Positions 1 to 64,000 of a stretch of 64,000 nucleotides of DNA are shown in pieces. This DNA is from Rhodothermia bacterium (GTDB lineage Bacteria; Bacteroidota; Rhodothermia; Balneolales; Balneolaceae): assembly GCA_030427885.1 (NCBI GenBank), contig JAUICM010000004.1:248001-312000 (forward strand), given 5' to 3'. Position numbers and translations under genes: made by a program. Every line of letters starts with the position of its first letter. Within the stretch, counting starts at the first letter, position 1. The notes beneath the pieces were generated by a model, which saw only the letters and a program-made list of their open reading frames with translations, was not told the origin of the DNA and ran no database searches.

Positions 1-364
1 TCTGTTCGATGTCAGCCATATCAGCCATGGAGCAACCTGCGCGCATATCAGGAAGGATTACTTTTTGATCTGGCCTGGTGAGCATATCAGCCGTTTCCGC
101 CATGAAGTGAACTCCACAAAAAGCAATGAACTCAGCTTCCGGCATAGTAGCACAGATCCGGGCCAGTTTCAGTGAATCGCCACGGGCATCGGCAAACTGG
201 ATCACTTCATCTTTCTGATAGTGATGGCCGGGAATAAATAATCTGGAACCGAATTTCTGTTTGATCTCTCTGACACGGGTTTCCATCTCTTCAACAGAAA
301 GCTCACTGTATCTTTTTGGTAAAGATACTTCCGATTCGATTTCTAAAATGTCTAGTACATCCAT
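1..364 (-). CDS. nadA: Quinolinate synthase NadA, N-terminal part (cut by window edge)
   Basis: NadA condenses iminoaspartate with dihydroxyacetone phosphate to quinolinate, using a [4Fe-4S] cluster, in de novo NAD synthesis. I translated this by hand from the ATG at 362-364; about 121 residues are present and the frame stays open to base 1. The text [14 protein letters not shown] followed by [11 protein letters not shown] and [11 protein letters not shown] is typical of the NadA substrate pocket and one of its cluster cysteines (CGVHFMAE). nadC follows 65 bases downstream in the same direction, so the two probably share a transcript. The C-terminal cluster ligands lie outside the window. Confidence 0.93.
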
Positions 365-429
365 GTTGTTAATTAGGCCACTAAAACTCCAATGCACAAA
401 AGGTAGTAATAATTTTGTGATTATATGCT

Positions 430-1275
430 TTAGCGGACTTCCTGTATGTTCAAGTTAAAACTTATATCCAACGCTTTTACGGAATGTGTAAGCCAACCCA
501 AAGAAATGATATCGGCACCACATCCTTTATAACCACTAATATTATCAGGTGTAATTCCACCCGATACTTCAACGACGATCCCATCCGGGATGATCGATAC
601 AAATTCTTTTACTTCCGCCGGGCTCCGGTTATCCAGCATGATCACATCGGCGCCGGCTTGCACTGCTTCTAACACCTGTTCCCTGGTTTCCGTTTCTACC
701 TCGATCTTAACCATGTGGCCCGAAACTTTTCGGAGTTGCTCAACAGCTTTGGTGATACTTCCGGCAGCTTTTATATGATTGTCTTTGATCATTGCTCCGT
801 CGTCGAGGCGGAAACGATGATTCTTACCTCCCCCGCAAAGCACCGCATATTTCTGAAGGCCCCGAAGTCCGGGCAGTGTTTTCCTGGTATCAGTTACCGA
901 GATCGAAGGGTCATCCAGTAACTGCACAACCCGGGAAGTGCTGGTGGCAATTCCGCTCATATGTTGAATCAGGTTAAGTATCAGACGCTCACCTGAGAGC
1001 AAAGTACGAACGGAACCGGATACTTTTGCAATAACCTCGCCTTTGGAAACAGTATCTCCGTCTTGCTTGAGCAGCTCAACCGATACGGGGTTTCTGAACT
1101 CATTGTACACAACATTCAGAACATCAAGTCCGGCCAGAACCCCGCTTGCTTTGGCGGTAAAAGTTCCTGTGGCGGTATCTGTTTCAGAGAAGATTCCGTT
1201 TGTGGTGATGTCGCCCATACCAAGATCTTCGGTGAGCGCTTCGTGAACAACATTCTGTAGCAAATGGAGATTCAT
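430..1275 (-). CDS. nadC: Nicotinate-nucleotide pyrophosphorylase (carboxylating), NadC
   Basis: NadC converts quinolinate plus phosphoribosyl pyrophosphate to nicotinate mononucleotide, CO2 and pyrophosphate, the step after NadA. The 281-residue length is normal for the family. Recognisable blocks are the N-terminal [10 protein letters not shown], the central [16 protein letters not shown], the phosphate-binding [11 protein letters not shown] with [13 protein letters not shown], the [11 protein letters not shown] segment, and the barrel strands VKIEVET, MLDNRSP and EVSGGI. It lies downstream of nadA on the same strand and is divergent from the cysteine desulfurase at 1357, with about 80 bases between them that must hold both promoters. 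No nadB is visible in the window. Confidence 0.97.
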
Positions 1276-1356
1276 TTAAAAATGTTTGCCTGTAGGTTTT
1301 TGGCTATTTTAAAGGGCGCTAAAGATACGGTTTTTTAAACTTAAGAGCGATAACAG

Positions 1357-2526
1357 ATGATATACCTTGATTACGCTGCAACCACACCCATGGGTGAGAA
1401 GGCTCTGGAGGTCTACACGAAAGTAGCGAAGGAATATTTTGGCAATGCGAGCAGTCTTCATGACATCGGTTCGTCGGCTAAACAGATACTGAATGCATCA
1501 GCGTTAACAATCGCAAAGACACTGAATGCTCAGGCGAAAGATATCTGGTTTACCTCCGGGGCATCGGAGGCTAATTTTCTGGCTATTCAGGCTTTGGTGG
1601 ATGGGAGCAGCAAAAAGGGAAAGCATATCATTACCACTAAGATCGAGCACTCTTCAGTGATCCATGTATTTGAGAAATTAGCCTCTCAGGGATATGAGCT
1701 AAGCTGGCTGCCGGTAGATGCTTCCGGGAAAGTGGATTTGAAGGATCTGAAGGAAATAGTGCGGGATGATACCATACTTGTATCCGTTCAGCATGTAAAT
1801 TCTGAGATCGGGACGATACAGGATATCTCAGAGATAGGTGCTTTTTTGAATGAACAGGATATTTTATTTCATACCGATGCGGTGCAGTCATTTGGTAAGA
1901 TTCCTGTGGATGTAGAAGCCTTGAACGTTGATGCACTTTCCATTTCAGCGCACAAGATCTATGGACCAAAAGGAGTTGGGGCAGTGTGGTTGAACCCAGC
2001 CGTAGAGTGGAGTCCGTTCTTTCCGGATATTGATCAGAAGAAGAAATTGAAAACCGGTACCGATAATGTTCCGGGCATAGCCGCTTTTGCCACTGCTGCA
2101 AAAGAAGTACAAGCTGAGCTGAAAGCTGAACATGAAAGGGTAAAAGCTCTGACAGATGAATTCAGAAAAAGAGTAAAGGCTCTGGATTTTGAATGTGTGG
2201 TTGAGGGAAATGAAAAAGACCGATCTCCGTTTATACTTGGACTTCGGTTCCCGGGTATGGAAGGTCAATTTCTCATGCTCGAGTGCAATCAGGCCGGGCT
2301 GGCAATCTCAACGGGAAGTGCATGCCAGGTCGGGAGCGATAAACCAAACCGTACCATGAAAGCGATCGGCAGGTCAGACGAAGAAGCCCGTGAGTTTGTA
2401 CGGCTTTCATTCGGAAGAGATGTAAAAGAAGGTGAGCTGGAGGAGATTATTCAGAAAATAGATATTATCTTAACGCGTCATTTTAGTAAAGTGAGACAGG
2501 GAATTAATAAAGTTCATATATCATAA
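1357..2526 (+). CDS. Cysteine desulfurase (NifS/IscS-type, class V aminotransferase)
   Basis: A PLP enzyme that takes sulfur from L-cysteine as a protein persulfide for Fe-S cluster or thio-cofactor assembly. The 389 residues start with the classic IYLDYAATTP. Other landmarks are HSSV in the substrate pocket, HTDAVQSFGK, the PLP lysine in SAHKIYGPKG (K200) and the active-site cysteine in STGSACQVG (C323). It is divergent from nadC-nadA. Many bacteria pair a dedicated NifS-like protein with the nad genes to mature the NadA cluster, so that role is plausible here, but general IscS duty is equally possible. I therefore give no gene symbol. Confidence 0.93.
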   Translation: MIYLDYAATTPMGEKALEVYTKVAKEYFGNASSLHDIGSSAKQILNASALTIAKTLNAQAKDIWFTSGASEANFLAIQALVDGSSKKGKHIITTKIEHSSVIHVFEKLASQGYELSWLPVDASGKVDLKDLKEIVRDDTILVSVQHVNSEIGTIQDISEIGAFLNEQDILFHTDAVQSFGKIPVDVEALNVDALSISAHKIYGPKGVGAVWLNPAVEWSPFFPDIDQKKKLKTGTDNVPGIAAFATAAKEVQAELKAEHERVKALTDEFRKRVKALDFECVVEGNEKDRSPFILGLRFPGMEGQFLMLECNQAGLAISTGSACQVGSDKPNRTMKAIGRSDEEAREFVRLSFGRDVKEGELEEIIQKIDIILTRHFSKVRQGINKVHIS

Positions 2527-2539
2527 TATCCAGAAGAAG

Positions 2540-3181
2540 ATGAAGAATACTACAGTTGTAACGCTATTGGTTGGAATGCTGATCCTGATTTCAGCCTGCG
2601 GTGGCGAAAAAACTCAAACGGAACAGAATGCGTCACCAGTATCAGATGCCGGAACCAGTACTCAGGCAAGTATTACTGATAATGAGTCAGATTCACAGGC
2701 TAAAGTAACACTGGTTAAGTACAGCGATTACCAATGTCCGGCATGTAAGGCATACCATTCATTTGATCATCAGTTAAAAGAAGATTTTGGTGATGACGTT
2801 AAGATCGTGTTAAAGCATTTTCCATTGAGTATGCACGCTTATGCTCACCTTGCAGCAAGAGCAGCCGAAGCCGCACGGAAACAGGGAAAATTTGATGAGA
2901 TGACCGAATTGTTATTTGCAGGTCAGGCTCAGTGGTCTCGCGGTAATGCCGCCGTAATTTTCCTTGGATATGCAAAATCACTGGATCTTGATGTGGATAT
3001 GTTTAATGCTGATATGAACTCAGCCGATATGAACCGTATTGTAATGGCCGACAGAAGAGAAGGGCGTGAATTAGGAGTTGGGTCCACACCTACGTATTTC
3101 ATTAATGGGGAAAAGATGGAAAATAATCCCAGCCAGTATCCTGCTTATAAAGCAATTATTCAGAGCTATCTGGATAAGTAG
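2540..3181 (+). CDS. DsbA-family thioredoxin-fold lipoprotein
   Basis: A 213-residue exported thiol-disulfide protein. The signal peptide ends in a lipobox (LISAC) with the lipid-attached cysteine at residue 20, so it should be membrane-anchored. A short linker rich in Q, T, S and D leads to the thioredoxin fold, with the redox motif CPAC at residues 66-69 after KYSDYQ. The helical insert HAYAHLAARAAEAARKQGKF and the cis-proline region VGSTPTYFING match DsbA/DsbG-like oxidoreductases used for envelope disulfide formation or repair. It begins 13 bases after the cysteine desulfurase stop and is probably co-transcribed. A dyad repeat follows its stop. Confidence 0.88.
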   Translation: MKNTTVVTLLVGMLILISACGGEKTQTEQNASPVSDAGTSTQASITDNESDSQAKVTLVKYSDYQCPACKAYHSFDHQLKEDFGDDVKIVLKHFPLSMHAYAHLAARAAEAARKQGKFDEMTELLFAGQAQWSRGNAAVIFLGYAKSLDLDVDMFNADMNSADMNRIVMADRREGRELGVGSTPTYFINGEKMENNPSQYPAYKAIIQSYLDK

Positions 3182-3191
3182 GATAATTTTG

Positions 3192-3257
3192 AGTGCTTAG
3201 TGTTGAGTTTTGAGTCAACGCTTACTACTCAAAACTCAACACTTAAAACTAAGCACT
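3192..3257. repeat. Dyad repeat A1 (gene-end inverted repeat)
   Basis: The left arm 3192-3215 pairs with the right arm 3227-3257. The right arm carries seven extra bases (ttaaaac); the shared core is ttgagttttgagt and its complement. It lies between the convergent DsbA-like gene and the small minus-strand gene. It contains the TAG stop of that small gene (3256-3258), and a second copy lies at 3451-3524. It probably acts as a two-way transcription end, although it has no long T-run. Confidence 0.8.
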
Positions 3258-3441
3258 ACTTTTCACTTTTGCTTCGGAGCTTCTTCCAGGCATATGCACC
3301 GCCCGCTGCTGCTAACAGCCCGAGGCCACCATCAATAGGGGCCTGACTTGGAGCATTTGGTAAACCGGGTTGAGCCAGTACTACTCCGGATGCAATTACT
3401 AATACTAAGAGGGTCAAAAAGATCAGATTCGTTGATTTCAT
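3256..3441 (-). CDS. Small PID-CTERM-like membrane-sorted protein
   Basis: A 61-residue protein with a signal peptide (hydrophobic LIFLTLLVLVIASGVVLA, cleavage probably before QPG), only about 15 exposed residues, and a C-terminal cassette made of the motif PIDGGL, a short hydrophobic stretch (LGLLAAAGGAYAW) and a basic tail (KKLRSKSEK). That tripartite tail resembles the PID-CTERM sorting signals of Bacteroidota and relatives, which are thought to be handled by exosortase-type enzymes; no exosortase is in this window. It sits downstream of the secreted-protein gene at 3520 in the same direction and is bracketed by two copies of the same dyad repeat. Function unknown. Confidence 0.7.
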   Translation of the reverse strand: MKSTNLIFLTLLVLVIASGVVLAQPGLPNAPSQAPIDGGLGLLAAAGGAYAWKKLRSKSEK

Positions 3442-3450
3442 AATTTCTTT

Positions 3451-3524
3451 AGTTTTGAGTGCTCAGTGTTGAGTTTTGAGTGGTCAATCAACTCAAAACT
3501 CAACATTTAAAACTTAGCACTACT
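3451..3524. repeat. Dyad repeat A2
   Basis: Second copy of the 3192-3257 repeat, with the same arms built from ttgagttttgagt and its complement, around a short atcaa-containing loop. It separates the 61-residue gene from the T9SS gene upstream. The TAG stop of the T9SS gene (3520-3522) lies in the same place within the arm as the stop of the small gene in copy A1. Confidence 0.8.
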
Positions 3525-5772
3525 TGATGAGGGTCATTTTTCGGGTGAGGGTTTGTCCGGCTGATGCAAGACGGTAGTAATACATGCCACTGGCCATCCC
3601 GGAGGCGTTCCAGCTTACGCTGTAGGTTCCGGCTGCTTTATTTTCATTTACCAGTTCAGCTACTTTTTGGCCCATCAGGTTAAACACCGACAGAGTCACA
3701 TCACCCGCCTCAGCTACAGAATAACGGATGTTGGTACTCGGGTTGAATGGGTTCGGATAGTTTTGAGAAAGAGTGAACTCTTCAGGAGAACTGTTCTCTT
3801 CAATATCCACGGTACTGAAGTTTGGTTTGATGGTGATCACAAAACGATCATTGTAGGCTCCTTTCTGTTTGGTCACACTAACTGGTGATAGCATTGAGAA
3901 AGCAGACTTCTCAATAATATTCTCAGAGACCTCGGTCACCTGGAAGCTGTACGACTCTTCCGTACGCAGGTCGATCGTTTGACCTGTTTCGTGATCGGTG
4001 AGAGTGACCTTCCAGTTCTCAGGGATGTTCTCGAACTGAGGCCAGCTGATCATGAACTCCCCGGCTTTCTCAGCCCATCCGCTTTCAACGGCATCAAAAG
4101 ATTTGATGTTCAGGGCAACCTCGACTTCTTCATCCAGTTGAGCCGGAAGGTTATTAATATCCATTTCCACACCATCAACCAAACTGCTGATGCTCACATA
4201 ATCCTTATGATCCAGCGGGAGCAGTTTAAGCGCGTCTCGGCTATCTTTAGCAAGTTCTCCATCTGCTGTGAACGAGAAGTACGCGGTACTGTAGCGACCA
4301 TCCTGTTCTACTTTCAATTCCACAACCGGAGTTTTAACCGCTTTGTAAAAAGTACCGCCAGAAGTTTTAGAAGTTTCAGGGATCGTTAGTTCTGCTGCTG
4401 CAAGGATCGTTGTTGTATTCTGAACCCAGAACCCCTGGAATGGAGCAATGAGCCCATTGGTAAGAGAACCGGCAGCACCATTCCATACACGATAACTACC
4501 GGCAGAACCAGATGCTTCTGAATCACCAACTCCCGGAGTACCATAGCTATGATCATACACATACACGGTTGAAAACATATCCGTGAAGGTGAAGCCATCA
4601 GCGTCTATCGTTGAGGCGAAAGGGTTACCAACCAGAGACCATTCCAGGTTACCCGATGAAATTGTAGGTTTTACATCCCCGGAGTTTTCGGTTCCTGCCA
4701 GTGAAAGAGTTTTAGGGAATCCTTCCGCATTACCATCATAGTCATCGTCGGAATAGACATACGTGATGAAACCTACTCCGGCACTCATGGTAGCAGTAAG
4801 ATCTGAAACAGCACTGAATGAAGAACCATCGTAAGCTTGAACATTGGCTGTTCCATTGGTTGCATCGGCACCGGTTGCAATACCTTGTGTCCATAAACCA
4901 CCTAACAGGTCATCATAGCTGTTATCTGAAGTAGGAGAGGAAAGTATCCTCCAGCCTTCGGAGCCTGTGACGGACAATTCAGCAGTAACTACATTATAGC
5001 TATAATTAGATCCACTGTTGTTATTCAAATTAATTGTGAAAAAATCAGCATCAGAACCAGAAATTGTTAAACCTTCACCTGAGGTAAATAAATAATATGA
5101 AATGCTAGTTCCACTTTGGTTTGTACTTCCAGGAATTGTTGCTGTATAAGTAGTTCCAGAACCAGACATCTCAACAATCGTGGAAGAGGAATAGTTATCA
5201 TCAGTATACCTAAGGTAGACGGATTGTCCGGTGGAAAAACTGCCATCAAGTGTTGCAGTTACCACAACGTCATCTCCATCTAAAGCATAAGTGTTTGAAA
5301 TATCATTCGAAGCTGAACTAACACTTCTTACATCTCCTTGCACTTCAAAAACTACGAAATCAGGAGTTGAAGGAGGATTTCCTCCACCTCTGGTTTTAAA
5401 AACATAGTTGTAAGAGGCGTTTGGAACATTGATGTAATATGCTTTTGAGGTACTATTCTCAACAACTTCTGAAGAACCTAAAGCAGTTCCTATAGTAACT
5501 TCCAGATCGTTAATTGTACTGGATGGGCCCCATTGGTTATAATTTTCACTCCAGCATGTAACCAATCTAAAGTACTGATTACCAGTTCCTCCAGGAGTCG
5601 CTGTTAAAATTCGTGTTCCAGAAACACCATCATTGAAACAATCCGTTGTGGACCAATCGAAATTATCAGTTCCAAAACCTGACCCAATTATACCGTTTTG
5701 TGCATAGGTTAAACTGCTCAGAGTCAAAAACAGTCCAAATAGCCCCATTAAAAACTTTGTAGCTTTTTTCAT
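3520..5772 (-). CDS. T9SS-secreted protein of the alpha-glucan locus
   Basis: I chose the ATG at 5772 (MKKATKFLMGLFGLF) because a signal peptide begins there; an upstream ATG nine codons earlier is possible. The product is about 750 residues. After the signal (cleavage near TYAQ) comes an N-terminal region of unknown fold, then an Ig-like module near residues 160-265 with VYLRYTDDNY and NNSGSNYSY. The same module occurs in the 1345-residue neighbour. A middle region is rich in G, S and D, and the protein ends with a T9SS type A sorting domain ([10 protein letters not shown] to KMTLIK). It has its own LacI-type operator upstream at 5831-5848, like the amylase operon, so it may be another starch-surface protein such as a glucan binder. 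No catalytic motif was recognised. Confidence 0.85.
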   Translation of the reverse strand: MKKATKFLMGLFGLFLTLSSLTYAQNGIIGSGFGTDNFDWSTTDCFNDGVSGTRILTATPGGTGNQYFRLVTCWSENYNQWGPSSTINDLEVTIGTALGSSEVVENSTSKAYYINVPNASYNYVFKTRGGGNPPSTPDFVVFEVQGDVRSVSSASNDISNTYALDGDDVVVTATLDGSFSTGQSVYLRYTDDNYSSSTIVEMSGSGTTYTATIPGSTNQSGTSISYYLFTSGEGLTISGSDADFFTINLNNNSGSNYSYNVVTAELSVTGSEGWRILSSPTSDNSYDDLLGGLWTQGIATGADATNGTANVQAYDGSSFSAVSDLTATMSAGVGFITYVYSDDDYDGNAEGFPKTLSLAGTENSGDVKPTISSGNLEWSLVGNPFASTIDADGFTFTDMFSTVYVYDHSYGTPGVGDSEASGSAGSYRVWNGAAGSLTNGLIAPFQGFWVQNTTTILAAAELTIPETSKTSGGTFYKAVKTPVVELKVEQDGRYSTAYFSFTADGELAKDSRDALKLLPLDHKDYVSISSLVDGVEMDINNLPAQLDEEVEVALNIKSFDAVESGWAEKAGEFMISWPQFENIPENWKVTLTDHETGQTIDLRTEESYSFQVTEVSENIIEKSAFSMLSPVSVTKQKGAYNDRFVITIKPNFSTVDIEENSSPEEFTLSQNYPNPFNPSTNIRYSVAEAGDVTLSVFNLMGQKVAELVNENKAAGTYSVSWNASGMASGMYYYRLASAGQTLTRKMTLIK

Positions 5773-5830
5773 ATCTGTGTAAGATTTGTGTGTTATCATT
5801 ACCCCGCTTACATATAGATACCAACGTTAA

Positions 5831-5848
5831 AATGTAAGCGCTTTCATT
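5831..5848 (-). promoter_or_regulatory. LacI-family-type operator, copy 2
   Basis: An 18-bp near-perfect palindrome with core tgtaagcgctttca and one mismatched pair. It lies about 60 bases ahead of the ATG of the 3520-5772 gene. The central aagcgctt and overall form match LacI/GalR/CcpA-type operators. The flanking ccaacg hexamer is spaced as in the copy at 14974. A TACATTTT box (minus strand) overlaps one end, so bound repressor would cover the promoter. Confidence 0.65.
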
Positions 5849-5955
5849 GTAATAAATTTACATTGACTTTTCAAGAGCTTTAAGCAGTTCTAACATGCTC
5901 AAGAGCTGTTATTCAGACTATTTCTGATAAGTCATTGTGCATTCATTACTTATTA

Positions 5956-8900
5956 CTATTTGATCAATGTTAGTCGTTTAGTAAAAACCTTTTCACCAGC
6001 ATTTAGCTGATATAAATAAATTCCTGATGCGAATCCATGTGCATTAAAGGTGACGGCATGTTCACCGGCTGGTCTTCGTTCATTTACCAAAACAGCGACT
6101 TCCCGTCCCAGCATATCAAATACCTTCAACTCAACCCGACTGCCCACCGGCAACTGATAACTGATCACAGTACTCGGGTTAAATGGGTTTGGGTAATTCT
6201 GGTTCAGTCCAAATTCTGTTGGCAGACCTTCCTGTTCAATATCAGTGATCATCATGGTGGTGAAGCTTAAGGTGTCAGACCAGAAGCTGTTTCCTGCACG
6301 GTTGTATGACCGAACTCTCCAGTAATAAGTGGTTTGTTCCGTAAGATCATCCACTTCTATAGTAAGTACAGTCAGGCTCGAATCCACCAGCAGTACTTTA
6401 AAACTGTCAGTCTCAGCCAGCTGGAACTGATATGACTCAGTATTGGCTACGCCATTCCATGCAAACCGGACACTGAGCTCAGTAATATCTTCTTCCTCAG
6501 GGGTGATGAGTACCGGAGTAGCCGGAAGATCAAGCCCGGTCGTAAAGGTGTGAAGAGCCGTCCATTCGCTGCTGCCATAAGTATTGACTGCCCGGAGCTG
6601 CCAATAATACCGGGTATTCTGAGCCAGAGAATGAATGGTTAGCAGTGTATCGGTTATACCGGTGCTGTCGAGAGAAACACTCAGATCTTCTTGATCAGAG
6701 AACCGGAGTTCATAGGAAGCAGCACCCACAGATGGCCGCCAGGTATAGGTGATATTTCGGGGCTGGTCGGAGGCGCTGTCAGCGGGCGATACAATAACCG
6801 GTACCAAAGGTGAAGAGCCTCTGGTCATGAACTGGCCAACAGTTGACCATTCAGATGATCCGTTTGTATCCATAGCACGGACTCTCCAGAAATAGGTGCT
6901 GGCAATATCAAAACCGCTCAGATCCAGAATAGCATCTTCAATACCGGAAGAATCAATCAGGGTTGAATTAAAATGACTGGAATCAGAGACCTGAAGCTGA
7001 TAGCTGGCAGCTCCAGTTAAAGCTTTCCATGCAAAAGTGAGAGCGGTATCCGTATCAAAAGCCTTGTGTTCCGGGGAGATCAGCCCGGGGCCATCGTAAC
7101 CAGCAAGTCCCGTTGTGAAGGTTCGAACCGAACTCCAGCCACTGTTCCCTCCAGTATTGGAGGACCGGACTCTCCAGAAATAGGTATGGGCTGACTGAAA
7201 TCCGGAAATAGTGAGTACAGTGTCGGTCAAAGCAGAATCGGCACTGAAGGTAAAATCGGAAGTTTCAGAATACTGGAAGAGATAGTGGTTTGCCCCGTCT
7301 GCGGTATTCCAGGTAAATGTTACCGGACTGCCCAGAAAAGCCGATGAATCTGCCGGTGAAACGAGTTCAGGGGCATCAGGAATCTCAGGAATTGTTGTAA
7401 ATGGATAGATCGTTGACCAGTCGCCGAAGCCACCTTCACTATTGTAAGCGCGCACTCTCCAGTAATAAGTGGTAGCCCGGCTGAGGTCTTTAGTTTGAAA
7501 TTCTGTACCAGAAATTCCTGAGCTGTCAACCACTATTCCGGAATTAAGGTCAGAACTGGTGGCAAGCTGCAGATTATAGCTTTCTGCATCCACAGAAGCC
7601 TGCCACGATAAAATGGGTTGAAGCCCGATATCTGAAGAGGCACTGTCGGGATCGATGAGAACGGGAACTAAAGGCGGAGGAGCAACAGTGGTAAATGATC
7701 GCGTAACTGACCATTCACTGGATCCGGCAGAATAGTTTGCTTTCACCCTCCAGAAGTATGGGGTTTCTAGTTGCAGGCTGTCAGCAACAAAACTGGTATC
7801 CGGATGAGCAGCAGAATCAACAACCATGGCGGTAAAATCAGAAACAGTGGAGATCTGAATATCGTAATTCAAAGCTCCGTTGATCTGGTTCCATTCAAAA
7901 GCTTCATCAATCGCAATGTCGCTGGCTCCATCAGCGGGGGAAATCAGTTCAGGAACCGATTTGATGGTAGTGAAGCTGCGTGTATCTGACCAATCCCCGG
8001 TTCCCTCTTCATTGAGGCCCTGAACTCTCCAGTAATAAGTGCTTGCGGAAATAAGTAGATCTTCATCGGTAATAACGTACTGAGTTGCAGAGATTGAATC
8101 CCTATCAAAGACCAGTGATCCACTGAAATCGTTGCTCGACGAGATCTGGATCTGATAAGTACCAGAATTTGGATCGGCAGTCCAGCTGAAGGTTGGTTCA
8201 ATCGCAATGTCGCTGGCCCCATCAGCAGGGGAATTTAATGTGATCTTGGAGGGTAATCCGGCCTCAGTAGTAAACGAAAACGTTTCAGACCAGGCACTGG
8301 CCGTGGTATCATATTCGCTGCGTACTCTCCAGTAGTAAGTGGTTTCGTTGTCAAAAGAGCTGCTCACGGAATAGCTGGTACCGGAGCTCGGTAAATTGGC
8401 TTCATCAATGATCGGAGATGAAAACCCGGATTCTGCCGCAACCTGTAAATTGAATTCCTGGATACCGGCATCAGTAGCAGTCCAGCTAAGATCTGGCATT
8501 ACGCTGATGTCGGTGGCGGCATCGGCAGGGGAATTAAGCTCTGGGATATCCATAACCACCAGCTCACCGGAGGTATTGGTAATACCATCCCATTCGCCGT
8601 TCAGCCCTCCGTACACATAATCCTGATCTTTGTAACGATATCGGAAGGCATAGTAATAATGTCCGGGTTCGAGGCCGGAATCAGTTGTAAAGGTGTATTC
8701 GTCGGTACTTAGTTTGTCCTCGTTAAAGGAAGCCGTCTCCCAATTCATTTCGGCCCAGGCAGAAGGATCTGTGTTAGAATCATTCAGGCCAAACCAGACT
8801 TCCAGATCTGCATCGGCTCCGGATACAGAAGTGACATCAGGAACGGTAACCTGACCATAAATAGTTGCCGTACTGCCTTCATCAAAAACGGAGGATGACG

Positions 8901-9993
8901 GAAACTGAATGTTAGCAAAAGTAATCTCTGACACCGTCACGAACGAATAGGTATAAGTCCAGCTGGTTTCGGTGGTATCTCTGAATCTCCAGTAATAGCG
9001 TGTGTTGCTCTCAAGAGTGGTGGAGATGGTGAAGGTGGTATCCGTAAGGTTCTCCTCATCAATAACAGGAGAGCTGAAATCGCTGTCGTCATCAAGCTGT
9101 AGGTCATATAGTGAAGTGTCGCTGATAGAGAACCAGGTCAGTTCCGGAGTGAGTGAAACATCTTTTTCATTATTCAGCGGATCGATAGTGGCATCGTAGA
9201 AATAACTGTAATTGTTACCGCTGTTATTATCATAGCTGATTGTGGCCAGGTCGATCTTACCATCCCAGTTGACTTTATCAATAGTGGTGCTGAGCACATA
9301 GAATTCCACCGAAGAATTCAGAGCTTGCCCAGGAATATCAGCTGTTCCCGTGGTGCCCCCGGAGAAATTGCTTACTTCAACAGCATCGCTGGTCTGGAAG
9401 CCATCATTGGAGTAGCGGATATAGATCTTTTCTTCCGAAGATTTAGCTGCAGATAATTCAACGGTGATCGTAACGGGATCGTTTTCAGTAACAGCAGTGT
9501 CGGGTATGCCGGAAACGGAACTTATTGAAATGGGTTCTGCACTGGTTTTGAGTACAGCCACAGTACTGTTGGCATAGCCATTGTCATCAAAGATGAGGGT
9601 ATAATAGTTTCCGTTCGTAACTGTAATACTGTTATTGGCACTTCCATTGTAAGTGAAGCTGGTGAACCCGTCAATATTAAGGCTTCCGCCATCTGCCCAT
9701 TTGTTGGCATAGGTATTTCCATCAGGCCCACTGGTAAAAAGCATTTCATAAGTACCAGCGGTAGTATCGCCTCCTGAGGATTGGATGTTTACCGTTGACA
9801 GATACTGACCTCCGGCAAAAGAGCGGTACGACTGCCTGAAATTTCCCATGGTTTCGGAATCATTGGAATTGGTCCAGCCATTCCAGGCTCCCGGTGTATT
9901 GATTCCTTCTGGCTCGTAGATCTGGGCAGTCACTGTTTGATTGACACCAATTCCGGCACTGATAAACAATATGGCTACTAGCAGTTTCTTCAT
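5956..9993 (-). CDS. T9SS-secreted fibronectin-III-repeat protein, glucan locus
   Basis: 1345 residues, in an operon with the amylase gene, whose stop lies 4 bases upstream of this ATG. A signal peptide (MKKLLVAILFISAGIGV, cleavage after TAQ) is followed by an N-terminal module near residues 25-155 (FNWGWTN-type aromatic surface, NGNYYTLIFDD), then an Ig-like module with IYIRYSNDGF and NNSGNNYSY shared with the 3520-5772 protein. One Fn3-like repeat, an inserted CBM-like domain (EVWFGLNDSN, YYYAFRYRYKDQDYVYGG) and eight further Fn3-like repeats follow, each closing with YYWRVRA...WS...FTT. A T9SS sorting domain ends it ([17 protein letters not shown]). No catalytic residues were recognised. 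I infer a surface-bound or secreted starch-binding partner of the amylase. Confidence 0.85.
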   Translation of the reverse strand: MKKLLVAILFISAGIGVNQTVTAQIYEPEGINTPGAWNGWTNSNDSETMGNFRQSYRSFAGGQYLSTVNIQSSGGDTTAGTYEMLFTSGPDGNTYANKWADGGSLNIDGFTSFTYNGSANNSITVTNGNYYTLIFDDNGYANSTVAVLKTSAEPISISSVSGIPDTAVTENDPVTITVELSAAKSSEEKIYIRYSNDGFQTSDAVEVSNFSGGTTGTADIPGQALNSSVEFYVLSTTIDKVNWDGKIDLATISYDNNSGNNYSYFYDATIDPLNNEKDVSLTPELTWFSISDTSLYDLQLDDDSDFSSPVIDEENLTDTTFTISTTLESNTRYYWRFRDTTETSWTYTYSFVTVSEITFANIQFPSSSVFDEGSTATIYGQVTVPDVTSVSGADADLEVWFGLNDSNTDPSAWAEMNWETASFNEDKLSTDEYTFTTDSGLEPGHYYYAFRYRYKDQDYVYGGLNGEWDGITNTSGELVVMDIPELNSPADAATDISVMPDLSWTATDAGIQEFNLQVAAESGFSSPIIDEANLPSSGTSYSVSSSFDNETTYYWRVRSEYDTTASAWSETFSFTTEAGLPSKITLNSPADGASDIAIEPTFSWTADPNSGTYQIQISSSNDFSGSLVFDRDSISATQYVITDEDLLISASTYYWRVQGLNEEGTGDWSDTRSFTTIKSVPELISPADGASDIAIDEAFEWNQINGALNYDIQISTVSDFTAMVVDSAAHPDTSFVADSLQLETPYFWRVKANYSAGSSEWSVTRSFTTVAPPPLVPVLIDPDSASSDIGLQPILSWQASVDAESYNLQLATSSDLNSGIVVDSSGISGTEFQTKDLSRATTYYWRVRAYNSEGGFGDWSTIYPFTTIPEIPDAPELVSPADSSAFLGSPVTFTWNTADGANHYLFQYSETSDFTFSADSALTDTVLTISGFQSAHTYFWRVRSSNTGGNSGWSSVRTFTTGLAGYDGPGLISPEHKAFDTDTALTFAWKALTGAASYQLQVSDSSHFNSTLIDSSGIEDAILDLSGFDIASTYFWRVRAMDTNGSSEWSTVGQFMTRGSSPLVPVIVSPADSASDQPRNITYTWRPSVGAASYELRFSDQEDLSVSLDSTGITDTLLTIHSLAQNTRYYWQLRAVNTYGSSEWTALHTFTTGLDLPATPVLITPEEEDITELSVRFAWNGVANTESYQFQLAETDSFKVLLVDSSLTVLTIEVDDLTEQTTYYWRVRSYNRAGNSFWSDTLSFTTMMITDIEQEGLPTEFGLNQNYPNPFNPSTVISYQLPVGSRVELKVFDMLGREVAVLVNERRPAGEHAVTFNAHGFASGIYLYQLNAGEKVFTKRLTLIK

Positions 9994-9997
9994 GGCA

Positions 9998-12900
9998 TTA
10001 TTTGATCAGCATTAATTTTTTGATCTGGACAAAATCACCCGATTTGATTCGATACAGATATAAGCCGCTGGCAAGTCCTGAGGCATTGAATTTAACAGTA
10101 TGATACCCGGCGTTTTTACGACTTTCCACCAGAGTGGCTACTTTTTGTCCCGTTATGTTAAAGACCTCCAGAAGTACTTCACCCGCTTCAGGTAAAGCAT
10201 ATCGGATATTTGTGCTTGGGTTGAATGGGTTCGGATAATTCTGCTGCAGCTGGTAGTGATCAGGCACACCTTCTGTTTCAATTCCTGTAATAACAGAAGT
10301 GGAGAATTCCTGAGTTGAGCTCCATTCTCCTCCACCTGCTTTATTAACTCCGCGAACTCTCCAGTAGTAGGTACTTTCACCATCCAGGGTAATATTTTCA
10401 AGTTTCTGGGAAGTCAGGTTCAGTGAATCCAGCAGGAGCTCAGTAAAATCAGCATCGTTGCTCAGTTGAAAGTTGTAAGAACCCGCCCGCTCTGCATTAG
10501 TCCAGATAAATGTATTTTCATTGGGATGAATCAGATCACCATTGAGCGGTTGAACCATCTGAGGAATACCGGGTAATGAGATATTGGTTTTAAAGAGACG
10601 TTTTGCCGACCAGGCCGAAATACCTCCCGGTCCGGAAGCTCGTACCCTCCAGTAATATGTTTGGTTATGGATCAGGTCCGAAACAGATATTAATGTATCA
10701 GCAACACCAGAGGTATCCATTTTTTGTTTAAATGAGGCGTCGGTTGCCAGCTGGAACTGATAGCTGATGGTGCTGTCTCCTGAGGAACCCCAGCTAAAGT
10801 TCAGGCTGGTGCTAAGATCCAGAGAGCTGTCGGCGGGAGAAAGTAAAACAGGGAGTGCTGGTTTTTCCGGAAGTGTTGTAAAGCTGAGGGTGTCAGACCA
10901 CGCACTGGTGTCACTTGGGTTAACAGCTCTGAGCCTCCAGTAGTAGGTAGTATTCCTATCCAGAATATTGTTTACCGAAAATGAATTACCGGTCAGGCCG
11001 GAAGTATCAATTACGGCAGATTGAAAAGTAATACTTGAATCGATCTGCAATTCAAATGAATAGGTAAGTTCGGGAATTTCCCATGCCAGGCTGATGGTGT
11101 CGGGGATAGCAGTACTCATATCAGCAGGTGCTGCAGGAACCGGAATTCCGGGAGTATCAAAAACGGTGGTAAAAGTGCCCGTTGATGACCAGCCGCTGGT
11201 ATACTTACTGCTTACAGAACGAACTCTCCAGTAATAAACAGTATTGCGTTCCAGAAAATCAGGACTGAAGGTAGTGTCAGATAGTTCCGTCAGTTCAGCT
11301 TTGATCTTTAAATCAGGGGTTTTTGAGAGCTGAAGCGTGTATGTATCTGTATTAACCGCAGGGTTCCAGCTCAGGCTGTCGTCGATTTTAACATTAAGCT
11401 GGTTTTCGGTTGGATAGGCAAGAACCGGAGTCCCGATAGCGCTGGTGGTAAAGCTCCAGGCAGAAGACCAATCTCCCGTTCCACTGACATTTGTGCCTCG
11501 CACACGCCAGAAATATTCGTTATCAGCCATGATACCTGATAGCTGAACCGAGTTAGTCTCAATGCCAGCTCCATTTTTGATGATGGTTTCGAAATTTGGA
11601 TCACTGGCTAGCTGGTATTCATAAGAATCAACTTCGGGCAACATAAGCCAGCTCAAAACCGGACTGGTTGAGATCTCAGCTGCTGCAGAGTCAGGAGAAA
11701 CGAGTACCACAACTGAAGGAGCTTGAGGAATAGTGGTGAAGTTAAAAGCCGAAGACCAGCTTCCTTCGCCGAAATCATTCAGGGCCCTTACCCGCCATTG
11801 ATATTTGGTACTGTATTCCAGCTCATCAGGCGAATAACTATTGTCAGTCAGATCGTTTGCAGAGACAACAGTTTCTTCTGTTTGTGTATTAATGATCTCA
11901 ATTTCATAGTTGTCTGCATTGGAAACAGCAGCCCAGTTCAGGATAATATCCAGTTCTGTATCAAGAGTATTGTTAGCTGGAGAACTAAGCGTAACCGATC
12001 CCGGGATACCGGAAGTATAGGATCCGGTAACTGAAAAAGTCTTTTTAGATAAACTGTTAGCAGTGATCGTGAATGTATCACTGAAGGAGCCTAAAGAAGC
12101 TGGTTCGAAGGTAATTTTAACAACCAGGTCTTCTCCGGGGGCAATGGTTCCGTTTATAGGATCTGCCGAGAATTCTGAACTGAAATTAGAGATATCAGTG
12201 ATCACCAGCTCTGCACTTCCGGTGTTTTCAATAGTAAGGGTTTTCTCAAAAGGAGGTTCATTACCGGAACCTGATACCTCTTCGAAACTTATGCTTGCAG
12301 AAGAAAGGCTGATCTCAGGTTGGGTCTCATTCAGTAAACCAGCAGGAGGAGTTCCAAGTTTGGTTGTGGAGTAGATCTCAAATTCTCCGGGTGCCATATT
12401 TACTGGAGAAAGTGCATTCTCATTTATAAACAGTGAGTCACCACTAAAATATTCGTACCACCATTTTCCTGAGCCCGAGTTATGAGCATAGGGCCACACA
12501 TCAGCACTCACGACATCAAAATTGCCTAGAATCTGGACATCGGTTGCAGCCTTCAACAAAATACGTTTTTGCTTACCACCAAGGTCGAGGGTAAAATCAT
12601 TGGTCTGGAAGGAAGGATGAGTGGTTTTGAGTTTGGCTATTTCAGCTGTGGTTTGATATAAACGCTTGCGGTCTGCATCATCATTGTATTCCCATAAAAT
12701 GGGTTTTTCACCAGTTCGTCCGTTTTCTTCGATACTGATATCATATCCCAGTTCGCCGAATTGCCAGATCATCTTCGGCCCCGGAACAGCTAACAGAAAA
12801 GCGTGAGCTATCTTCATCCGGTTCAGGGCCGTGGATTGTTCTTTAACATCATAACCATTGAAGCTGTTTCCATAGTTGATCAGCTCGTTCATGATCCGTT

Positions 12901-14926
12901 CTTCATCATGGCTTTCCATATACCCGACCAGATGTTTATAGGTCCAGCCTCTGTTAGAGTGTGCTACATTACTAAGGTCGCCTCCGAAACCCAGTGCAGC
13001 ATCTTTATATTGATCATGCATAATACCCCAAAGCATATATCCGCTGTTCGCCAGCACGATCTCTTCGTCATTGTTGCCAAGGTGCTCCAGGATCATGTAC
13101 GCATCAGGATAAGTACCATGAAGCTCTGACTTCATCCGGTTCAGAAGGTCGATACGGCTTTGGTCGTACTGATTCCACGAACCGACGTCTGTAGTGTATT
13201 TTTGAGTGAAGCCTTTACTGAGATCGTAGCGGTATCCATCCACATGATATTCCTCGATCCAGTATTTATTTACGGCGTCAACAAAACGCTGAGTGAATTT
13301 ACTGCTGTGGTCAAAATCATAGCCAACATTGAATGGATGGCGTGCCGTAGTATTGAACCAGATATTTTCAGATGTTGGGCTGCCGTACTTTCCATCATTA
13401 TATAACCTGACCATTGGGGACTGACCAAAAGAGTGGTTAAACACAGCGTCCAGAATCACCGCTATTCCCCGGTTATGAGCTTCGTTCACGAGCCTTTTAA
13501 GATCTTCACCGGGACCGTAGTAGCGATCAGGTGCAAAATAGAAAGCAGGGTTATATCCCCAGCTGTTATTGCCTTCAAACTCATTCACCGGCATCAGCTC
13601 GATCGCATTTACCCCAAGCTTTTCTATATAGTCGAGTGAATCTATGATGGTGGCAAAATCGTGGGCATCGCTGAAATCACGGACCAGTAGCTCGTAGATT
13701 ACCAGGTTGTCTTTTGAGGGTGGGGTCCAGGAATCATCCGTCCAGTCGAATTCATCCTGATCGGTCTGTATAACAGATACATAATCAGTGGTCTTATCCT
13801 CAGGGTATTCCATGAGGCCGGGATAGGTCTCATCTTCAATGTATTTGTCATCCACATGAAGTACCATTTCAGAATAGGGGTCGGCAATACGGATCTCGTT
13901 ATCCACCAGATACTGGAAACGGTACTTTTTACCGGGTTGCAGTCCGGTGATGGTGATCCACCAATATACTTCGTTATAACTGGTTTGATGGCGCTTCATT
14001 TGATAATCGGGATGAACTTTCCAATCCGTGAAATCGCCGATCACATATACTAGTTCTTTAAAGGGCGCGAGGAGTGAAAGTGTGACCTTAGTGGGGTCGT
14101 TATCATAATAATAGATTCCCTCAGTGATTCCGGTTGGGCGATTGGCATTAATCACATCTGAAGGAACTATGAAGTATACGGCAGCAGTATCCTTTCCGCC
14201 GTTTGAATCTGTTGCAATTGCTGTTAATTCGGTCAGGCCTTCTGATGTTGCCGTAGCTGAAAAACTGAGTGTATCACCGGTGGTTTCTGATACCTTGGTT
14301 CCGTTCTTGAACAGCTCAATACTTTGAAGTGTTGAGCCGATCGCACCGCCGAGCACTTCCACATCAAATGCGTCATTCAATTCAAGAATAGTGGATTCTT
14401 CTTCAGGGGCATTGAAACGAACGTGAACCCCATCGGAATAAAGGTCAACAAACAGATCGGTATTATTTTCCCCCTTTCCCTCGGTTTCAGCATCAGCGCT
14501 TCTGAACACCATGGCCAGTTTCAGGATATCTTCATTATTGGGTACCGCGTAATACGATCTAATATCCGAAATAGTAAAAGAGTACAGATTCGATGAGATC
14601 CGGCTTAGTTTAGTGGCAGCAGTATTTTCACCCCATTCTGTCTTCACGTATTTCCAGTCTGTAAGTCCGGAACTCTGATCTGTAATTACACCCGTGTGTG
14701 CATATACATCCCCCGAAAAATCTATTAAGCCTTGGTTTCCTTTGGAGGCATCGAAGTAAATTGTGACAGATTGAGCTCCGGATGGAAAAGCCGGGTCGGG
14801 ATAAACCTGTGCATTAACCCCGGTAAAACAAACCAGGGTCATAAAAAGAACAGAAAGCAGCCGTGAAAAGTGCTTACCAGGAGTTGATGCAGTAAAGGCA
14901 GAAGGCTTGTTTTTGAATGAAGTCAA
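9998..14926 (-). CDS. T9SS-secreted GH13 alpha-amylase-family enzyme with Fn3 repeats
   Basis: 1642 residues with a TTG start (14926) that is forced by an in-frame stop four codons upstream and needed to supply the signal peptide ([18 protein letters not shown]). An N-terminal domain and an E-set, glycogen-binding-like domain ([12 protein letters not shown]) precede the GH13 barrel. The barrel shows all four signature regions: DAVFNH (493-498), GYRYD with nucleophile D568, ILEHL with acid/base E614, and ESHDEE with D674. After the barrel come an all-beta end, an ASPM/SPD-2/Hydin-like domain ([10 protein letters not shown]), six Fn3-like repeats and a T9SS sorting domain ending KKLMLIK. It should hydrolyse alpha-1,4-glucans outside the cell. 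It is the first gene of the operon, behind a perfect 20-bp operator. The exact GH13 subfamily is not assigned. Confidence 0.93.
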
Positions 14927-14972
14927 CGGAGTACCCTAAGCTGATGTGGCTAATAATTTTGTTTCCAACGCA

Positions 14973-15004
14973 CAAATGTAAGCGCTTACATTTTATCAGT
15001 CAAA
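14973..15004 (-). promoter_or_regulatory. Bacteroidota-type promoter of the amylase operon
   Basis: On the minus strand TTTG (15001-15004) is followed after 20 bases by TACATTTG (14973-14980), which fits the TTTG / TAnnTTTG promoter form described for Bacteroidota. Transcription would start a few bases beyond, giving a leader of about 40 bases. The palindrome at 14974-14993 covers the -7 box. Confidence 0.6.
14974..14993 (-). promoter_or_regulatory. LacI-family-type operator, copy 1 (perfect 20-bp palindrome)
   Basis: A perfect dyad of 20 bases with core tgtaagcgcttaca, centred on CG, as in LacI/GalR/CcpA operators. It lies about 50 bases upstream of the amylase start and is preceded (on + strand) by ccaacg, as at 5821. 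It overlaps the spacer and -7 box of the promoter described at 14973-15004, the expected place for a repressor that senses glucan products. No LacI gene is in the window. Confidence 0.8.
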
Positions 15005-15145
15005 TTTAATAATCGGGTATCAAGGTTATATAAAATAATTGTTTATGTATTTAAGGGATGTTTGTTGAGTGGAAGTTTTGAGCAAAATGTTGTTCTAAAT
15101 ATCATATTCAGATTGAATCATCGTTCGGCTTTGCTATTTTCGGGA

Positions 15146-15916
15146 ATGGCACACACAGATATTTCAGAAACAGGTACCTGTCTTAATTGTGGAGCAGAGG
15201 TTAATGGTAATTACTGTTCCAAGTGCGGGCAGAAAAATCAACCTACCGGACTTCCTTTGAGGTTGTTTATTGAGGATGCTGCTGAAACCTTATTCAATAT
15301 AGACAACAGGGTTTTTAAGACAATCAAAGACCTTTTCTCAAGCCCGGGGAAAGTCACACTAAAGTACATCAGGGGACAACGGGCAGATTATTTACCGCCG
15401 CTGCGGATATACCTGTCAATAAGCGTTATTTATTTTTTGATCCTGAGCATGGTTGAAACAAATAAAGTGTTTTTTATTGAATTTGGTACTGATTCTGAAT
15501 TCACACATGAAATAGCCACAAAGATTCAGTACCTGATGTTTTTCCTGGTTCCGGTGATGGCGCTGGTCGTTCAATTATTTTACCGGAAACAGAAGAAATA
15601 CTATGTGGAGTTTCTGATCTTTTCAGTACATATACATTCCGTATGGTTCGTATTGTTATCCTTTGATCTGTTGTCGATATACCTTGGTGGGCATATTGAA
15701 CATTCTTATAGTTCGATTCCATACTTATTAGTTGTGGCGCTTAGTATCGTATCAAATTTTTTACCTTTTGCATACCTTACAATGAGCCTTAAAACCGTGT
15801 TTGGTGAAAGCTGGCCACGCTCCATTGCTAAGAGTCTTGGAGTAATATTTTTATACTTTTTGATTTTAGCATTTGTAGTAATTATGATTTTACTTTTAGG
15901 AAAATATGATACTTGA
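15146..15916 (+). CDS. DUF3667 zinc-ribbon membrane protein
   Basis: I place the start at the ATG at 15146 (MAHTDISETGTCLNC), since the 28 residues in front of it look like leader sequence; this gives 256 residues. The N terminus carries a double CxxC zinc ribbon (CLNCGAEVNGNYCSKCGQ), then the conserved DUF3667 stretch with LFNIDNRVFKTIKDL and SPGKVTLKYIRGQRADYLPPLRIYL. Four or five hydrophobic segments follow (YFLILSM, YLMFFLVPVMALVVQLF, SVWFVLLSFDLLSIYL, LVVALSIVSNFLPFAY, IFLYFLILAFVVIMILLL). The function of the family is unknown. Its end overlaps the carbonic-anhydrase gene by 11 bases, so translation is probably coupled. Confidence 0.82.
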   Translation: MAHTDISETGTCLNCGAEVNGNYCSKCGQKNQPTGLPLRLFIEDAAETLFNIDNRVFKTIKDLFSSPGKVTLKYIRGQRADYLPPLRIYLSISVIYFLILSMVETNKVFFIEFGTDSEFTHEIATKIQYLMFFLVPVMALVVQLFYRKQKKYYVEFLIFSVHIHSVWFVLLSFDLLSIYLGGHIEHSYSSIPYLLVVALSIVSNFLPFAYLTMSLKTVFGESWPRSIAKSLGVIFLYFLILAFVVIMILLLGKYDT

Positions 15917-16448
15917 GTTCTTAGGGAAATTCCCGTCCATACATAAGTCAGCACATATCACAGACAGTGCTGAAATAATCGGAGATGTGGTGATTGGTGA
16001 GGAGAGCAGTGTTTGGTTCAATGTCACAATTCGTGGAGATGTGAATAAGATCAGGATAGGAGACCGGAGTAATGTACAGGATAATGTATGCATCCATGTG
16101 ATGAATCAAACCGGCCCGACATTTATTGGAGATGAGGTAACGATCGGTCACGGAGCGGTGGTGCATGGCTGTACCATAAAAGACCGGGTTCTGGTTGGTA
16201 TCAATGCAACCATACTGGATAAGGCAGTGATTGAATCTGATGTGATCGTGGCTGCAGGCACCCTGGTTCCACCAGGTAAAGTATTAGAGAGTGGTTATTT
16301 ATATATGGGGTCTCCTGCTAAGGCAGCCAGAAAATTATCTGATGCTGAGATCGAGTCAATCCGAAAGTACTCACAGAATTATGTGAAATATTCACGTGCC
16401 TATCAGGGAAAGGATAAATATGAGACTAACCCCTTTTATAAATTATGA
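15906..16448 (+). CDS. Gamma-class carbonic anhydrase-like hexapeptide protein
   Basis: 180 residues forming a left-handed beta-helix from hexapeptide repeats, with family hallmarks SSVWFNVTIRGDVNKIRIG, SNVQDNVCIHV, VTIGHGAVVHGC and VGINATILD. The histidines in CIHV and GHGAVVHG are where gamma-carbonic anhydrases bind zinc; the arginine and aspartate in RGD and the glutamine in VQDN fit too. It could hydrate CO2, or be a PaaY/CaiE-type relative of uncertain activity. It overlaps the DUF3667 gene and ends just ahead of a dyad repeat. Confidence 0.9.
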   Translation: MILEFLGKFPSIHKSAHITDSAEIIGDVVIGEESSVWFNVTIRGDVNKIRIGDRSNVQDNVCIHVMNQTGPTFIGDEVTIGHGAVVHGCTIKDRVLVGINATILDKAVIESDVIVAAGTLVPPGKVLESGYLYMGSPAKAARKLSDAEIESIRKYSQNYVKYSRAYQGKDKYETNPFYKL

Positions 16449-16455
16449 GAATTAC

Positions 16456-16504
16456 GAATTAGGAATAGTTGAATAATTATTCCTAATTCAACTATTCCTG
16501 ATTC
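16456..16504. repeat. Dyad repeat B between gamma-CA and hemW
   Basis: Arms 16456-16474 and 16486-16504 pair over 19 bases with one mismatch (core gaattaggaatagttgaat). An alternative pairing uses the internal tattcctaattc, so two mutually exclusive stems are possible. It fills the whole gap between the gamma-CA stop and the hemW ATG at 16506, so a stem here would sit directly on the hemW start region. Confidence 0.75.
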
Positions 16505-16505
16505 A

Positions 16506-17642
16506 ATGAGCGGTCTCTACATCCATATCCCATTCTGTAAACAAGCATGTTCCTATTGCGATTTCTACTTTGTTACGCGGCAGAACGAGAAGCAAAATTT
16601 TGTGGATCAGCTGATCAGTGAGATCCGTTCAAAGAAAGATTCGGAATTCAACAAAGAGAAGATAAAGACGATCTACTTCGGAGGCGGGACGCCATCACTT
16701 CTCAGCCCATTACAAATTGAAAACATTATGCAGGAGATTGAACAGGTTTTTGATCTGGACCTTAAAGAAGTGACTCTGGAAATGAATCCTGATGATGTGA
16801 CTTCAGATTATCTTCGTGGGCTAAAAGAAGCGGGTATAACAAGATCCAGTATGGGAGTTCAAAGCTTCGATGAGAATCTGCTTCGGTTTATGAACCGGGC
16901 TCATTCCAGAGAAGAGGCGCTGGCATGTCTGGATATCCTGAGTAATTCAGGGATGGATTCATTCACCGTCGATCTTATCTATGGAAATCCGGGACAAACA
17001 CCCGAAATGTTGGAAAAGGATATTGATACGCTGCTTGGATTTGATCCCCCTCATGTTTCGGCATATTCACTTACTATTGAGCCCCGAACCCGTTTGGGAA
17101 AACAGTTAGAGTTAGGCAGGATCCTTGAACCTGAAGATGATAAGGTAGCCGTTCATTTTGATCTGGTGGTTGATAAGCTTGGAGCTGCCGGCATCAAACA
17201 ATACGAAGTAAGTAATTATGCAAGAACCGGACATGAAGCAGTTCATAATTCAGCATACTGGTCACATGAAAATTACCTCGGATTCGGACCTGGTGCACAT
17301 TCCTTCTGGTGGAATGAAGACAAAAGCTCAGCCCGAAGATGGAGTAACGAACCTGATCTCAAGAAATATCTTTCAGGAAGTGGAAATCAGTTCTTTGAAG
17401 AAGAACATTTAACACTAAGTGATCTGGCAGAAGAGCGGATCATGCTGGGTCTCAGAACAGTAGTAGGAATAGATATCGAGGCATTAAAGTCTGAATATGG
17501 TCATGACTTTGGCGAGAAACACAGAAAGTATATCTCAGAGAAAGAATCAGAAGGAAAGCTGAAGAGAGAAAACTCCCGGGTATATCTGACCCGGGAGGGA
17601 TTAAAGATATCGGATGCGATCGTATTGGATCTGATCAGCTGA
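16506..17642 (+). CDS. hemW: Radical SAM heme chaperone HemW
   Basis: 378 residues. The N terminus has the radical-SAM cluster motif CxxxCxxC (C11, C15, C18 in PFCKQACSYCDFYF) followed by YFGGGTPSLL, TLEMNPDDV, MGVQSFDENLLRFMNRAH and the family block VDLIYGNPGQT. HemW-type proteins were long labelled oxygen-independent coproporphyrinogen oxidases but act as heme chaperones; the shorter length and the cluster context fit HemW rather than HemN. The C-terminal helical part (EERIMLGLRTVVGID) is also typical. It is convergent with the HU-LysM gene, with only one base between the stops. Confidence 0.92.
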   Translation: MSGLYIHIPFCKQACSYCDFYFVTRQNEKQNFVDQLISEIRSKKDSEFNKEKIKTIYFGGGTPSLLSPLQIENIMQEIEQVFDLDLKEVTLEMNPDDVTSDYLRGLKEAGITRSSMGVQSFDENLLRFMNRAHSREEALACLDILSNSGMDSFTVDLIYGNPGQTPEMLEKDIDTLLGFDPPHVSAYSLTIEPRTRLGKQLELGRILEPEDDKVAVHFDLVVDKLGAAGIKQYEVSNYARTGHEAVHNSAYWSHENYLGFGPGAHSFWWNEDKSSARRWSNEPDLKKYLSGSGNQFFEEEHLTLSDLAEERIMLGLRTVVGIDIEALKSEYGHDFGEKHRKYISEKESEGKLKRENSRVYLTREGLKISDAIVLDLIS

Positions 17643-17643
17643 T

Positions 17644-18854
<1,211 letters not shown>

Positions 18855-18858
<4 letters not shown>

Positions 18859-19139
18859 AATCCGCCTCCGCTGAGTTCATCTTTCACTGACGAGCTTTGA
18901 GTAAAATGAACCACCTTCTTTCTAGGCAGCAGCATCATTTTTTTGTAATGCGGATTGTAGGATTTATAAGGATCACGGACCTTAGAATGGAAGCTTCCTA
19001 AACCGGGAAGCGTAAACCCGGTGTCATTTGCGAGGTGATTTCCGACAATAGTTACGAATTGATCGTATACTTTTTCAGTTTCGGTCTTAGTGAGACCCAG
19101 TTTCTCGCTAAGATTATTAATTACATCAGTTTTGTTCAT
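18855..19139 (-). CDS. HU/IHF-family DNA-binding protein
   Basis: 94 residues, full length for HU. Helical N terminus ([28 protein letters not shown]), then the beta saddle ([16 protein letters not shown]) and the DNA-binding arm region. The arm is atypical: the usual NPxTG tip is replaced by [19 protein letters not shown]. It overlaps the downstream HU-LysM gene by four bases (ATGA), so the two HU-domain proteins are made from one message and may form a heterodimer. Likely a nucleoid or envelope-linked DNA-bending partner. Confidence 0.85.
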
Positions 19140-19311
19140 GCCCGGAATAAGTTAGTTTAAGGTGAATTAGCAACAAATCAATCAAAGAATCAACCAGAAT
19201 CAGGACAAGGACTTTATTTTAGGGTTGATACACGCCATTATACTTCAATATCGGTAAATATTAGGGAGAATTATATTTATAGTATGTGGATGATACTTAT
19301 TATTAGCAGGT

Positions 19312-20301
19312 ATGGTTAAGTCATTAGAACAACTTTTAGATGCAGCAATTGATTACTCAGGTATGTTTCCTCCAAATAAGTTGGATTTACGGGAAGCACT
19401 AAGAGAGTATGTTGAGTTTTCAAATTCTGGCCGTGCCGGGCTTTTATCACGATTTGTAATTCCTTTTGAACGAATACAGGATCTGGCACAGTTTGCCGAC
19501 AAAAAACACAAACTGAAAGGCCCTCTGAATCTCTGTATTGCAGGTCCTGAGATACAAACCCTTACTCAGTTCAAGAATGTGATCCTTACTATGGAACAAC
19601 AGATCCTGGAAGCTCATTCAGAGTATCCCGGTGAGTTAAGGTCGAATATTCTGGAACTTAAATTTCCATCTAAAAGCGTGATCAATCTTAATCCGGAGGA
19701 ATTGGTAAAAGCTCTGGAAGCTGTGGTACTCAGGACAGCTGAATCAAGATTATTACCCCACCGGGTGTTCTTTGAGATCCCTGAGCAGGCGTTGAATATT
19801 GATACCACTAAGAAGATCATCAAAGTGATCGCCGCTCATAATAAATCAGTGCTCAAAAGAAAGGTTGACAACTACCTGTTTTCAGGTCTGAAGATCAATT
19901 GTGGATTTGCTGATGCCGGTACGGAAGTAACGGATGAATATCTGGCGGAAACCATTCTGTTTGCCAGAGATACAAACGTGGCAGTTAAGTTTTCGGGAGA
20001 CATCAATACAGCTTACCCGGGATTTGACAAACAGTCGGGAACTAAGATCCATGGATTTATAAATATACTCGCCGCATCGATACTTGCTTATACTCAGGAT
20101 CTGAATCTGGAAGAAACAGTTGAGGTACTGGAAGACAGAAACCCGGAAAATTTTGTGTTCAAAGATGGCTACTTCAAATGGCGAGAGCTTGCCGCACCGG
20201 TAATGGAAATAAAGATGCTACGTATGCTTTCCATAACGTCATTTAACAGCACTAATCCAACACTGGCTATAAAAGAACTAGCTGAAAGAGGCTTGATCTG
20301 A
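19312..20301 (+). CDS. Conserved hypothetical protein (329 aa)
   Basis: Not recognised. 329 residues beginning MVKSLEQLLDAAIDYSGMFPP, soluble, with no signal peptide or membrane helix and a mixed alpha/beta pattern (FVIPFERIQDL, RVFFEIPEQA, LKINCGFADAGTEV, NVAVKFSGD). The alternating strands and helices would suit a TIM-barrel-like fold, but no catalytic signature was identified. It stands alone: the HU genes diverge upstream, and the T9SS metalloprotease converges downstream with a 3-base gap. Confidence 0.75.
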   Translation: MVKSLEQLLDAAIDYSGMFPPNKLDLREALREYVEFSNSGRAGLLSRFVIPFERIQDLAQFADKKHKLKGPLNLCIAGPEIQTLTQFKNVILTMEQQILEAHSEYPGELRSNILELKFPSKSVINLNPEELVKALEAVVLRTAESRLLPHRVFFEIPEQALNIDTTKKIIKVIAAHNKSVLKRKVDNYLFSGLKINCGFADAGTEVTDEYLAETILFARDTNVAVKFSGDINTAYPGFDKQSGTKIHGFINILAASILAYTQDLNLEETVEVLEDRNPENFVFKDGYFKWRELAAPVMEIKMLRMLSITSFNSTNPTLAIKELAERGLI

Positions 20302-20304
20302 CCT

Positions 20305-22029
20305 TTATTTGATAAGAGTCATCTTTCCGTATCTGACTCCTTCATCGGTGGAAAGTATATACAGATAAATACCAGAGGCCAGGTTGTCGGCATTGAAGGT
20401 ATATTCATTTACACCTGCTTCAAGCACGCCTTCAACAATAGTGGAAATATATCTGCCGGTATAATCGTACACATCAATCCGGCCATATTGATTGTAAGGA
20501 ATTTCAACCCGGATCTTTGTTCTCGGATTAAAAGGATTTGGGTAATTCTGAGATAAAGTGACCTCCTCAGCTGCAAAATATTCAGTTGCCTGTATCCTGA
20601 AACTTCCATTCGATACAGTTGAGGCGTTAACGGCTACTACCCCAAGCTTTTCAATATCGGGCCAGGATAATGTCATTTCAGCAGTCCGCTGTATTGCAGC
20701 TACAGGATCGTTGATAAAAGTAGTTTCGAAGGATCCATCTTTTTTATAAACGATCAATCCTAGCTGGATAGCAGATGAACTCACCAGATAATTGAATTTC
20801 ACAAAACCGTTATTACCGATATTAGGTACATATTCTATATATCGGGCTGAAAGGCGGGTCAATTGATATTCATCGGATAACTCGGCCTGAAGATCAGCAT
20901 AAGTATCACTCAGCCTGGGAGTAGGATAATTGGAATGCTCCTGAAACCCAAATCCCGGCAGCGACTTTGCTCCGGAAGTATAATGCCATGCATAGTTAAG
21001 TAGTACTTCAGAGTTAAAGTCGGTTTGATGATCTGTTAAAGTGGTACTAACAGCGCTTATGAACGGAGTAGAGGGTGATGCTTCTATTACATCCCAGACT
21101 TCCGTCCAGAACAGTTCCCCGAATTCCTCATGAAAAAATATCGCCCAGGTCACATCTTCATATGAACCGGGGATGAGTGTATTTGAAGACGCACTAAAAA
21201 GGTCATCAAAGGAGCCGTCGATGTAATTGTAATAATCGTTCACGGTGTCGTACACCACTTCTTCCATCAACGTAGCATCCATCTCTGCCCAGCGATCGGA
21301 ATCGCCCGACCAGTTATTCTGAGCATACTGAATGGCATGCTTAAATTCATGAGCCATCGTTACTTTGATGGCACCTTTTTGATCACCTTCTGGGTCTGTA
21401 TTTGGAGGAAATCCCACAAAATCGTTTTCGATCCGGATAAAAGTACCGGAAGGTTCGGCGGATGCCTGAACCGTTTCTCCGTAAATGAAGGACAGATTTC
21501 TTATATATACAGTGTATAATTCGCCCGCAGGGATCGGGTCAGTAAAACCCAGATTATTGATCTCGTGTCTGTAGGACGAATCGGCCGCTTCGGCAACCCA
21601 CTCCACATAATCAGGCACTGAATTAGAGTTCGCATCCTCTGATGGCACTGCATGTACTCCGTCGGTTTCATAAATGATCATGAACTTTCCATCCGGAGAA
21701 TTATAAGACTCTTGGGCAAGATTCCTGTTGTCAGCGGATAAAGCCGGAGAAATAGCAGATAGAGTTTGGATGGATAATTTCTCCGCATGCTCATGAACAA
21801 GCGAATAGAATGGGGTTCCGCATTTTATGAACTCTTCTTCCGGTTCACTGAACTCAGCTCTCCTGAGAAGCCTGAATTGATTCATAACAGCTTCATCGAC
21901 AGATAATGTGTTTTCATAGAATTGGTTACGAACCTTCAGTAAAGGGTCAGGCTGTTGAGCGAGAACGGGCAACCCCATCAGGCAGATCAGAATAAATACA
22001 CAGATATTCGCTGGTTTAGAAATGTACAA
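20305..22029 (-). CDS. T9SS-secreted metalloprotease-like protein (MXAN_6640-type)
   Basis: 574 residues with a TTG start; the signal peptide (ICVFILICLMGLPVLAQQ) starts too early for the internal ATG. The central region has the zinc-binding HExxH motif as HEFKHAIQYAQN, followed by WAEMDATLMEEVVYD, which may supply the third ligand. Upstream text YVEWVAEAADSSYRHEINNLGF is typical of MXAN_6640-family putative metalloproteases. The C terminus is a T9SS sorting domain ([10 protein letters not shown] to KMTLIK). Likely a secreted protease; its substrate is unknown. It converges with the 329-residue gene. Confidence 0.82.
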   Translation of the reverse strand: MYISKPANICVFILICLMGLPVLAQQPDPLLKVRNQFYENTLSVDEAVMNQFRLLRRAEFSEPEEEFIKCGTPFYSLVHEHAEKLSIQTLSAISPALSADNRNLAQESYNSPDGKFMIIYETDGVHAVPSEDANSNSVPDYVEWVAEAADSSYRHEINNLGFTDPIPAGELYTVYIRNLSFIYGETVQASAEPSGTFIRIENDFVGFPPNTDPEGDQKGAIKVTMAHEFKHAIQYAQNNWSGDSDRWAEMDATLMEEVVYDTVNDYYNYIDGSFDDLFSASSNTLIPGSYEDVTWAIFFHEEFGELFWTEVWDVIEASPSTPFISAVSTTLTDHQTDFNSEVLLNYAWHYTSGAKSLPGFGFQEHSNYPTPRLSDTYADLQAELSDEYQLTRLSARYIEYVPNIGNNGFVKFNYLVSSSAIQLGLIVYKKDGSFETTFINDPVAAIQRTAEMTLSWPDIEKLGVVAVNASTVSNGSFRIQATEYFAAEEVTLSQNYPNPFNPRTKIRVEIPYNQYGRIDVYDYTGRYISTIVEGVLEAGVNEYTFNADNLASGIYLYILSTDEGVRYGKMTLIK

Positions 22030-22109
22030 TGCTGGGGCTATTTTCTATGAATTTGTGTAACTTATATCTTTCAGAAAAGAGAAAGCTTCATTACTAAAAT
22101 TAAGGTCAG

Positions 22110-23081
22110 ATGACGTACGAAGTTATACTTTATTATAATTTTAACCCAATCGAAGATGTTGAGCAGTTCACCAAAGCGCATAAAAAGTTTTGTAAGGAAT
22201 TGGGGCTGAAAGGCAGGATCTACATTTCTTCAGAAGGAATCAATGGAACAGCCGGTGGTACGAAAGAACAGATCGACGCTTACAAAGAGTATTTGTGGTC
22301 GCTGAAAGGGTTTGAGAATACAGAGTTCAAGCAGGATCAGTGTGATTATATTCCGTTTGCCAAGCTGATATGTAAAGTTCGCGAAGAAATTGTCTCACTT
22401 CATAAAGATGGTGTTGATCCTAAAGATGGTGGCAGACATTTACAACCGGAGGAATGGAGAGCAGTTATGGAATCCGGGGAAGATTATGTGATGATCGACG
22501 TACGGAATAACTACGAATCAAAGGTAGGTCATTTTAAAGGAGCAATTCTTCCGGATCTGGAAAATTTTTACGATTTCCCTCAATGGCTTGAAGAGGCCAG
22601 CATCCCCAAAGACAAAAAAGTGCTGATGTATTGCACAGGGGGTATACGCTGCGAGAAGTTTTCAGTGTTAATGAAAGATCAGGGATGGGATGATGTGAAT
22701 CAGCTGCATGGAGGTATCCTGAACTATGCGAAGAAAGAAGGGGGCGAGCATTTTGAAGGCAAGTGTTTTGTGTTTGACGATCGCCTTACAGTTCCAGTAA
22801 ACCCTAAAGATCTGGAGCCAATTGCAGTATGTGAGATCAGCGGTCAGCCGGCGGATACGTACCTTAATTGTGCTAACATGGAATGTAATAAGCTTTTCGT
22901 TGTGTGTGAGAAAGCTGCTATCAAGATGGAAGGATGTTGCAGCGAAGAATGCATGAAGAGTGAATACAAACGGCCATTTGATCCGGAGAATGCATTCCGT
23001 CCATTCCGCAAATGGTATAATTATTTCAATGACGATTTTAAGCAACGTGATCTTCAGCACTCAGCTGCAGACCAGTCATAA
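22110..23081 (+). CDS. trhO: tRNA uridine-34 hydroxylase TrhO (rhodanese family)
   Basis: 323 residues. An N-terminal acylphosphatase-like domain (LYYNFNPIEDVEQF, LGLKGRIYISSEGINGT) is followed by a rhodanese domain with VMIDVRNNYESKVGHFKGA and the active-site loop MYCTGGIRCEKFS (C175). The C terminus has a cysteine-rich part (CEISGQPADTYLNCANMEC, CCSEEC). TrhO makes 5-hydroxyuridine at the wobble base of some tRNAs without oxygen-derived prephenate. The pseudouridine synthase gene overlaps its 3' end in another frame, so two RNA-modification genes appear coupled. Confidence 0.93.
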   Translation: MTYEVILYYNFNPIEDVEQFTKAHKKFCKELGLKGRIYISSEGINGTAGGTKEQIDAYKEYLWSLKGFENTEFKQDQCDYIPFAKLICKVREEIVSLHKDGVDPKDGGRHLQPEEWRAVMESGEDYVMIDVRNNYESKVGHFKGAILPDLENFYDFPQWLEEASIPKDKKVLMYCTGGIRCEKFSVLMKDQGWDDVNQLHGGILNYAKKEGGEHFEGKCFVFDDRLTVPVNPKDLEPIAVCEISGQPADTYLNCANMECNKLFVVCEKAAIKMEGCCSEECMKSEYKRPFDPENAFRPFRKWYNYFNDDFKQRDLQHSAADQS

Positions 23082-23943
23082 AATACGGCTGGTAAGTCCG
23101 TATCCCATCACGCATCGTTTTGTAGCGAACCGGGATTTTGCCGGGAATTCACTTCTGGCGATGATGTCAGAGAAATTTCCATTTCTGGATGAACAGGAAT
23201 GGAACAGACGTATTGAACTGGGCCGTGTGTATATCAATGGGGAGAAGGTTGAGGCTGACACTAAAATCAAGCTGGGGGATGAGATCTTTCATCACAATCC
23301 GAGAGTGGTGGAGCCATCTGTTCCTGATGAAGTTGAAGTGCTGCATGAAGAAGAGGAATACCTGATCGTTTACAAGCCGGCTCCGATGCCTATGCACCCG
23401 GGAGGCAGGTATAACAAGAACAGTTTAACAGAGATCCTTAAAGAAGAAGGATATGCGGATGTCCGAATTACCCACCGATTGGATGCGGTAACTTCAGGAG
23501 TGCTGCTGCTGGCAAAAACGAAAGAATTTGCGAAAAAGGCGACCTACTGTTTTACTCATGGTAAAGTAGAGAAAACATACCTGGCTCATGTTTTCGGGAA
23601 CCCGGAAGAGGATTCGGTAACCATCGATAGCCCAATTAAAAGAAAGCACGGGTTCGTGTTTGAAAGCCGTCATGATCTGACCGGAGCCAGAGAAGCGGTC
23701 ACACACTTTGAAGTGTTGGAAAGAAGAGAAGGATCCACAGTTGTGAAATGCAGCCCAAGAACAGGGCGGACTCACCAGATCAGGCTTCATCTTGCACATT
23801 GGGGGTACCCGATCATTGATGATCCGATCTACGGTCCCGAAGGTGATCGTTCGTCAAGAACTATGCAGAAAAGGGGGATCTCGCTTGTGAGCTCGGGGCT
23901 TGTTATTGAAGCTTTGGGAGTTAATTACACGTTAAAAGAATAG
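23029..23943 (+). CDS. RluA-family RNA pseudouridine synthase
   Basis: About 304 residues from the ATG at 23029, which I prefer over the earlier ATG at 22960 because it shortens the overlap with trhO to about 50 bases. The true domain begins at YPITHRFVANRDFAG, so an even later, non-ATG start cannot be excluded. An S4-like RNA-binding domain (RIELGRVYINGEKVEAD) precedes the catalytic domain with the RluA motif HRLDAVTSGVLLLAK (catalytic Asp), followed by KTYLAHVFG and the closing RTGRTHQIRLHLAHWGYPIIDDPIYG. The target (23S rRNA or tRNA) cannot be told. Confidence 0.88.
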   Translation: MTILSNVIFSTQLQTSHKIRLVSPYPITHRFVANRDFAGNSLLAMMSEKFPFLDEQEWNRRIELGRVYINGEKVEADTKIKLGDEIFHHNPRVVEPSVPDEVEVLHEEEEYLIVYKPAPMPMHPGGRYNKNSLTEILKEEGYADVRITHRLDAVTSGVLLLAKTKEFAKKATYCFTHGKVEKTYLAHVFGNPEEDSVTIDSPIKRKHGFVFESRHDLTGAREAVTHFEVLERREGSTVVKCSPRTGRTHQIRLHLAHWGYPIIDDPIYGPEGDRSSRTMQKRGISLVSSGLVIEALGVNYTLKE

Positions 23944-23970
23944 AGGTCACTAAGTAAACTTAGTGACCTC
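23943..23970. terminator. Perfect hairpin between convergent rluA-like and HNH genes
   Basis: Arms 23943-23955 and 23958-23970 are perfectly complementary over 13 bases with only aa between them. The hairpin begins at the last base of the pseudouridine-synthase stop, 6 bases before the HNH stop. No T-run follows in either direction, but its position suits a shared transcription end. Confidence 0.65.
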
Positions 23971-23976
23971 ATGAAT

Positions 23977-24300
23977 TTACTGTCTAATCTTACAAGTCCA
24001 ATATGGGTAATCATCGCCTTTATGGCGGTTATTTTCCCATTGTAGAGGTTGAAGATTACTCAGATCATCCCCACCTCCCTTAGATACTGGTCTTATATGA
24101 TCTATTTCCCAGCCATATTTGACTGTTTCACCATAAAGAGAGCGTTTCATTGTTGCTCCGCAATAATCTTTACGGTATTCATAAGCTGGAAGCCCAGGAA
24201 TCGGAGTTCCTTTTTGCCAAACAGCTTCGACGGTTTCTTTAGAGAATCCCGATCCGTCTTTTCTTTTACCGGGAGTTCTTAATGAATAAAAAGTATTCAT
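23977..24300 (-). CDS. HNH endonuclease-domain protein
   Basis: 107 residues. The HNH motif is clear: WEIDHIRPVSKGG (first His of the beta-beta-alpha metal site), SNLQPLQWENN and NRHKGD. The N-terminal half (FYSLRTPGKRKDGSGFSKETVEAVWQKG) resembles the leader of small stand-alone HNH proteins found scattered in bacterial chromosomes. One cysteine (DYCG) replaces the usual CxxC pairs. It lies alone in an AT-rich islet, facing a candidate structured RNA on the other strand. Possible roles are DNA repair, phage defence or a selfish nuclease; nothing here decides. Confidence 0.82.
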   Translation of the reverse strand: MNTFYSLRTPGKRKDGSGFSKETVEAVWQKGTPIPGLPAYEYRKDYCGATMKRSLYGETVKYGWEIDHIRPVSKGGGDDLSNLQPLQWENNRHKGDDYPYWTCKIRQ

Positions 24301-24328
24301 ATGTTTATGAATTATAATTAATGTTAAC

Positions 24329-24477
24329 TCCCGAGTAGATGATTGATTCTCATATGAAATTCATCTATAATCAAAATGGAACAAGGCATAAGGTGGAATA
24401 GCCTTATGGAAAACGCGCAAAGTTTTTAAGTTCCACTAAGCGGATACTCCTCGGGAAAGGTAAGTATCCGTTTTTTT
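24329..24477 (+). ncRNA. Candidate structured small RNA with intrinsic terminator
   Basis: No plus-strand gene precedes the strong terminator at 24441-24477, so the transcript it ends must start in this gap. Helices visible by eye: agatga 24337-24342 with tcatct 24361-24366; cataagg 24387-24393 with ccttatg 24402-24408; aaaac 24410-24414 with gtttt 24422-24426. Two longer contacts could form pseudoknots: the loop tggaa 24394-24398 with ttcca 24431-24435, and tcccgag 24329-24335 with ctcggga 24450-24456 in the terminator loop. I recognise no known RNA family. Confidence 0.45.
24441..24477 (+). terminator. Intrinsic terminator (plus strand)
   Basis: Stem cggatact (24441-24448) with agtatccg (24463-24470), 14-base loop, followed directly by seven T. 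The T-run overlaps the TAA stop of the minus-strand gene at 24476. In the minus direction no T-run follows the stem. Confidence 0.75.
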
Positions 24478-24850
24478 ATGCTCTTCCTTTAATCCTCCGT
24501 ATTAGCTTAAAAAACTTCTCTCCCTCAAGTTCGATCTCAGCGACATCATATATGATTTTATCCTTTCGATAATCGAGCTCAAGTTTGTTAAAAAGATTCT
24601 TGGTATTTAGATAATAATATTCCCCGGCTTTACTAATAGAAAAGGCGCCTTTTTGTGCGCCTTCAAAAACTTTCAAGTAAAGACTTCCTGACTCGTCATA
24701 GTCTTCTCCCTTCGCAATTCCAATAGATTTACCCTCTGTTATCCCTAGTAGATTAATTGCATCCATTGAAAAACCAAGCTTGCCCGATTTATGAATCGTG
24801 CACTTGGCATTTCCTTGGATTTCATCAGCATCAAAAAATTCGAGTTTCAT
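24476..24850 (-). CDS. Hypothetical protein (124 aa)
   Basis: Not recognised. 124 residues with a beta-rich N-terminal half (KCTIHKSGKLGFSMDAINLLG, KSIGIAKGEDY, SLYLKVFEG) that recalls SpoVT/AbrB-like swapped-hairpin folds only in a general way. The C-terminal half is charged (ELDYRKDKIIYDVAEIELEG) and ends with a basic tail (KLIRRIKGRA). It sits between AT-rich sequence upstream and the candidate small RNA downstream. The coding pattern looks real (ATG start, stop after a hairpin), but the function is unknown. Confidence 0.65.
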   Translation of the reverse strand: MKLEFFDADEIQGNAKCTIHKSGKLGFSMDAINLLGITEGKSIGIAKGEDYDESGSLYLKVFEGAQKGAFSISKAGEYYYLNTKNLFNKLELDYRKDKIIYDVAEIELEGEKFFKLIRRIKGRA

Positions 24851-25162
24851 AATGAGTCTTTTACTTATATGAAATAATAATCAATTCTATTAAAAGTGCC
24901 AATACCATGAGAATTAAATTTTTAATTGTGCGCTCTCTTAAACTTCTCTTAAAATTTTTTTATAAAACTTTTTAAGTTTCAAAGTACATATAAGTAGTAT
25001 AAATATACTAATAACAGTATTTTACTATATAAAAATACTTTTTAAGGGGGCGCAAAGAAATAGAAATGAATCGAAAAGAGGAATAGATTGTTAGAGAAAT
25101 CTAACGTAATGAATTGATAAAAGACGAGCTTGAAATTTCATACGAAATCCTGAAAAAGAAAA
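24851..25162. other. AT-rich intergenic stretch without convincing gene
   Basis: About 310 bases, strongly A+T rich by eye. It holds short hairpins: agtatttt with aaaatact around 25016-25038, followed by T, and gttaga/tctaac near 25089-25104 with a gaaa loop. I see no gene on either strand. It may carry the promoters of the 124-residue gene. Confidence 0.5.
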
Positions 25163-25226
25163 AATTCAAAATTTAAGATGAAAATAGGGTAGCATATTTT
25201 TCATCTTAAATCTTTCATTTTGAATT
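25163..25226. repeat. Dyad repeat C at the end of the alpha/beta-hydrolase gene
   Basis: Arm aattcaaaat (25163-25172) pairs with attttgaatt (25217-25226), and tttaagatgaaaata (25172-25186) with its near-complement at 25195-25210. The hydrolase TGA stop (25215-25217) lies inside the right arm. The words attcaaaattt and cattttgaatt recur in the intergenic repeats of the TPR array at 57-62 kb. Confidence 0.7.
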
Positions 25227-26018
25227 CCCGGAGGGTTCAAAGAAGGCTTCAGCAATTGCGGCAAACTGTTTGGGTTTGTCCAGAAAGGCATAATGCCCGG
25301 CATCTTCTATCACGACAAGAGCTGAATTCTTAATGCCTTTCTCAATTCGCTCGGCCTGATACATTGGTGTGGCTTCATCATTTCGTCCCCAAAGCAATAA
25401 TGTCTCATGTTCGATTCCAGGCAGACAAGGTTCCAGATACTCGGTTACTGATTTAACGAAGGTCTCTCTCATCACACCCGACAGTTGGGAATAATCGCTT
25501 GAGCCCAGGCTTTTCCAGAGATCTGTACTGCGTAGCCAGTTCAGGGCTTTATCACGAAGCGTACCAGGCAGGATCAGAAAAGGAGCTTTCAGGATCTTGG
25601 CGGTATATTTCCGGATATAATATTTGAAGGAACGCTTAGGCTTCATTCCGGCGCCTCCGGTAATAAGCACTTTCTGTATGATCTGCTTTCCTTTCGGGCG
25701 ATTCAATAGTTTCAGGATGATCCTTCCCCCAAAAGAATGAACAAGTACATCAATGTGGTCATCCGGCAGCATTGAAATAAAGGCTTCAACTGCATCGGCA
25801 TAGTCATCGATAGTCCATGCTTCCGGTGGTTCTGGAGATTCACCAAACCCTGGCAGATCCAACACATAACAAGAGCGAAGGTGAGCCAGACTTTTAGCAA
25901 TAGGCATCATTACGCGCCTGCTGCTGCCCCAGCCGTGGAGCATCACAAGCGCCTTGCCTTCGCCTACCACTTCGTAGGCTATCTGTTGTTCTTTATATGT
26001 GAATGAAAATGTTGCCAT
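25215..26018 (-). CDS. Alpha/beta hydrolase
   Basis: I prefer the ATG at 26018 (MATFSFTYKEQQIAYEV), which begins at the first beta strand; an ATG 16 codons upstream adds an unconvincing Cys-rich leader. About 267 residues. Oxyanion-hole strand VMLHGWGSSRR, the strand VLDLPGFGESPEP, the nucleophile elbow VHSFGGR (Ser), and late residues LLWGRNDEATP (Asp) and EDAGHYAFLDKP (His) give a full catalytic triad. A cap domain lies between. The substrate is unknown; relatives include esterases and MhpC/BioH-like enzymes. Confidence 0.88.
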   Translation of the reverse strand: MATFSFTYKEQQIAYEVVGEGKALVMLHGWGSSRRVMMPIAKSLAHLRSCYVLDLPGFGESPEPPEAWTIDDYADAVEAFISMLPDDHIDVLVHSFGGRIILKLLNRPKGKQIIQKVLITGGAGMKPKRSFKYYIRKYTAKILKAPFLILPGTLRDKALNWLRSTDLWKSLGSSDYSQLSGVMRETFVKSVTEYLEPCLPGIEHETLLLWGRNDEATPMYQAERIEKGIKNSALVVIEDAGHYAFLDKPKQFAAIAEAFFEPSGNSK

Positions 26019-26222
26019 GAATTTACCCGCCAAACATCCCATTTCCAGCAATTGAAAACAAGCCAAATATTGGTAATGGCATTACCAGGATTTATCCATG
26101 ATTATGATATAGTGATCAGGCATTGGGTAAGCTGTTTTATAAGGTTCACTGTGGAAAATAATCAGAGTAGATAAGATAGATTAATGACTCTAATATCATA
26201 TCACCTTCACCCAAGGATTTAA

Positions 26223-29200
26223 ATGATTACTGAATTTTTACCAGCTAAGGCCAGCAGGCTAGATCACCTTCTCATCTGTCTCATCTGTTTTTTTATTCTT
26301 TTTCTCAATTCATCATTTGCAAAGGCAAGGGAATTCCAAGTTGATCAGGCAGAAGTTGTTATCAACGAAGTAATGGCCTCCAATTCATCAACGATACAGG
26401 ATCGTGATGGGGATTATCCCGATTGGATCGAGCTTTACAACTCCGGTGATTCAGAAATTGATTTAAGCGGTTTTGGCCTTTCGGATGATCCTGATGATCT
26501 TTTTAAGTGGACATTCCCAACAACAACCTTACAGCCCGGTGAGTTTAAACTCATTTTTGCATCAGACAAAGATTACAGCGATGAAGCCTCTTATTTGCAT
26601 ACAAATTTCAAAATTAAAGCCGGAGGTGAAACACTTTCGCTAACAGATACCAATGGCTTTGTGGTTGATCAGATCAATAGTGTGGAAATCGAAAGTGATG
26701 TTTCCTGGGGAAGAAAACCGGATGGTGGTTCCGAGTGGGCTTTTTTTACAGAGCCCACACCTGGCGAAAGTAATTCAACGGATGGTTTTACAGCCTATTC
26801 AGCTCAGTTGATATTTTCCCACACCGGTGGATTCTATCAAAGTGCTGTTTCCGTGGAGATCACAGCCCAAAATACAAGTGCCGAGATCAGATATACTCTG
26901 GATGGCTCAGAACCAAATGAAAATTCCACTCTGTACTCTGCCCCAATAAATATGGACGAAACGTCTGTATTGCGAGTACGTTCATTTGAGTCCGGATTAC
27001 TCCCGGGCAAAATAGCAACGCATACATACCTGTTTAATGAGAATACCACCTTACCGGTCATTTCGCTATCCACTGATCCTGATAATATGTTTGATAATGC
27101 AACAGGGATTTATGTTAACTACAAAAAGGATTGGGAACGTCCGGTACATATTGAGTTTTTCGAAACAGACAGGCAGAAAAAATTCAGTGAAGATGCAGGA
27201 ATAAAAATTGGGGGGAACAATACCAGAGGGAGAGTTCAAAAAGCCTTTCATATCAATTTCAAAGGAAAGTATGGTCCAACAAAAATTGAATACCAGGTTT
27301 TTCCAGATTTGCCGGTTTTCGAATTTGACAATCTGTACTTAAGGGCCGCTGGTAACGATTGGGATCAGGCGCATTTCAGAGACGGTATGCTGCAAACACT
27401 TGTCAAAGATTTGGAATTTGAAACTCAGGCATATCGCCCGGCGACAATTTTTCTGAATGGTGAGTACTGGGGAATCCTAAATATCCGCCAACGTTATAAC
27501 AACCAATATTTTCTCTCAGAATATGGTATTGAGGCAGATAATCTGGATTTGTTAGAACATGAGCATCCAAACGATTTTATGACGGTTAAGCAAGGTGATC
27601 TGGATGCATTTACCACACTTTTTGATTTCATAGAGAACAACGATTTCACTGAGAATAGCAGTTATGAATACATCCAGACTAAAATGGAGATCGACAGTTT
27701 CTTAGATTGGGTGATATCAGAAATCTATTTTAATAATACGGATTGGCCCACCAATAATGTAAGAATGTGGAGACCAAAAACGGATGACGGCAGATTCAGG
27801 TGGATATTATTCGACCTGGATTGGTCATATGGGTATCAGCGAACACGGCTTGGCGATGAGGATGAAAATACATACAAGGGAAATACCCTTACCTGGGCTT
27901 TAGGAGAAGACAAAATGTTTACAGGAACTATGTTCCGTCAATTTTTAGAAAACGAGGAATTCAAAACAGAATTCATCAATCGTTTCGCGGATTATTTAAA
28001 TACAGTGTTTGAGCCTGACCATGTTGTTCAGTTGATCTCTGAAACCAGGGAACACCTCGAGCCTGAAATGCCACGACATTATGAACGGTTTAAAAATGAT
28101 CCAATCAGCAAGTGGTATGAGTATATAACTATTGTAGAGAATTTTGCTAATAACCGTCCCTTTTACCTTCGCCAGCATATAAAAGAGTACTTTGGGTTAT
28201 CAAAAACTGTTCAGCTTAATACTCAAATTGAAAATCCTGCTAACGGCCGTATCAAACTTAATCATATTACCATCACCGATTCTGAATGGCAGGGAGAATA
28301 CTTTTCTGATGTTCCTGTAAAGTTAACAGCGATCCCGAACGCTGGATATAAGTTTTCTGGCTGGACAGGCGATATTCAATCTGACTCAGCGACTATTACA
28401 CAAACTCTATCTGATGACATTTCTTTAACTGCTCATTTTGTAAAAGACTCAAGTGCAATGGAATATGTGGTAATTAGCGAGATCAATTATCACTCATCCG
28501 ATGAGTTTAATCCTGATGATTGGATTGAATTACACAATCCGACTGAAAATGAAGTTGATATCTCAGGATGGAGAATAACGGATAAAAAAGACAGTACTGG
28601 ATTTATAGTCCCCGCAAACACAGTAATTGACACAATGGGATATTGGGTGCTTAGTGAAGACCTGGACCAATTCAGTCAATTATTTCAGGATGTAGAAAAT
28701 GTTACAGGGGACCTGGGATTTAGCCTGAGTAATGGTGGTGAAACCATCTGGCTCTATAACGCAGATGACCAATTGGTAGACTCTGTTTCCTATGATGATT
28801 CATCCCCCTGGCCTGTGCAAGCGGATGGAAATGGGCCTACTTTATCACTTCGGGATCCGCAGCTCGATAACTCGATCGGACAAAGCTGGATGGCTTCAAA
28901 CAGATATGGAACTCCGGGTGTAGCAAATAACACCGTGACTGTTTCAATAGAAGAAGACTATGAGATGCCGGTAAATTTTCAATTACTTCAGAATTATCCG
29001 AATCCGTTTAATGGCAACACAAATATAGTTTATACGATACCTGAGTCCGGCATGGTAACTTTGAAGATCTATGATCTGCTGGGAAAAGAGATCAGAACAC
29101 TGGTCCACCAAAATCAGACTGCCAGCACATATAGAGTAACTTTTGATACCTATGGACTTTCCACAGGTGTATATTTTTATAGAATTCAGGTTGGAAATTC

Positions 29201-29237
29201 TTTTGTTAAAACTATGAAAATGCTGTTGTTGAAATAA
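26223..29237 (+). CDS. T9SS-secreted CotH-kinase/lamin-tail-domain protein
   Basis: 1004 residues, multi-domain. Signal peptide (LLICLICFFILFLNSSFA); lamin-tail domain 1 near 45-175 (VVINEVMASNSS, DWIELYNSG); chitobiase/hexosaminidase C-terminal-like domain near 188-270 (AEIRYTLDGSEPNE); CotH-type atypical kinase domain near 276-656 (VHIEFFE, KIGGNNTRG, RDGMLQTLVKDL, WRWILFDLDWSYGY-type DxDW); InlB B-like repeat near 663-740 (AGYKFSGWTGD); lamin-tail domain 2 near 748-900 (VVISEINYHSS, DDWIELHNP); and a T9SS sorting domain (NYPNPFNGNT to KMLLLK). CotH proteins phosphorylate spore-coat or secreted proteins; here it would act at the surface. It stands alone on its strand. Confidence 0.88.
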   Translation: MITEFLPAKASRLDHLLICLICFFILFLNSSFAKAREFQVDQAEVVINEVMASNSSTIQDRDGDYPDWIELYNSGDSEIDLSGFGLSDDPDDLFKWTFPTTTLQPGEFKLIFASDKDYSDEASYLHTNFKIKAGGETLSLTDTNGFVVDQINSVEIESDVSWGRKPDGGSEWAFFTEPTPGESNSTDGFTAYSAQLIFSHTGGFYQSAVSVEITAQNTSAEIRYTLDGSEPNENSTLYSAPINMDETSVLRVRSFESGLLPGKIATHTYLFNENTTLPVISLSTDPDNMFDNATGIYVNYKKDWERPVHIEFFETDRQKKFSEDAGIKIGGNNTRGRVQKAFHINFKGKYGPTKIEYQVFPDLPVFEFDNLYLRAAGNDWDQAHFRDGMLQTLVKDLEFETQAYRPATIFLNGEYWGILNIRQRYNNQYFLSEYGIEADNLDLLEHEHPNDFMTVKQGDLDAFTTLFDFIENNDFTENSSYEYIQTKMEIDSFLDWVISEIYFNNTDWPTNNVRMWRPKTDDGRFRWILFDLDWSYGYQRTRLGDEDENTYKGNTLTWALGEDKMFTGTMFRQFLENEEFKTEFINRFADYLNTVFEPDHVVQLISETREHLEPEMPRHYERFKNDPISKWYEYITIVENFANNRPFYLRQHIKEYFGLSKTVQLNTQIENPANGRIKLNHITITDSEWQGEYFSDVPVKLTAIPNAGYKFSGWTGDIQSDSATITQTLSDDISLTAHFVKDSSAMEYVVISEINYHSSDEFNPDDWIELHNPTENEVDISGWRITDKKDSTGFIVPANTVIDTMGYWVLSEDLDQFSQLFQDVENVTGDLGFSLSNGGETIWLYNADDQLVDSVSYDDSSPWPVQADGNGPTLSLRDPQLDNSIGQSWMASNRYGTPGVANNTVTVSIEEDYEMPVNFQLLQNYPNPFNGNTNIVYTIPESGMVTLKIYDLLGKEIRTLVHQNQTASTYRVTFDTYGLSTGVYFYRIQVGNSFVKTMKMLLLK

Positions 29238-29307
29238 TCACGGAATTGAAAACAAGTTGACAAAAGACTTATTTATCTGCTTATTTAATAAATAATTATA
29301 GTTATTT

Positions 29308-29796
29308 ATGGGTAAGAGTAAGATAAAGAGAGTGCTTTTCTTTTGGGTTGATAAGCTTCAGATCGACCGAAGGGAAAGAATAAGCATTGCTTTTACCCTG
29401 GTGGTTCTTGTTCTGCTATTTGTTGCAGATATATTCATCAATCCGAAGGAAGTTCCTGCCCCGGAGAACCACAAACAGATCCTGAAAGAATTTGAGCGAC
29501 GGAGTGCCATCGCTAAACGAAAGAAAGAGGAGCTGGAACAACGCTACAATCCGAAGCAGGAACAAGTTGTAGACAAGCCAGAAGTCAAAGCCACTGAAAA
29601 CACGAAAAAAATAAGTATCAACACGGGTACTTTGGAAGAGTTAACAGAGCTGCCGGGTATCGGTGATACATATGCATCGAGAATTATAAAATTCAGGGAG
29701 ACTAACGGGGAGTTCAATTCCGTTGAGGAACTTATTCAGATAAAAGGGATCGGTGAAAAAACCCTTGAAAAGCTTCGAGCTTATGTGAAACTATAG
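29308..29796 (+). CDS. ComEA-like helix-hairpin-helix membrane protein
   Basis: 162 residues. One transmembrane helix near 30-48 ([16 protein letters not shown]), a charged coiled-coil-like linker ([20 protein letters not shown]), and a C-terminal double helix-hairpin-helix DNA-binding unit ([23 protein letters not shown] and [16 protein letters not shown]). This is the layout of ComEA-type receptors that bind incoming DNA outside the membrane, though many bacteria that are not known to be competent carry such proteins. It lies 75 bases before porX on the same strand. Confidence 0.87.
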
Positions 29797-29870
29797 TTAA
29801 CTCAGAATTAAAAACTAATCCGGCAAAAGAATCATATCTTCAGGCAGGTAGGAAATCAATACGCGATAAT

Positions 29871-31415
29871 ATGCCAAATATACTTTGGGCTGATGATGAG
29901 ATCGATCAGCTGCAGTCACACATAATATTTTTAGAGAAAAAGGGATTTGATATAGAGCCCGTATCTAGCGGTGAAGATGCGGTTGCTATGATCGGAGAAA
30001 GAAAATTTGATATTGTTTTCTTAGATGAACAAATGCCCGGAATGGGAGGTCTGGCAGCTCTCGAAAAAATTAAATCAGCCCAGCCATTATTGCCGGTGGT
30101 GATGATCACCAAGAGTGAAGAAGAAAGCATCATGGAAGATGCGATCGGTGGCAAGATCTCAGATTATCTGATCAAACCGGTGAACCCGAACCAGATACTG
30201 CTTACTACCAAAAGGATACTGGAACGATCACGTTTACAGAGCGAGAAGTCGGCACAATCATATCTGCGGGACTTCAATAATATCTCGTCACGAATTCACC
30301 CCGGAACAACCTGGAAGGAATGGATCGATATTTATAAAGAACTTTCAAAATGGCAGATCGACCTGGGCGAAGGTGATGAGGCTTTGCAGCAGGTGCTGGA
30401 AGATCAGTTCAGAGATGCCAACCGGGAGTTCGGTAAGTTTATCGATAAGGAATATCAGGATTGGGTAAATGATGGAGATGATGCCCCGCTGCTCTCCCCG
30501 GAAGTTTTTGAGAAGTACGTGTTTCCACTGGTACGTGATGGCAGGAAAGTGATGTTCTTTTTGGTGGATTGTATGCGCTACGACCAGTGGCTGGTGTTTG
30601 AGCCATACCTGGCTAAGATGTACGATATCAGTACTGATTTTTACTATTCCATCCTGCCAACGGCAACACCATATTCCAGGAATGCAATATTTGCTGGCCT
30701 GTCGCCAATGGAAATAGAGAAGAAGTATCCGCAGCTTTGGGCTCAGGGTCAGGACGAAACCTCCCTAAACAGGCACGAAGAAGAACTTTTGAAGAAACAG
30801 CTGGAACGAGCCCATTTTGATATCAACTTCAAATACGAGAAGATCATCAATGCGGAAGACGGAAGAAGTGTTGCCAATAAAATGAAAGGATTTGCACAGT
30901 CAAAACTGGCAGCCTTTGTATTCAACTTTGTGGATACACTGGTGCATTCCCGCTCTGATTCAGATGTGATCAAAGAACTGGCTCCGGATGAATCTGCATT
31001 CCGGTCGATTACCGAAGCATGGTTCCAGCATTCTTCATTGTTGCAGATGTTCAAAGAACTCGCCGATGAAGATGTGACCGTAGTGGTTACCACGGACCAC
31101 GGGTCCGTTCGGTCGTTGCGTGATACCAAAGTATTCGGGGATCGGGATACAGCTACCAATCTGAGATATAAGTACGGAAGGAACCTGAATGCCGATGATG
31201 AAAATGCAGTGATCCATATCACTGATGCACACAAGTTTAAGTTACCTATCGTTGCGTATGCAGCTGACTATCTGATTGCCCGGGAAGACTATTACTTTGT
31301 GTACCCGACTAATTATCACAAGTATCAGAACCGGTACAAAGATACCTTTCAGCATGGTGGTGCTTCCATGGAAGAAATGATCCTCCCGGTAGCGATCATG
31401 AATCCTAAGAAATGA
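29871..31415 (+). CDS. porX: PorX, two-component response regulator with PglZ-type phosphodiesterase domain
   Basis: 514 residues. An N-terminal receiver domain ([11 protein letters not shown], phospho-acceptor D52 in [24 protein letters not shown]) is joined by a helical linker to an alkaline-phosphatase-superfamily PglZ domain with [13 protein letters not shown], the nucleophile region [12 protein letters not shown], and metal ligands in VVTTDHGS and the late QHGG. PorX, with the sensor PorY, controls T9SS genes in Porphyromonas and relatives, and its PglZ domain cleaves nucleotide second messengers. It makes sense in a genome with at least five T9SS cargo proteins here. porY is not in the window. 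Confidence 0.93.
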
Positions 31416-31460
31416 GAAAATGATACCGTCGCGAGGAGTTGAAAATAGTAAAGAAGGGAT

Positions 31461-31491
31461 TTGGATGAATCGACGCGGTGATCTCATCCAA
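31461..31491. terminator. Possible hairpin downstream of porX
   Basis: ttggatga (31461-31468) pairs with tcatccaa (31484-31491) around a 15-base loop, in the gap between the porX stop and tsaE. It lacks a T-run on the plus strand, so it may be a weak or Rho-helped end, or simply a structure in the leader of tsaE. Confidence 0.35.
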
Positions 31492-31580
31492 AAAAGGGGA
31501 AGTAAAATTTCTGAGATTGCTTCGTCGAGAACCCTTGTAAGTCTGAATGAGTTTGAGGTTTCCTCGCAAAGACTAATTGT

Positions 31581-31994
31581 ATGGGATCTATGATCAGTAA
31601 TTCAATAGAAGAAACGGTCAGTTTTGGGAGGGAGTTTGCTTCCCGATTATCACCCGGAGATGTGCTTTGTCTGGAAGGTGATCTGGGTGCAGGTAAGACC
31701 CATTTTGTGAAGGGTGTCGCATCGTATTTTGGTGTGAAAGAAGAACAGGTTAGCTCACCGACCTTTACCCTCATCAACGAATACCATGGCACCATTCCTA
31801 TCTATCATTTTGATTGTTATAGATTAAAGAATGAACAAGAAGCACTTGAAATTGGTGCTGAAGAGTATTTTTATGGAGTTGGAATTTCCATTGTGGAATG
31901 GCCGCAAAAAATTGGAAATTTATTACCGCCCGAATCCGTTTGGATTAACATTACTCATGCGGGTGAACATAAAAGAGAAATAAAGACCATCTAA
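31581..31994 (+). CDS. tsaE: TsaE, ATPase of tRNA threonylcarbamoyladenosine synthesis
   Basis: 137 residues, normal length. Walker A LEGDLGAGKTHFVKG, switch-like SSPTFTLINEY, the Y-H-F-D-C-Y-R strand and the Walker-B-like VEWPQKIG are all typical. TsaE works with TsaD and TsaB to add the N6-threonylcarbamoyl group to A37 of ANN-decoding tRNAs. A small gene with a TTG start follows 10 bases later and is probably co-transcribed. Confidence 0.94.
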   Translation: MGSMISNSIEETVSFGREFASRLSPGDVLCLEGDLGAGKTHFVKGVASYFGVKEEQVSSPTFTLINEYHGTIPIYHFDCYRLKNEQEALEIGAEEYFYGVGISIVEWPQKIGNLLPPESVWINITHAGEHKREIKTI

Positions 31995-32004
31995 GAGAAG
32001 AAGA

Positions 32005-32283
32005 TTGAGGAAGCGCAGGCTTTCATACCGACTCGACCTGTTACCGATCATTTTGCCTTATCATCGAAGGGCAAAGAATGAACTCCGTCCGGGAGATCTT
32101 GTCTACTACGGACCCAGCCCTGAGTATTATGGCATTGGCGAAGTAGTGCAAAGAGAAGAGAAAGTGTGCGTGGTTGACTTCAGAGGCACCGGTTTATTGG
32201 GAATTCACAAAGATGAAATGCTTTCCAGTTACCTGATTCCTATTCATAAACTGAATCTCACCGGGGTGCTGAAAAATAGGTGA
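32005..32283 (+). CDS. Hypothetical small protein (92 aa, TTG start)
   Basis: Not recognised. It starts at TTG, preceded by a purine-rich run (agagaagaaga), 10 bases after tsaE. The middle (LRPGDLVYYGPSPEYYGIGEVVQREEKVCVVDFRG) reads like a small beta-barrel of the KOW/SH3 type seen in CarD-like or DUF-type nucleic-acid-associated proteins; this is inference only. It is the last gene before the AT-rich AAA/TOPRIM cassette. Confidence 0.6.
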   Translation: MRKRRLSYRLDLLPIILPYHRRAKNELRPGDLVYYGPSPEYYGIGEVVQREEKVCVVDFRGTGLLGIHKDEMLSSYLIPIHKLNLTGVLKNR

Positions 32284-32356
32284 TTTTGAAAGCCAAATTC
32301 AGGTGATCAAAAGTTGAAAATAGATGGTATCTTCCTTATCGAATTAAAAGTGAATA

Positions 32357-33571
32357 ATGTCTGAAATTAAAGAAGAACTCTTATTTCTAGAAGAAGTTAA
32401 ACTGGAGGGATTTAAATCAATTCAGGATGTGTCTATTGAATTTAAGAATGGACTTAACATTATAATTGGTAAGAATGCAGCTGGGAAGACAAATTTTCTA
32501 ACTTTTTTAAATTACATCTTAAATTTTGAATATGAAGAGTTGATAGATTTTTATTCTAAGCTTTCGTTCTCAAAAGGCAGGAATATTTCATTTGAAGTAA
32601 CTGGAAATGTTCAAAAGAAAGAGAGCTTAAGTAAAAAGATGATAGCTTCTGACAAAATAGAAGAGAAGGTATTAATAGACGAAAAGCTTGTAGAAGAAGA
32701 GAAGAATTCTAATTCTAGAAATATTTTAGGCAAAAATGGTGTTGAATTTCAGGCGTCATATCTAAGACATGGTGTCCCTGAAAAATATTTAATTGTGGAT
32801 GAACCACTTAACTTTTCGATGAATGTGGATGTATTGCCAGCTGAATTGTTCAAGAGAATTACGGAAGAAGACAATCCATACTTCATAAGGTCTATAATGG
32901 CAGAATTCGTTTTTGGGTCATTAGGGTTTGATGATAAAGCTAAAAAGCCTATGACGGAGGCTCGATTAAGGAATCAGATTAAAAAGCATTTTTCACGATT
33001 TGAGAGGGTAAAAGTTTTTCTTGAAGATTTTTCTCCAATTAAGGACATAAGATTAGCAGAAAATTTTAGTGTTTTTTTAGATTCAGAAACAAAAAAATTT
33101 ACTGTTAAGAATATTCATTTTGAATTTAAGGTTTCAGAATCGTGGTATCCGTTTACTAGCTTATCTGATGGAACAAAAAGACTTTTCTACATTATCTCGG
33201 AGTTGAGCACACTTGGTAACTTACACTTTACAAAAAATAGTTTTGGCCTGAGAAATGGTGATTTAAAAAGAATTATTTTATTAGAAGAACCAGAGTTGGG
33301 GATTCATCCACATCAATTGATGCATCTAATGCATTTTATAAAGGAAATATCAAAAGATCATCAAATTATTCTTGCCACACATTCCCCACTAGTTTTAGAT
33401 ATCCTTGATCAAGAAGAATTGGATAGAATTATTATTGCAGAATCAAAAGGTGGATTAGAAGGTACTAAGTTACGTCATCTTAGTGATGATGAGTTTGATA
33501 AAGCAATAACATATATCAAGGAAGATTTTTTGAGCGACTATTGGGTACACTCTGATTTAGAAAAAAGCTAG
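32357..33571 (+). CDS. AAA family ATPase (OLD/RloA-like), likely defence ATPase
   Basis: 404 residues with an ABC/SMC-type ATPase core. Walker A GKNAAGKT (38-45) follows LEGFKSIQDVSIEF. The signature-like SLSDGTKRLFYII and Walker B RIILLEEPELGIHP are followed by the H-loop LATHSPLVLDIL. A charged helical insert (about 90-125) replaces a long coiled coil. The layout matches the ATPase subunits of OLD-like, RloA-like and PARIS AriA-type proteins. The next gene, 3 bases downstream, encodes a TOPRIM-like partner. Both genes are visibly more AT-rich than tsaE and pnuC, which flank them, suggesting acquisition by transfer. A two-subunit anti-phage system is my inference. Confidence 0.82.
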   Translation: MSEIKEELLFLEEVKLEGFKSIQDVSIEFKNGLNIIIGKNAAGKTNFLTFLNYILNFEYEELIDFYSKLSFSKGRNISFEVTGNVQKKESLSKKMIASDKIEEKVLIDEKLVEEEKNSNSRNILGKNGVEFQASYLRHGVPEKYLIVDEPLNFSMNVDVLPAELFKRITEEDNPYFIRSIMAEFVFGSLGFDDKAKKPMTEARLRNQIKKHFSRFERVKVFLEDFSPIKDIRLAENFSVFLDSETKKFTVKNIHFEFKVSESWYPFTSLSDGTKRLFYIISELSTLGNLHFTKNSFGLRNGDLKRIILLEEPELGIHPHQLMHLMHFIKEISKDHQIILATHSPLVLDILDQEELDRIIIAESKGGLEGTKLRHLSDDEFDKAITYIKEDFLSDYWVHSDLEKS

Positions 33572-33573
33572 CC

Positions 33574-34128
33574 ATGAAGATAGGATTAGTAGGTGAGTCT
33601 CCTAATGACACATCTTCAATTCAAAATTTACTTGTAAAGCAGTTTCCTCATTTTGAATATCAGTTTTTATTGGATAGGATTAATGGAAGTCAATTAGATA
33701 GCCAGAAAACTAAGCGCTTTCTCAGAAGGGAGTACGAAATAAAACAACCTGATATTGTCATTTTTATCCGAGATTTGGACGGAATTCTCCCAAGTAAAGA
33801 AAAAATGATTCTAAGAAAGAGTTATTTCACAGAGTCAAATAGTGTAGTTGATAAGGTTGGTATTTATTTATTAAACATCTATGAAATCGAGGCGTTAATA
33901 TTAGCTGATATAGTCACTTTTAACAGCCTTTTTGGCACTAATCTTGAAGAGATTGAAGATCCTATGCGAATAGAAGAACCAAAGGAATTTTTAAGAAGTT
34001 CTTCAAAAAAATATAGAGAATCGCTGAACCCTAAGATTTTCAAAGAACTAGACTTTGATAGAGTAAGTAGGTGTAGGTACTTCAACGAGTTTTTGTCATC
34101 TTTTGGAAAAATATTAGATGAATATTGA
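33574..34128 (+). CDS. TOPRIM-like partner protein of the AAA ATPase
   Basis: 184 residues. The start KIGLVGESPNDTSSI offers the TOPRIM-type glutamate (E8), and FIRDLDGI gives the DxD pair (D67, D69). A further conserved-looking acidic segment, LLNIYEIEALILAD, follows. This pattern fits TOPRIM-fold nucleases of the DUF4276/RloB/OLD type that act with an AAA ATPase. It begins 3 bases after the ATPase stop, so translation is probably coupled. Catalytic residues appear intact. I cannot tell whether the target is DNA, RNA or tRNA. Confidence 0.68.
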   Translation: MKIGLVGESPNDTSSIQNLLVKQFPHFEYQFLLDRINGSQLDSQKTKRFLRREYEIKQPDIVIFIRDLDGILPSKEKMILRKSYFTESNSVVDKVGIYLLNIYEIEALILADIVTFNSLFGTNLEEIEDPMRIEEPKEFLRSSSKKYRESLNPKIFKELDFDRVSRCRYFNEFLSSFGKILDEY

Positions 34129-34146
34129 CCCAAGAAAAGTAGTTTA

Positions 34147-34788
34147 ATGATTATCGACGGTATTATTAACGGGGTCATTCAAACTACGGCACTGGAATGG
34201 ATCGCCGTTACAACAGGGTTAATGAGTGTCTGGTTTTCGATGAAGGAAAATATCCTGGTATATCCAACCGGGATCGTGAGCGTGTTGATCTATGTGTATA
34301 TCGCGTTCAACTATCAGCTCTATGCTGATATGGGAGTGAACTTCTACTACTTTGTGATGAGTGTATATGGCTGGTACCACTGGCTGGATACCAGGGATGA
34401 AAGCAAAGAACAAATTCCAGTTACTGTGAATAATGCCAAAGAATGGATGATCTCCGGGAGTTTGCTGGTTGGGTCCTTCCTAATCCTTGTGTTTGTGCTT
34501 ATGAACTTCACGGATAGCGACGTTCCGGTATGGGATGCAACCACTACTTGTTTTGCTATACTGGGAATGTATCTGATGGCTCGTAAAAAGCTGGAAAACT
34601 GGATCGCTTGGATCATCACCGACCTGATCTCGATCCCGCTTTACTTCTATAAAGGATTAGTGCTTACCAGTTTTCAGTTTCTGGTATTTACGATTCTTGC
34701 TACGATGGGATATTTTGCCTGGAAGAAATCGATGAAAAAGGATGAACGCATTGAATTTGATCAAAGCATCAGATCTGAAATCGCCTGA
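34147..34788 (+). CDS. pnuC: Nicotinamide riboside/mononucleotide transporter PnuC
   Basis: 213 residues with seven likely membrane helices. Family marks are ALEWIAVTTGLMSVWFSMKE, NILVYPTGIVSVLIYVY, YADMGVNFYYFVMSVYGWYHW and WIAWIITDLISIPLYFYKGL, with the aromatic substrate pocket of PnuC proteins. It imports nicotinamide riboside as an NAD precursor and so complements nadA/nadC at the left end. It is followed convergently by the HsdR_N gene, whose 3' end overlaps it by 28 bases. Confidence 0.93.
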   Translation: MIIDGIINGVIQTTALEWIAVTTGLMSVWFSMKENILVYPTGIVSVLIYVYIAFNYQLYADMGVNFYYFVMSVYGWYHWLDTRDESKEQIPVTVNNAKEWMISGSLLVGSFLILVFVLMNFTDSDVPVWDATTTCFAILGMYLMARKKLENWIAWIITDLISIPLYFYKGLVLTSFQFLVFTILATMGYFAWKKSMKKDERIEFDQSIRSEIA

Positions 34789-35666
34789 ACGTAGCTTGAT
34801 AATGGCCGGTCGAAAGTGAACCCGATCAGGTCTTTAATGTCGATATGCTGAATGCCTTCCTGAGTTTGAAGGATAGTGTTACGGGTTTCTTCTCCGGTAA
34901 GAAGGTCCAGAGAGACAGAGAGCAGCGCAACATTATCGCCTTCGTGATTCAACACGCTTGTGAGCCGGGTTGCACCAACCGGAGTGGTAGTCATAGCCAA
35001 AGCCAGCATCACATTCTCGCCGGTATTGAATATGCGGTAGTAGTTTGACAGGGCCAGATCGGGGGTGGCATCTTCAAAAGAAATAAAGCGAGGTGGATTA
35101 TCCGTATCGGCATAAAGTTCTTCGCAGGATTTGCGTATCCATGTATGTAACTGATGCTGGGGATTGGCTCCTGCAAAGCCACGGCCGGACCAATATTCTA
35201 TGTCTTTGTTCAGGGCTTTTGCAGATGCGAACGCTTCGGGAATATGTTCCAATCCGATAAGGTCACCACTCTGAAACTCAAACCAGTATTCTGTCACACC
35301 ATTCGTAATCAGGATAAATGGAGCTGCAACTTCCTGATTATATCTTGAGATCTGGAGTGCCACTTTCCCATCCAGTGTTACCTCCGGGGCTTTACATTCC
35401 ACCAACAGAAGAGGTTTAAAATCTTTGTCGTAGCAGATAAGGTCGGTACGGGATGAAGATTTATCCCTGGGTAGTTTAACCGGAGACTCGAAGGAGATCC
35501 TGCTTTTTGGAAAACCAGCTTCCAGAAGGAGATAGTCAACGAAAGAAAGCCGTACCCGTTCTTCAGGGAGGTTCTTGTAGGATTTCTTGAGGATAGGATT
35601 CCAGAGATACTTCTCAGAGTCTTTGAATGTAACCCGTGGATAATGATATAAAGCTGAACTGAGCAC
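34761..35666 (-). CDS. Stand-alone type I restriction HsdR N-terminal-like nuclease-domain protein
   Basis: 301 residues. The central region (RTDLICYDKDFKPLLLVECKAPEVTL) has the D...ExK signature of PD-(D/E)xK nucleases as found in the HsdR_N domain of type I restriction subunits; QISRYNQEVAAPFILITNG follows. There is no helicase motor, and no hsdM or hsdS nearby. Such solo proteins are common and conserved in Bacteroidota and relatives, often as single genes, so a housekeeping or DNA-repair role is as likely as restriction. Its 3' end overlaps the end of pnuC by 28 bases, tail to tail. Confidence 0.83.
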   Translation of the reverse strand: MLSSALYHYPRVTFKDSEKYLWNPILKKSYKNLPEERVRLSFVDYLLLEAGFPKSRISFESPVKLPRDKSSSRTDLICYDKDFKPLLLVECKAPEVTLDGKVALQISRYNQEVAAPFILITNGVTEYWFEFQSGDLIGLEHIPEAFASAKALNKDIEYWSGRGFAGANPQHQLHTWIRKSCEELYADTDNPPRFISFEDATPDLALSNYYRIFNTGENVMLALAMTTTPVGATRLTSVLNHEGDNVALLSVSLDLLTGEETRNTILQTQEGIQHIDIKDLIGFTFDRPLSSYVQAISDLML

Positions 35667-35676
35667 AGTGTGGTTG

Positions 35677-35724
35677 ATTGTTACTCGTTATTGAATAATC
35701 TAATAACAATTAACGAGTAACAAT
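35677..35724. repeat. Dyad repeat D between HsdR_N-like gene and yidC
   Basis: attgttactcgtta (35677-35690) and taacgagtaacaat (35711-35724) are perfectly complementary over 14 bases, with a further short internal pairing. It lies downstream of yidC on the minus strand and just upstream of the HsdR_N-like start, and could end the rpmH-rnpA-yidC transcript. Confidence 0.75.
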
Positions 35725-35746
35725 GAACAAATAATTAAAAAGTAAA

Positions 35747-37543
35747 TTAAGAGGCTTTTTGGAGTGCTGCCTGGTGTGTACTTTTATTGATATACAGCTG
35801 CTGAACAATTGACAGGACGTTGAATATCAGGTAGTATAAACTCAGTCCCGAAGCAAAATGGTTGAAAACAAACAAAAGCATGATCGGCAGGAAGTATTGC
35901 ATGATCTTCATTTGTTGTGCCATTGGGTTGCTTCCGCCGCCACCACTGGCGCCACCGGTAAGTTTACTTTGCATCATCATAGAGGCTGTCATCAGAAGTA
36001 CCAGGCCGGCGATCTGATTACCCAGAAATGGGATCGAGAACGGTAGATTGATGATATAATCTGGTGCAGAGAGGTCATTCACCCAAAGGAAGGATTCCTG
36101 TCGTAACAGTATCGAGTTCTGGAAAAACCTCCAAAGTGTGATCAGAATCGGAAACTGGAGCAGCATAGGTAAACAACCACCCAGAGGATTCACTTTATTC
36201 TTTCGATACAGATCCATAGTTGCTTTTTGTTGCTTCTGTGGATTGTCTTTGTACTTCTCCTGGATCTCTTTCATTTGTGGCTGGAGCTCTCGCATGGCTG
36301 CCATGCTCTTATAACTCTTAATGGTAAGTGGTGACAAGACCAGCTTAACCATCGCAGCAAAGATGATCACCAAAACACCATAGTTGGAAATAAATCCACT
36401 GAAGAAGGTGAAGAATGGAATTACAACAAAACGAACAAAAGGATCGGAGAACCAGCGTAACCAGCCATAACCAACTTCAACCATGTCGAAGGCATGTTCG
36501 TCGAAATCTTTTACATCATAATATTTCATCGGGCCTACATACAGATTGTAGGACACAACACCATCGGTTGGGATGTCGGAAGTAATGGCAGCAGTGTATC
36601 GGTGATCGGTATTAGGATTGTCCGCTTCGCCCGTGATCTGTCCTGAAAGGCTGGCGCCATCTGTTTCGGTCATGGGTTTTATAAGCTGAGCAAAGAATTT
36701 CGTTTTGGTAGCCACCCAGCGAATAGATCCGTTCACATTGCGCTCAAGGTATCCGTCATTTTCATCAAGTTTACTGACTTTGAGTTGCTCAAGCTCGCCG
36801 CCGGCATAAAAATAGGCAGAGGTGGCAAGGGCCTCCTGAACCGGGTCTTTCTCAGTGAAGTTAAGAGGGGAGTTCCATCCAAAATCGATTGAGCTTCCTA
36901 CAATGTACTCACGGATACCAACAAATTTGATGTCAAGATCGATCTCATAATTATCTCCGTTAAACGTATAGGTGTATACTAACTGGCGACCATCACCGAG
37001 ATCAAGGGAGTAGCTTAATTCCTTAGTGTCACCTTCACCAATGGCTGCAGAAGTTCCGGGTGTTACCTGATCAAACAGAATATTCCGGGTTTCAACATTA
37101 TAGTTCTCCGTAGTCAGGAATCCGGTATTGTATGCAGAGCGTGTAGTGTCTTCAATCATCTGCACATGTGCACCAGACCAGGTCATGTGATCGCTTAGTC
37201 TGAATTTTGAAGGGCCGGCTCCTTTATTGGTGAATACCGCAGTATAAAGTGGGGTCTCGATGCGGAAATGAGTTTGAACAGTATCCTGATTTTGTGCGAA
37301 CATTCCTGCAGCAACAGGTTCTTCATCACGTCTTTCAGTGATGGAGACTTCAGGAGCTTGAGTTTCTTCTTGCTGAACTTGCTCCTCCGGCTGCATTTGT
37401 TGTTCTATCTGAGCAAGACTATCCTGAATTGCCTGATCTCTTCGTTGTTGTGCAAGCTCTTCTTCGCTTGGCATGGTAAAGTAGAACCAACCAATCATTA
37501 GAAAGAAGATGAGCGAGAATCCGATTACGGTATTTTTATCCAA
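35747..37543 (-). CDS. yidC: Membrane protein insertase YidC
   Basis: 598 residues. N-terminal signal-anchor (VIGFSLIFFLMIGWFYF), a large periplasmic beta-sandwich (about 60-360), then the conserved five-helix insertase core with YGVLVIIFAAMVKLVLSPLTIKSY (hydrophilic-groove arginine equivalent region K), MKEIQEKYKDNPQKQQKATMDLY, NPLGGCLPMLLQFPILITLW and the last helices before a short tail. A Gly/Ser loop (GGASGGGGSNPMAQQM) precedes the final helices. Its start overlaps the end of rnpA by 8 bases, the standard rpmH-rnpA-yidC order. Confidence 0.96.
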   Translation of the reverse strand: MDKNTVIGFSLIFFLMIGWFYFTMPSEEELAQQRRDQAIQDSLAQIEQQMQPEEQVQQEETQAPEVSITERRDEEPVAAGMFAQNQDTVQTHFRIETPLYTAVFTNKGAGPSKFRLSDHMTWSGAHVQMIEDTTRSAYNTGFLTTENYNVETRNILFDQVTPGTSAAIGEGDTKELSYSLDLGDGRQLVYTYTFNGDNYEIDLDIKFVGIREYIVGSSIDFGWNSPLNFTEKDPVQEALATSAYFYAGGELEQLKVSKLDENDGYLERNVNGSIRWVATKTKFFAQLIKPMTETDGASLSGQITGEADNPNTDHRYTAAITSDIPTDGVVSYNLYVGPMKYYDVKDFDEHAFDMVEVGYGWLRWFSDPFVRFVVIPFFTFFSGFISNYGVLVIIFAAMVKLVLSPLTIKSYKSMAAMRELQPQMKEIQEKYKDNPQKQQKATMDLYRKNKVNPLGGCLPMLLQFPILITLWRFFQNSILLRQESFLWVNDLSAPDYIINLPFSIPFLGNQIAGLVLLMTASMMMQSKLTGGASGGGGSNPMAQQMKIMQYFLPIMLLFVFNHFASGLSLYYLIFNVLSIVQQLYINKSTHQAALQKAS

Positions 37544-37991
37544 AATTCAGCGTGTTTTGAGGGTCTTGGTGATCATTGAGGATGCGACTACGGAGTTCAT
37601 TCAGCAGAGTTACTATGTCGGCTTGAACGGTTTGGAAGTCCATGTCAGCATGTTTGGCCATTAAAGCAATATGCATGCCAGAAACGGCATCTGCGGCCAT
37701 ATCGGTGATCAAATGTTTATTTAGCCGGTACGCCTCACGCATTAATCGTTTACAACGATTGCGCTGAACGGCGGTTCCAATTTTTTTGGGGGCTATAAAT
37801 CCAACAAGAAAATCTTGTTCTTGAGAGAAGAATGAGGCAAAGCGAAGGTTCACCGATGGTGATTTGATGAGTTCCGAGTCTGTGAAAAGTCTCTTAAAAT
37901 TTCGCCTGCCCCTTAAAATATGAGATTTAGGTAGAGTAAATCTACGAGAAGAAGGAGCAGCTAAATTACTTTGCTCCTTTTTTCTCATCAC
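37536..37991 (-). CDS. rnpA: Ribonuclease P protein component
   Basis: 151 residues, longer than the usual 110-130 because of N- and C-terminal extensions. The RNR signature is present as [16 protein letters not shown] after [10 protein letters not shown]; the fold begins at [17 protein letters not shown]. It helps the catalytic RNA cut 5' leaders from tRNA precursors. The start is either GTG 37991 or the adjacent ATG 37988, inside the 3' end of rpmH, giving about a 26-base overlap. It also overlaps yidC by 8 bases. Confidence 0.92.
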
Positions 37992-38124
37992 TTACACTAA
38001 GCTTATGTCGGCCTTTTGCTCTTCGGCCGGCGATTACTTTGCGTCCGTTTTTAGTAGACATACGCTCACGGAATCCGTGTTTGTTCTTGCGCTTTCTGTT
38101 ACTCGGTTGAAATGTACGTTTCAT
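37966..38124 (-). CDS. rpmH: 50S ribosomal protein L34
   Basis: Found by hand translation. From ATG at 38122-38124 it reads [20 protein letters not shown] and continues with [20 protein letters not shown] to a TAA at 37966-37968, 52 residues. This is an unmistakable L34. It is the first gene of the rpmH-rnpA-yidC operon, and its last codons overlap the rnpA start. Confidence 0.97.
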
Positions 38125-38168
38125 GAATCAGGATAGTTTGGGTTCAATTTCTTAATCCAAAAAGGCTT

Positions 38169-38176
38169 CAAATATA
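38169..38176 (-). promoter_or_regulatory. Possible -7 box of the rpmH operon promoter
   Basis: Read on the minus strand this is TATATTTG, an exact TAnnTTTG match, 45 bases ahead of the rpmH ATG. A TTTTG lies upstream, but only 14 bases away rather than about 19-20, so the -33 box is uncertain. Confidence 0.4.
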
Positions 38177-38336
38177 AGCAGAAATTCACACAAAACGAAT
38201 ATTAAAAATCCACAAATGTAAAGTATTTGAGCTCTCGTTTCAGGGGTTCCGAAATTAATAGCAATCTGGTCGGGTAAGAACCTCGTATTCAATAGCAGAA
38301 GACAAACAAAACAATAAATCAAACATCAAGAAAGCT

Positions 38337-39836
38337 ATGAATACACTAAGAAAACTATTCATTATGTCGTTTGCGCTCATTTTGCCTTTTATGGCATGTG
38401 ATGATAGCTCGACAGGTGGAGAAGACGCGTATATGTCTGAGGTTGCAGTAAGTAACCAGGGAACGATGAATGGAAACCAGGTAACGATATCTGGTGTAAT
38501 GATTGAAGAAGACGGCTGGGTGGTAATTCACCGCTCAAATGCGTCAAATAACGGTCCAATGGTGCCGGATATAATCGGTAAGGCATGGGTTGAAGCCGGA
38601 ACAAACAGTGATGTAACTGTGCAGCTTGAAGAAGGAGTTTCAGATGATGAGACTTTGTATGCCATGCTGCATATGGATACCGGAACGATCGGTGAATATG
38701 AATTCGATGGTCAGAATGGATTCGATAATCCTGTGACCTATAATGATGAGATTGTAATGACCTCATTTACTATCGATCAAACTGATCCCATGATCACGGT
38801 AACAGATCAGGTTAATCAGGGAAATACTTTTGTAATGGATGTGGATGCAGCTGAAGACGGCTGGATCGTGATACATGCCTCAAATGCAAACAATGACGGA
38901 CCAGAGATCCCGGGAATTATTGGAAAGACCTGGGTTGAAGCCGGCATGAATACCGATGTCCAGGTTATGGTGGATGCAGAAATTTCAGATGGAGATATCC
39001 TCTATCCTATGCTGCACTTTGATACCGGCACGATCGGTGAGTATGAATTTGATGGTCAGAATGGCTTTGACGGGCCAGTACTGTCAGGGACCGATATAGT
39101 GGTTACCTCATTTACGGTTCAGTCTAATACTTCAAGCCTTATTGCGAATGACCAAATGGTAACAGAGAATGCTATCATGGTTGATGTAACTTCCGATACC
39201 GATGGCTGGGTGGTAGTTCACAGGTCCAATGCAAACAACGATGGACCTATGGTTCCGGATATTATTGGAAAGACATGGATCGAAGCGGGTGTAAACACCG
39301 ATGTGGAGATCATGTTCGCAGACAGCATCGCGCTTGAAGATGGTGAAAAGTTATGGCCAATGGTGCACTTCGATACCGGCACGATCGGTGAGTATGAATT
39401 TGATGGAGCGAGCGGATTTGATAATCCGGTGATTGTTGGAGGTAACATTCTTATGACTTCAATTACAGTAAGCGGTCCTATTCAGCCGAGTATCCAGGTT
39501 TCTGATCAGTCGGTTCAAAATAATATGCTGACCATTGACGAAACGAATATGCTGCAAGGTGGTTTTGTGGTACTCCACAGAGATACGGGGAATGATTCTC
39601 CTGTAGTACCTGCAAGCATTGGACATGGTTTTGTTCAATTAGGTGAAACCAACAATCTGCAGATCACTCTGGATGAAAATGAAAGTTTGTCATCAGGTGA
39701 TAAGGTATGGGCTATGCTCCATATCGATAACGGGACTATCGGCAGCTATGACTTCGATGGAAGTGATGGTTCTGATGATCCTCCGGTATTCGATGCCTTG
39801 GATAATATTGTAATGGTTCAGTTTACTATTCAGTAA
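38337..39836 (+). CDS. Lipoprotein with four tandem DUF7282-like repeats
   Basis: 499 residues. The lipobox LPFMAC puts the lipidated cysteine at residue 21, followed by DDSSTGGED. The rest is four repeats of about 110 residues (near 32-143, 152-262, 267-382 and 384-499). Each has a strand with DGWVVIHRSNA.N-GP, PDIIGK.WVEAG, and the closing DTGTIGEYEFDG..GFD. This is the pattern of DUF7282-type beta domains. The first three are close to each other even at DNA level; the fourth is more divergent. Function unknown; it should sit on the outer membrane or periplasmic face. A terminator follows. Confidence 0.82.
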   Translation: MNTLRKLFIMSFALILPFMACDDSSTGGEDAYMSEVAVSNQGTMNGNQVTISGVMIEEDGWVVIHRSNASNNGPMVPDIIGKAWVEAGTNSDVTVQLEEGVSDDETLYAMLHMDTGTIGEYEFDGQNGFDNPVTYNDEIVMTSFTIDQTDPMITVTDQVNQGNTFVMDVDAAEDGWIVIHASNANNDGPEIPGIIGKTWVEAGMNTDVQVMVDAEISDGDILYPMLHFDTGTIGEYEFDGQNGFDGPVLSGTDIVVTSFTVQSNTSSLIANDQMVTENAIMVDVTSDTDGWVVVHRSNANNDGPMVPDIIGKTWIEAGVNTDVEIMFADSIALEDGEKLWPMVHFDTGTIGEYEFDGASGFDNPVIVGGNILMTSITVSGPIQPSIQVSDQSVQNNMLTIDETNMLQGGFVVLHRDTGNDSPVVPASIGHGFVQLGETNNLQITLDENESLSSGDKVWAMLHIDNGTIGSYDFDGSDGSDDPPVFDALDNIVMVQFTIQ

Positions 39837-39860
39837 AAGAGACGCAAACGCGACCAAAGA

Positions 39861-39899
39861 AGCCCTGCATGTTTAGTTACATGTGGGGCTTTTTATTTT
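39861..39899 (+). terminator. Intrinsic terminator after the lipoprotein gene
   Basis: Stem agccctgcatg (39861-39871) with catgtggggct (39880-39890), one mismatch or bulge, followed by ttttattttt. A clear Rho-independent terminator 25 bases after the stop. Confidence 0.88.
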
Positions 39900-40106
39900 T
39901 GTTATTCAAATCGGACTGAAGAGCCCTCATAAATATGATCAGTGAGGAGCTTTTTTCATTTTTTTAACTAACTCATGGGCCTTATTTGTCATGCTAATTC
40001 GTTTTGGTTCAATATTTGTTTAATAAGCAGTGTTAAACAGTTGAACCACCTTGAATGAAAGGTTACCTTTAAGACTGCAAAAAATAAACTGACTCCAAGT
40101 GAGATT

Positions 40107-43100
40107 ATGATTGATAAAGTAGGAAAGCTCGTCACCAAGATCTTTGGCTCCAAGAGTGAAAAAGATATTAAGGCTATTCAACCCATTGTAGATAAGATCA
40201 ACGCTTTGGGACCGGAAATAGAGAAATTGAGTGACAATCAGCTTAAAGAAAAAACTGAATCGTTCCGCAAGATGATTCAGGATGCCACGGCCGAAACGAA
40301 AAAAGAAATTGCTGAGATCAAGACCAGGCTGGATAAGATCGAAGAGCTAACGACCGCCGAACACAGGAGTCTTGCAGACAAACTGGATGCTCTGGAGCAG
40401 CAGGAACTGGACATCATCGAAGATGTATTGAATGACATTTTGCCGGAAGCTTATGCTGTGCTTAAAGATACCTGCCGTCGATTTGTCGGAAAATCCTGGA
40501 AAGTGGCCGGGGATGAAGTAGAGTGGAATATGATCCCATACGATGTACAGCTGGTTGGTGCCATCTCACTTCATCAGGGAAAAGTGGCCGAAATGAAAAC
40601 GGGTGAAGGTAAAACACTGGTCGCGATCTTCCCGGCATACCTGAATTCATTGTCAGGAAAAGGTGTTCACGTGATCACCGTGAACGATTACCTGGCTAAA
40701 CGTGATGCCGAATGGAACGAGCCTATCTTTAATTTCCACGGAATTGAAGTCGACTGTATCGATCTGTACCAACCCAATACAGATCAGAGACGACAGGCTT
40801 ATCGTGCAGATATCACTTACGGAACCAACAATGAGTTTGGTTTTGACTATCTACGCGACAATATGGTGATGAACAAAGAGCAACTGGTTCAACGCGAACA
40901 CCACTATACCATTATTGATGAGGTTGACTCCATTCTTATTGATGAGGCCAGAACTCCCCTTATCATCTCTGGTCCGGTTCCTCAGGACAATAAGTCTGAC
41001 AAGTATGTGGAAATGAAGCCAAGAGTTGAGGCTCTGGTGAATGCTCAAAAGCAATTGGTTGCTTCACTGGTTCATGAAGGTCAGCAACTGCTTGATGAAG
41101 GAAAAGAGACGGAAGCCGGGCTGGCTTTATTCAGAGTACAACGGGGGTTCCCTAAAAATACCCGTTTCAGAAAAATGCTTCAGGAGCCAAGCATTCAGAA
41201 GCTGATCCAGAAAACAGAGTCGTTCTACCTGGCCGATAATGCCAAGAACATGCCGGTGGTGGATGAGTATCTCTACTATGCGGTAGATATGAAACTCAAC
41301 ACTATTGAGATGACGGAGAAAGGTCGGGAGTTCATTACCCATAAAGGGGAAGATGCCGAGTTTTTCGTGATACCTGATCTGGGTGCCGAAACCGCTGAGA
41401 TCGAAAAAGAAATTGAGACTCTTGAGAAAGAGAAAATAGCGGAGATCGAGAATAATGACGCGTATGGTGACGAGTATAAAGAGAAGAAAATAAAAGAAGC
41501 CAAGTCGGAGATCCGCCAGGAACGGGAGCAGAGATTTGCTGAACTGCACCGTTTGTTTGCCGAGCGCGGAGATCGTATCCACACGGTAAACCAGCTGTTG
41601 AAAGCCTACACCAACTTTGCCCGGGAGGAAGAATACATTGTTCAGGACGGGAAAGTTAATATTGTGGATGAGCATACAGGACGTGTGTTATCAGGCCGAC
41701 GGTATTCGGATGGATTGCACCAGGCGATTGAGGCGAAAGAGAATGTAAAAGTTGAAGCTTCAACGCAGACCTACGCTACGATCACCCTGCAGAATTACTT
41801 CCGTATGTATGACAAGTTATCTGGTATGACCGGTACTGCTGAGACGGAAGAGGGGGAATTCAACGAGATCTACGAACTGGATGTAATTGTTATCCCGACA
41901 AATCGTCCTATCCAGCGGGATGATAAAGAAGATCTGGTGTTCAAAACCAAACGCGAGAAATTCAAAGCCACGATCGATAAGATCCAGGAATATCATAAAA
42001 AAGGTCAGCCGGTATTGGTTGGTACTACCAGTGTGGATGTTTCTGAGACGATGAGCCGTATGCTGAAACATGCAGGTATTCCTCACAATGTGTTGAATGC
42101 GAAGCAGCACGCTCGTGAAAGTGAGATCGTGAAGCAGGCAGGTCAGCCCGGAGCCGTAACAGTGGCCACCAACATGGCCGGACGTGGTACCGATATTAAA
42201 CTGGCACCTGGAGTAAAAGAAAAGGGTGGGCTTGCAATACTTGGTACGGAGCGACACGAATCACGCCGAATTGACTTGCAGTTGAGAGGTCGTTCCGGTC
42301 GTCAGGGTGATCCCGGAGAGTCACAGTTCTACGTTTCGCTTGAGGATAAGCTGATGGCTTTATTCATGAGTGATAAAGTGGCCAGCGTAATGGATCGTCT
42401 GAATTTTGAAGAAGGTGAGGTTATTACCCACCCATGGATCACCAAATCTCTGGAACGGGCACAGTCGAAAGTAGAGCAGAATAACTTCAGCATCCGTAAG
42501 CGACAGCTCGAGTATGATGATGTTTTGAATAATCAGCGTAATGTAATCTATGCTCGTAGAAAGCATGCCCTGTTGGGAGATCAGCTGAGGACTGACATCC
42601 TTGGGATGTTGGATGAGCTGGTTTCAGATCTGGTAGAACAGCATGTGGCTGCAGGTGATTATGAAGGACTGCATTCCGAGATCCTGAGACATCTGGCAGT
42701 AGATGTTGAATTCAACGCTGAAGAATGGCTGAAGATGGATGAAGACAGCCTGGTTGATATGATCATTGAACGTGCGCTGGAGGTATATAAGCGCAAGGAA
42801 GATATGATGGCCAAGCCTCTGTATGAGGTGATGAAAAGAATTTCAGAATCAGAAGCTGAACGTCGCCCTGATAAAGTTCAGGTGATCTTCACTGATGGTA
42901 TTCGCAGAATGCGGGTGATTGTGGATGTGGAAGCCGCTCTTGAAAATGAAGGCCGTGAAGTAGCACGTGCACTTGAAAGAGCAGTGGTACTATCCGTAAT
43001 CGATGATAAGTGGATGCAGCACCTGAGAGAACTGGATTCAGTGAAGGAAGGTATCGGGCTGCGTTCGTTCGCACAGAAAGATCCGTTACTGGAATACAAG

Positions 43101-43493
43101 CGCGAAGCATTCGATATGTTCAAGCAACTGCTGGATATGATCAATCAGGAAGCTATTTCCATTATCTGGAAATCTATTCCTGAAGCTCAGGCAGGCGATC
43201 AGGAAGTTCAGCAGGCACAAGCACAAAGATCCCGTTTTGATACCAGCAGGATGCAAACCCAGCATGCTGATTCAACAGGTATGGGGCTTCAGGGCTCACC
43301 GCAATCAAACGGAGATCAGCAGAAGCCAATGGGAACAAACGTAAAGCGAAAACCAGTTGAAGTTGCAGATGAGCCGGGACGGAATGATCATGTGACCATT
43401 CAGAATATGAATACGGGTGAGACCAAAGATGTGAAGTGGAAACACGCCAAAGGTATGGTTGATTCAGGTGGCTGGGTACTGGTAGAAAAGTAG
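40107..43493 (+). CDS. secA: Preprotein translocase ATPase SecA
   Basis: 1128 residues, longer than the 901 of E. coli, as usual in this lineage. An insert rich in E and K sits in the N-terminal region (about 55-100), and another, coiled-coil-like, lies near 430-490 (ETAEIEKEIETLEKEKIAEI). Walker A MKTGEGKT (163-170), EVDSILIDEARTPLIISG, VATNMAGRGTDIKL, ERHESRRIDLQLRGRSGRQGDPG and the helical scaffold DDVLNNQRNVIYARR are all present. The usual C-terminal zinc motif (CxC...C) is absent; the tail ends instead in MVDSGGWVLVEK. It powers Sec export, the first stage for T9SS cargo and lipoproteins. Confidence 0.97.
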   Translation: MIDKVGKLVTKIFGSKSEKDIKAIQPIVDKINALGPEIEKLSDNQLKEKTESFRKMIQDATAETKKEIAEIKTRLDKIEELTTAEHRSLADKLDALEQQELDIIEDVLNDILPEAYAVLKDTCRRFVGKSWKVAGDEVEWNMIPYDVQLVGAISLHQGKVAEMKTGEGKTLVAIFPAYLNSLSGKGVHVITVNDYLAKRDAEWNEPIFNFHGIEVDCIDLYQPNTDQRRQAYRADITYGTNNEFGFDYLRDNMVMNKEQLVQREHHYTIIDEVDSILIDEARTPLIISGPVPQDNKSDKYVEMKPRVEALVNAQKQLVASLVHEGQQLLDEGKETEAGLALFRVQRGFPKNTRFRKMLQEPSIQKLIQKTESFYLADNAKNMPVVDEYLYYAVDMKLNTIEMTEKGREFITHKGEDAEFFVIPDLGAETAEIEKEIETLEKEKIAEIENNDAYGDEYKEKKIKEAKSEIRQEREQRFAELHRLFAERGDRIHTVNQLLKAYTNFAREEEYIVQDGKVNIVDEHTGRVLSGRRYSDGLHQAIEAKENVKVEASTQTYATITLQNYFRMYDKLSGMTGTAETEEGEFNEIYELDVIVIPTNRPIQRDDKEDLVFKTKREKFKATIDKIQEYHKKGQPVLVGTTSVDVSETMSRMLKHAGIPHNVLNAKQHARESEIVKQAGQPGAVTVATNMAGRGTDIKLAPGVKEKGGLAILGTERHESRRIDLQLRGRSGRQGDPGESQFYVSLEDKLMALFMSDKVASVMDRLNFEEGEVITHPWITKSLERAQSKVEQNNFSIRKRQLEYDDVLNNQRNVIYARRKHALLGDQLRTDILGMLDELVSDLVEQHVAAGDYEGLHSEILRHLAVDVEFNAEEWLKMDEDSLVDMIIERALEVYKRKEDMMAKPLYEVMKRISESEAERRPDKVQVIFTDGIRRMRVIVDVEAALENEGREVARALERAVVLSVIDDKWMQHLRELDSVKEGIGLRSFAQKDPLLEYKREAFDMFKQLLDMINQEAISIIWKSIPEAQAGDQEVQQAQAQRSRFDTSRMQTQHADSTGMGLQGSPQSNGDQQKPMGTNVKRKPVEVADEPGRNDHVTIQNMNTGETKDVKWKHAKGMVDSGGWVLVEK

Positions 43494-43576
43494 CCTGAGA
43501 CCTGTAAAATTTAACATTGCATTACTGATCCGAATGCTTATGTTTGAAGCCCTGAATATTAAGAAATTGTTACCGG

Positions 43577-44326
43577 TTGGAAGTACTCGGTATTGATATT
43601 GGCAGTTATGGCATAAAGGGTGCAATAGTTGACACCGAAAAGGGAGAGATTATATCCAAGAAAAAGAGTACGGATAAGATCGAAGATACCCGCCCGCACA
43701 AACTCATATCAAAGCTGCATAAGATCGTCAAGAAGTTTGACTGGAAGGGTCCTGTTGGTTGTGCATTTCCCGCCGCTACTACAAAAGGAATTATTCTGTC
43801 AACCGACCGGATCAACGAGACCTGGATCGATGCGGATGCAGAACATCTTTTTTCTGAGATCACAGGGTGTGATGTAAGTGTTATAAATGACACCGATGCC
43901 ACTGGCCTAGCCGAAATGACCTTTGGAACAGGAAAAGATGTAAATGGGACGGTGATAGTGTTGACGGTAGGAACCGGGATCGGCTCTTCAATTTTTGTGA
44001 ATGGTAAACTATTTCCTAATACCGAACTCGGTCATATCGAGATTAAAGGGATCACTATTGAGGAACGGGCATCCAATAAAGCCCGTAAAGAAGAAGGGAT
44101 TCAAAGAAAGACCTGGGCAAAACGACTTCAGTTTGTATTGGAGCACTACGAGACTTTATTTCATCCAGATCTGTTCATACTTGGTGGACAGCTCAGTAAA
44201 AAAGCTGACAAGACCTTTCCTTATATCAAGCTGAGTACCAAATTCAAAGCAGCTGAATTTCGGAATAATGCAAGTATTGTAGGGGCTGCATACTATGCGG
44301 CACTTCAACAGAAAAAGAGAGCGTAG
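43577..44326 (+). CDS. ROK-family polyphosphate glucokinase-like protein, copy 1
   Basis: 249 residues from a TTG start (43577). ROK fold with phosphate-binding VLGIDIGSYGIKGAI, base region NDTDATGLAEMTFG (N104-D107, catalytic Asp in the NDxD), LTVGTGIGSSIFVNG and NTELGHIEIKG. Overall it resembles PpgK, which phosphorylates glucose with polyphosphate or ATP. Position 10-11 of the first motif reads SY where the second copy at 53557 has GS, so nucleotide or polyphosphate preference could differ. It follows secA by about 80 bases. The glucose it would use could come from the amylase locus. Confidence 0.83.
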   Translation: MEVLGIDIGSYGIKGAIVDTEKGEIISKKKSTDKIEDTRPHKLISKLHKIVKKFDWKGPVGCAFPAATTKGIILSTDRINETWIDADAEHLFSEITGCDVSVINDTDATGLAEMTFGTGKDVNGTVIVLTVGTGIGSSIFVNGKLFPNTELGHIEIKGITIEERASNKARKEEGIQRKTWAKRLQFVLEHYETLFHPDLFILGGQLSKKADKTFPYIKLSTKFKAAEFRNNASIVGAAYYAALQQKKRA

Positions 44327-44332
44327 AGATCT

Positions 44333-44370
44333 TTAGTTATCCGAATGAAGGGCCACACGGTTTTCTTCGA
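44333..44370 (-). pseudogene. Remnant of the 3' end of a VOC-family gene
   Basis: Read on the minus strand: codons for IEENRVALHSDN and a TAA stop, nothing upstream in frame. This is nearly the same as the end of the intact VOC gene at 45724 (TEGNRVALHSDN, TGA); about 34 bases match with two or three differences. It is either a leftover of a tandem VOC copy or a duplicated gene end created when the block 44370-45722 arrived. Confidence 0.75.
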
Positions 44371-44469
44371 TTAATTAAACATTTTTGAGGATACACATTT
44401 TACAACCATCCGCATTCCTAACGGTGTAAAAGAATAATGGAATTGATACAAGATCTGGTTCGTTCATTT

Positions 44470-44886
44470 TTATTGAGCTACAAGTTCGAACCTTGCGTAC
44501 TCTTGTTTAAAAGTACTATCAGTTTGTTGAATATAAACCGGAAGATTGAATAATAATTTTGATACGAGATTATTCATTTTTTTAATTTCAATATAATCCG
44601 AATTACTATAGTGCTTGTCAGGAAACATGAAAAGGAAATTACCATCAGGTGCCAATTCCCATTTCATAGAACCAGCTAGAATACCATAAAGATAGATTTC
44701 CATTATTCCGTCATTAGTGAAGATAAATGAGAAAGAGTTGTTGTTTAAATCACTTTTCTTTGAAATAATTATCAATTCATCTCCGTAAGCTTTTATTCTT
44801 TCCAATTCTTCTAAATCATAATCTAATTGATATTCCCAAGCTAAATTTAAAATTGAGCTTGTTAATATATTCCAATCATTACCCAC
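44470..44886 (-). CDS. Hypothetical protein (138 aa, GTG start)
   Basis: Not recognised. 138 residues, soluble, beta-rich in the middle (ELIIISKKSDLNNNSFSFIF, DGIMEIYLYGILAGSMKW). It begins 11 bases after the stop of the 274-residue gene, so they form a pair. AT-rich compared with neighbours. The pair lies between the intact VOC gene and a copy of its 3' end. The form recalls small immunity-type or SMI1-like proteins only loosely, and no function is claimed. Confidence 0.6.
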   Translation of the reverse strand: MGNDWNILTSSILNLAWEYQLDYDLEELERIKAYGDELIIISKKSDLNNNSFSFIFTNDGIMEIYLYGILAGSMKWELAPDGNFLFMFPDKHYSNSDYIEIKKMNNLVSKLLFNLPVYIQQTDSTFKQEYARFELVAQ

Positions 44887-44897
44887 AATTTCAGAAT

Positions 44898-45722
44898 TTA
44901 GTTTATGGACAGTTTCTTTAGATATCTTGGGGATAACCTTACCTGAAAAAGGGAAGTGATTCCCTTCATAGTAGATTTTCCATTAAAACGACTATCTGAT
45001 ACTTCATGAACAATAAAAGATTGATGAATGTAATGATGAAATCCATACTGCAATACAAATAAGCCGTTAACAGAATAAACACTCCACGCATTTAACCTAG
45101 AAACATTAGAAACGGATGAGTCTACGTTAAAGGGATCGAAGTCTGTAAAAACAGTACCGGAAGACTTAGTAGTATTAACATGTTCATTTGCAGTAGGCCA
45201 GCGATCTCCATCTGGAGATTCATTGGGATAAAGCAGTCTTTGCACTGAGTACTCATTATACATTTGAGTATAAACCCAGTCTTTATATTTATAGTCTAAT
45301 TCAATAATTGAATTTTGCAACAGCTCTCGAAATTGGCTGATACTTATATCAGAATTAGTAGGTTTGATTCGGATCAGTTCAGGGCCGCTACTAAATCGGA
45401 TAGTATCTTTTTTATATTCTTCAATATAACCCAGATCCTCTTTTTGTTCGCTTTGAAGAGATGAAATATTAAAAGTACCAGAGTCTGTCTTCTCAATTTT
45501 ATAGTTCTCTGTGTAAAGCTCTGAGAAAAAGTAGGTACGAATAGTTAAGCTGGAATCATTAGTAATGATCCAATGATTCTGATCATTGTAAGTATCTCCA
45601 ACAGCAAACCAATCCCCTTCTAAAGATTTAGAACTGAAGTATTGAAAAGAAAAATGGACCAGAAGAGCAGTTCCGCAGATTGCTAGAATGAGCTTTGATA
45701 CTCTTTTATTGTTCTTATTCAA
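44898..45722 (-). CDS. Hypothetical membrane-anchored protein (274 aa, TTG start)
   Basis: Not recognised. An N-terminal signal anchor (LILAICGTALLVHFSFQYF) is followed by a lipocalin-like or META-like opening (LEGDWFAVGDTYNDQNHWIITNDSSLTI) with alternating strands, then a region with RLLYPNESPDGDRWPTANEHV. The start codon is TTG just after the VOC stop (TGA at 45724-45726), so it is read directly after the VOC gene. AT-rich. It has no relative elsewhere in the window. Confidence 0.62.
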   Translation of the reverse strand: MNKNNKRVSKLILAICGTALLVHFSFQYFSSKSLEGDWFAVGDTYNDQNHWIITNDSSLTIRTYFFSELYTENYKIEKTDSGTFNISSLQSEQKEDLGYIEEYKKDTIRFSSGPELIRIKPTNSDISISQFRELLQNSIIELDYKYKDWVYTQMYNEYSVQRLLYPNESPDGDRWPTANEHVNTTKSSGTVFTDFDPFNVDSSVSNVSRLNAWSVYSVNGLFVLQYGFHHYIHQSFIVHEVSDSRFNGKSTMKGITSLFQVRLSPRYLKKLSIN

Positions 45723-45723
45723 C

Positions 45724-46110
45724 TCAGTTATCCGAATGAAGGGCTACACGGTTTCCTTCAGTATCTTCAAACACAGCCATGTATCCGTTTTCAGGACCGA
45801 TTTGTCTTTTTGGGATGGTAACTTTCCCACCGGCTGATTCAATTTTATCCTGAACAACCTGAAGATCCGGATTGGCATTGAGATGGATCAATGGGCCGTG
45901 GGTGTTGCTGGGTTTGTACCAGTCTTCATTCCATACCAGTGCTCCACCGATAACAGACTGACCTCCGGGAAAAACAGCCATTTTAAAATTATCGCCCAAG
46001 ACCATCAGGCTCAGTTCTATATCAAAGATCGTCTCATAAAAGGCTTTTGCCCGATCCATATCCATAACCGGAAGTTCAAACCAGCTTATAATATTCTTTG
46101 CTTCACCCAT
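45724..46110 (-). CDS. VOC-family (glyoxalase/dioxygenase fold) protein
   Basis: 128 residues. Fold marks ISWFELPVMDMDRAKAFYETIF, NFKMAVFPGG, GPLIHLNANPDLQVVQDKIESAGGKV, GYMAVFEDTEGNRVALHS. This subgroup is usually annotated as a glyoxalase or bleomycin-resistance-like protein; the metal ligands cannot be assigned with certainty. It lies downstream of the LysR gene on the same strand, and its 3' end is duplicated at 44333-44370. Confidence 0.88.
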   Translation of the reverse strand: MGEAKNIISWFELPVMDMDRAKAFYETIFDIELSLMVLGDNFKMAVFPGGQSVIGGALVWNEDWYKPSNTHGPLIHLNANPDLQVVQDKIESAGGKVTIPKRQIGPENGYMAVFEDTEGNRVALHSDN

Positions 46111-46162
46111 ATTGATACCTCTTTTTTTATGATGGGTATAGTAAGTGATAGGAGTAAATCTG

Positions 46163-47050
46163 TCAACCCGGACGCAGTAAACTGATTACTTTGGGAAGTA
46201 TCGGATTCCGGCTGTCCTTTTTCCAGATGGCAGATAAGGTGGTTCGCTGTGGAATTTTATCCAGCTCAATAAATTTAATATTCAGATCAAATCCACGCTT
46301 CAGTGAACTGGGTACAATGCCAATACCAAGATCATTTTCAACCAGCCGGAAGATCGTATTGGCATGCACCGACTCATGGGCTACTTTTGGAGTGAATCCC
46401 TGGTCTTCAAAAATGCTCATTATCTTGTCGTAATAGCCGTGGCTGTACTGACTTGAAAACAGAATGAAGTTTTCCGCTTCAAGATCCTTAACCGAGTTGA
46501 AAGTGTTCTCATCAAGAGGATGAGATCGTGGGAGTACCAGGCAAAAAGATTCTTCATACACATTAACCCGGCTCAGGTCATCAGGCAATCTCATGCTTCT
46601 GATAAAGCCCAGATCAAGTTGATCATTACGGATCTGATCGATTTGTTCCTGGTTTGGTAATTCTGTGAGTATGGTATGAATACCAGGAGTATTGCGGTCG
46701 ATCTCTTTTAATAAATCAGGGATAACTGATTGCATTGCAGAACCAACAAACCCGATACGGAGTTCACCTTCTTCACCAAGTTTCATGTGCTTGATGGTCT
46801 GCTTCACAAACTTCAGGTGGTTGAACATATATTTAGATTCTTCCAGAAGATATTCCCCGGCTTTAGTAAGAGCCACATTCCGTTTATCTCTGATAAATAA
46901 AGGTGCCTCAATATACTCTTCAAGCTGCTTTATCTGCCGGCTTAAAGCAGGTTGGGTGATGTACAACTTTTCAGCAGCTTTACTGAAGTGCAGCTCCTCT
47001 GCCACACATTGAAAATATCTGAGATGACGTAGTTCAATTTCATTACTCAT
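46163..47050 (-). CDS. LysR-family transcriptional regulator (probable hut regulator)
   Basis: Start taken at ATG 47050 (MSNEIELRHLRYFQCVAEEL), the normal LysR beginning; six codons upstream are leader. 295 residues: winged helix-turn-helix (FSKAAEKLYITQPALSRQIKQLE), linker helix, then a type 2 periplasmic-binding fold (RIGFVGSAMQSVIP, LGFIRSMRLPDDL, VENDLGIGIVPSSL). It is divergent from hutH with about 80 bases between them, the usual arrangement for a LysR protein that controls the neighbouring operon, here histidine degradation, and itself. Most hut operons use HutC or HutP; a LysR in this place is less common. Confidence 0.88.
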   Translation of the reverse strand: MSNEIELRHLRYFQCVAEELHFSKAAEKLYITQPALSRQIKQLEEYIEAPLFIRDKRNVALTKAGEYLLEESKYMFNHLKFVKQTIKHMKLGEEGELRIGFVGSAMQSVIPDLLKEIDRNTPGIHTILTELPNQEQIDQIRNDQLDLGFIRSMRLPDDLSRVNVYEESFCLVLPRSHPLDENTFNSVKDLEAENFILFSSQYSHGYYDKIMSIFEDQGFTPKVAHESVHANTIFRLVENDLGIGIVPSSLKRGFDLNIKFIELDKIPQRTTLSAIWKKDSRNPILPKVISLLRPG

Positions 47051-47055
47051 AAGTA

Positions 47056-47073
47056 TTAATATATACATATTAA
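47056..47073. promoter_or_regulatory. Possible LysR operator between lysR and hutH
   Basis: ttaatat (47056-47062) and atattaa (47067-47073) form a perfect 7-bp dyad with a 4-base centre, of the T-N11-A type that LysR proteins bind. It sits directly ahead of the lysR ATG (47050) and about 60 bases before hutH, so it could serve both autoregulation and activation. The match is AT-rich and therefore weak evidence. Confidence 0.35.
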
Positions 47074-47129
47074 GTATTTCAAAACATTAATAGCCTGATG
47101 TATTTTCATTCAAATTAATCAGGAAGATC

Positions 47130-48698
47130 ATGGAAGCATTTGAATTTGGTGTGGGTACGCTAAGTATTCGCAATGTGGTTGATATCTGTGAAGGCAGGCA
47201 AGCAGTGACCTTAAATGAAGAGGCCAGGCAAAAAATCCGGAGAAGCTCTGGGTATGTTTCAAAGATCGTGGAAAGCGGGGATGTGGTATATGGAGTTAAC
47301 ACCGGATTCGGCCCCCTTTGTAACACCATCATTTCAAAAGAAAATACAGCGAAGCTTCAGGACAATATTCTCAGAAGTCATAGTGTGGGAGTTGGGAATC
47401 CGATTGCGACCAGGATCTCAAAAGCAATGATGGTGCTAAAGGTGCACAACCTGAGTTTTGGATATTCCGGTATCCGCGAAGAGACCTTAGACCGCATCAT
47501 GTTATTCATTCAGAATGATATCATACCTATTGTTCCGGAGCAGGGATCCGTCGGTGCTTCCGGTGACTTGGCTCCGCTTGCTCATTTATTTCTTCCCCTG
47601 ATAGGCCTTGGAGAAGTAGAATACAAAGGTCAGCGTTTAGAAACAGCTAAGGTATATAATGAGCTCGGACTTGATCCGATCAATCTGCAGGCTAAAGAAG
47701 GTCTGGCTTTAATAAACGGAACACAATTTATAGCAGCTCATTCGGTATGGGGAGTATATCGTTTACATCATGCTTTAAATACAGCAGATGTGATCGGGGC
47801 GATGAGCCTGGAAGGAGTGCTCGGAAGTGTAAGTCCCTTTGTAGCCCCACTTCACGATATACGTCCCTATGACGGTTCGCGTATGGTGGCAAGGAGACTT
47901 CGCGAATTACTTAAAGATTCAGAAATGGTACAATCTCATGCTAATTGCGGGAGAGTACAGGATCCCTATTCGATTCGGTGCATTCCTCAGGTTCACGGAA
48001 GTTCGCGCAATGCCTGGCTGCACGTAAAGCAGATGGTGGATATTGAGATCAATTCTGTGACGGATAATCCCATCATCCTGAACGAAAAGGAAGCGATCAG
48101 TGGCGGGAATTTCCATGGACAGCCACTGGCTCTTCCCTGCGATTATCTTACACTGGCTGCTCATGAACTTGGTAATATTTCCGACCGGCGTATCTATCTG
48201 TTGCTTGAAGGTGGGCATGAGGGTCTTCCGAAATTACTGATGTCCGAGATCGGATTGAATTCAGGATTCATGATCCCACAATATACTTCAGCCGCTTTGG
48301 TGAGTGAGAATAAATCACTGTGTTTTCCAGCATCCGCTGATAGTATTCCAACTTCACTCGGCCAGGAAGATCATGTAAGCATGGGTTCTATCAGTTCAAG
48401 AAAACTTAATCAGGTGATCAGCAATCTGGAGCAAATACTGTCCATTGAACTGGTTACAGCAGCTCAGGCCTTTGATTTTCGGCGCCCGATGAAATCAGGT
48501 CCGGTACTCGAGGCTTGTCATACTTATGTACGGGAACATATCGATCATGCTGACAATGACAGGGTTTTTGCTGATGACATCGCAAAGGCTCACAAACTGG
48601 TGAGTGATCATTCCCTCTCAAAACTAGCGGATAAAACGGCTCAAAAACACAACATTGACTTAAATGGTGAATTCGATGAATTATTCAGAATTTCTTAA
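47130..48698 (+). CDS. hutH: Histidine ammonia-lyase
   Basis: 522 residues. The MIO cofactor forms from Ala-Ser-Gly at 143-145 in [15 protein letters not shown]. Other family blocks: [15 protein letters not shown] near the start, [56 protein letters not shown] and [13 protein letters not shown]. It removes ammonia from L-histidine to give urocanate, the first step of the pathway. It is the first gene of the hutHUIG operon, with gaag-type ribosome binding just ahead of ATG. It overlaps hutU. Confidence 0.96.
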
Positions 48699-50346
48699 AA
48701 AATACGCTTCACATCCGAACTACAAAGCTCCGACAGGACCGAAGCTTAATACCAGGAACTGGCAGACTGAGGCTCCGCTCAGGATGCTGCTGAATAACCT
48801 GGATTCAGAAGTAGCAGAAAATCCTGATGAATTCATAGTATATGGTGGAAATGGTCAGGCTGTAAGAAATCGTGAATCTTTTGAAAAGATCGTTAAAACT
48901 CTGATGGAGCTTGATGAGAATCATAGTTTGCTGGTTCAGTCAGGTAAACCTGTTGGTATAGTTCGAACACATTCCGAAGCTCCCCGTGTATTGATCGCGA
49001 ACAGTAATCTGGTTCCCGAATGGGCGAATTGGGATCACTTCAATGATCTGAAAGAAAAAGGACTGATGATGTACGGTCAGATGACAGCCGGTTCGTGGAT
49101 CTATATTGGAACTCAGGGAATTCTTCAGGGAACCTATGAGACTTTTGTGGCCTGTGGAGAGAAACATTTTGGTGGAAATCTGAAAGGAAAGCTGCTGGTA
49201 ACGGGTGGAATTGGCGGTATGGGTGGAGCTCAGCCACTTGCAGCAACCATGGCAGGAGCAACTTTCCTTGGGGTGGATATTGACCCAGAACGGATCAGGA
49301 AACGTATCAAAACCCGGTACATTGATAAAATGACGCATTCCTACGAAGAAGCTATCATGTGGGTGATGGATGCCAAAGAAAAAGGAGAGAATATATCTGT
49401 AGGTCTTGTCGGAGATATAGGCGATGTACTTGAGCGCCTGATAGAAGATGGAATAACACCTGATATATTAACCGATCAGACTTCTGCTCATGATCCAATC
49501 AACGGATATGTTCCTCATGGCATTTCTTTGCAGGTCGCAAATGAGCTAAGAAAATCGGATCCAAAAGAATATGAGCGGAGATCCATAAAAAGTATGGCAC
49601 GACACGTACGCCATATGTTAACGCTGAAAGACCGGGGAGCAATTATCTTCGATTACGGAAATAACCTGAGAGCCTATGCCAAACAGGGGGGAGTTGAAAA
49701 CGCCTTTGATTTCCCGGGATTTGTACCTGCCTATATCCGTCCATTGTTTTGTGAAGGGAAAGGACCTTTCCGCTGGGCGGCTCTTTCAGGAGATCCAGAG
49801 GATATCTATACTACAGATCAGGCTTTGATAAAAGCTTTTCCTGAGAATAAACATATGATCAAATGGTTGAATGAGGCAAAAGAAAAAGTGGCGTTTCAGG
49901 GATTACCCTGCCGCATTTGCTGGCTGGGAATGGGTGAGCGTGAAAAAGCAGGGCTTATATTTAATGACCTGGTCAGATCTGGAAAAGTGAAAGCACCGAT
50001 CGTGATCGGTCGCGATCACCTGGATTGCGGATCAGTTGCTTCCCCAAACCGGGAAACCGAATCAATGAAAGATGGAAGTGATGCTGTAAGTGACTGGCCA
50101 CTATTGAACCTGATGTCAAATACTTCTGGCGGAGCAACATGGGTAAGTTTCCATCATGGTGGAGGTGTTGGTATGGGATTCAGTCAGCACGCAGGAATGG
50201 TTGTTTTAGCAGATGGAACTGACCGCGCGGAGCGATGCCTGAAACGCGTTCTGCACAATGATCCGGCTATGGGTATATTCCGTCATCATGATGCTGGGTA
50301 TGAGAGCGCCACGGATATTGGAAATGAGCACCAGTTGATCATCTAA
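48676..50346 (+). CDS. hutU: Urocanate hydratase
   Basis: About 556 residues from the ATG at 48676 ([16 protein letters not shown]); an ATG four codons earlier is also possible. In either case it overlaps hutH by 20-35 bases in another frame. The NAD-binding region [36 protein letters not shown], the Cys-containing [16 protein letters not shown] and [28 protein letters not shown] are diagnostic. It converts urocanate to imidazolonepropionate using tightly bound NAD+. Confidence 0.96.
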
Positions 50347-50376
50347 TACACAGATATGTTCGCAAAGATTTGAACA

Positions 50377-51618
50377 ATGAAAAAGACAACCATTTACGGT
50401 CCATTTAATCAGCTTTTGACGATGGAAGGCTTGCCCTTGCACGGGCATATTGCTGATGAAGAGCCTGAAGTTCTTCGTGATAAAGCAATTGTAGTTGAGA
50501 ATGGGGTTGTTATCGATATTGATTCCTTTGAAGTTCTTTCAAAAAAATACCCGAGATCGGAGCAGGCACTGATCGACAGTAATAATCTGGTAGCTCTTCC
50601 GGCCTTTGTGGATTGTCACACGCATATTTGTTGGGGAGGAACAAGGGTAAATGATTATGCAATGAGGGTAGCCGGTAAAAGCTATCTCGAGATAGCTGCT
50701 TCAGGTGGAGGAATTATGGATACGGTTACTTCTACAAGAGAAGCCTCCACCAAAGAACTGATCGATGGGATTCTGAAACGAGCTGAGCAACATATCCGCA
50801 GAGGTGTCTCCACCATTGAAATAAAGTCAGGATATGGATTAACCCGGGATGATGAACTTAAAATGTTGCGTTGCATCAGGGCTGCAAATGAACATACCAG
50901 TGCTGAATTAATTCCGACTTTTCTTGGGGCTCACATCAAACCAAAAGATTTCAAAGGAACACATCGGGAGTATCTTGATTTCTTGCTGAGCGATGTTGTG
51001 CCTGTGATTCATAAAGAAAAGCTGGCAAAGCGTGCTGATATTTTTGTTGAGGAAGGAGCTTTTGGAATTGAAGAATCCCGTGAATATGCCGGGAAGCTAA
51101 TGAAAGCAGGTTTTGACATGACCATGCATGTGGACCAGTTTCATCCGGGTGGTTCAAAAATGGCAGTGGATCTGGGCTGTGTTTCCGCAGATCATCTGGA
51201 ATGTACGGATCAAGAAAGTGTGGAAATGTTCTCACAATCGGACACCGTTGCGGTAGCACTACCGGGTGCTTCCCTGGGATTGGGAATGCAGTTCACTCCT
51301 GCCAGAAAATTACTAGATGCCGGCGCGTGTGTAGCCATTGCCACTGACTGGAATCCTGGCTCCGGACCTATGGGGGATCTGATCACTCAGGCAGCGATTC
51401 TGGGAGCAAGCGAGAAACTGAGCATTGCAGAAACCTTGGCTGCGATCACATTCCGGGCGGCTAAAGCTTTAGGACTAAATAAGGGTACTATTACAAAAGG
51501 CAAAAAAGCTGATATAGTAATATTTGAAACAGACGATTATAGAAATATATTCTACCATCAGGGTCAGTTACGACCTTCATTCATAGTGATCGGTGACCAA
51601 TGTATTTCTAATGTTTAA
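50377..51618 (+). CDS. hutI: Imidazolonepropionase
   Basis: 413 residues of the amidohydrolase superfamily. Metal-binding FVDCHTHICWGG, substrate region TIEIKSGYGL, FLGAHIKPKDF, the metal-ligand strand FDMTMHVDQFHPGG, SADHLE and ATDWNPGS. It hydrolyses imidazolonepropionate to formiminoglutamate. It begins 30 bases after hutU, and its stop lies within the first codons of hutG (8-base overlap). Confidence 0.96.
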   Translation: MKKTTIYGPFNQLLTMEGLPLHGHIADEEPEVLRDKAIVVENGVVIDIDSFEVLSKKYPRSEQALIDSNNLVALPAFVDCHTHICWGGTRVNDYAMRVAGKSYLEIAASGGGIMDTVTSTREASTKELIDGILKRAEQHIRRGVSTIEIKSGYGLTRDDELKMLRCIRAANEHTSAELIPTFLGAHIKPKDFKGTHREYLDFLLSDVVPVIHKEKLAKRADIFVEEGAFGIEESREYAGKLMKAGFDMTMHVDQFHPGGSKMAVDLGCVSADHLECTDQESVEMFSQSDTVAVALPGASLGLGMQFTPARKLLDAGACVAIATDWNPGSGPMGDLITQAAILGASEKLSIAETLAAITFRAAKALGLNKGTITKGKKADIVIFETDDYRNIFYHQGQLRPSFIVIGDQCISNV

Positions 51619-52570
51619 AAAGCTATATCAACAAACAAACCCAAAGATCTGGACAGGTCGGGTAGATTCCGAAAATGACCCTGACCAGTTCCGATATCAT
51701 CAGGTAGCAAAATGTGTTGACCTGAATGATCTGGATGATTCTGAGGAGGTGGCTTTACTCGGCTTTGCTTCAGATGTAGGCGTTAAAAGAAATCATGGTC
51801 GGGTTGGAGCTGCGGGTGGTCCGGATTTTTTTCGAGAAACTGTGGGTGCATTATGCTGGCATTCTCAACGCGATCGGTTTATTGATGTGGGTAATATTGT
51901 TCCTGCAGGAGATGACCTTGAAGGAGCTCAGGAAACTCTGGGAAAAGCGGTTCACTCCCTTCTGGATAAAAATAAAAAAACCTTCGTGATCGGGGGAGGT
52001 CATGAAACAGCCTTCGGCCACTATCTGGGAATAGCATCCTTTTTAAAGGAAAAAGACCCTGAAGCAAAACTCGGTATCTTAAACATTGATGCGCATTTTG
52101 ATTTGCGGGACAATGATATTGCAAGTTCGGGAACACCGTTTTTACAGGCTCATCAACATGCAGAAGCCAACCATATAGACCTGAAGTATCTGGTGTATGG
52201 GATCAATACTCAGAACAACACAAGGCATTTGTTTAATACTGCACAGAAGTGGGGTGTTGAATACTGTACCAACGAAGAGATCTTTCAGCATGAGTCGGAT
52301 GCCCTTCAGACCGTTAGGTATTTTTTGCAAAGCCGCACTCACATCTACCTAACCGTATGTCTGGATGTATTTTATGCCGCTATGGCCCCAGGTGTAAGTG
52401 CACCTGCATGGAACGGGATCCGGCTAAGCCACGCTCAGAAAGTGCTGGATTTTGTCCGACGGTCGGGGTTGTTGATCTCGATGGATGTATGTGAGTTGAA
52501 CCCCACGTACGATGAACATCAGAAAACAGCAAAGGTAGCAGCGATGCTATTTAGTGAGATGGTCCGGTAG
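51611..52570 (+). CDS. hutG: Formimidoylglutamase (arginase family)
   Basis: Start at ATG 51611 (MFKKLYQQTNPKIWTGRVD), overlapping the hutI stop; 319 residues. Binuclear manganese site motifs: GGGHETAFGH, NIDAHFDLRD and CLDVFYAAMAPGVSAP, as in arginase/formimidoylglutamase. It releases formamide from formiminoglutamate and yields glutamate, so this organism uses the direct one-step ending rather than the HutF route. Convergent with the EamA transporter gene, overlapping it by 24 bases. Confidence 0.94.
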   Translation: MFKKLYQQTNPKIWTGRVDSENDPDQFRYHQVAKCVDLNDLDDSEEVALLGFASDVGVKRNHGRVGAAGGPDFFRETVGALCWHSQRDRFIDVGNIVPAGDDLEGAQETLGKAVHSLLDKNKKTFVIGGGHETAFGHYLGIASFLKEKDPEAKLGILNIDAHFDLRDNDIASSGTPFLQAHQHAEANHIDLKYLVYGINTQNNTRHLFNTAQKWGVEYCTNEEIFQHESDALQTVRYFLQSRTHIYLTVCLDVFYAAMAPGVSAPAWNGIRLSHAQKVLDFVRRSGLLISMDVCELNPTYDEHQKTAKVAAMLFSEMVR

Positions 52571-53503
52571 GTTCTTTTCCAGAGTCTCAACGGGCACCAG
52601 AAGTTCCGGATTTCGTGGGAAGCTTTTTTGCTTTCGCTTTGATGCGAGAGCCACTGCATTACCAGTCAGTATAAGTGCTGCTCCGGCAAAACTGAGTAAG
52701 GTCCAACGATAATCTTCAAAGATAGTGGAAAGGGTGAGCGCAATAACGGGTCCGATCAGGTTAACATAAGCAGCTCTACTTGCACCAATATTCCCGATCA
52801 GTGTGAGGTACGCCCCAAAAGCGACTATTGATCCAAGGACAGACAAATAGAGCAGGGAACCAATGTAGGGGAAACTCACAACAAAGCTGAGTTCTTTTCC
52901 ACTGATAAGGGCAATGGTGAACATGGCTAAAGCGCCATAACTCATACCGAAGGCATTGGAAGAAATTACCGGGATCCCGTTTTTTTGATTTCGGGCTGAT
53001 ATGATATTGCCAAGCGAGGCAGTGAAGGTACTTGAGATAGCAAGGATCAACCCGAAGATCTTACCATCAGAGAGAGAAAACTGTGACAAGTCTTTCCAGA
53101 AAACCAATGCTGTTCCAGCCAGCCCCAGAAACCCACCAATGATCACTTTAAGTTCAAATGGAGTTTTCAGGAATAAGCGGCTATTGAGGATGTTGAAGAA
53201 AACCAGAAGTGAGAACACGAGTCCGACCAATCCACTGGTGAGGTACAGTTCGGAGGTGTAAACCATCCAGTAATTAAATCCAAAAAGAAGCAGACCCTGA
53301 AGCAGAATAAACCGATGTTCTTTCAGGGTAAAGTTCAGTTTCAAACCCCAGATTTTACTAACCATAAGCATGATTACACCTGCAATTCCAAAGCGGTAGG
53401 AAACAGAATACAAAGGGTCAACGTCACCAACCTGGAACTTGATCACAAACCAGGTTGATCCCCATATAAGCGTTGGAGTAAGAAAGAGGAGGATGTTTTT
53501 CAT
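52547..53503 (-). CDS. DMT/EamA-family transporter
   Basis: Start taken at ATG 53503 (MKNILLFLTPTLIWGSTWFVIKF), which is the first membrane helix; six codons upstream are in frame but unlikely. About 318 residues with ten hydrophobic segments in two EamA repeats (the first ending near FWKDLSQF, the second beginning GLILAISSTFTASLGN). Drug/metabolite exporters of this kind move amino acids or other small molecules; the substrate is not predictable. The stop overlaps the hutG 3' end tail to tail. Confidence 0.9.
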   Translation of the reverse strand: MKNILLFLTPTLIWGSTWFVIKFQVGDVDPLYSVSYRFGIAGVIMLMVSKIWGLKLNFTLKEHRFILLQGLLLFGFNYWMVYTSELYLTSGLVGLVFSLLVFFNILNSRLFLKTPFELKVIIGGFLGLAGTALVFWKDLSQFSLSDGKIFGLILAISSTFTASLGNIISARNQKNGIPVISSNAFGMSYGALAMFTIALISGKELSFVVSFPYIGSLLYLSVLGSIVAFGAYLTLIGNIGASRAAYVNLIGPVIALTLSTIFEDYRWTLLSFAGAALILTGNAVALASKRKQKSFPRNPELLVPVETLEKNLPDHLTK

Positions 53504-53556
53504 GAAGCTGTAATTATACACCTACATGAATAAACAAGTAAAGACTTAGCAGATAT

Positions 53557-54300
53557 TTATTTTGCCAGACTTCGGGCAGAAAGCGCGGCTCCTATGATAC
53601 CGGCATGATTCTGATTTTCAGCCGGGATGATGCGGGTTTCAAGATCCAGACACTCACTGAATTCCTGGAAATCCTTACTAACACCTCCGCCGATGATCAT
53701 AAGATCGGGCCATAGTAAAAACTCGATCTCCTTTAGGTATTCATTAACCCGCTGACCCCACTCGGTCCAGCTTAAATTGTCCCGTTCACGGATAGAATTT
53801 GCTGTATAATGTTCGGCTACCATACCGTTCCCCATTTTGATATGTCCAAGCTCGGTATTTGTTACGAGCTCATGATTGGTGAAAACAGCGGTTCCAATAC
53901 CAGTTCCGAATGCTGCAATGAATACGGTGCCAAATTCATGGCGACCAGCGCCAAACTCCATTTCAGCATAACCAGCTGCATCCACATCATTAACCAGGCG
54001 GGTCGGGCAACCAGTAGCCTGTTGAATGCGGTCTGATGCATTCACTCCTATCCAGCTGTTATCAATATTTGAAGCTGTACGTACAATTCTCTCAACAATG
54101 GCAGCGGGAAAACCGCATCCAATAGGACCATGCCAGTCAAAATTTTTAATGATATCAGTAATGGTATCAATTACAGCATCCGGTGTAGCAGGTTGAGGGG
54201 TTGGTATTCTGAAACGTTCGGTTACTAATTCCCCTTTGACTGTATCAACAATGGCTCCCTTAATTCCGGAACCACCAACATCTATTCCTAATATCTCCAC
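53557..54300 (-). CDS. ppgK: Polyphosphate glucokinase-like ROK protein, copy 2
   Basis: 247 residues. Canonical phosphate-binding VLGID-type motif LGIDVGGSGIKGAIVD, NDVDAAGYAEMEFG, AAFGTGIGTAVFTN and NTELGHIKMGNG, with WPDLMIIGGGVSKDF near the end; close to PpgK of Actinobacteria and relatives. It phosphorylates glucose from polyphosphate or ATP. A diverged paralogue is at 43577. It lies 15 bases downstream of the DksA-type gene on the same strand, so they may be co-transcribed. Confidence 0.87.
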   Translation of the reverse strand: MEILGIDVGGSGIKGAIVDTVKGELVTERFRIPTPQPATPDAVIDTITDIIKNFDWHGPIGCGFPAAIVERIVRTASNIDNSWIGVNASDRIQQATGCPTRLVNDVDAAGYAEMEFGAGRHEFGTVFIAAFGTGIGTAVFTNHELVTNTELGHIKMGNGMVAEHYTANSIRERDNLSWTEWGQRVNEYLKEIEFLLWPDLMIIGGGVSKDFQEFSECLDLETRIIPAENQNHAGIIGAALSARSLAK

Positions 54301-54315
54301 AATGATCCTTGTTTG

Positions 54316-54648
54316 TTATCCAACACAATTGACACAACGCGTAGTATGCGGCATGTACTCCAGTCTGCCAAAAGGTATCTCTTTACCACACTTTTGACAA
54401 ATGCCGAAATCTTTTGATCCGGAGCGTTCCAAAGCCCGCTCAAGTCGCTGAAAAACTTTCTTTTTGTCCCGAAGGGAAGCCTCGTTTATAGTTTTATTAT
54501 TGATCGCATCCATGCGGGATATCCGTCCGATAGAGGCATCCAGTGGAATTGGTTTGGTGAGTTCCTCAAGCTCCAGGATCTCGGCTGTCAAAAGCTCCAA
54601 TTTTCTACCTATGAGATCTATGATTTGGACGCGTTCTTTTTCATTCAT
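54316..54648 (-). CDS. TraR/DksA-family zinc-finger protein
   Basis: 110 residues. An N-terminal coiled-coil (QIIDLIGRKLELLTAEILELEEL) and a C-terminal C4 zinc finger (CQKCGKEIPFGRLEYMPHTTRCVNC). DksA-family proteins enter the RNA polymerase secondary channel and alter initiation, often with ppGpp; the tip acidic residues of true DksA are not obvious here (SIGRISRMDAINNKT fills that place). It may instead be a general zinc-finger relative. First gene of a pair with ppgK; divergent from the TPR array. Confidence 0.87.
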   Translation of the reverse strand: MNEKERVQIIDLIGRKLELLTAEILELEELTKPIPLDASIGRISRMDAINNKTINEASLRDKKKVFQRLERALERSGSKDFGICQKCGKEIPFGRLEYMPHTTRCVNCVG

Positions 54649-54800
54649 TATTTAAAATTATTTATAGCATTTAAAGGTAAGTGGTTAAAGTATTTAGGGA
54701 ATACAGCTGTACATAAAAGTTTATTTTAATACAGATAAGGAAATCCGCGTTTTTTTTGCTTTATTTAAGCGGTCTCTTAACCAGTGGGGTTTGGGTAAAT

Positions 54801-57029
54801 ATGCAGGGTCAAAACTTTTTCGAGGAACTGAAACGCAGAAACGTATTCCGCGTTGCGACAGCCTATGCTATAGCCGGATGGCTCATTATCCAGATTTGCA
54901 CGTCTACTTTCCCCTATCTCAATCTCCCGGGATGGTTAATAACAGCTGTAATTATTTTTGTTGCCATAGGCTTTCCGATCGCTCTGATTTTCGCCTGGGC
55001 CTTCGAACTTACTGCTGATGGCCTAAAAAAGACAGCAGAAGTTGTACCAGAGAAATCGGTAACAAGGAACACCGGAAAGAAATTAAACCGTATCATTATA
55101 ACGTCTCTGTCTCTTCTGGTTTTCTTTTTATTAGTAGAAAGGGTGTTCTTCGCAAAGTCTAGTATTCTTGAAGATCAGCAGGGAGAATTTCATGCAGCTT
55201 CAATAGCTGTACTCCCGTTTGTGAACATGAGCAGTGATCCCGAGAACGAATATTTTTCGGACGGACTATCTGAAGAATTGCTGAACGGATTGGCACAGGT
55301 TGAGGGGATGAAAGTCGCAGGACGTACATCTTCATTCAAATTTAAAGGTCAGAATGAGAACCTCTCATTGATCGCCGAAGAGTTGGGAGTAAATCATATC
55401 CTGGAAGGAAGTGTTCGTAAAGATGGGAACCGTGTTCGTATCACAGCCCAGCTGATACAGGCGGATAATGGATTTCATTTATGGTCTGAGACCTACGATC
55501 GCGAACTAAACGACATCTTTGCTATTCAGGATGAGATATCCCGTACCGTACTCAGAGAACTGAAAGTAAGATTACTGCCAGAAGACGAAGCAGAGATTGA
55601 TGTGATACCTACTACCGATGTTGAAGCCTATCAGGCATTCCTGAAAGCAAATCAATTAGTGGTTAACCGGGATATTGATGAGATCAATGTTGCCATAGAG
55701 TTATATCTGACGGCCTTAAAATTGGATCCTACTTTTGCTGAAGCGAATGCGCGGTTGGCGATCGCCTATAGTTTGCAAATGTATTATGGTAATGTTCCCT
55801 ACGAACAAGGGCAGGCTGATATCCTGAAATATGCAGAGCGAGCCCTGGATCTTGATCAGAATCTTGCAGCTGGTTATGCGGCTATGGGATTATACTACGA
55901 GGGAACTGAAAACGAGAAAGCCCGGGATGCCTACCTTAAAAGTCTGGAGTTGAACCCAAACCAACCCTATGTCTATAACTGGCTGGGAAATCTCTATTCA
56001 GATGATCTGGACGATGATGAAAAGGGATTTGAGCAGTATCGGAAGATGTATGAGGTAGACCCTCTTTCACCGCTTTCGATATATAACAGAGCCAGGGTGA
56101 GTATTTATGAAGAGAATTATGAAGAAGCCGAATTCTATTTCAATAAAAATTTACGGGAGAATCCGGAGTTTATCCTCACTTATGGAGGATTTTCATTCTT
56201 AAAATCAAATACTCCAGTAAGCAGGTACGATGAAGCCTTTAAGCTGATCTATAAGGCTCATAAGTTAGACGCTAATTTTTCCAGGTCGTTCAGGATCATG
56301 GTATCGAATCTGATCGCGATGGAGTTGAACTCTGTAGCGAAGTATTATATAGAGAAACTAAGAACAGATTACCCGGAAAGTAACGAGTTACATGGAATAA
56401 CAGGATACTATGGTTATATGACGGGTGACTACTCGTACTTTGAAAAGTATACACTGCCGTTTGTTTTAAAGAACGAATTGTTCGCTCAAAATGCGTTCAA
56501 TTACCACAATCTGGTAGCACTTGCTATCAAGAAAGGTGATCCCGATCTGGCCTTTGATGTATTCAGGAAATACGATTCAGATCTGTTTTCGGATGACCTT
56601 GTATTTAAGGATGATGATAAGCCCTGGAAAGGGTTGGCACTGGAAAAATTATATCGATATACAGGGGATGTTGAGGCCTCCAAAAGTATCGTAAACAGAT
56701 TCTGTGATTTTGCTGAAAGCTTATTGGATACAGAAGACGAAGACTCTGATGAATACCTGAATCCCAGAATGAGATGCTTAATTGTACAAGGCAACTACGA
56801 TGAAGCGTTTCCGATATTTGAAAAAAGATTTTTAACAGAACGGCGCTTTAATTCTGTGATGGGATTGGTAAATGATTCAGACCCAAATATTACAGCAATG
56901 CTCAAAAAGCCAAAGTACAAAGCAGTAGTAGATCAGATACTGGAGGAATTGGCTGAGCAGAAACAGAACACCATCAATTTCCTTAAACAGGAGGGGGATT
57001 GGAAGAAAGAATGGGATGAAGGCAATTAA
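54801..57029 (+). CDS. TolB-like/TPR membrane protein, array member 1
   Basis: Start at ATG 54801 (MQGQNFFEELKRRNVFRVATAY); the upstream leader is not conserved in the paralogues. About 742 residues. An N-terminal amphipathic LKRRNVF.VA.AYAIAGWLIIQI helix is followed by two more hydrophobic segments (about 45-68, 95-115) and a TolB/FlgO-like domain (about 130-285: SIAVLPFVNMSSD, YFSDGLSEELLNGL, VAGRTSSFKFKG, GSVRKDGNRVRITAQLI, WSETYDREL). TPR repeats run to the C terminus. The same TolB-like/TPR assembly usually follows an adenylate cyclase or DNA-binding domain, but here the output domain is missing. Role unknown. Confidence 0.8.
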   Translation: MQGQNFFEELKRRNVFRVATAYAIAGWLIIQICTSTFPYLNLPGWLITAVIIFVAIGFPIALIFAWAFELTADGLKKTAEVVPEKSVTRNTGKKLNRIIITSLSLLVFFLLVERVFFAKSSILEDQQGEFHAASIAVLPFVNMSSDPENEYFSDGLSEELLNGLAQVEGMKVAGRTSSFKFKGQNENLSLIAEELGVNHILEGSVRKDGNRVRITAQLIQADNGFHLWSETYDRELNDIFAIQDEISRTVLRELKVRLLPEDEAEIDVIPTTDVEAYQAFLKANQLVVNRDIDEINVAIELYLTALKLDPTFAEANARLAIAYSLQMYYGNVPYEQGQADILKYAERALDLDQNLAAGYAAMGLYYEGTENEKARDAYLKSLELNPNQPYVYNWLGNLYSDDLDDDEKGFEQYRKMYEVDPLSPLSIYNRARVSIYEENYEEAEFYFNKNLRENPEFILTYGGFSFLKSNTPVSRYDEAFKLIYKAHKLDANFSRSFRIMVSNLIAMELNSVAKYYIEKLRTDYPESNELHGITGYYGYMTGDYSYFEKYTLPFVLKNELFAQNAFNYHNLVALAIKKGDPDLAFDVFRKYDSDLFSDDLVFKDDDKPWKGLALEKLYRYTGDVEASKSIVNRFCDFAESLLDTEDEDSDEYLNPRMRCLIVQGNYDEAFPIFEKRFLTERRFNSVMGLVNDSDPNITAMLKKPKYKAVVDQILEELAEQKQNTINFLKQEGDWKKEWDEGN

Positions 57030-57064
57030 AAATGAAAAATTTAAAATTACATGAAGCCTCTGTA

Positions 57065-57136
57065 GTCATCCTGAGGATACTTCCGAAGGATCTTGTCGAT
57101 TATACGGCAAGGTTCTTCGCTTTTGCTCAGAATGAC
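57065..57136. repeat. 72-bp palindromic intergenic repeat, copy 1
   Basis: Begins gtcatcctgagga and ends ctcagaatgac, an imperfect dyad with inner ttccgaaggatcttgt and caaggttcttcgc arms. The bases around it (fttaaa-type words ahead, cacgagcgaagcgaagtg after) are also shared with copies 2 and 3. It sits between array members 1 and 2. Confidence 0.88.
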
Positions 57137-57198
57137 TTTATAGGTAATAACTGGTTTAAATTTTTCATTTTGAATTTTGAATCCACGAGCGAAGCGAA

Positions 57199-59445
57199 GT
57201 GCAATTAAAAAATCTCATATCGGAACTCAAACGAAGGAATGTCTTCAAAGTGGCTGCTGCTTATTCTATTGCCGGCTGGTTGATCATACAGATCTCGACT
57301 TCGGTATTCCCAGCATTCAACTTTCCTGACTGGACCACTCAGTTCGTGATCATTCTGGTATTTCTTGGTTTACCCATTTCCCTGATTATAGCTTGGGCTT
57401 TTGAACTTACTCCTGATGGCTTAAAGAAAACGGAAGAAGTTAATACGGAGACTTCGATCACTCCGCAGACGGGCAAGAAGCTCAATATGGTGATCATTAC
57501 AGTATTGTCAATGGCATTGATCTTTGTGCTGGTAGAGCGGGTATTTTTTGCACGATCAGGAATAGTGGATGTCCCGGGAACAGAGATACATGCTGCTTCT
57601 ATTGCGGTGCTTCCCTTTGTAAATATGAGTTCAGATGAAGAGAATGAATATTTTTCAGATGGACTTTCTGAAGAACTACTGAACGGACTTGCAAAGATAG
57701 AGGGCATGCAGGTGGCAGGCCGAACTTCTTCCTTTCAGTTCAAAGGCCAGACTCCTGATTTTAAAGAAGTAGGCGAGTTGCTTAAAGTTCAGCACGTGTT
57801 GGAAGGAAGTGTTCGAAAATCCGGAAATCGAATTCGGATAACCGCACAGCTCATACAGGCTGATAATGGCTATCATCTTTGGTCCGAAACCTATGACCGG
57901 GAACTCACAGCAACAGATATTTTCGATATCCAGGAAGAGATCACCCGCAAAGTGGTTTCGGAACTTAAGGTTCGGCTGTTGCCAGAAGAAGAAATAGCCA
58001 TATCAGAAAATCCTACCCAAGACATAGAAGCGTATAACGCCTTCCTGGAAGCCACACAGGTTGAAGCAAGCAGACAACCTGATGATATGGCTCATGCCAT
58101 CAAAAAATACAAAGAGGCCATCAGTATTGACCCTACATTCTCTTTGGCTTATGCAAGAATGGCATATACCTATAAGCTGATGAACTCTTATGGGAACCTG
58201 TCTTTTGATGAGAGTAAAAAACTGGTGCGTGACAATATTGATCAGGCGTTGCTGCTGAATAGTAATGAAGGAAGAGCCTATCAGGCGCTTGCTTTATACT
58301 TCGATACCTATGAAAGTGATTATGTGAAAGCGGAGGAAGCAGCCCGGAAAGCGGTAAAATTACTGCAAGGCGATGCTATGGTCTATAACACCTTGTTTAA
58401 CGCGTTGACTGACAGTGAGAAATTTGATGAAGCAGATCAAATGATTCAACGAGCGTATGAGCTGGATCCTCTCAATAATATTGTGGCAACAAACTATTCA
58501 ACCTACTTATGGAGAGAAGGCAGGTATGACCAATCAATAACAATTCTTGATAAGATAATAGATCGCTATCCTGATTATTCTCAGGCTATTCAATCAAAGT
58601 CGTCCATATTGAGTACAATACCCTATGGAGAACTTGGGGAAGCATTTAAACTGGTCTATAAAGCATACCAGACTAATCCAAAAGACAGGGCTTTGTTGGA
58701 GACGCTTCGAGCAAGGGCCAGAGACCTTGACATGTTTAAATTGGCCGATCATTATGAGGTTAAACTCAAAGAATTATATCCTGAGAATACAGTAGTTCAA
58801 TTTTATGAATTAGAAAGATATTTAGAAGAAAAAGAGTACGATAAAGCGGAAGCATTTCTGGAGGAATACAAGAAAAAGGTTGGAGATGAATCCGGGGAAG
58901 TTACCCGGTATATGTTTAGCACGGTGTATGGATTTCAGGGACGATATGACGAAGCCATAGATTTATATACCAGATTTGATAAAGAACTGGCCGAGAAACC
59001 AAATGGTATAGACCAGAATAATTCGGGAAGGGTGGTTTTTATTGGATTTTTGTATTTGGAAGCCGGTCGGGATGAAGAAGTCAAAAAATATGCAGATGCT
59101 GTTTGTAGTTTCCTGGAGGGCGATCTCGAAAATAAACCCGAGAACATGCCAGAGTTCCAACTTTGTGTGCTTGAATTAAACTGCACCATTTTAAAACAGG
59201 ATTATGTGGCCATGACTGAAGAACTCGAAGAGTGGTATTTCGACAGGAATTTCAAATCGGGTTATACGGCCAGAGATGGAAATATAGGATTTGGTATACC
59301 TGAAGAAATAAAAGAAATGCCTGAGTTAAAAGAAGTGATGGATCGTGTATATGATGACATTCACGAAATGAGATCAGACGTGATCGACTACCTCAAAGCC
59401 GAAGGCGAATGGAAAGAAGAATGGGCTGAGGACAATCCAGAATGA
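57199..59445 (+). CDS. TolB-like/TPR membrane protein, array member 2
   Basis: 748 residues from a GTG start that is aligned with the starts of members 3 and 4 (LISELKRRNVFKVAAAY). Same architecture as member 1: N-terminal helix and membrane segments to about 115, TolB-like domain (HAASIAVLPFVNMSSDEENE, GMQVAGRTSSFQFKG, GSVRKSGNRIRITAQ), then TPR repeats. Unlike member 1 it carries ATDIFDIQEEI after the TolB-like part. Its TGA stop lies in the word gaatgaaaaattc, which begins the downstream repeat region. Confidence 0.8.
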   Translation: MQLKNLISELKRRNVFKVAAAYSIAGWLIIQISTSVFPAFNFPDWTTQFVIILVFLGLPISLIIAWAFELTPDGLKKTEEVNTETSITPQTGKKLNMVIITVLSMALIFVLVERVFFARSGIVDVPGTEIHAASIAVLPFVNMSSDEENEYFSDGLSEELLNGLAKIEGMQVAGRTSSFQFKGQTPDFKEVGELLKVQHVLEGSVRKSGNRIRITAQLIQADNGYHLWSETYDRELTATDIFDIQEEITRKVVSELKVRLLPEEEIAISENPTQDIEAYNAFLEATQVEASRQPDDMAHAIKKYKEAISIDPTFSLAYARMAYTYKLMNSYGNLSFDESKKLVRDNIDQALLLNSNEGRAYQALALYFDTYESDYVKAEEAARKAVKLLQGDAMVYNTLFNALTDSEKFDEADQMIQRAYELDPLNNIVATNYSTYLWREGRYDQSITILDKIIDRYPDYSQAIQSKSSILSTIPYGELGEAFKLVYKAYQTNPKDRALLETLRARARDLDMFKLADHYEVKLKELYPENTVVQFYELERYLEEKEYDKAEAFLEEYKKKVGDESGEVTRYMFSTVYGFQGRYDEAIDLYTRFDKELAEKPNGIDQNNSGRVVFIGFLYLEAGRDEEVKKYADAVCSFLEGDLENKPENMPEFQLCVLELNCTILKQDYVAMTEELEEWYFDRNFKSGYTARDGNIGFGIPEEIKEMPELKEVMDRVYDDIHEMRSDVIDYLKAEGEWKEEWAEDNPE

Positions 59446-59474
59446 AAAATTCAAAATTTAAAATAGCCAAAACA

Positions 59475-59546
59475 GTCATCCTGAGGACACTTCCGAAGGA
59501 TCTTGTCGATTACACGGCAAGGTTCTTCGCTTTCGCTCAGAATGAC
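59475..59546. repeat. 72-bp palindromic intergenic repeat, copy 2
   Basis: Same element as 57065-57136, with only a few differences (gaggacac for gaggatac, tacacggc for tatacggc). It is flanked ahead by atgaaaaattcaaaattt and followed by cacgaagcggagcgaagtg, both shared with copy 3. Confidence 0.88.
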
Positions 59547-59614
59547 TTTATAAGTCGTGCCTGTTTTAAATTTTTCAATTTTCATTTTGAATTCACGAAG
59601 CGGAGCGAAGTGCA

Positions 59615-61876
59615 GTGAACATCAAAAAACTTATATCGGAATTAAAGCGACGAAATGTCTTCAAGGTGGCTGCAGCTTATGCTATTGCCAGCTGGCTTAT
59701 CGCTCAGATAGCGAATGTGCTGGAAGAAGCATTGCGGTTACCCGATTGGTTTGATACGGTCACAGTATCTGCTTTGCTACTCGGCTTTCCGGTAGCCATG
59801 ATCTTTGCCTGGGCATTTGAGCTGACACCAGAAGGTCTTAAGAAAACGGATGAGGTCGACAAAGAGACATCCATTACACCAAAAACAGGTAAGAAGATCA
59901 ATGGGCTCATTATAACAGTGCTTTCGCTGGCGGTTATTTTTTTATTGATAGAGCGGGTCTTTTTTGCTGAAGCTTCTTTTGTGGAACATCAATCGGATGC
60001 CACTATTGAGACGGCGTCCATTGCAGTACTTCCATTTCAGAATATGAGTAGTGATGAGGAGAATGAGTATTTCTCCGATGGACTTTCAGAAGAATTGCTG
60101 AATGTGCTGGCCAAAGTAGATGGGATCAAAGTGGCAGGTAGAACTTCCTCTTTTCAGTTCAAAGGACAGAATCCTGATCTGAGGGATGTGGGTAATCAGC
60201 TTGGGGTAAAACATGTGTTGGAAGGCAGTGTTCGTAAATCAGGAAACCGGGTTCGTATTACAGCGCAGTTGATCAACGCCGATGATGGATACCATATATG
60301 GTCAGAAACCTATGATCGTGAACTTAACGATATCTTTCAGATTCAGGATGAGATTTCGCGTGCTGTACTTAACGAACTTAAAGTATACCTGCTTCCAGAA
60401 GCCGACATGAGTTTTACCGCTTCTTCTATGCCAACAACTGATGTGGAGGCTTATAATGTTTATCTGAAAGCGACTCAGCTAGAGGCATCAAGATTGGATG
60501 AAGATCTGAGATTTGCGATCCAGCTATATGACGAAGCTATAAAAATAGACCCGAGTTTCGCCAAAGCATATGCAAGAAAGGCGATCGCATACGAGTTGTT
60601 GTCCAGTTATGGTAATTTGAAAGATGAGGATCGCAGAAGGAATGTTCAGGAAAATGTGGATCAGGCCTTATTCATCAATGAGGAAATTCCGGAAGCATAC
60701 GCCGCACTGGGATTGATGTACAACTCAAATGGGGAGATTGAAAACTCTATTAAGGCATACAAAAAAGCACTGGAGTTAAATCCGAATTATGGGATCGCCT
60801 ACTCCTGGATCGGCAATGCATATTCTTATTCAGATTCAGAGAAAGCAATCGAAAATTATAGAAAGGCGTATGAACTAGATCCGCTAAACAGTGTGGTAAC
60901 CAGTAATTATGCCCGCTCTTTGATATTTGAGGATAAATATGACGAGGCGTTGGAGATCTACCAGGCCCGGTTAAAACTGGACCCTAAATTCATGTTCAGT
61001 TATTATCGGATCGCAGAGATCAAAGCATTTAACAAAGGTGAATTTTCAGCAGCTTTTGAATCACTGCTTAAAGCCAATGAGATCGATGAAAATGCAAATA
61101 ATACCCTCTTTTGGTTGAGTGTGCTTGCAAGTAATACCGGCTTTATTTCTTACGCAGAAGAACTTAATAGTAAGATTAATGAACTGTACCCGGATAACCC
61201 GGCAAATAAACCAAATCAGTTTTGGATCGACTATTATAATAGAAATAACGAAGCACTACTGGACTATATAGAGAACGACTATATGGTAAATGAAGGTAAG
61301 GAGGAGTTTTCAGATTTGTTTATTTATGCAACCTATAACATTGCTATTGAATCTAACAGACTTGACCTGATCGATAAAATAATTGGAAAGTATTATCCGG
61401 AGTTTGTGGAGGGGGAATTTGACATCACTACAGACAATTATACCTATGCTGAAATCTGGACTAAACGACTAAAAGAAAAAGATGATCCGAAACTCCTGAA
61501 AGAATTTTCTGATGCCATCTGTGATTTTGGAGTTCAGGAAAGAAAGAAGTTAAAACAGAATCCAAATAGTAATGATTATATATATCCTGAATTACTTTGT
61601 GCAGATCTGAACGGAGACAGAACGGCATTTCTCAAAACATGGAAAGAGTACAATGAAATCATAAATCCACTTCAGTTTTTTTACGATCTGGTCGATACTG
61701 AAGATTCCTGGGATTTTGCTAAAAAGGGTGTTCCTGAAGTTGAGGCAACTAAATTCCATGCAATAGATCACTTTAAAAGTGAGTATGCCAAATCAATCGA
61801 GATCATGAAGGAATACGGAGTGTGGGATAACAGCTGGCCAATAGAACCTAAAATTGGTGGCAAGGATTCAAGATGA
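59615..61876 (+). CDS. TolB-like/TPR membrane protein, array member 3
   Basis: 753 residues from a GTG start (MNIKKLISELKRRNVFKVAA). Membrane segments to about 115 (the second reads LPDWFDTVTVSALLLGFPVAMIF), TolB-like domain (TASIAVLPFQNMSSDEENE, VDGIKVAGRTSSF, GSVRKSGNRVRITAQLI, LNDIFQIQDEI), then TPR repeats such as AYAALGLMYNSNGEIENSIKA. The LEEALRLPDW segment is like that of member 4 (VVEEPLSIPDW). Its stop also falls in atgaaaaattcaaaat. Confidence 0.8.
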   Translation: MNIKKLISELKRRNVFKVAAAYAIASWLIAQIANVLEEALRLPDWFDTVTVSALLLGFPVAMIFAWAFELTPEGLKKTDEVDKETSITPKTGKKINGLIITVLSLAVIFLLIERVFFAEASFVEHQSDATIETASIAVLPFQNMSSDEENEYFSDGLSEELLNVLAKVDGIKVAGRTSSFQFKGQNPDLRDVGNQLGVKHVLEGSVRKSGNRVRITAQLINADDGYHIWSETYDRELNDIFQIQDEISRAVLNELKVYLLPEADMSFTASSMPTTDVEAYNVYLKATQLEASRLDEDLRFAIQLYDEAIKIDPSFAKAYARKAIAYELLSSYGNLKDEDRRRNVQENVDQALFINEEIPEAYAALGLMYNSNGEIENSIKAYKKALELNPNYGIAYSWIGNAYSYSDSEKAIENYRKAYELDPLNSVVTSNYARSLIFEDKYDEALEIYQARLKLDPKFMFSYYRIAEIKAFNKGEFSAAFESLLKANEIDENANNTLFWLSVLASNTGFISYAEELNSKINELYPDNPANKPNQFWIDYYNRNNEALLDYIENDYMVNEGKEEFSDLFIYATYNIAIESNRLDLIDKIIGKYYPEFVEGEFDITTDNYTYAEIWTKRLKEKDDPKLLKEFSDAICDFGVQERKKLKQNPNSNDYIYPELLCADLNGDRTAFLKTWKEYNEIINPLQFFYDLVDTEDSWDFAKKGVPEVEATKFHAIDHFKSEYAKSIEIMKEYGVWDNSWPIEPKIGGKDSR

Positions 61877-61905
61877 AAAATTCAAAATCTAAAATAGCCA
61901 AAACA

Positions 61906-61977
61906 GTCATCCTGAGGATACTTCCGAAAGATCTTATCGATTATTCGACAAGGTTTTTCGCTTTCGCTCAGAATGAC
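61906..61977. repeat. 72-bp palindromic intergenic repeat, copy 3
   Basis: Third copy, somewhat more diverged in the middle (ttccgaaagatcttatcgattattcgac). Located between array members 3 and 4 at the same distance from the next start as in copies 1 and 2. Confidence 0.85.
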
Positions 61978-62045
61978 TTTACAAGTAATGCCTATTTTAA
62001 ATCTTTCATCTTGAATGTTGAATTCACGAAGCGGAGCGAAGTGCA

Positions 62046-64000
62046 ATGAACATCAAGAATTTCATATCAGAGCTAAAACGAAGAAACGTCTTCAAGATAG
62101 CGGTAGCTTACGGTATTGCGGGCTGGTTGATCATTCAGATCGTGACGGTAGTGGAAGAACCGCTCTCTATTCCGGATTGGGTGGATACGGTTGTGATCCT
62201 GTTTGTTGGACTAGGGTTTCCTCTGGCACTGGTTTTTGCGTGGGCTTTTGAGATCACTCCTGAAGGTCTAAGAAAAACACAGGAAGTAGATGCTGAGGAA
62301 TCAATCACTCCTAAGACGGGTAAAAAACTCAATAGTATTATAATTGCAGTACTGTCTGTAGCACTGTTCTTTGTGTTGATCGAACGTGTGTTTTTTGCGC
62401 GGTCCAATCTTCTCGAGAATTCTGAAACAGCCAATATAGAAACAGCTTCAGTGGCCGTACTTCCTTTTGTGAACATGAGCTCAGATCAGGAAAATGAATA
62501 TTTTTCAGACGGATTATCTGAGGAGTTACTCAATGTGCTGGCTAAAGTAGACGATCTGAAAGTAGCCGGACGAACCTCCTCCTTCAAATTCAAAGGGCAT
62601 AATGAAAACCTGTCTGATATCGCGGCAGAGTTGGGAGTATCTTATATCCTTGAAGGCAGTGTGCGTAAATCTGGGAACAGGTTGCGAATTACTGCACAGC
62701 TCATCAAGGCGAATGATGGATATCATATGTGGTCGGAAGCATATGACCGGGAATTAACCGCAGACGGAATCTTTGAGATACAGGAAGAGATATCGCGACA
62801 CGTAATGGAAGAATTGAAAGTGCGTTTACTACCGGAAGATGAAGTACAACTGGCCGACCGGCCAACAACGGATATCGAAGCTTATAACGCCTTCCTGGAA
62901 GCAACCCAGCGGGAGATCACCTACCAACCCGATGACCTGGAATTTGCAATACAGAAATACAAAGAGGCAATCAGATTGGATCCGACTTTTGCCGAAGCCT
63001 ATGCCCGGTTGTCAATCGCTTATGGATATCTGCATTCCAACGGGAATATCAATGCGGATGAGACCAAGATCCTGATGAGGGAAAATGCGGAGATGGCAGT
63101 CTCATTGGATAATGATTTAGGTAAAGCACATGAAGCATTAGGATTTTATCTGCAAACCGAGTTTAAATATGACGAAGCTCAACAGGAGTTTAAGAAAGCA
63201 GTTGAGCTGTCTCCGAATGATGCATCTGCCCGAATGAAGTACAGAGGGGTGTTAGCAAGGGCAAACAAAATAGAGGAGTCCAGAGCAGAATTATATAAAG
63301 CATATGAATTAGATCCTTTAAGTCCGGATATAAGTAACTCTTATGCCAATCATTTGGTGAGGGTGGAGAACAGATATGAAGAAGCTATGGATATCATTAA
63401 CCGGAATATTGAGCGAACCCCGGATTACAATGGATCCTATTATACTAAAGCATGGTTATTACGTGATGTACCCTATGGTGAGTTAGACAATGCATTCATG
63501 TTTGCATATGAGGCCTATCTGAAAAACCCGGATGACATGGATTTCATGTGGATGGTATCTGATATTGCACGGGACCTGAATATGACTAACCTCGCTGAAT
63601 ATTTTGGGAAAAGGATCAAGCAGTTATTCCCTGAGAATCATGCTGGTCCCAGAAACCTGCTGGCGACAAACCAGACAAGGGGAGATTTTGATGCTTCCAA
63701 ACAGATCGTGGATGATCTGGCGATAATCTATGGAGAGAGAACCCCCGAGTATTTTGTGATACAGCTCTCAGCATATTATTACGCTCATAAAGAATATCAA
63801 ACAGGTATTGACCTGCTCCGGCAAAGATTCGGGGATGTTATGGATGGTACGCTAAATGAAGTTGAAAATGATGATCAGCGAACAGCAGCGATCTATTACC
63901 TGACATTTCTGGATAAAATAGGGGAAGACGAAAAAGTACAGACATTGAAAGAGAATATCTGTACTTATAAAGACAAGCGGCTGGCAGAAATGCGGGAAAG
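62046..64000 (+). CDS. TolB-like/TPR membrane protein, array member 4 (cut by window edge)
   Basis: Hand-translated from the ATG at 62046: MNIKNFISELKRRNVFKIAV, then AYGIAGWLIIQIVTVVEEPL. The frame is open to base 64000, about 651 residues; the C terminus lies outside. It has the same membrane start, TolB-like domain (TASVAVLPFVNMSSDQENE, VDDLKVAGRTSSFKFKG) and TPR repeats as members 1-3. It shares the genomic position after a repeat copy and the leader cacgaagcggagcgaagtg. The last 100 residues or so are missing relative to the others. Confidence 0.82.
   Translation, partial: MNIKNFISELKRRNVFKIAVAYGIAGWLIIQIVTVVEEPLSIPDWVDTVVILFVGLGFPLALVFAWAFEITPEGLRKTQEVDAEESITPKTGKKLNSIIIAVLSVALFFVLIERVFFARSNLLENSETANIETASVAVLPFVNMSSDQENEYFSDGLSEELLNVLAKVDDLKVAGRTSSFKFKGHNENLSDIAAELGVSYILEGSVRKSGNRLRITAQLIKANDGYHMWSEAYDRELTADGIFEIQEEISRHVMEELKVRLLPEDEVQLADRPTTDIEAYNAFLEATQREITYQPDDLEFAIQKYKEAIRLDPTFAEAYARLSIAYGYLHSNGNINADETKILMRENAEMAVSLDNDLGKAHEALGFYLQTEFKYDEAQQEFKKAVELSPNDASARMKYRGVLARANKIEESRAELYKAYELDPLSPDISNSYANHLVRVENRYEEAMDIINRNIERTPDYNGSYYTKAWLLRDVPYGELDNAFMFAYEAYLKNPDDMDFMWMVSDIARDLNMTNLAEYFGKRIKQLFPENHAGPRNLLATNQTRGDFDASKQIVDDLAIIYGERTPEYFVIQLSAYYYAHKEYQTGIDLLRQRFGDVMDGTLNEVENDDQRTAAIYYLTFLDKIGEDEKVQTLKENICTYKDKRLAEMRE

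Follow-up and report, generated by a model that had tools for sequence, protein, structure and literature searches.

Within the window, by which we mean the whole 64,000-nucleotide stretch of DNA analysed here, two minus-strand genes flank a short intergenic segment. One encodes an HNH endonuclease of 107 aa (positions 23977-24300, minus strand; PF01844 and PF13395) and is followed at its 3' side by a terminator hairpin recognised from sequence (23943-23970, minus strand). The other encodes a protein of 124 aa (24476-24850, minus strand), preceded by a possible promoter that matches the consensus, TTGGCA-N17-TATTAT (24874-24902, minus strand). Between 24301 and 24475, neither strand contains an ORF of at least 50 aa. 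The earlier note had placed a strong plus-strand terminator here with nothing coding upstream of it, and the terminator is indeed found at 24438-24477. The GC content of the segment is below that of its flanks, as expected for an acquired island.

The plus strand carries what appears to be a complete transcription unit without an ORF (24343-24477), consisting of a promoter, an RNA of about 101 nt and a terminator. Since both flanking genes lie on the minus strand, this RNA diverges from the HNH gene and converges on the 124-aa gene; the U-tract of the RNA terminator touches the stop codon of the latter. The predicted promoter, TTGATT-N17-TATAAT (24343-24371, plus strand), is identified by its match to the consensus and sets the predicted RNA start at about 24377-24379, where the closing stem begins. 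The putative small RNA gene (24377-24477, plus strand) is predicted to fold into a three-way junction followed by the terminator. Stem P1 pairs TGGAAC (24377-24382) with GTTCCA (24430-24435) in both the minimum free energy (MFE) and the centroid structure. P2 is a hairpin on CATAAGG/CCTTATG (24387-24408), and P3 is an A-U-rich hairpin with GCGCAAA in its loop (24409-24427). The intrinsic terminator, evident from sequence and fold, is formed by GCGGATACT...AGTATCCG and seven T. Over 104 nt the plus strand folds with -34.9 kcal/mol (z -4.45), and none of 200 shuffled sequences folded as well.

These results bear on the folding proposed in the earlier note. The helices that it saw upstream of the terminator are confirmed, and its tggaa/ttcca pairing is the closing stem P1. 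A second pairing, tcccgag/ctcggga, was to join the upstream sequence to the terminator loop and make the RNA pseudoknot-capable. We reject it because its 5' half (24329-24335) sits 40 nt upstream of the predicted RNA start and because it is absent from both the MFE and the centroid structure of the full 149 nt; by our own estimate, about 0.7 such 7-mer matches are expected by chance in 150 nt. The RNA unit does lie within the proposed 24329-24477, on the plus strand, at about 101 nt in place of 149 nt.

Promoters and terminators of this quality are rare in the window. Only two promoter matches with a perfect TATAAT occur in 128 kb of strand, one of which is the RNA promoter, and only four plus-strand T6 terminators of comparable strength occur in the 64 kb. 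A chance promoter-terminator pair 100 nt apart is therefore unlikely, at about 0.006 by our own estimate. The promoter differs from the type prevalent in this genome: the box TAnnTTTG, the sigma-A consensus of Bacteroidota (PMC9723704), precedes most of its single tRNA genes, whereas the RNA promoter follows the E. coli pattern, with TTG and TA correctly spaced but lacking the TTTG. Since a TTG-17-TATTAT candidate also precedes the 124-aa gene, the two genes would share a promoter type. Taken with the orphan units described below, the promoter, fold and terminator make a genuine small RNA gene at 24377-24477 on the plus strand likely.

Two sequence repetitions were observed around the unit. 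Near-identical 12-mers, CTCATATGAAAT (24349-24360, in the RNA promoter) and CTTATATGAAAT (24864-24875, in the start region of the 124-aa gene), are accompanied by a CATATG at the HNH start, and together they are a possible shared operator. A 17-nt direct repeat (88%) links 24419-24435, in the 3' part of the RNA, with 24965-24981, an AT-rich stretch upstream of the 124-aa gene, and may be due to chance.

The 124-aa protein matches no Pfam family at E values up to 1, and no NCBIfam or PADLOC family. Its relatives occur in Bacteroidales, Pseudoflavitalea and Apibacter records and are rare in Bacteroidota: they were found in 8 of 394 phylum genomes, in 4 of 346 genomes of one order and in 16 of 320 genomes of one family, and in no viral contig. 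The AlphaFold model (pLDDT 84) shows a strand-strand-helix-strand-strand layout that is repeated, and a structure search with it returned no convincing match among solved structures. Because the predicted structure matches nothing solved, the fold lends no support to RNA binding. A first impression of an AbrB-like motif was likewise unsupported by the structure search.

At homologues of the 124-aa gene, one arrangement recurs on the opposite strand: a TAnnTTTG box is followed by 75-150 nt that hold no long ORF and then by a hairpin whose T-tract ends at or near the stop codon of the homologue. Such orphan units were seen at L012, L014, L015, L052, L059-L061 and L062-L074. Read by eye, the unit is present at 16 of 19 distinct homologues, the exceptions being L013, L075 and L076, where no RNA unit was recognisable. 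A mechanical criterion found it at 11 of the 19 homologues and at 15 of 191 other ORFs of the same loci, counts that are not independent because the loci are related to one another; one of the 15, L053, is itself a member of the 124-aa family. The units comprise at least four unrelated-looking RNA types, which track the protein groups of the 124-aa family, and the arrangement recurs across several bacterial families. Scanned against Rfam, the window RNA and the RNAs of eight relative loci gave no match at the gathering cut-off.

The window RNA shows the same position, an orphan unit on the opposite strand that ends at the 124-aa stop codon. It is placed in this group by position and not by sequence, because the covariance model of one relative type (R2, group A) does not match it and the single-sequence model built from it (R1) does not match the RNAs of the relatives. 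BLAST and R1 detected no sequence or structure homologue in the family and phylum genomes, the R1 scan covering 92 and 296 of them, respectively. Three R1 matches were discarded: at L018 the terminator alone aligned, at L051 the match falls in a broken Fic coding region, and at L019 it is at noise level. DNA similarity across 59 related genomes likewise gave best matches of 20-32 bases, to the AT-rich promoter part and in coding-like DNA. Phage and plasmid records returned only short AT-rich blastn matches, and the DNA pattern of the window RNA was absent from viral contigs.

Group A allowed the structure of one RNA type to be assessed by covariation. Folded singly, seven group A RNAs form nearly one common hairpin, with AAAG, a bulge CA, a P2 closed by a G-U pair, a variable distal stem, an apical CUUC loop and the terminator AAGAAGTCC/GGACTTCTT. 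The first alignment (MAFFT) gave a covariation score of 0.190 against 0.118. For 10 sequences, of which three were found by R2 and not used in building it, the score was 0.174 against 0.088 in shuffles, and none of 500 reached it; as the alignment was fitted to the structure, this count leans towards structure. Four pairs changed on both sides, three of them in P2, where pair 10-41 appears as AU, GC and UA. In total, 95% of cells were paired, and slid partners gave clearly lower covariation. The suggestion that this is a candidate new small RNA thus gains from the promoter, fold and terminator in the window, from the similar orphan units beside 124-aa homologues and from the covariation of one of their types.

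Scanning 276 genomes of the family in which 16 of 320 carry the protein, R2 matched nine genomes, and in seven of these the group A RNA lies beside a 124-aa gene. Of the two RNA copies in G687, one is accompanied by the decayed remains of a 124-aa gene (42% over 52 aa). In G1007 the RNA has no 124-aa protein and converges on a gene for an XRE-like regulator, close to an amidase gene. By locus, the RNA that lacks the protein is L083 and the one with a decayed protein is L085, so that the RNA can outlive the protein. No group A RNA was found in plasmids, its DNA pattern was absent from viral contigs, and the L083 RNA was not found in phages.

Group A also showed two local peculiarities. The terminator loop motif ACCCTGAGAAAGT, compared between L063, L085 and L086 and L052, L064, L066 and L083, is reverse-complemented in some, as if the terminator hairpin had been flipped between its arms; since the loop is found in both orientations, there is no strict sequence constraint there. 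Upstream of the TAnnTTTG box, L052, L064, L066 and L068 have direct repeats of approximately ATTTAAA with an 11-12-base period, suggesting a regulated promoter.

With respect to the genomic surroundings, the genes near the pair vary. Among them are a CBASS cyclase together with a TIR-STING effector (L087 and L090), GmrSD-type proteins (L088 and L097), DUF5131 (L088), AbiH (L012), DUF4417 (L014) and a C5 methylase-like gene (L098). In all group B loci examined (L092, L093 and L096), a gene of 307-309 aa follows the 124-aa gene and the RNA and may be part of the unit; the L093 copy has no Pfam or PADLOC match. A gene for a 42-44-aa protein (MSRKVTSKSVAKKASKILRN...) is divergent from the RNA at the group A loci L087, L089 and L090, before CBASS or other defence-like genes.

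We propose that 24377-24477 (plus strand) is the structured RNA half of a two-gene cassette with the convergent 124-aa gene, a reading to which we assign a probability of about 0.6. The RNA, non-coding and about 100 nt long, would be transcribed independently and bound by the 124-aa protein. Binding would restrain the protein or tune its activity, and this control would bear on neighbouring accessory or defence genes. The cassette itself would be accessory and, in relatives, often sits in defence islands. In group A, the bulge, the closing G-U pair and the apical CUUC loop are conserved and, as judged from sequence, resemble a protein-binding site more than an antisense seed; we favour a protein-binding RNA because of this conservation and because the RNA is linked to one protein family. 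For the pair, our leading guess is that it acts as a regulator or an antitoxin-like module in defence islands. A broader claim is more tentative, and we hold it doubtful as a whole: that Bacteroidota and relatives possess an undescribed system in which a protein of 120-130 aa, with two copies of a K-x-G-containing module, binds a convergent structured RNA of about 80-150 nt and forms with it a regulatory or immune core that has exchangeable defence genes alongside (HNH, cyclase with TIR-STING, GmrSD, AbiH).

Two specific modes of action were considered and set aside. Antisense pairing to the 124-aa mRNA start, as a means of control, gained no support: cognate RNA-mRNA pairs scored no better overall than foreign pairs or shuffles. 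A CsrA sponge, suggested by several GGA motifs in the RNA, is rejected as the source genome has no CsrA.

Of the other explanations, the one that survives best is an ordinary trans-acting, base-pairing small RNA of an accessory island, which would have no functional tie to the 124-aa protein and would travel with its gene on a mobile segment. Flavobacteria have documented independent small transcripts and TAnnTTTG promoters (PMC9723704), and the survival of the L083 RNA without the protein and of the L085 RNA beside a decayed one fits such independence. We nevertheless consider this explanation rather unlikely, given that the arrangement spans several bacterial families with diverged RNA types tracking the protein groups, that conservation in group A falls on the bulge, closing pair and apical loop inside a hairpin, and that special complementarity to the neighbouring mRNA start is absent.

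Less probable still is that the window holds a terminator only, serving rare plus-strand read-through at convergent genes, with no RNA gene. The lack of a sequence homologue of the RNA, a promoter unlike the usual type of the genome and the position of the terminator at a gene end would all suit this explanation. However, the nearest plus-strand gene end is at 23943, with an oppositely directed gene in between; a near-consensus promoter lies 100 nt upstream, with its predicted start at the base of P1; and the 69-nt RNA body without the terminator still has a z of -3.2.

It is very improbable that the functional element lies on the minus strand, as a structured region that separates the 124-aa gene from the HNH gene and regulates expression of the latter. 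The flanking genes do both occupy the minus strand, which itself folds (-28.9 kcal/mol, z -4.2 over 104 nt), but the plus strand has the U-tract, the promoter and the better folding energy, and in relatives the TAnnTTTG promoter is opposite in strand to the 124-aa gene.

The HNH gene, the downstream neighbour, is not conserved in the cassette. A search of 91 other genomes of the family at E 1e-10 returned no homologue of it, and viral contigs gave one 26-residue match to the protein. The earlier note had linked a guide-like RNA to this nuclease, along IscB/Cas9-like logic, and asked whether the RNA always sits beside HNH genes. The RNA does adjoin the HNH gene, and there are very weak matches to Cas9d/IscB profiles (18.5 of 375 bits and 17.8 of 175 bits). 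These are far below the cut-offs and confined to the HNH motif, and the 107-aa protein has no RuvC or RNA-binding part. In relatives the RNA accompanies the 124-aa gene, and no HNH gene was recognised adjoining the unit in the homologue loci read. A guide role is thus largely refuted, the HNH protein being a generic, stand-alone nuclease whose partnership with the RNA is not supported.

Several known systems invite comparison. Rfp18 of Flavobacterium psychrophilum is an independent trans-acting small RNA of Flavobacteriia (PMC9723704). Like the present RNAs, the Flavobacteriia small RNAs are stand-alone, structured and intergenic, and each has a promoter (TAnnTTTG in the relatives) and a terminator of its own. 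Unlike them, the present RNAs are convergent with a particular protein gene and lie in accessory regions, Rfp18 being compared by description only. In type III toxin-antitoxin systems (ToxIN, CptIN and TenpIN), the toxin gene is preceded, on its own strand, by a repeat RNA. Here too a small RNA gene adjoins a small protein gene in an accessory setting with a link to phage defence, but the RNA is single, non-repeated and on the opposite, convergent strand; the 124-aa protein gave no Pfam (E up to 1) or PADLOC match that would place it in the ToxN/AbiQ family. Retrons combine a reverse transcriptase, a structured RNA and a variable effector, and resemble the present loci in having a structured RNA and a protein beside varying defence-type genes. 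The present loci have no reverse transcriptase, and turnover of the islands would explain the variation of neighbours just as well. HEARO/omega RNAs of IscB/IsrB are also structured RNAs near an HNH gene; in the present case IscB/IsrB is absent, the RNA is much shorter and without an Rfam match, and the HNH gene is not conserved alongside.

We found no description of the RNA/124-aa pair in a literature search that most subscription journals lay outside. To our knowledge, few such bacterial RNA-protein pairs are known besides toxin-antitoxin systems and retrons. If the weaker claim alone holds, the window would add one further accessory small RNA. If the cassette reading is correct, a new structured small RNA family and its partner, a protein family that has no name, would both fall outside Rfam, Pfam and PADLOC, and the pair would recur beside defence genes across Bacteroidota, with loci and a covariance model already in hand.
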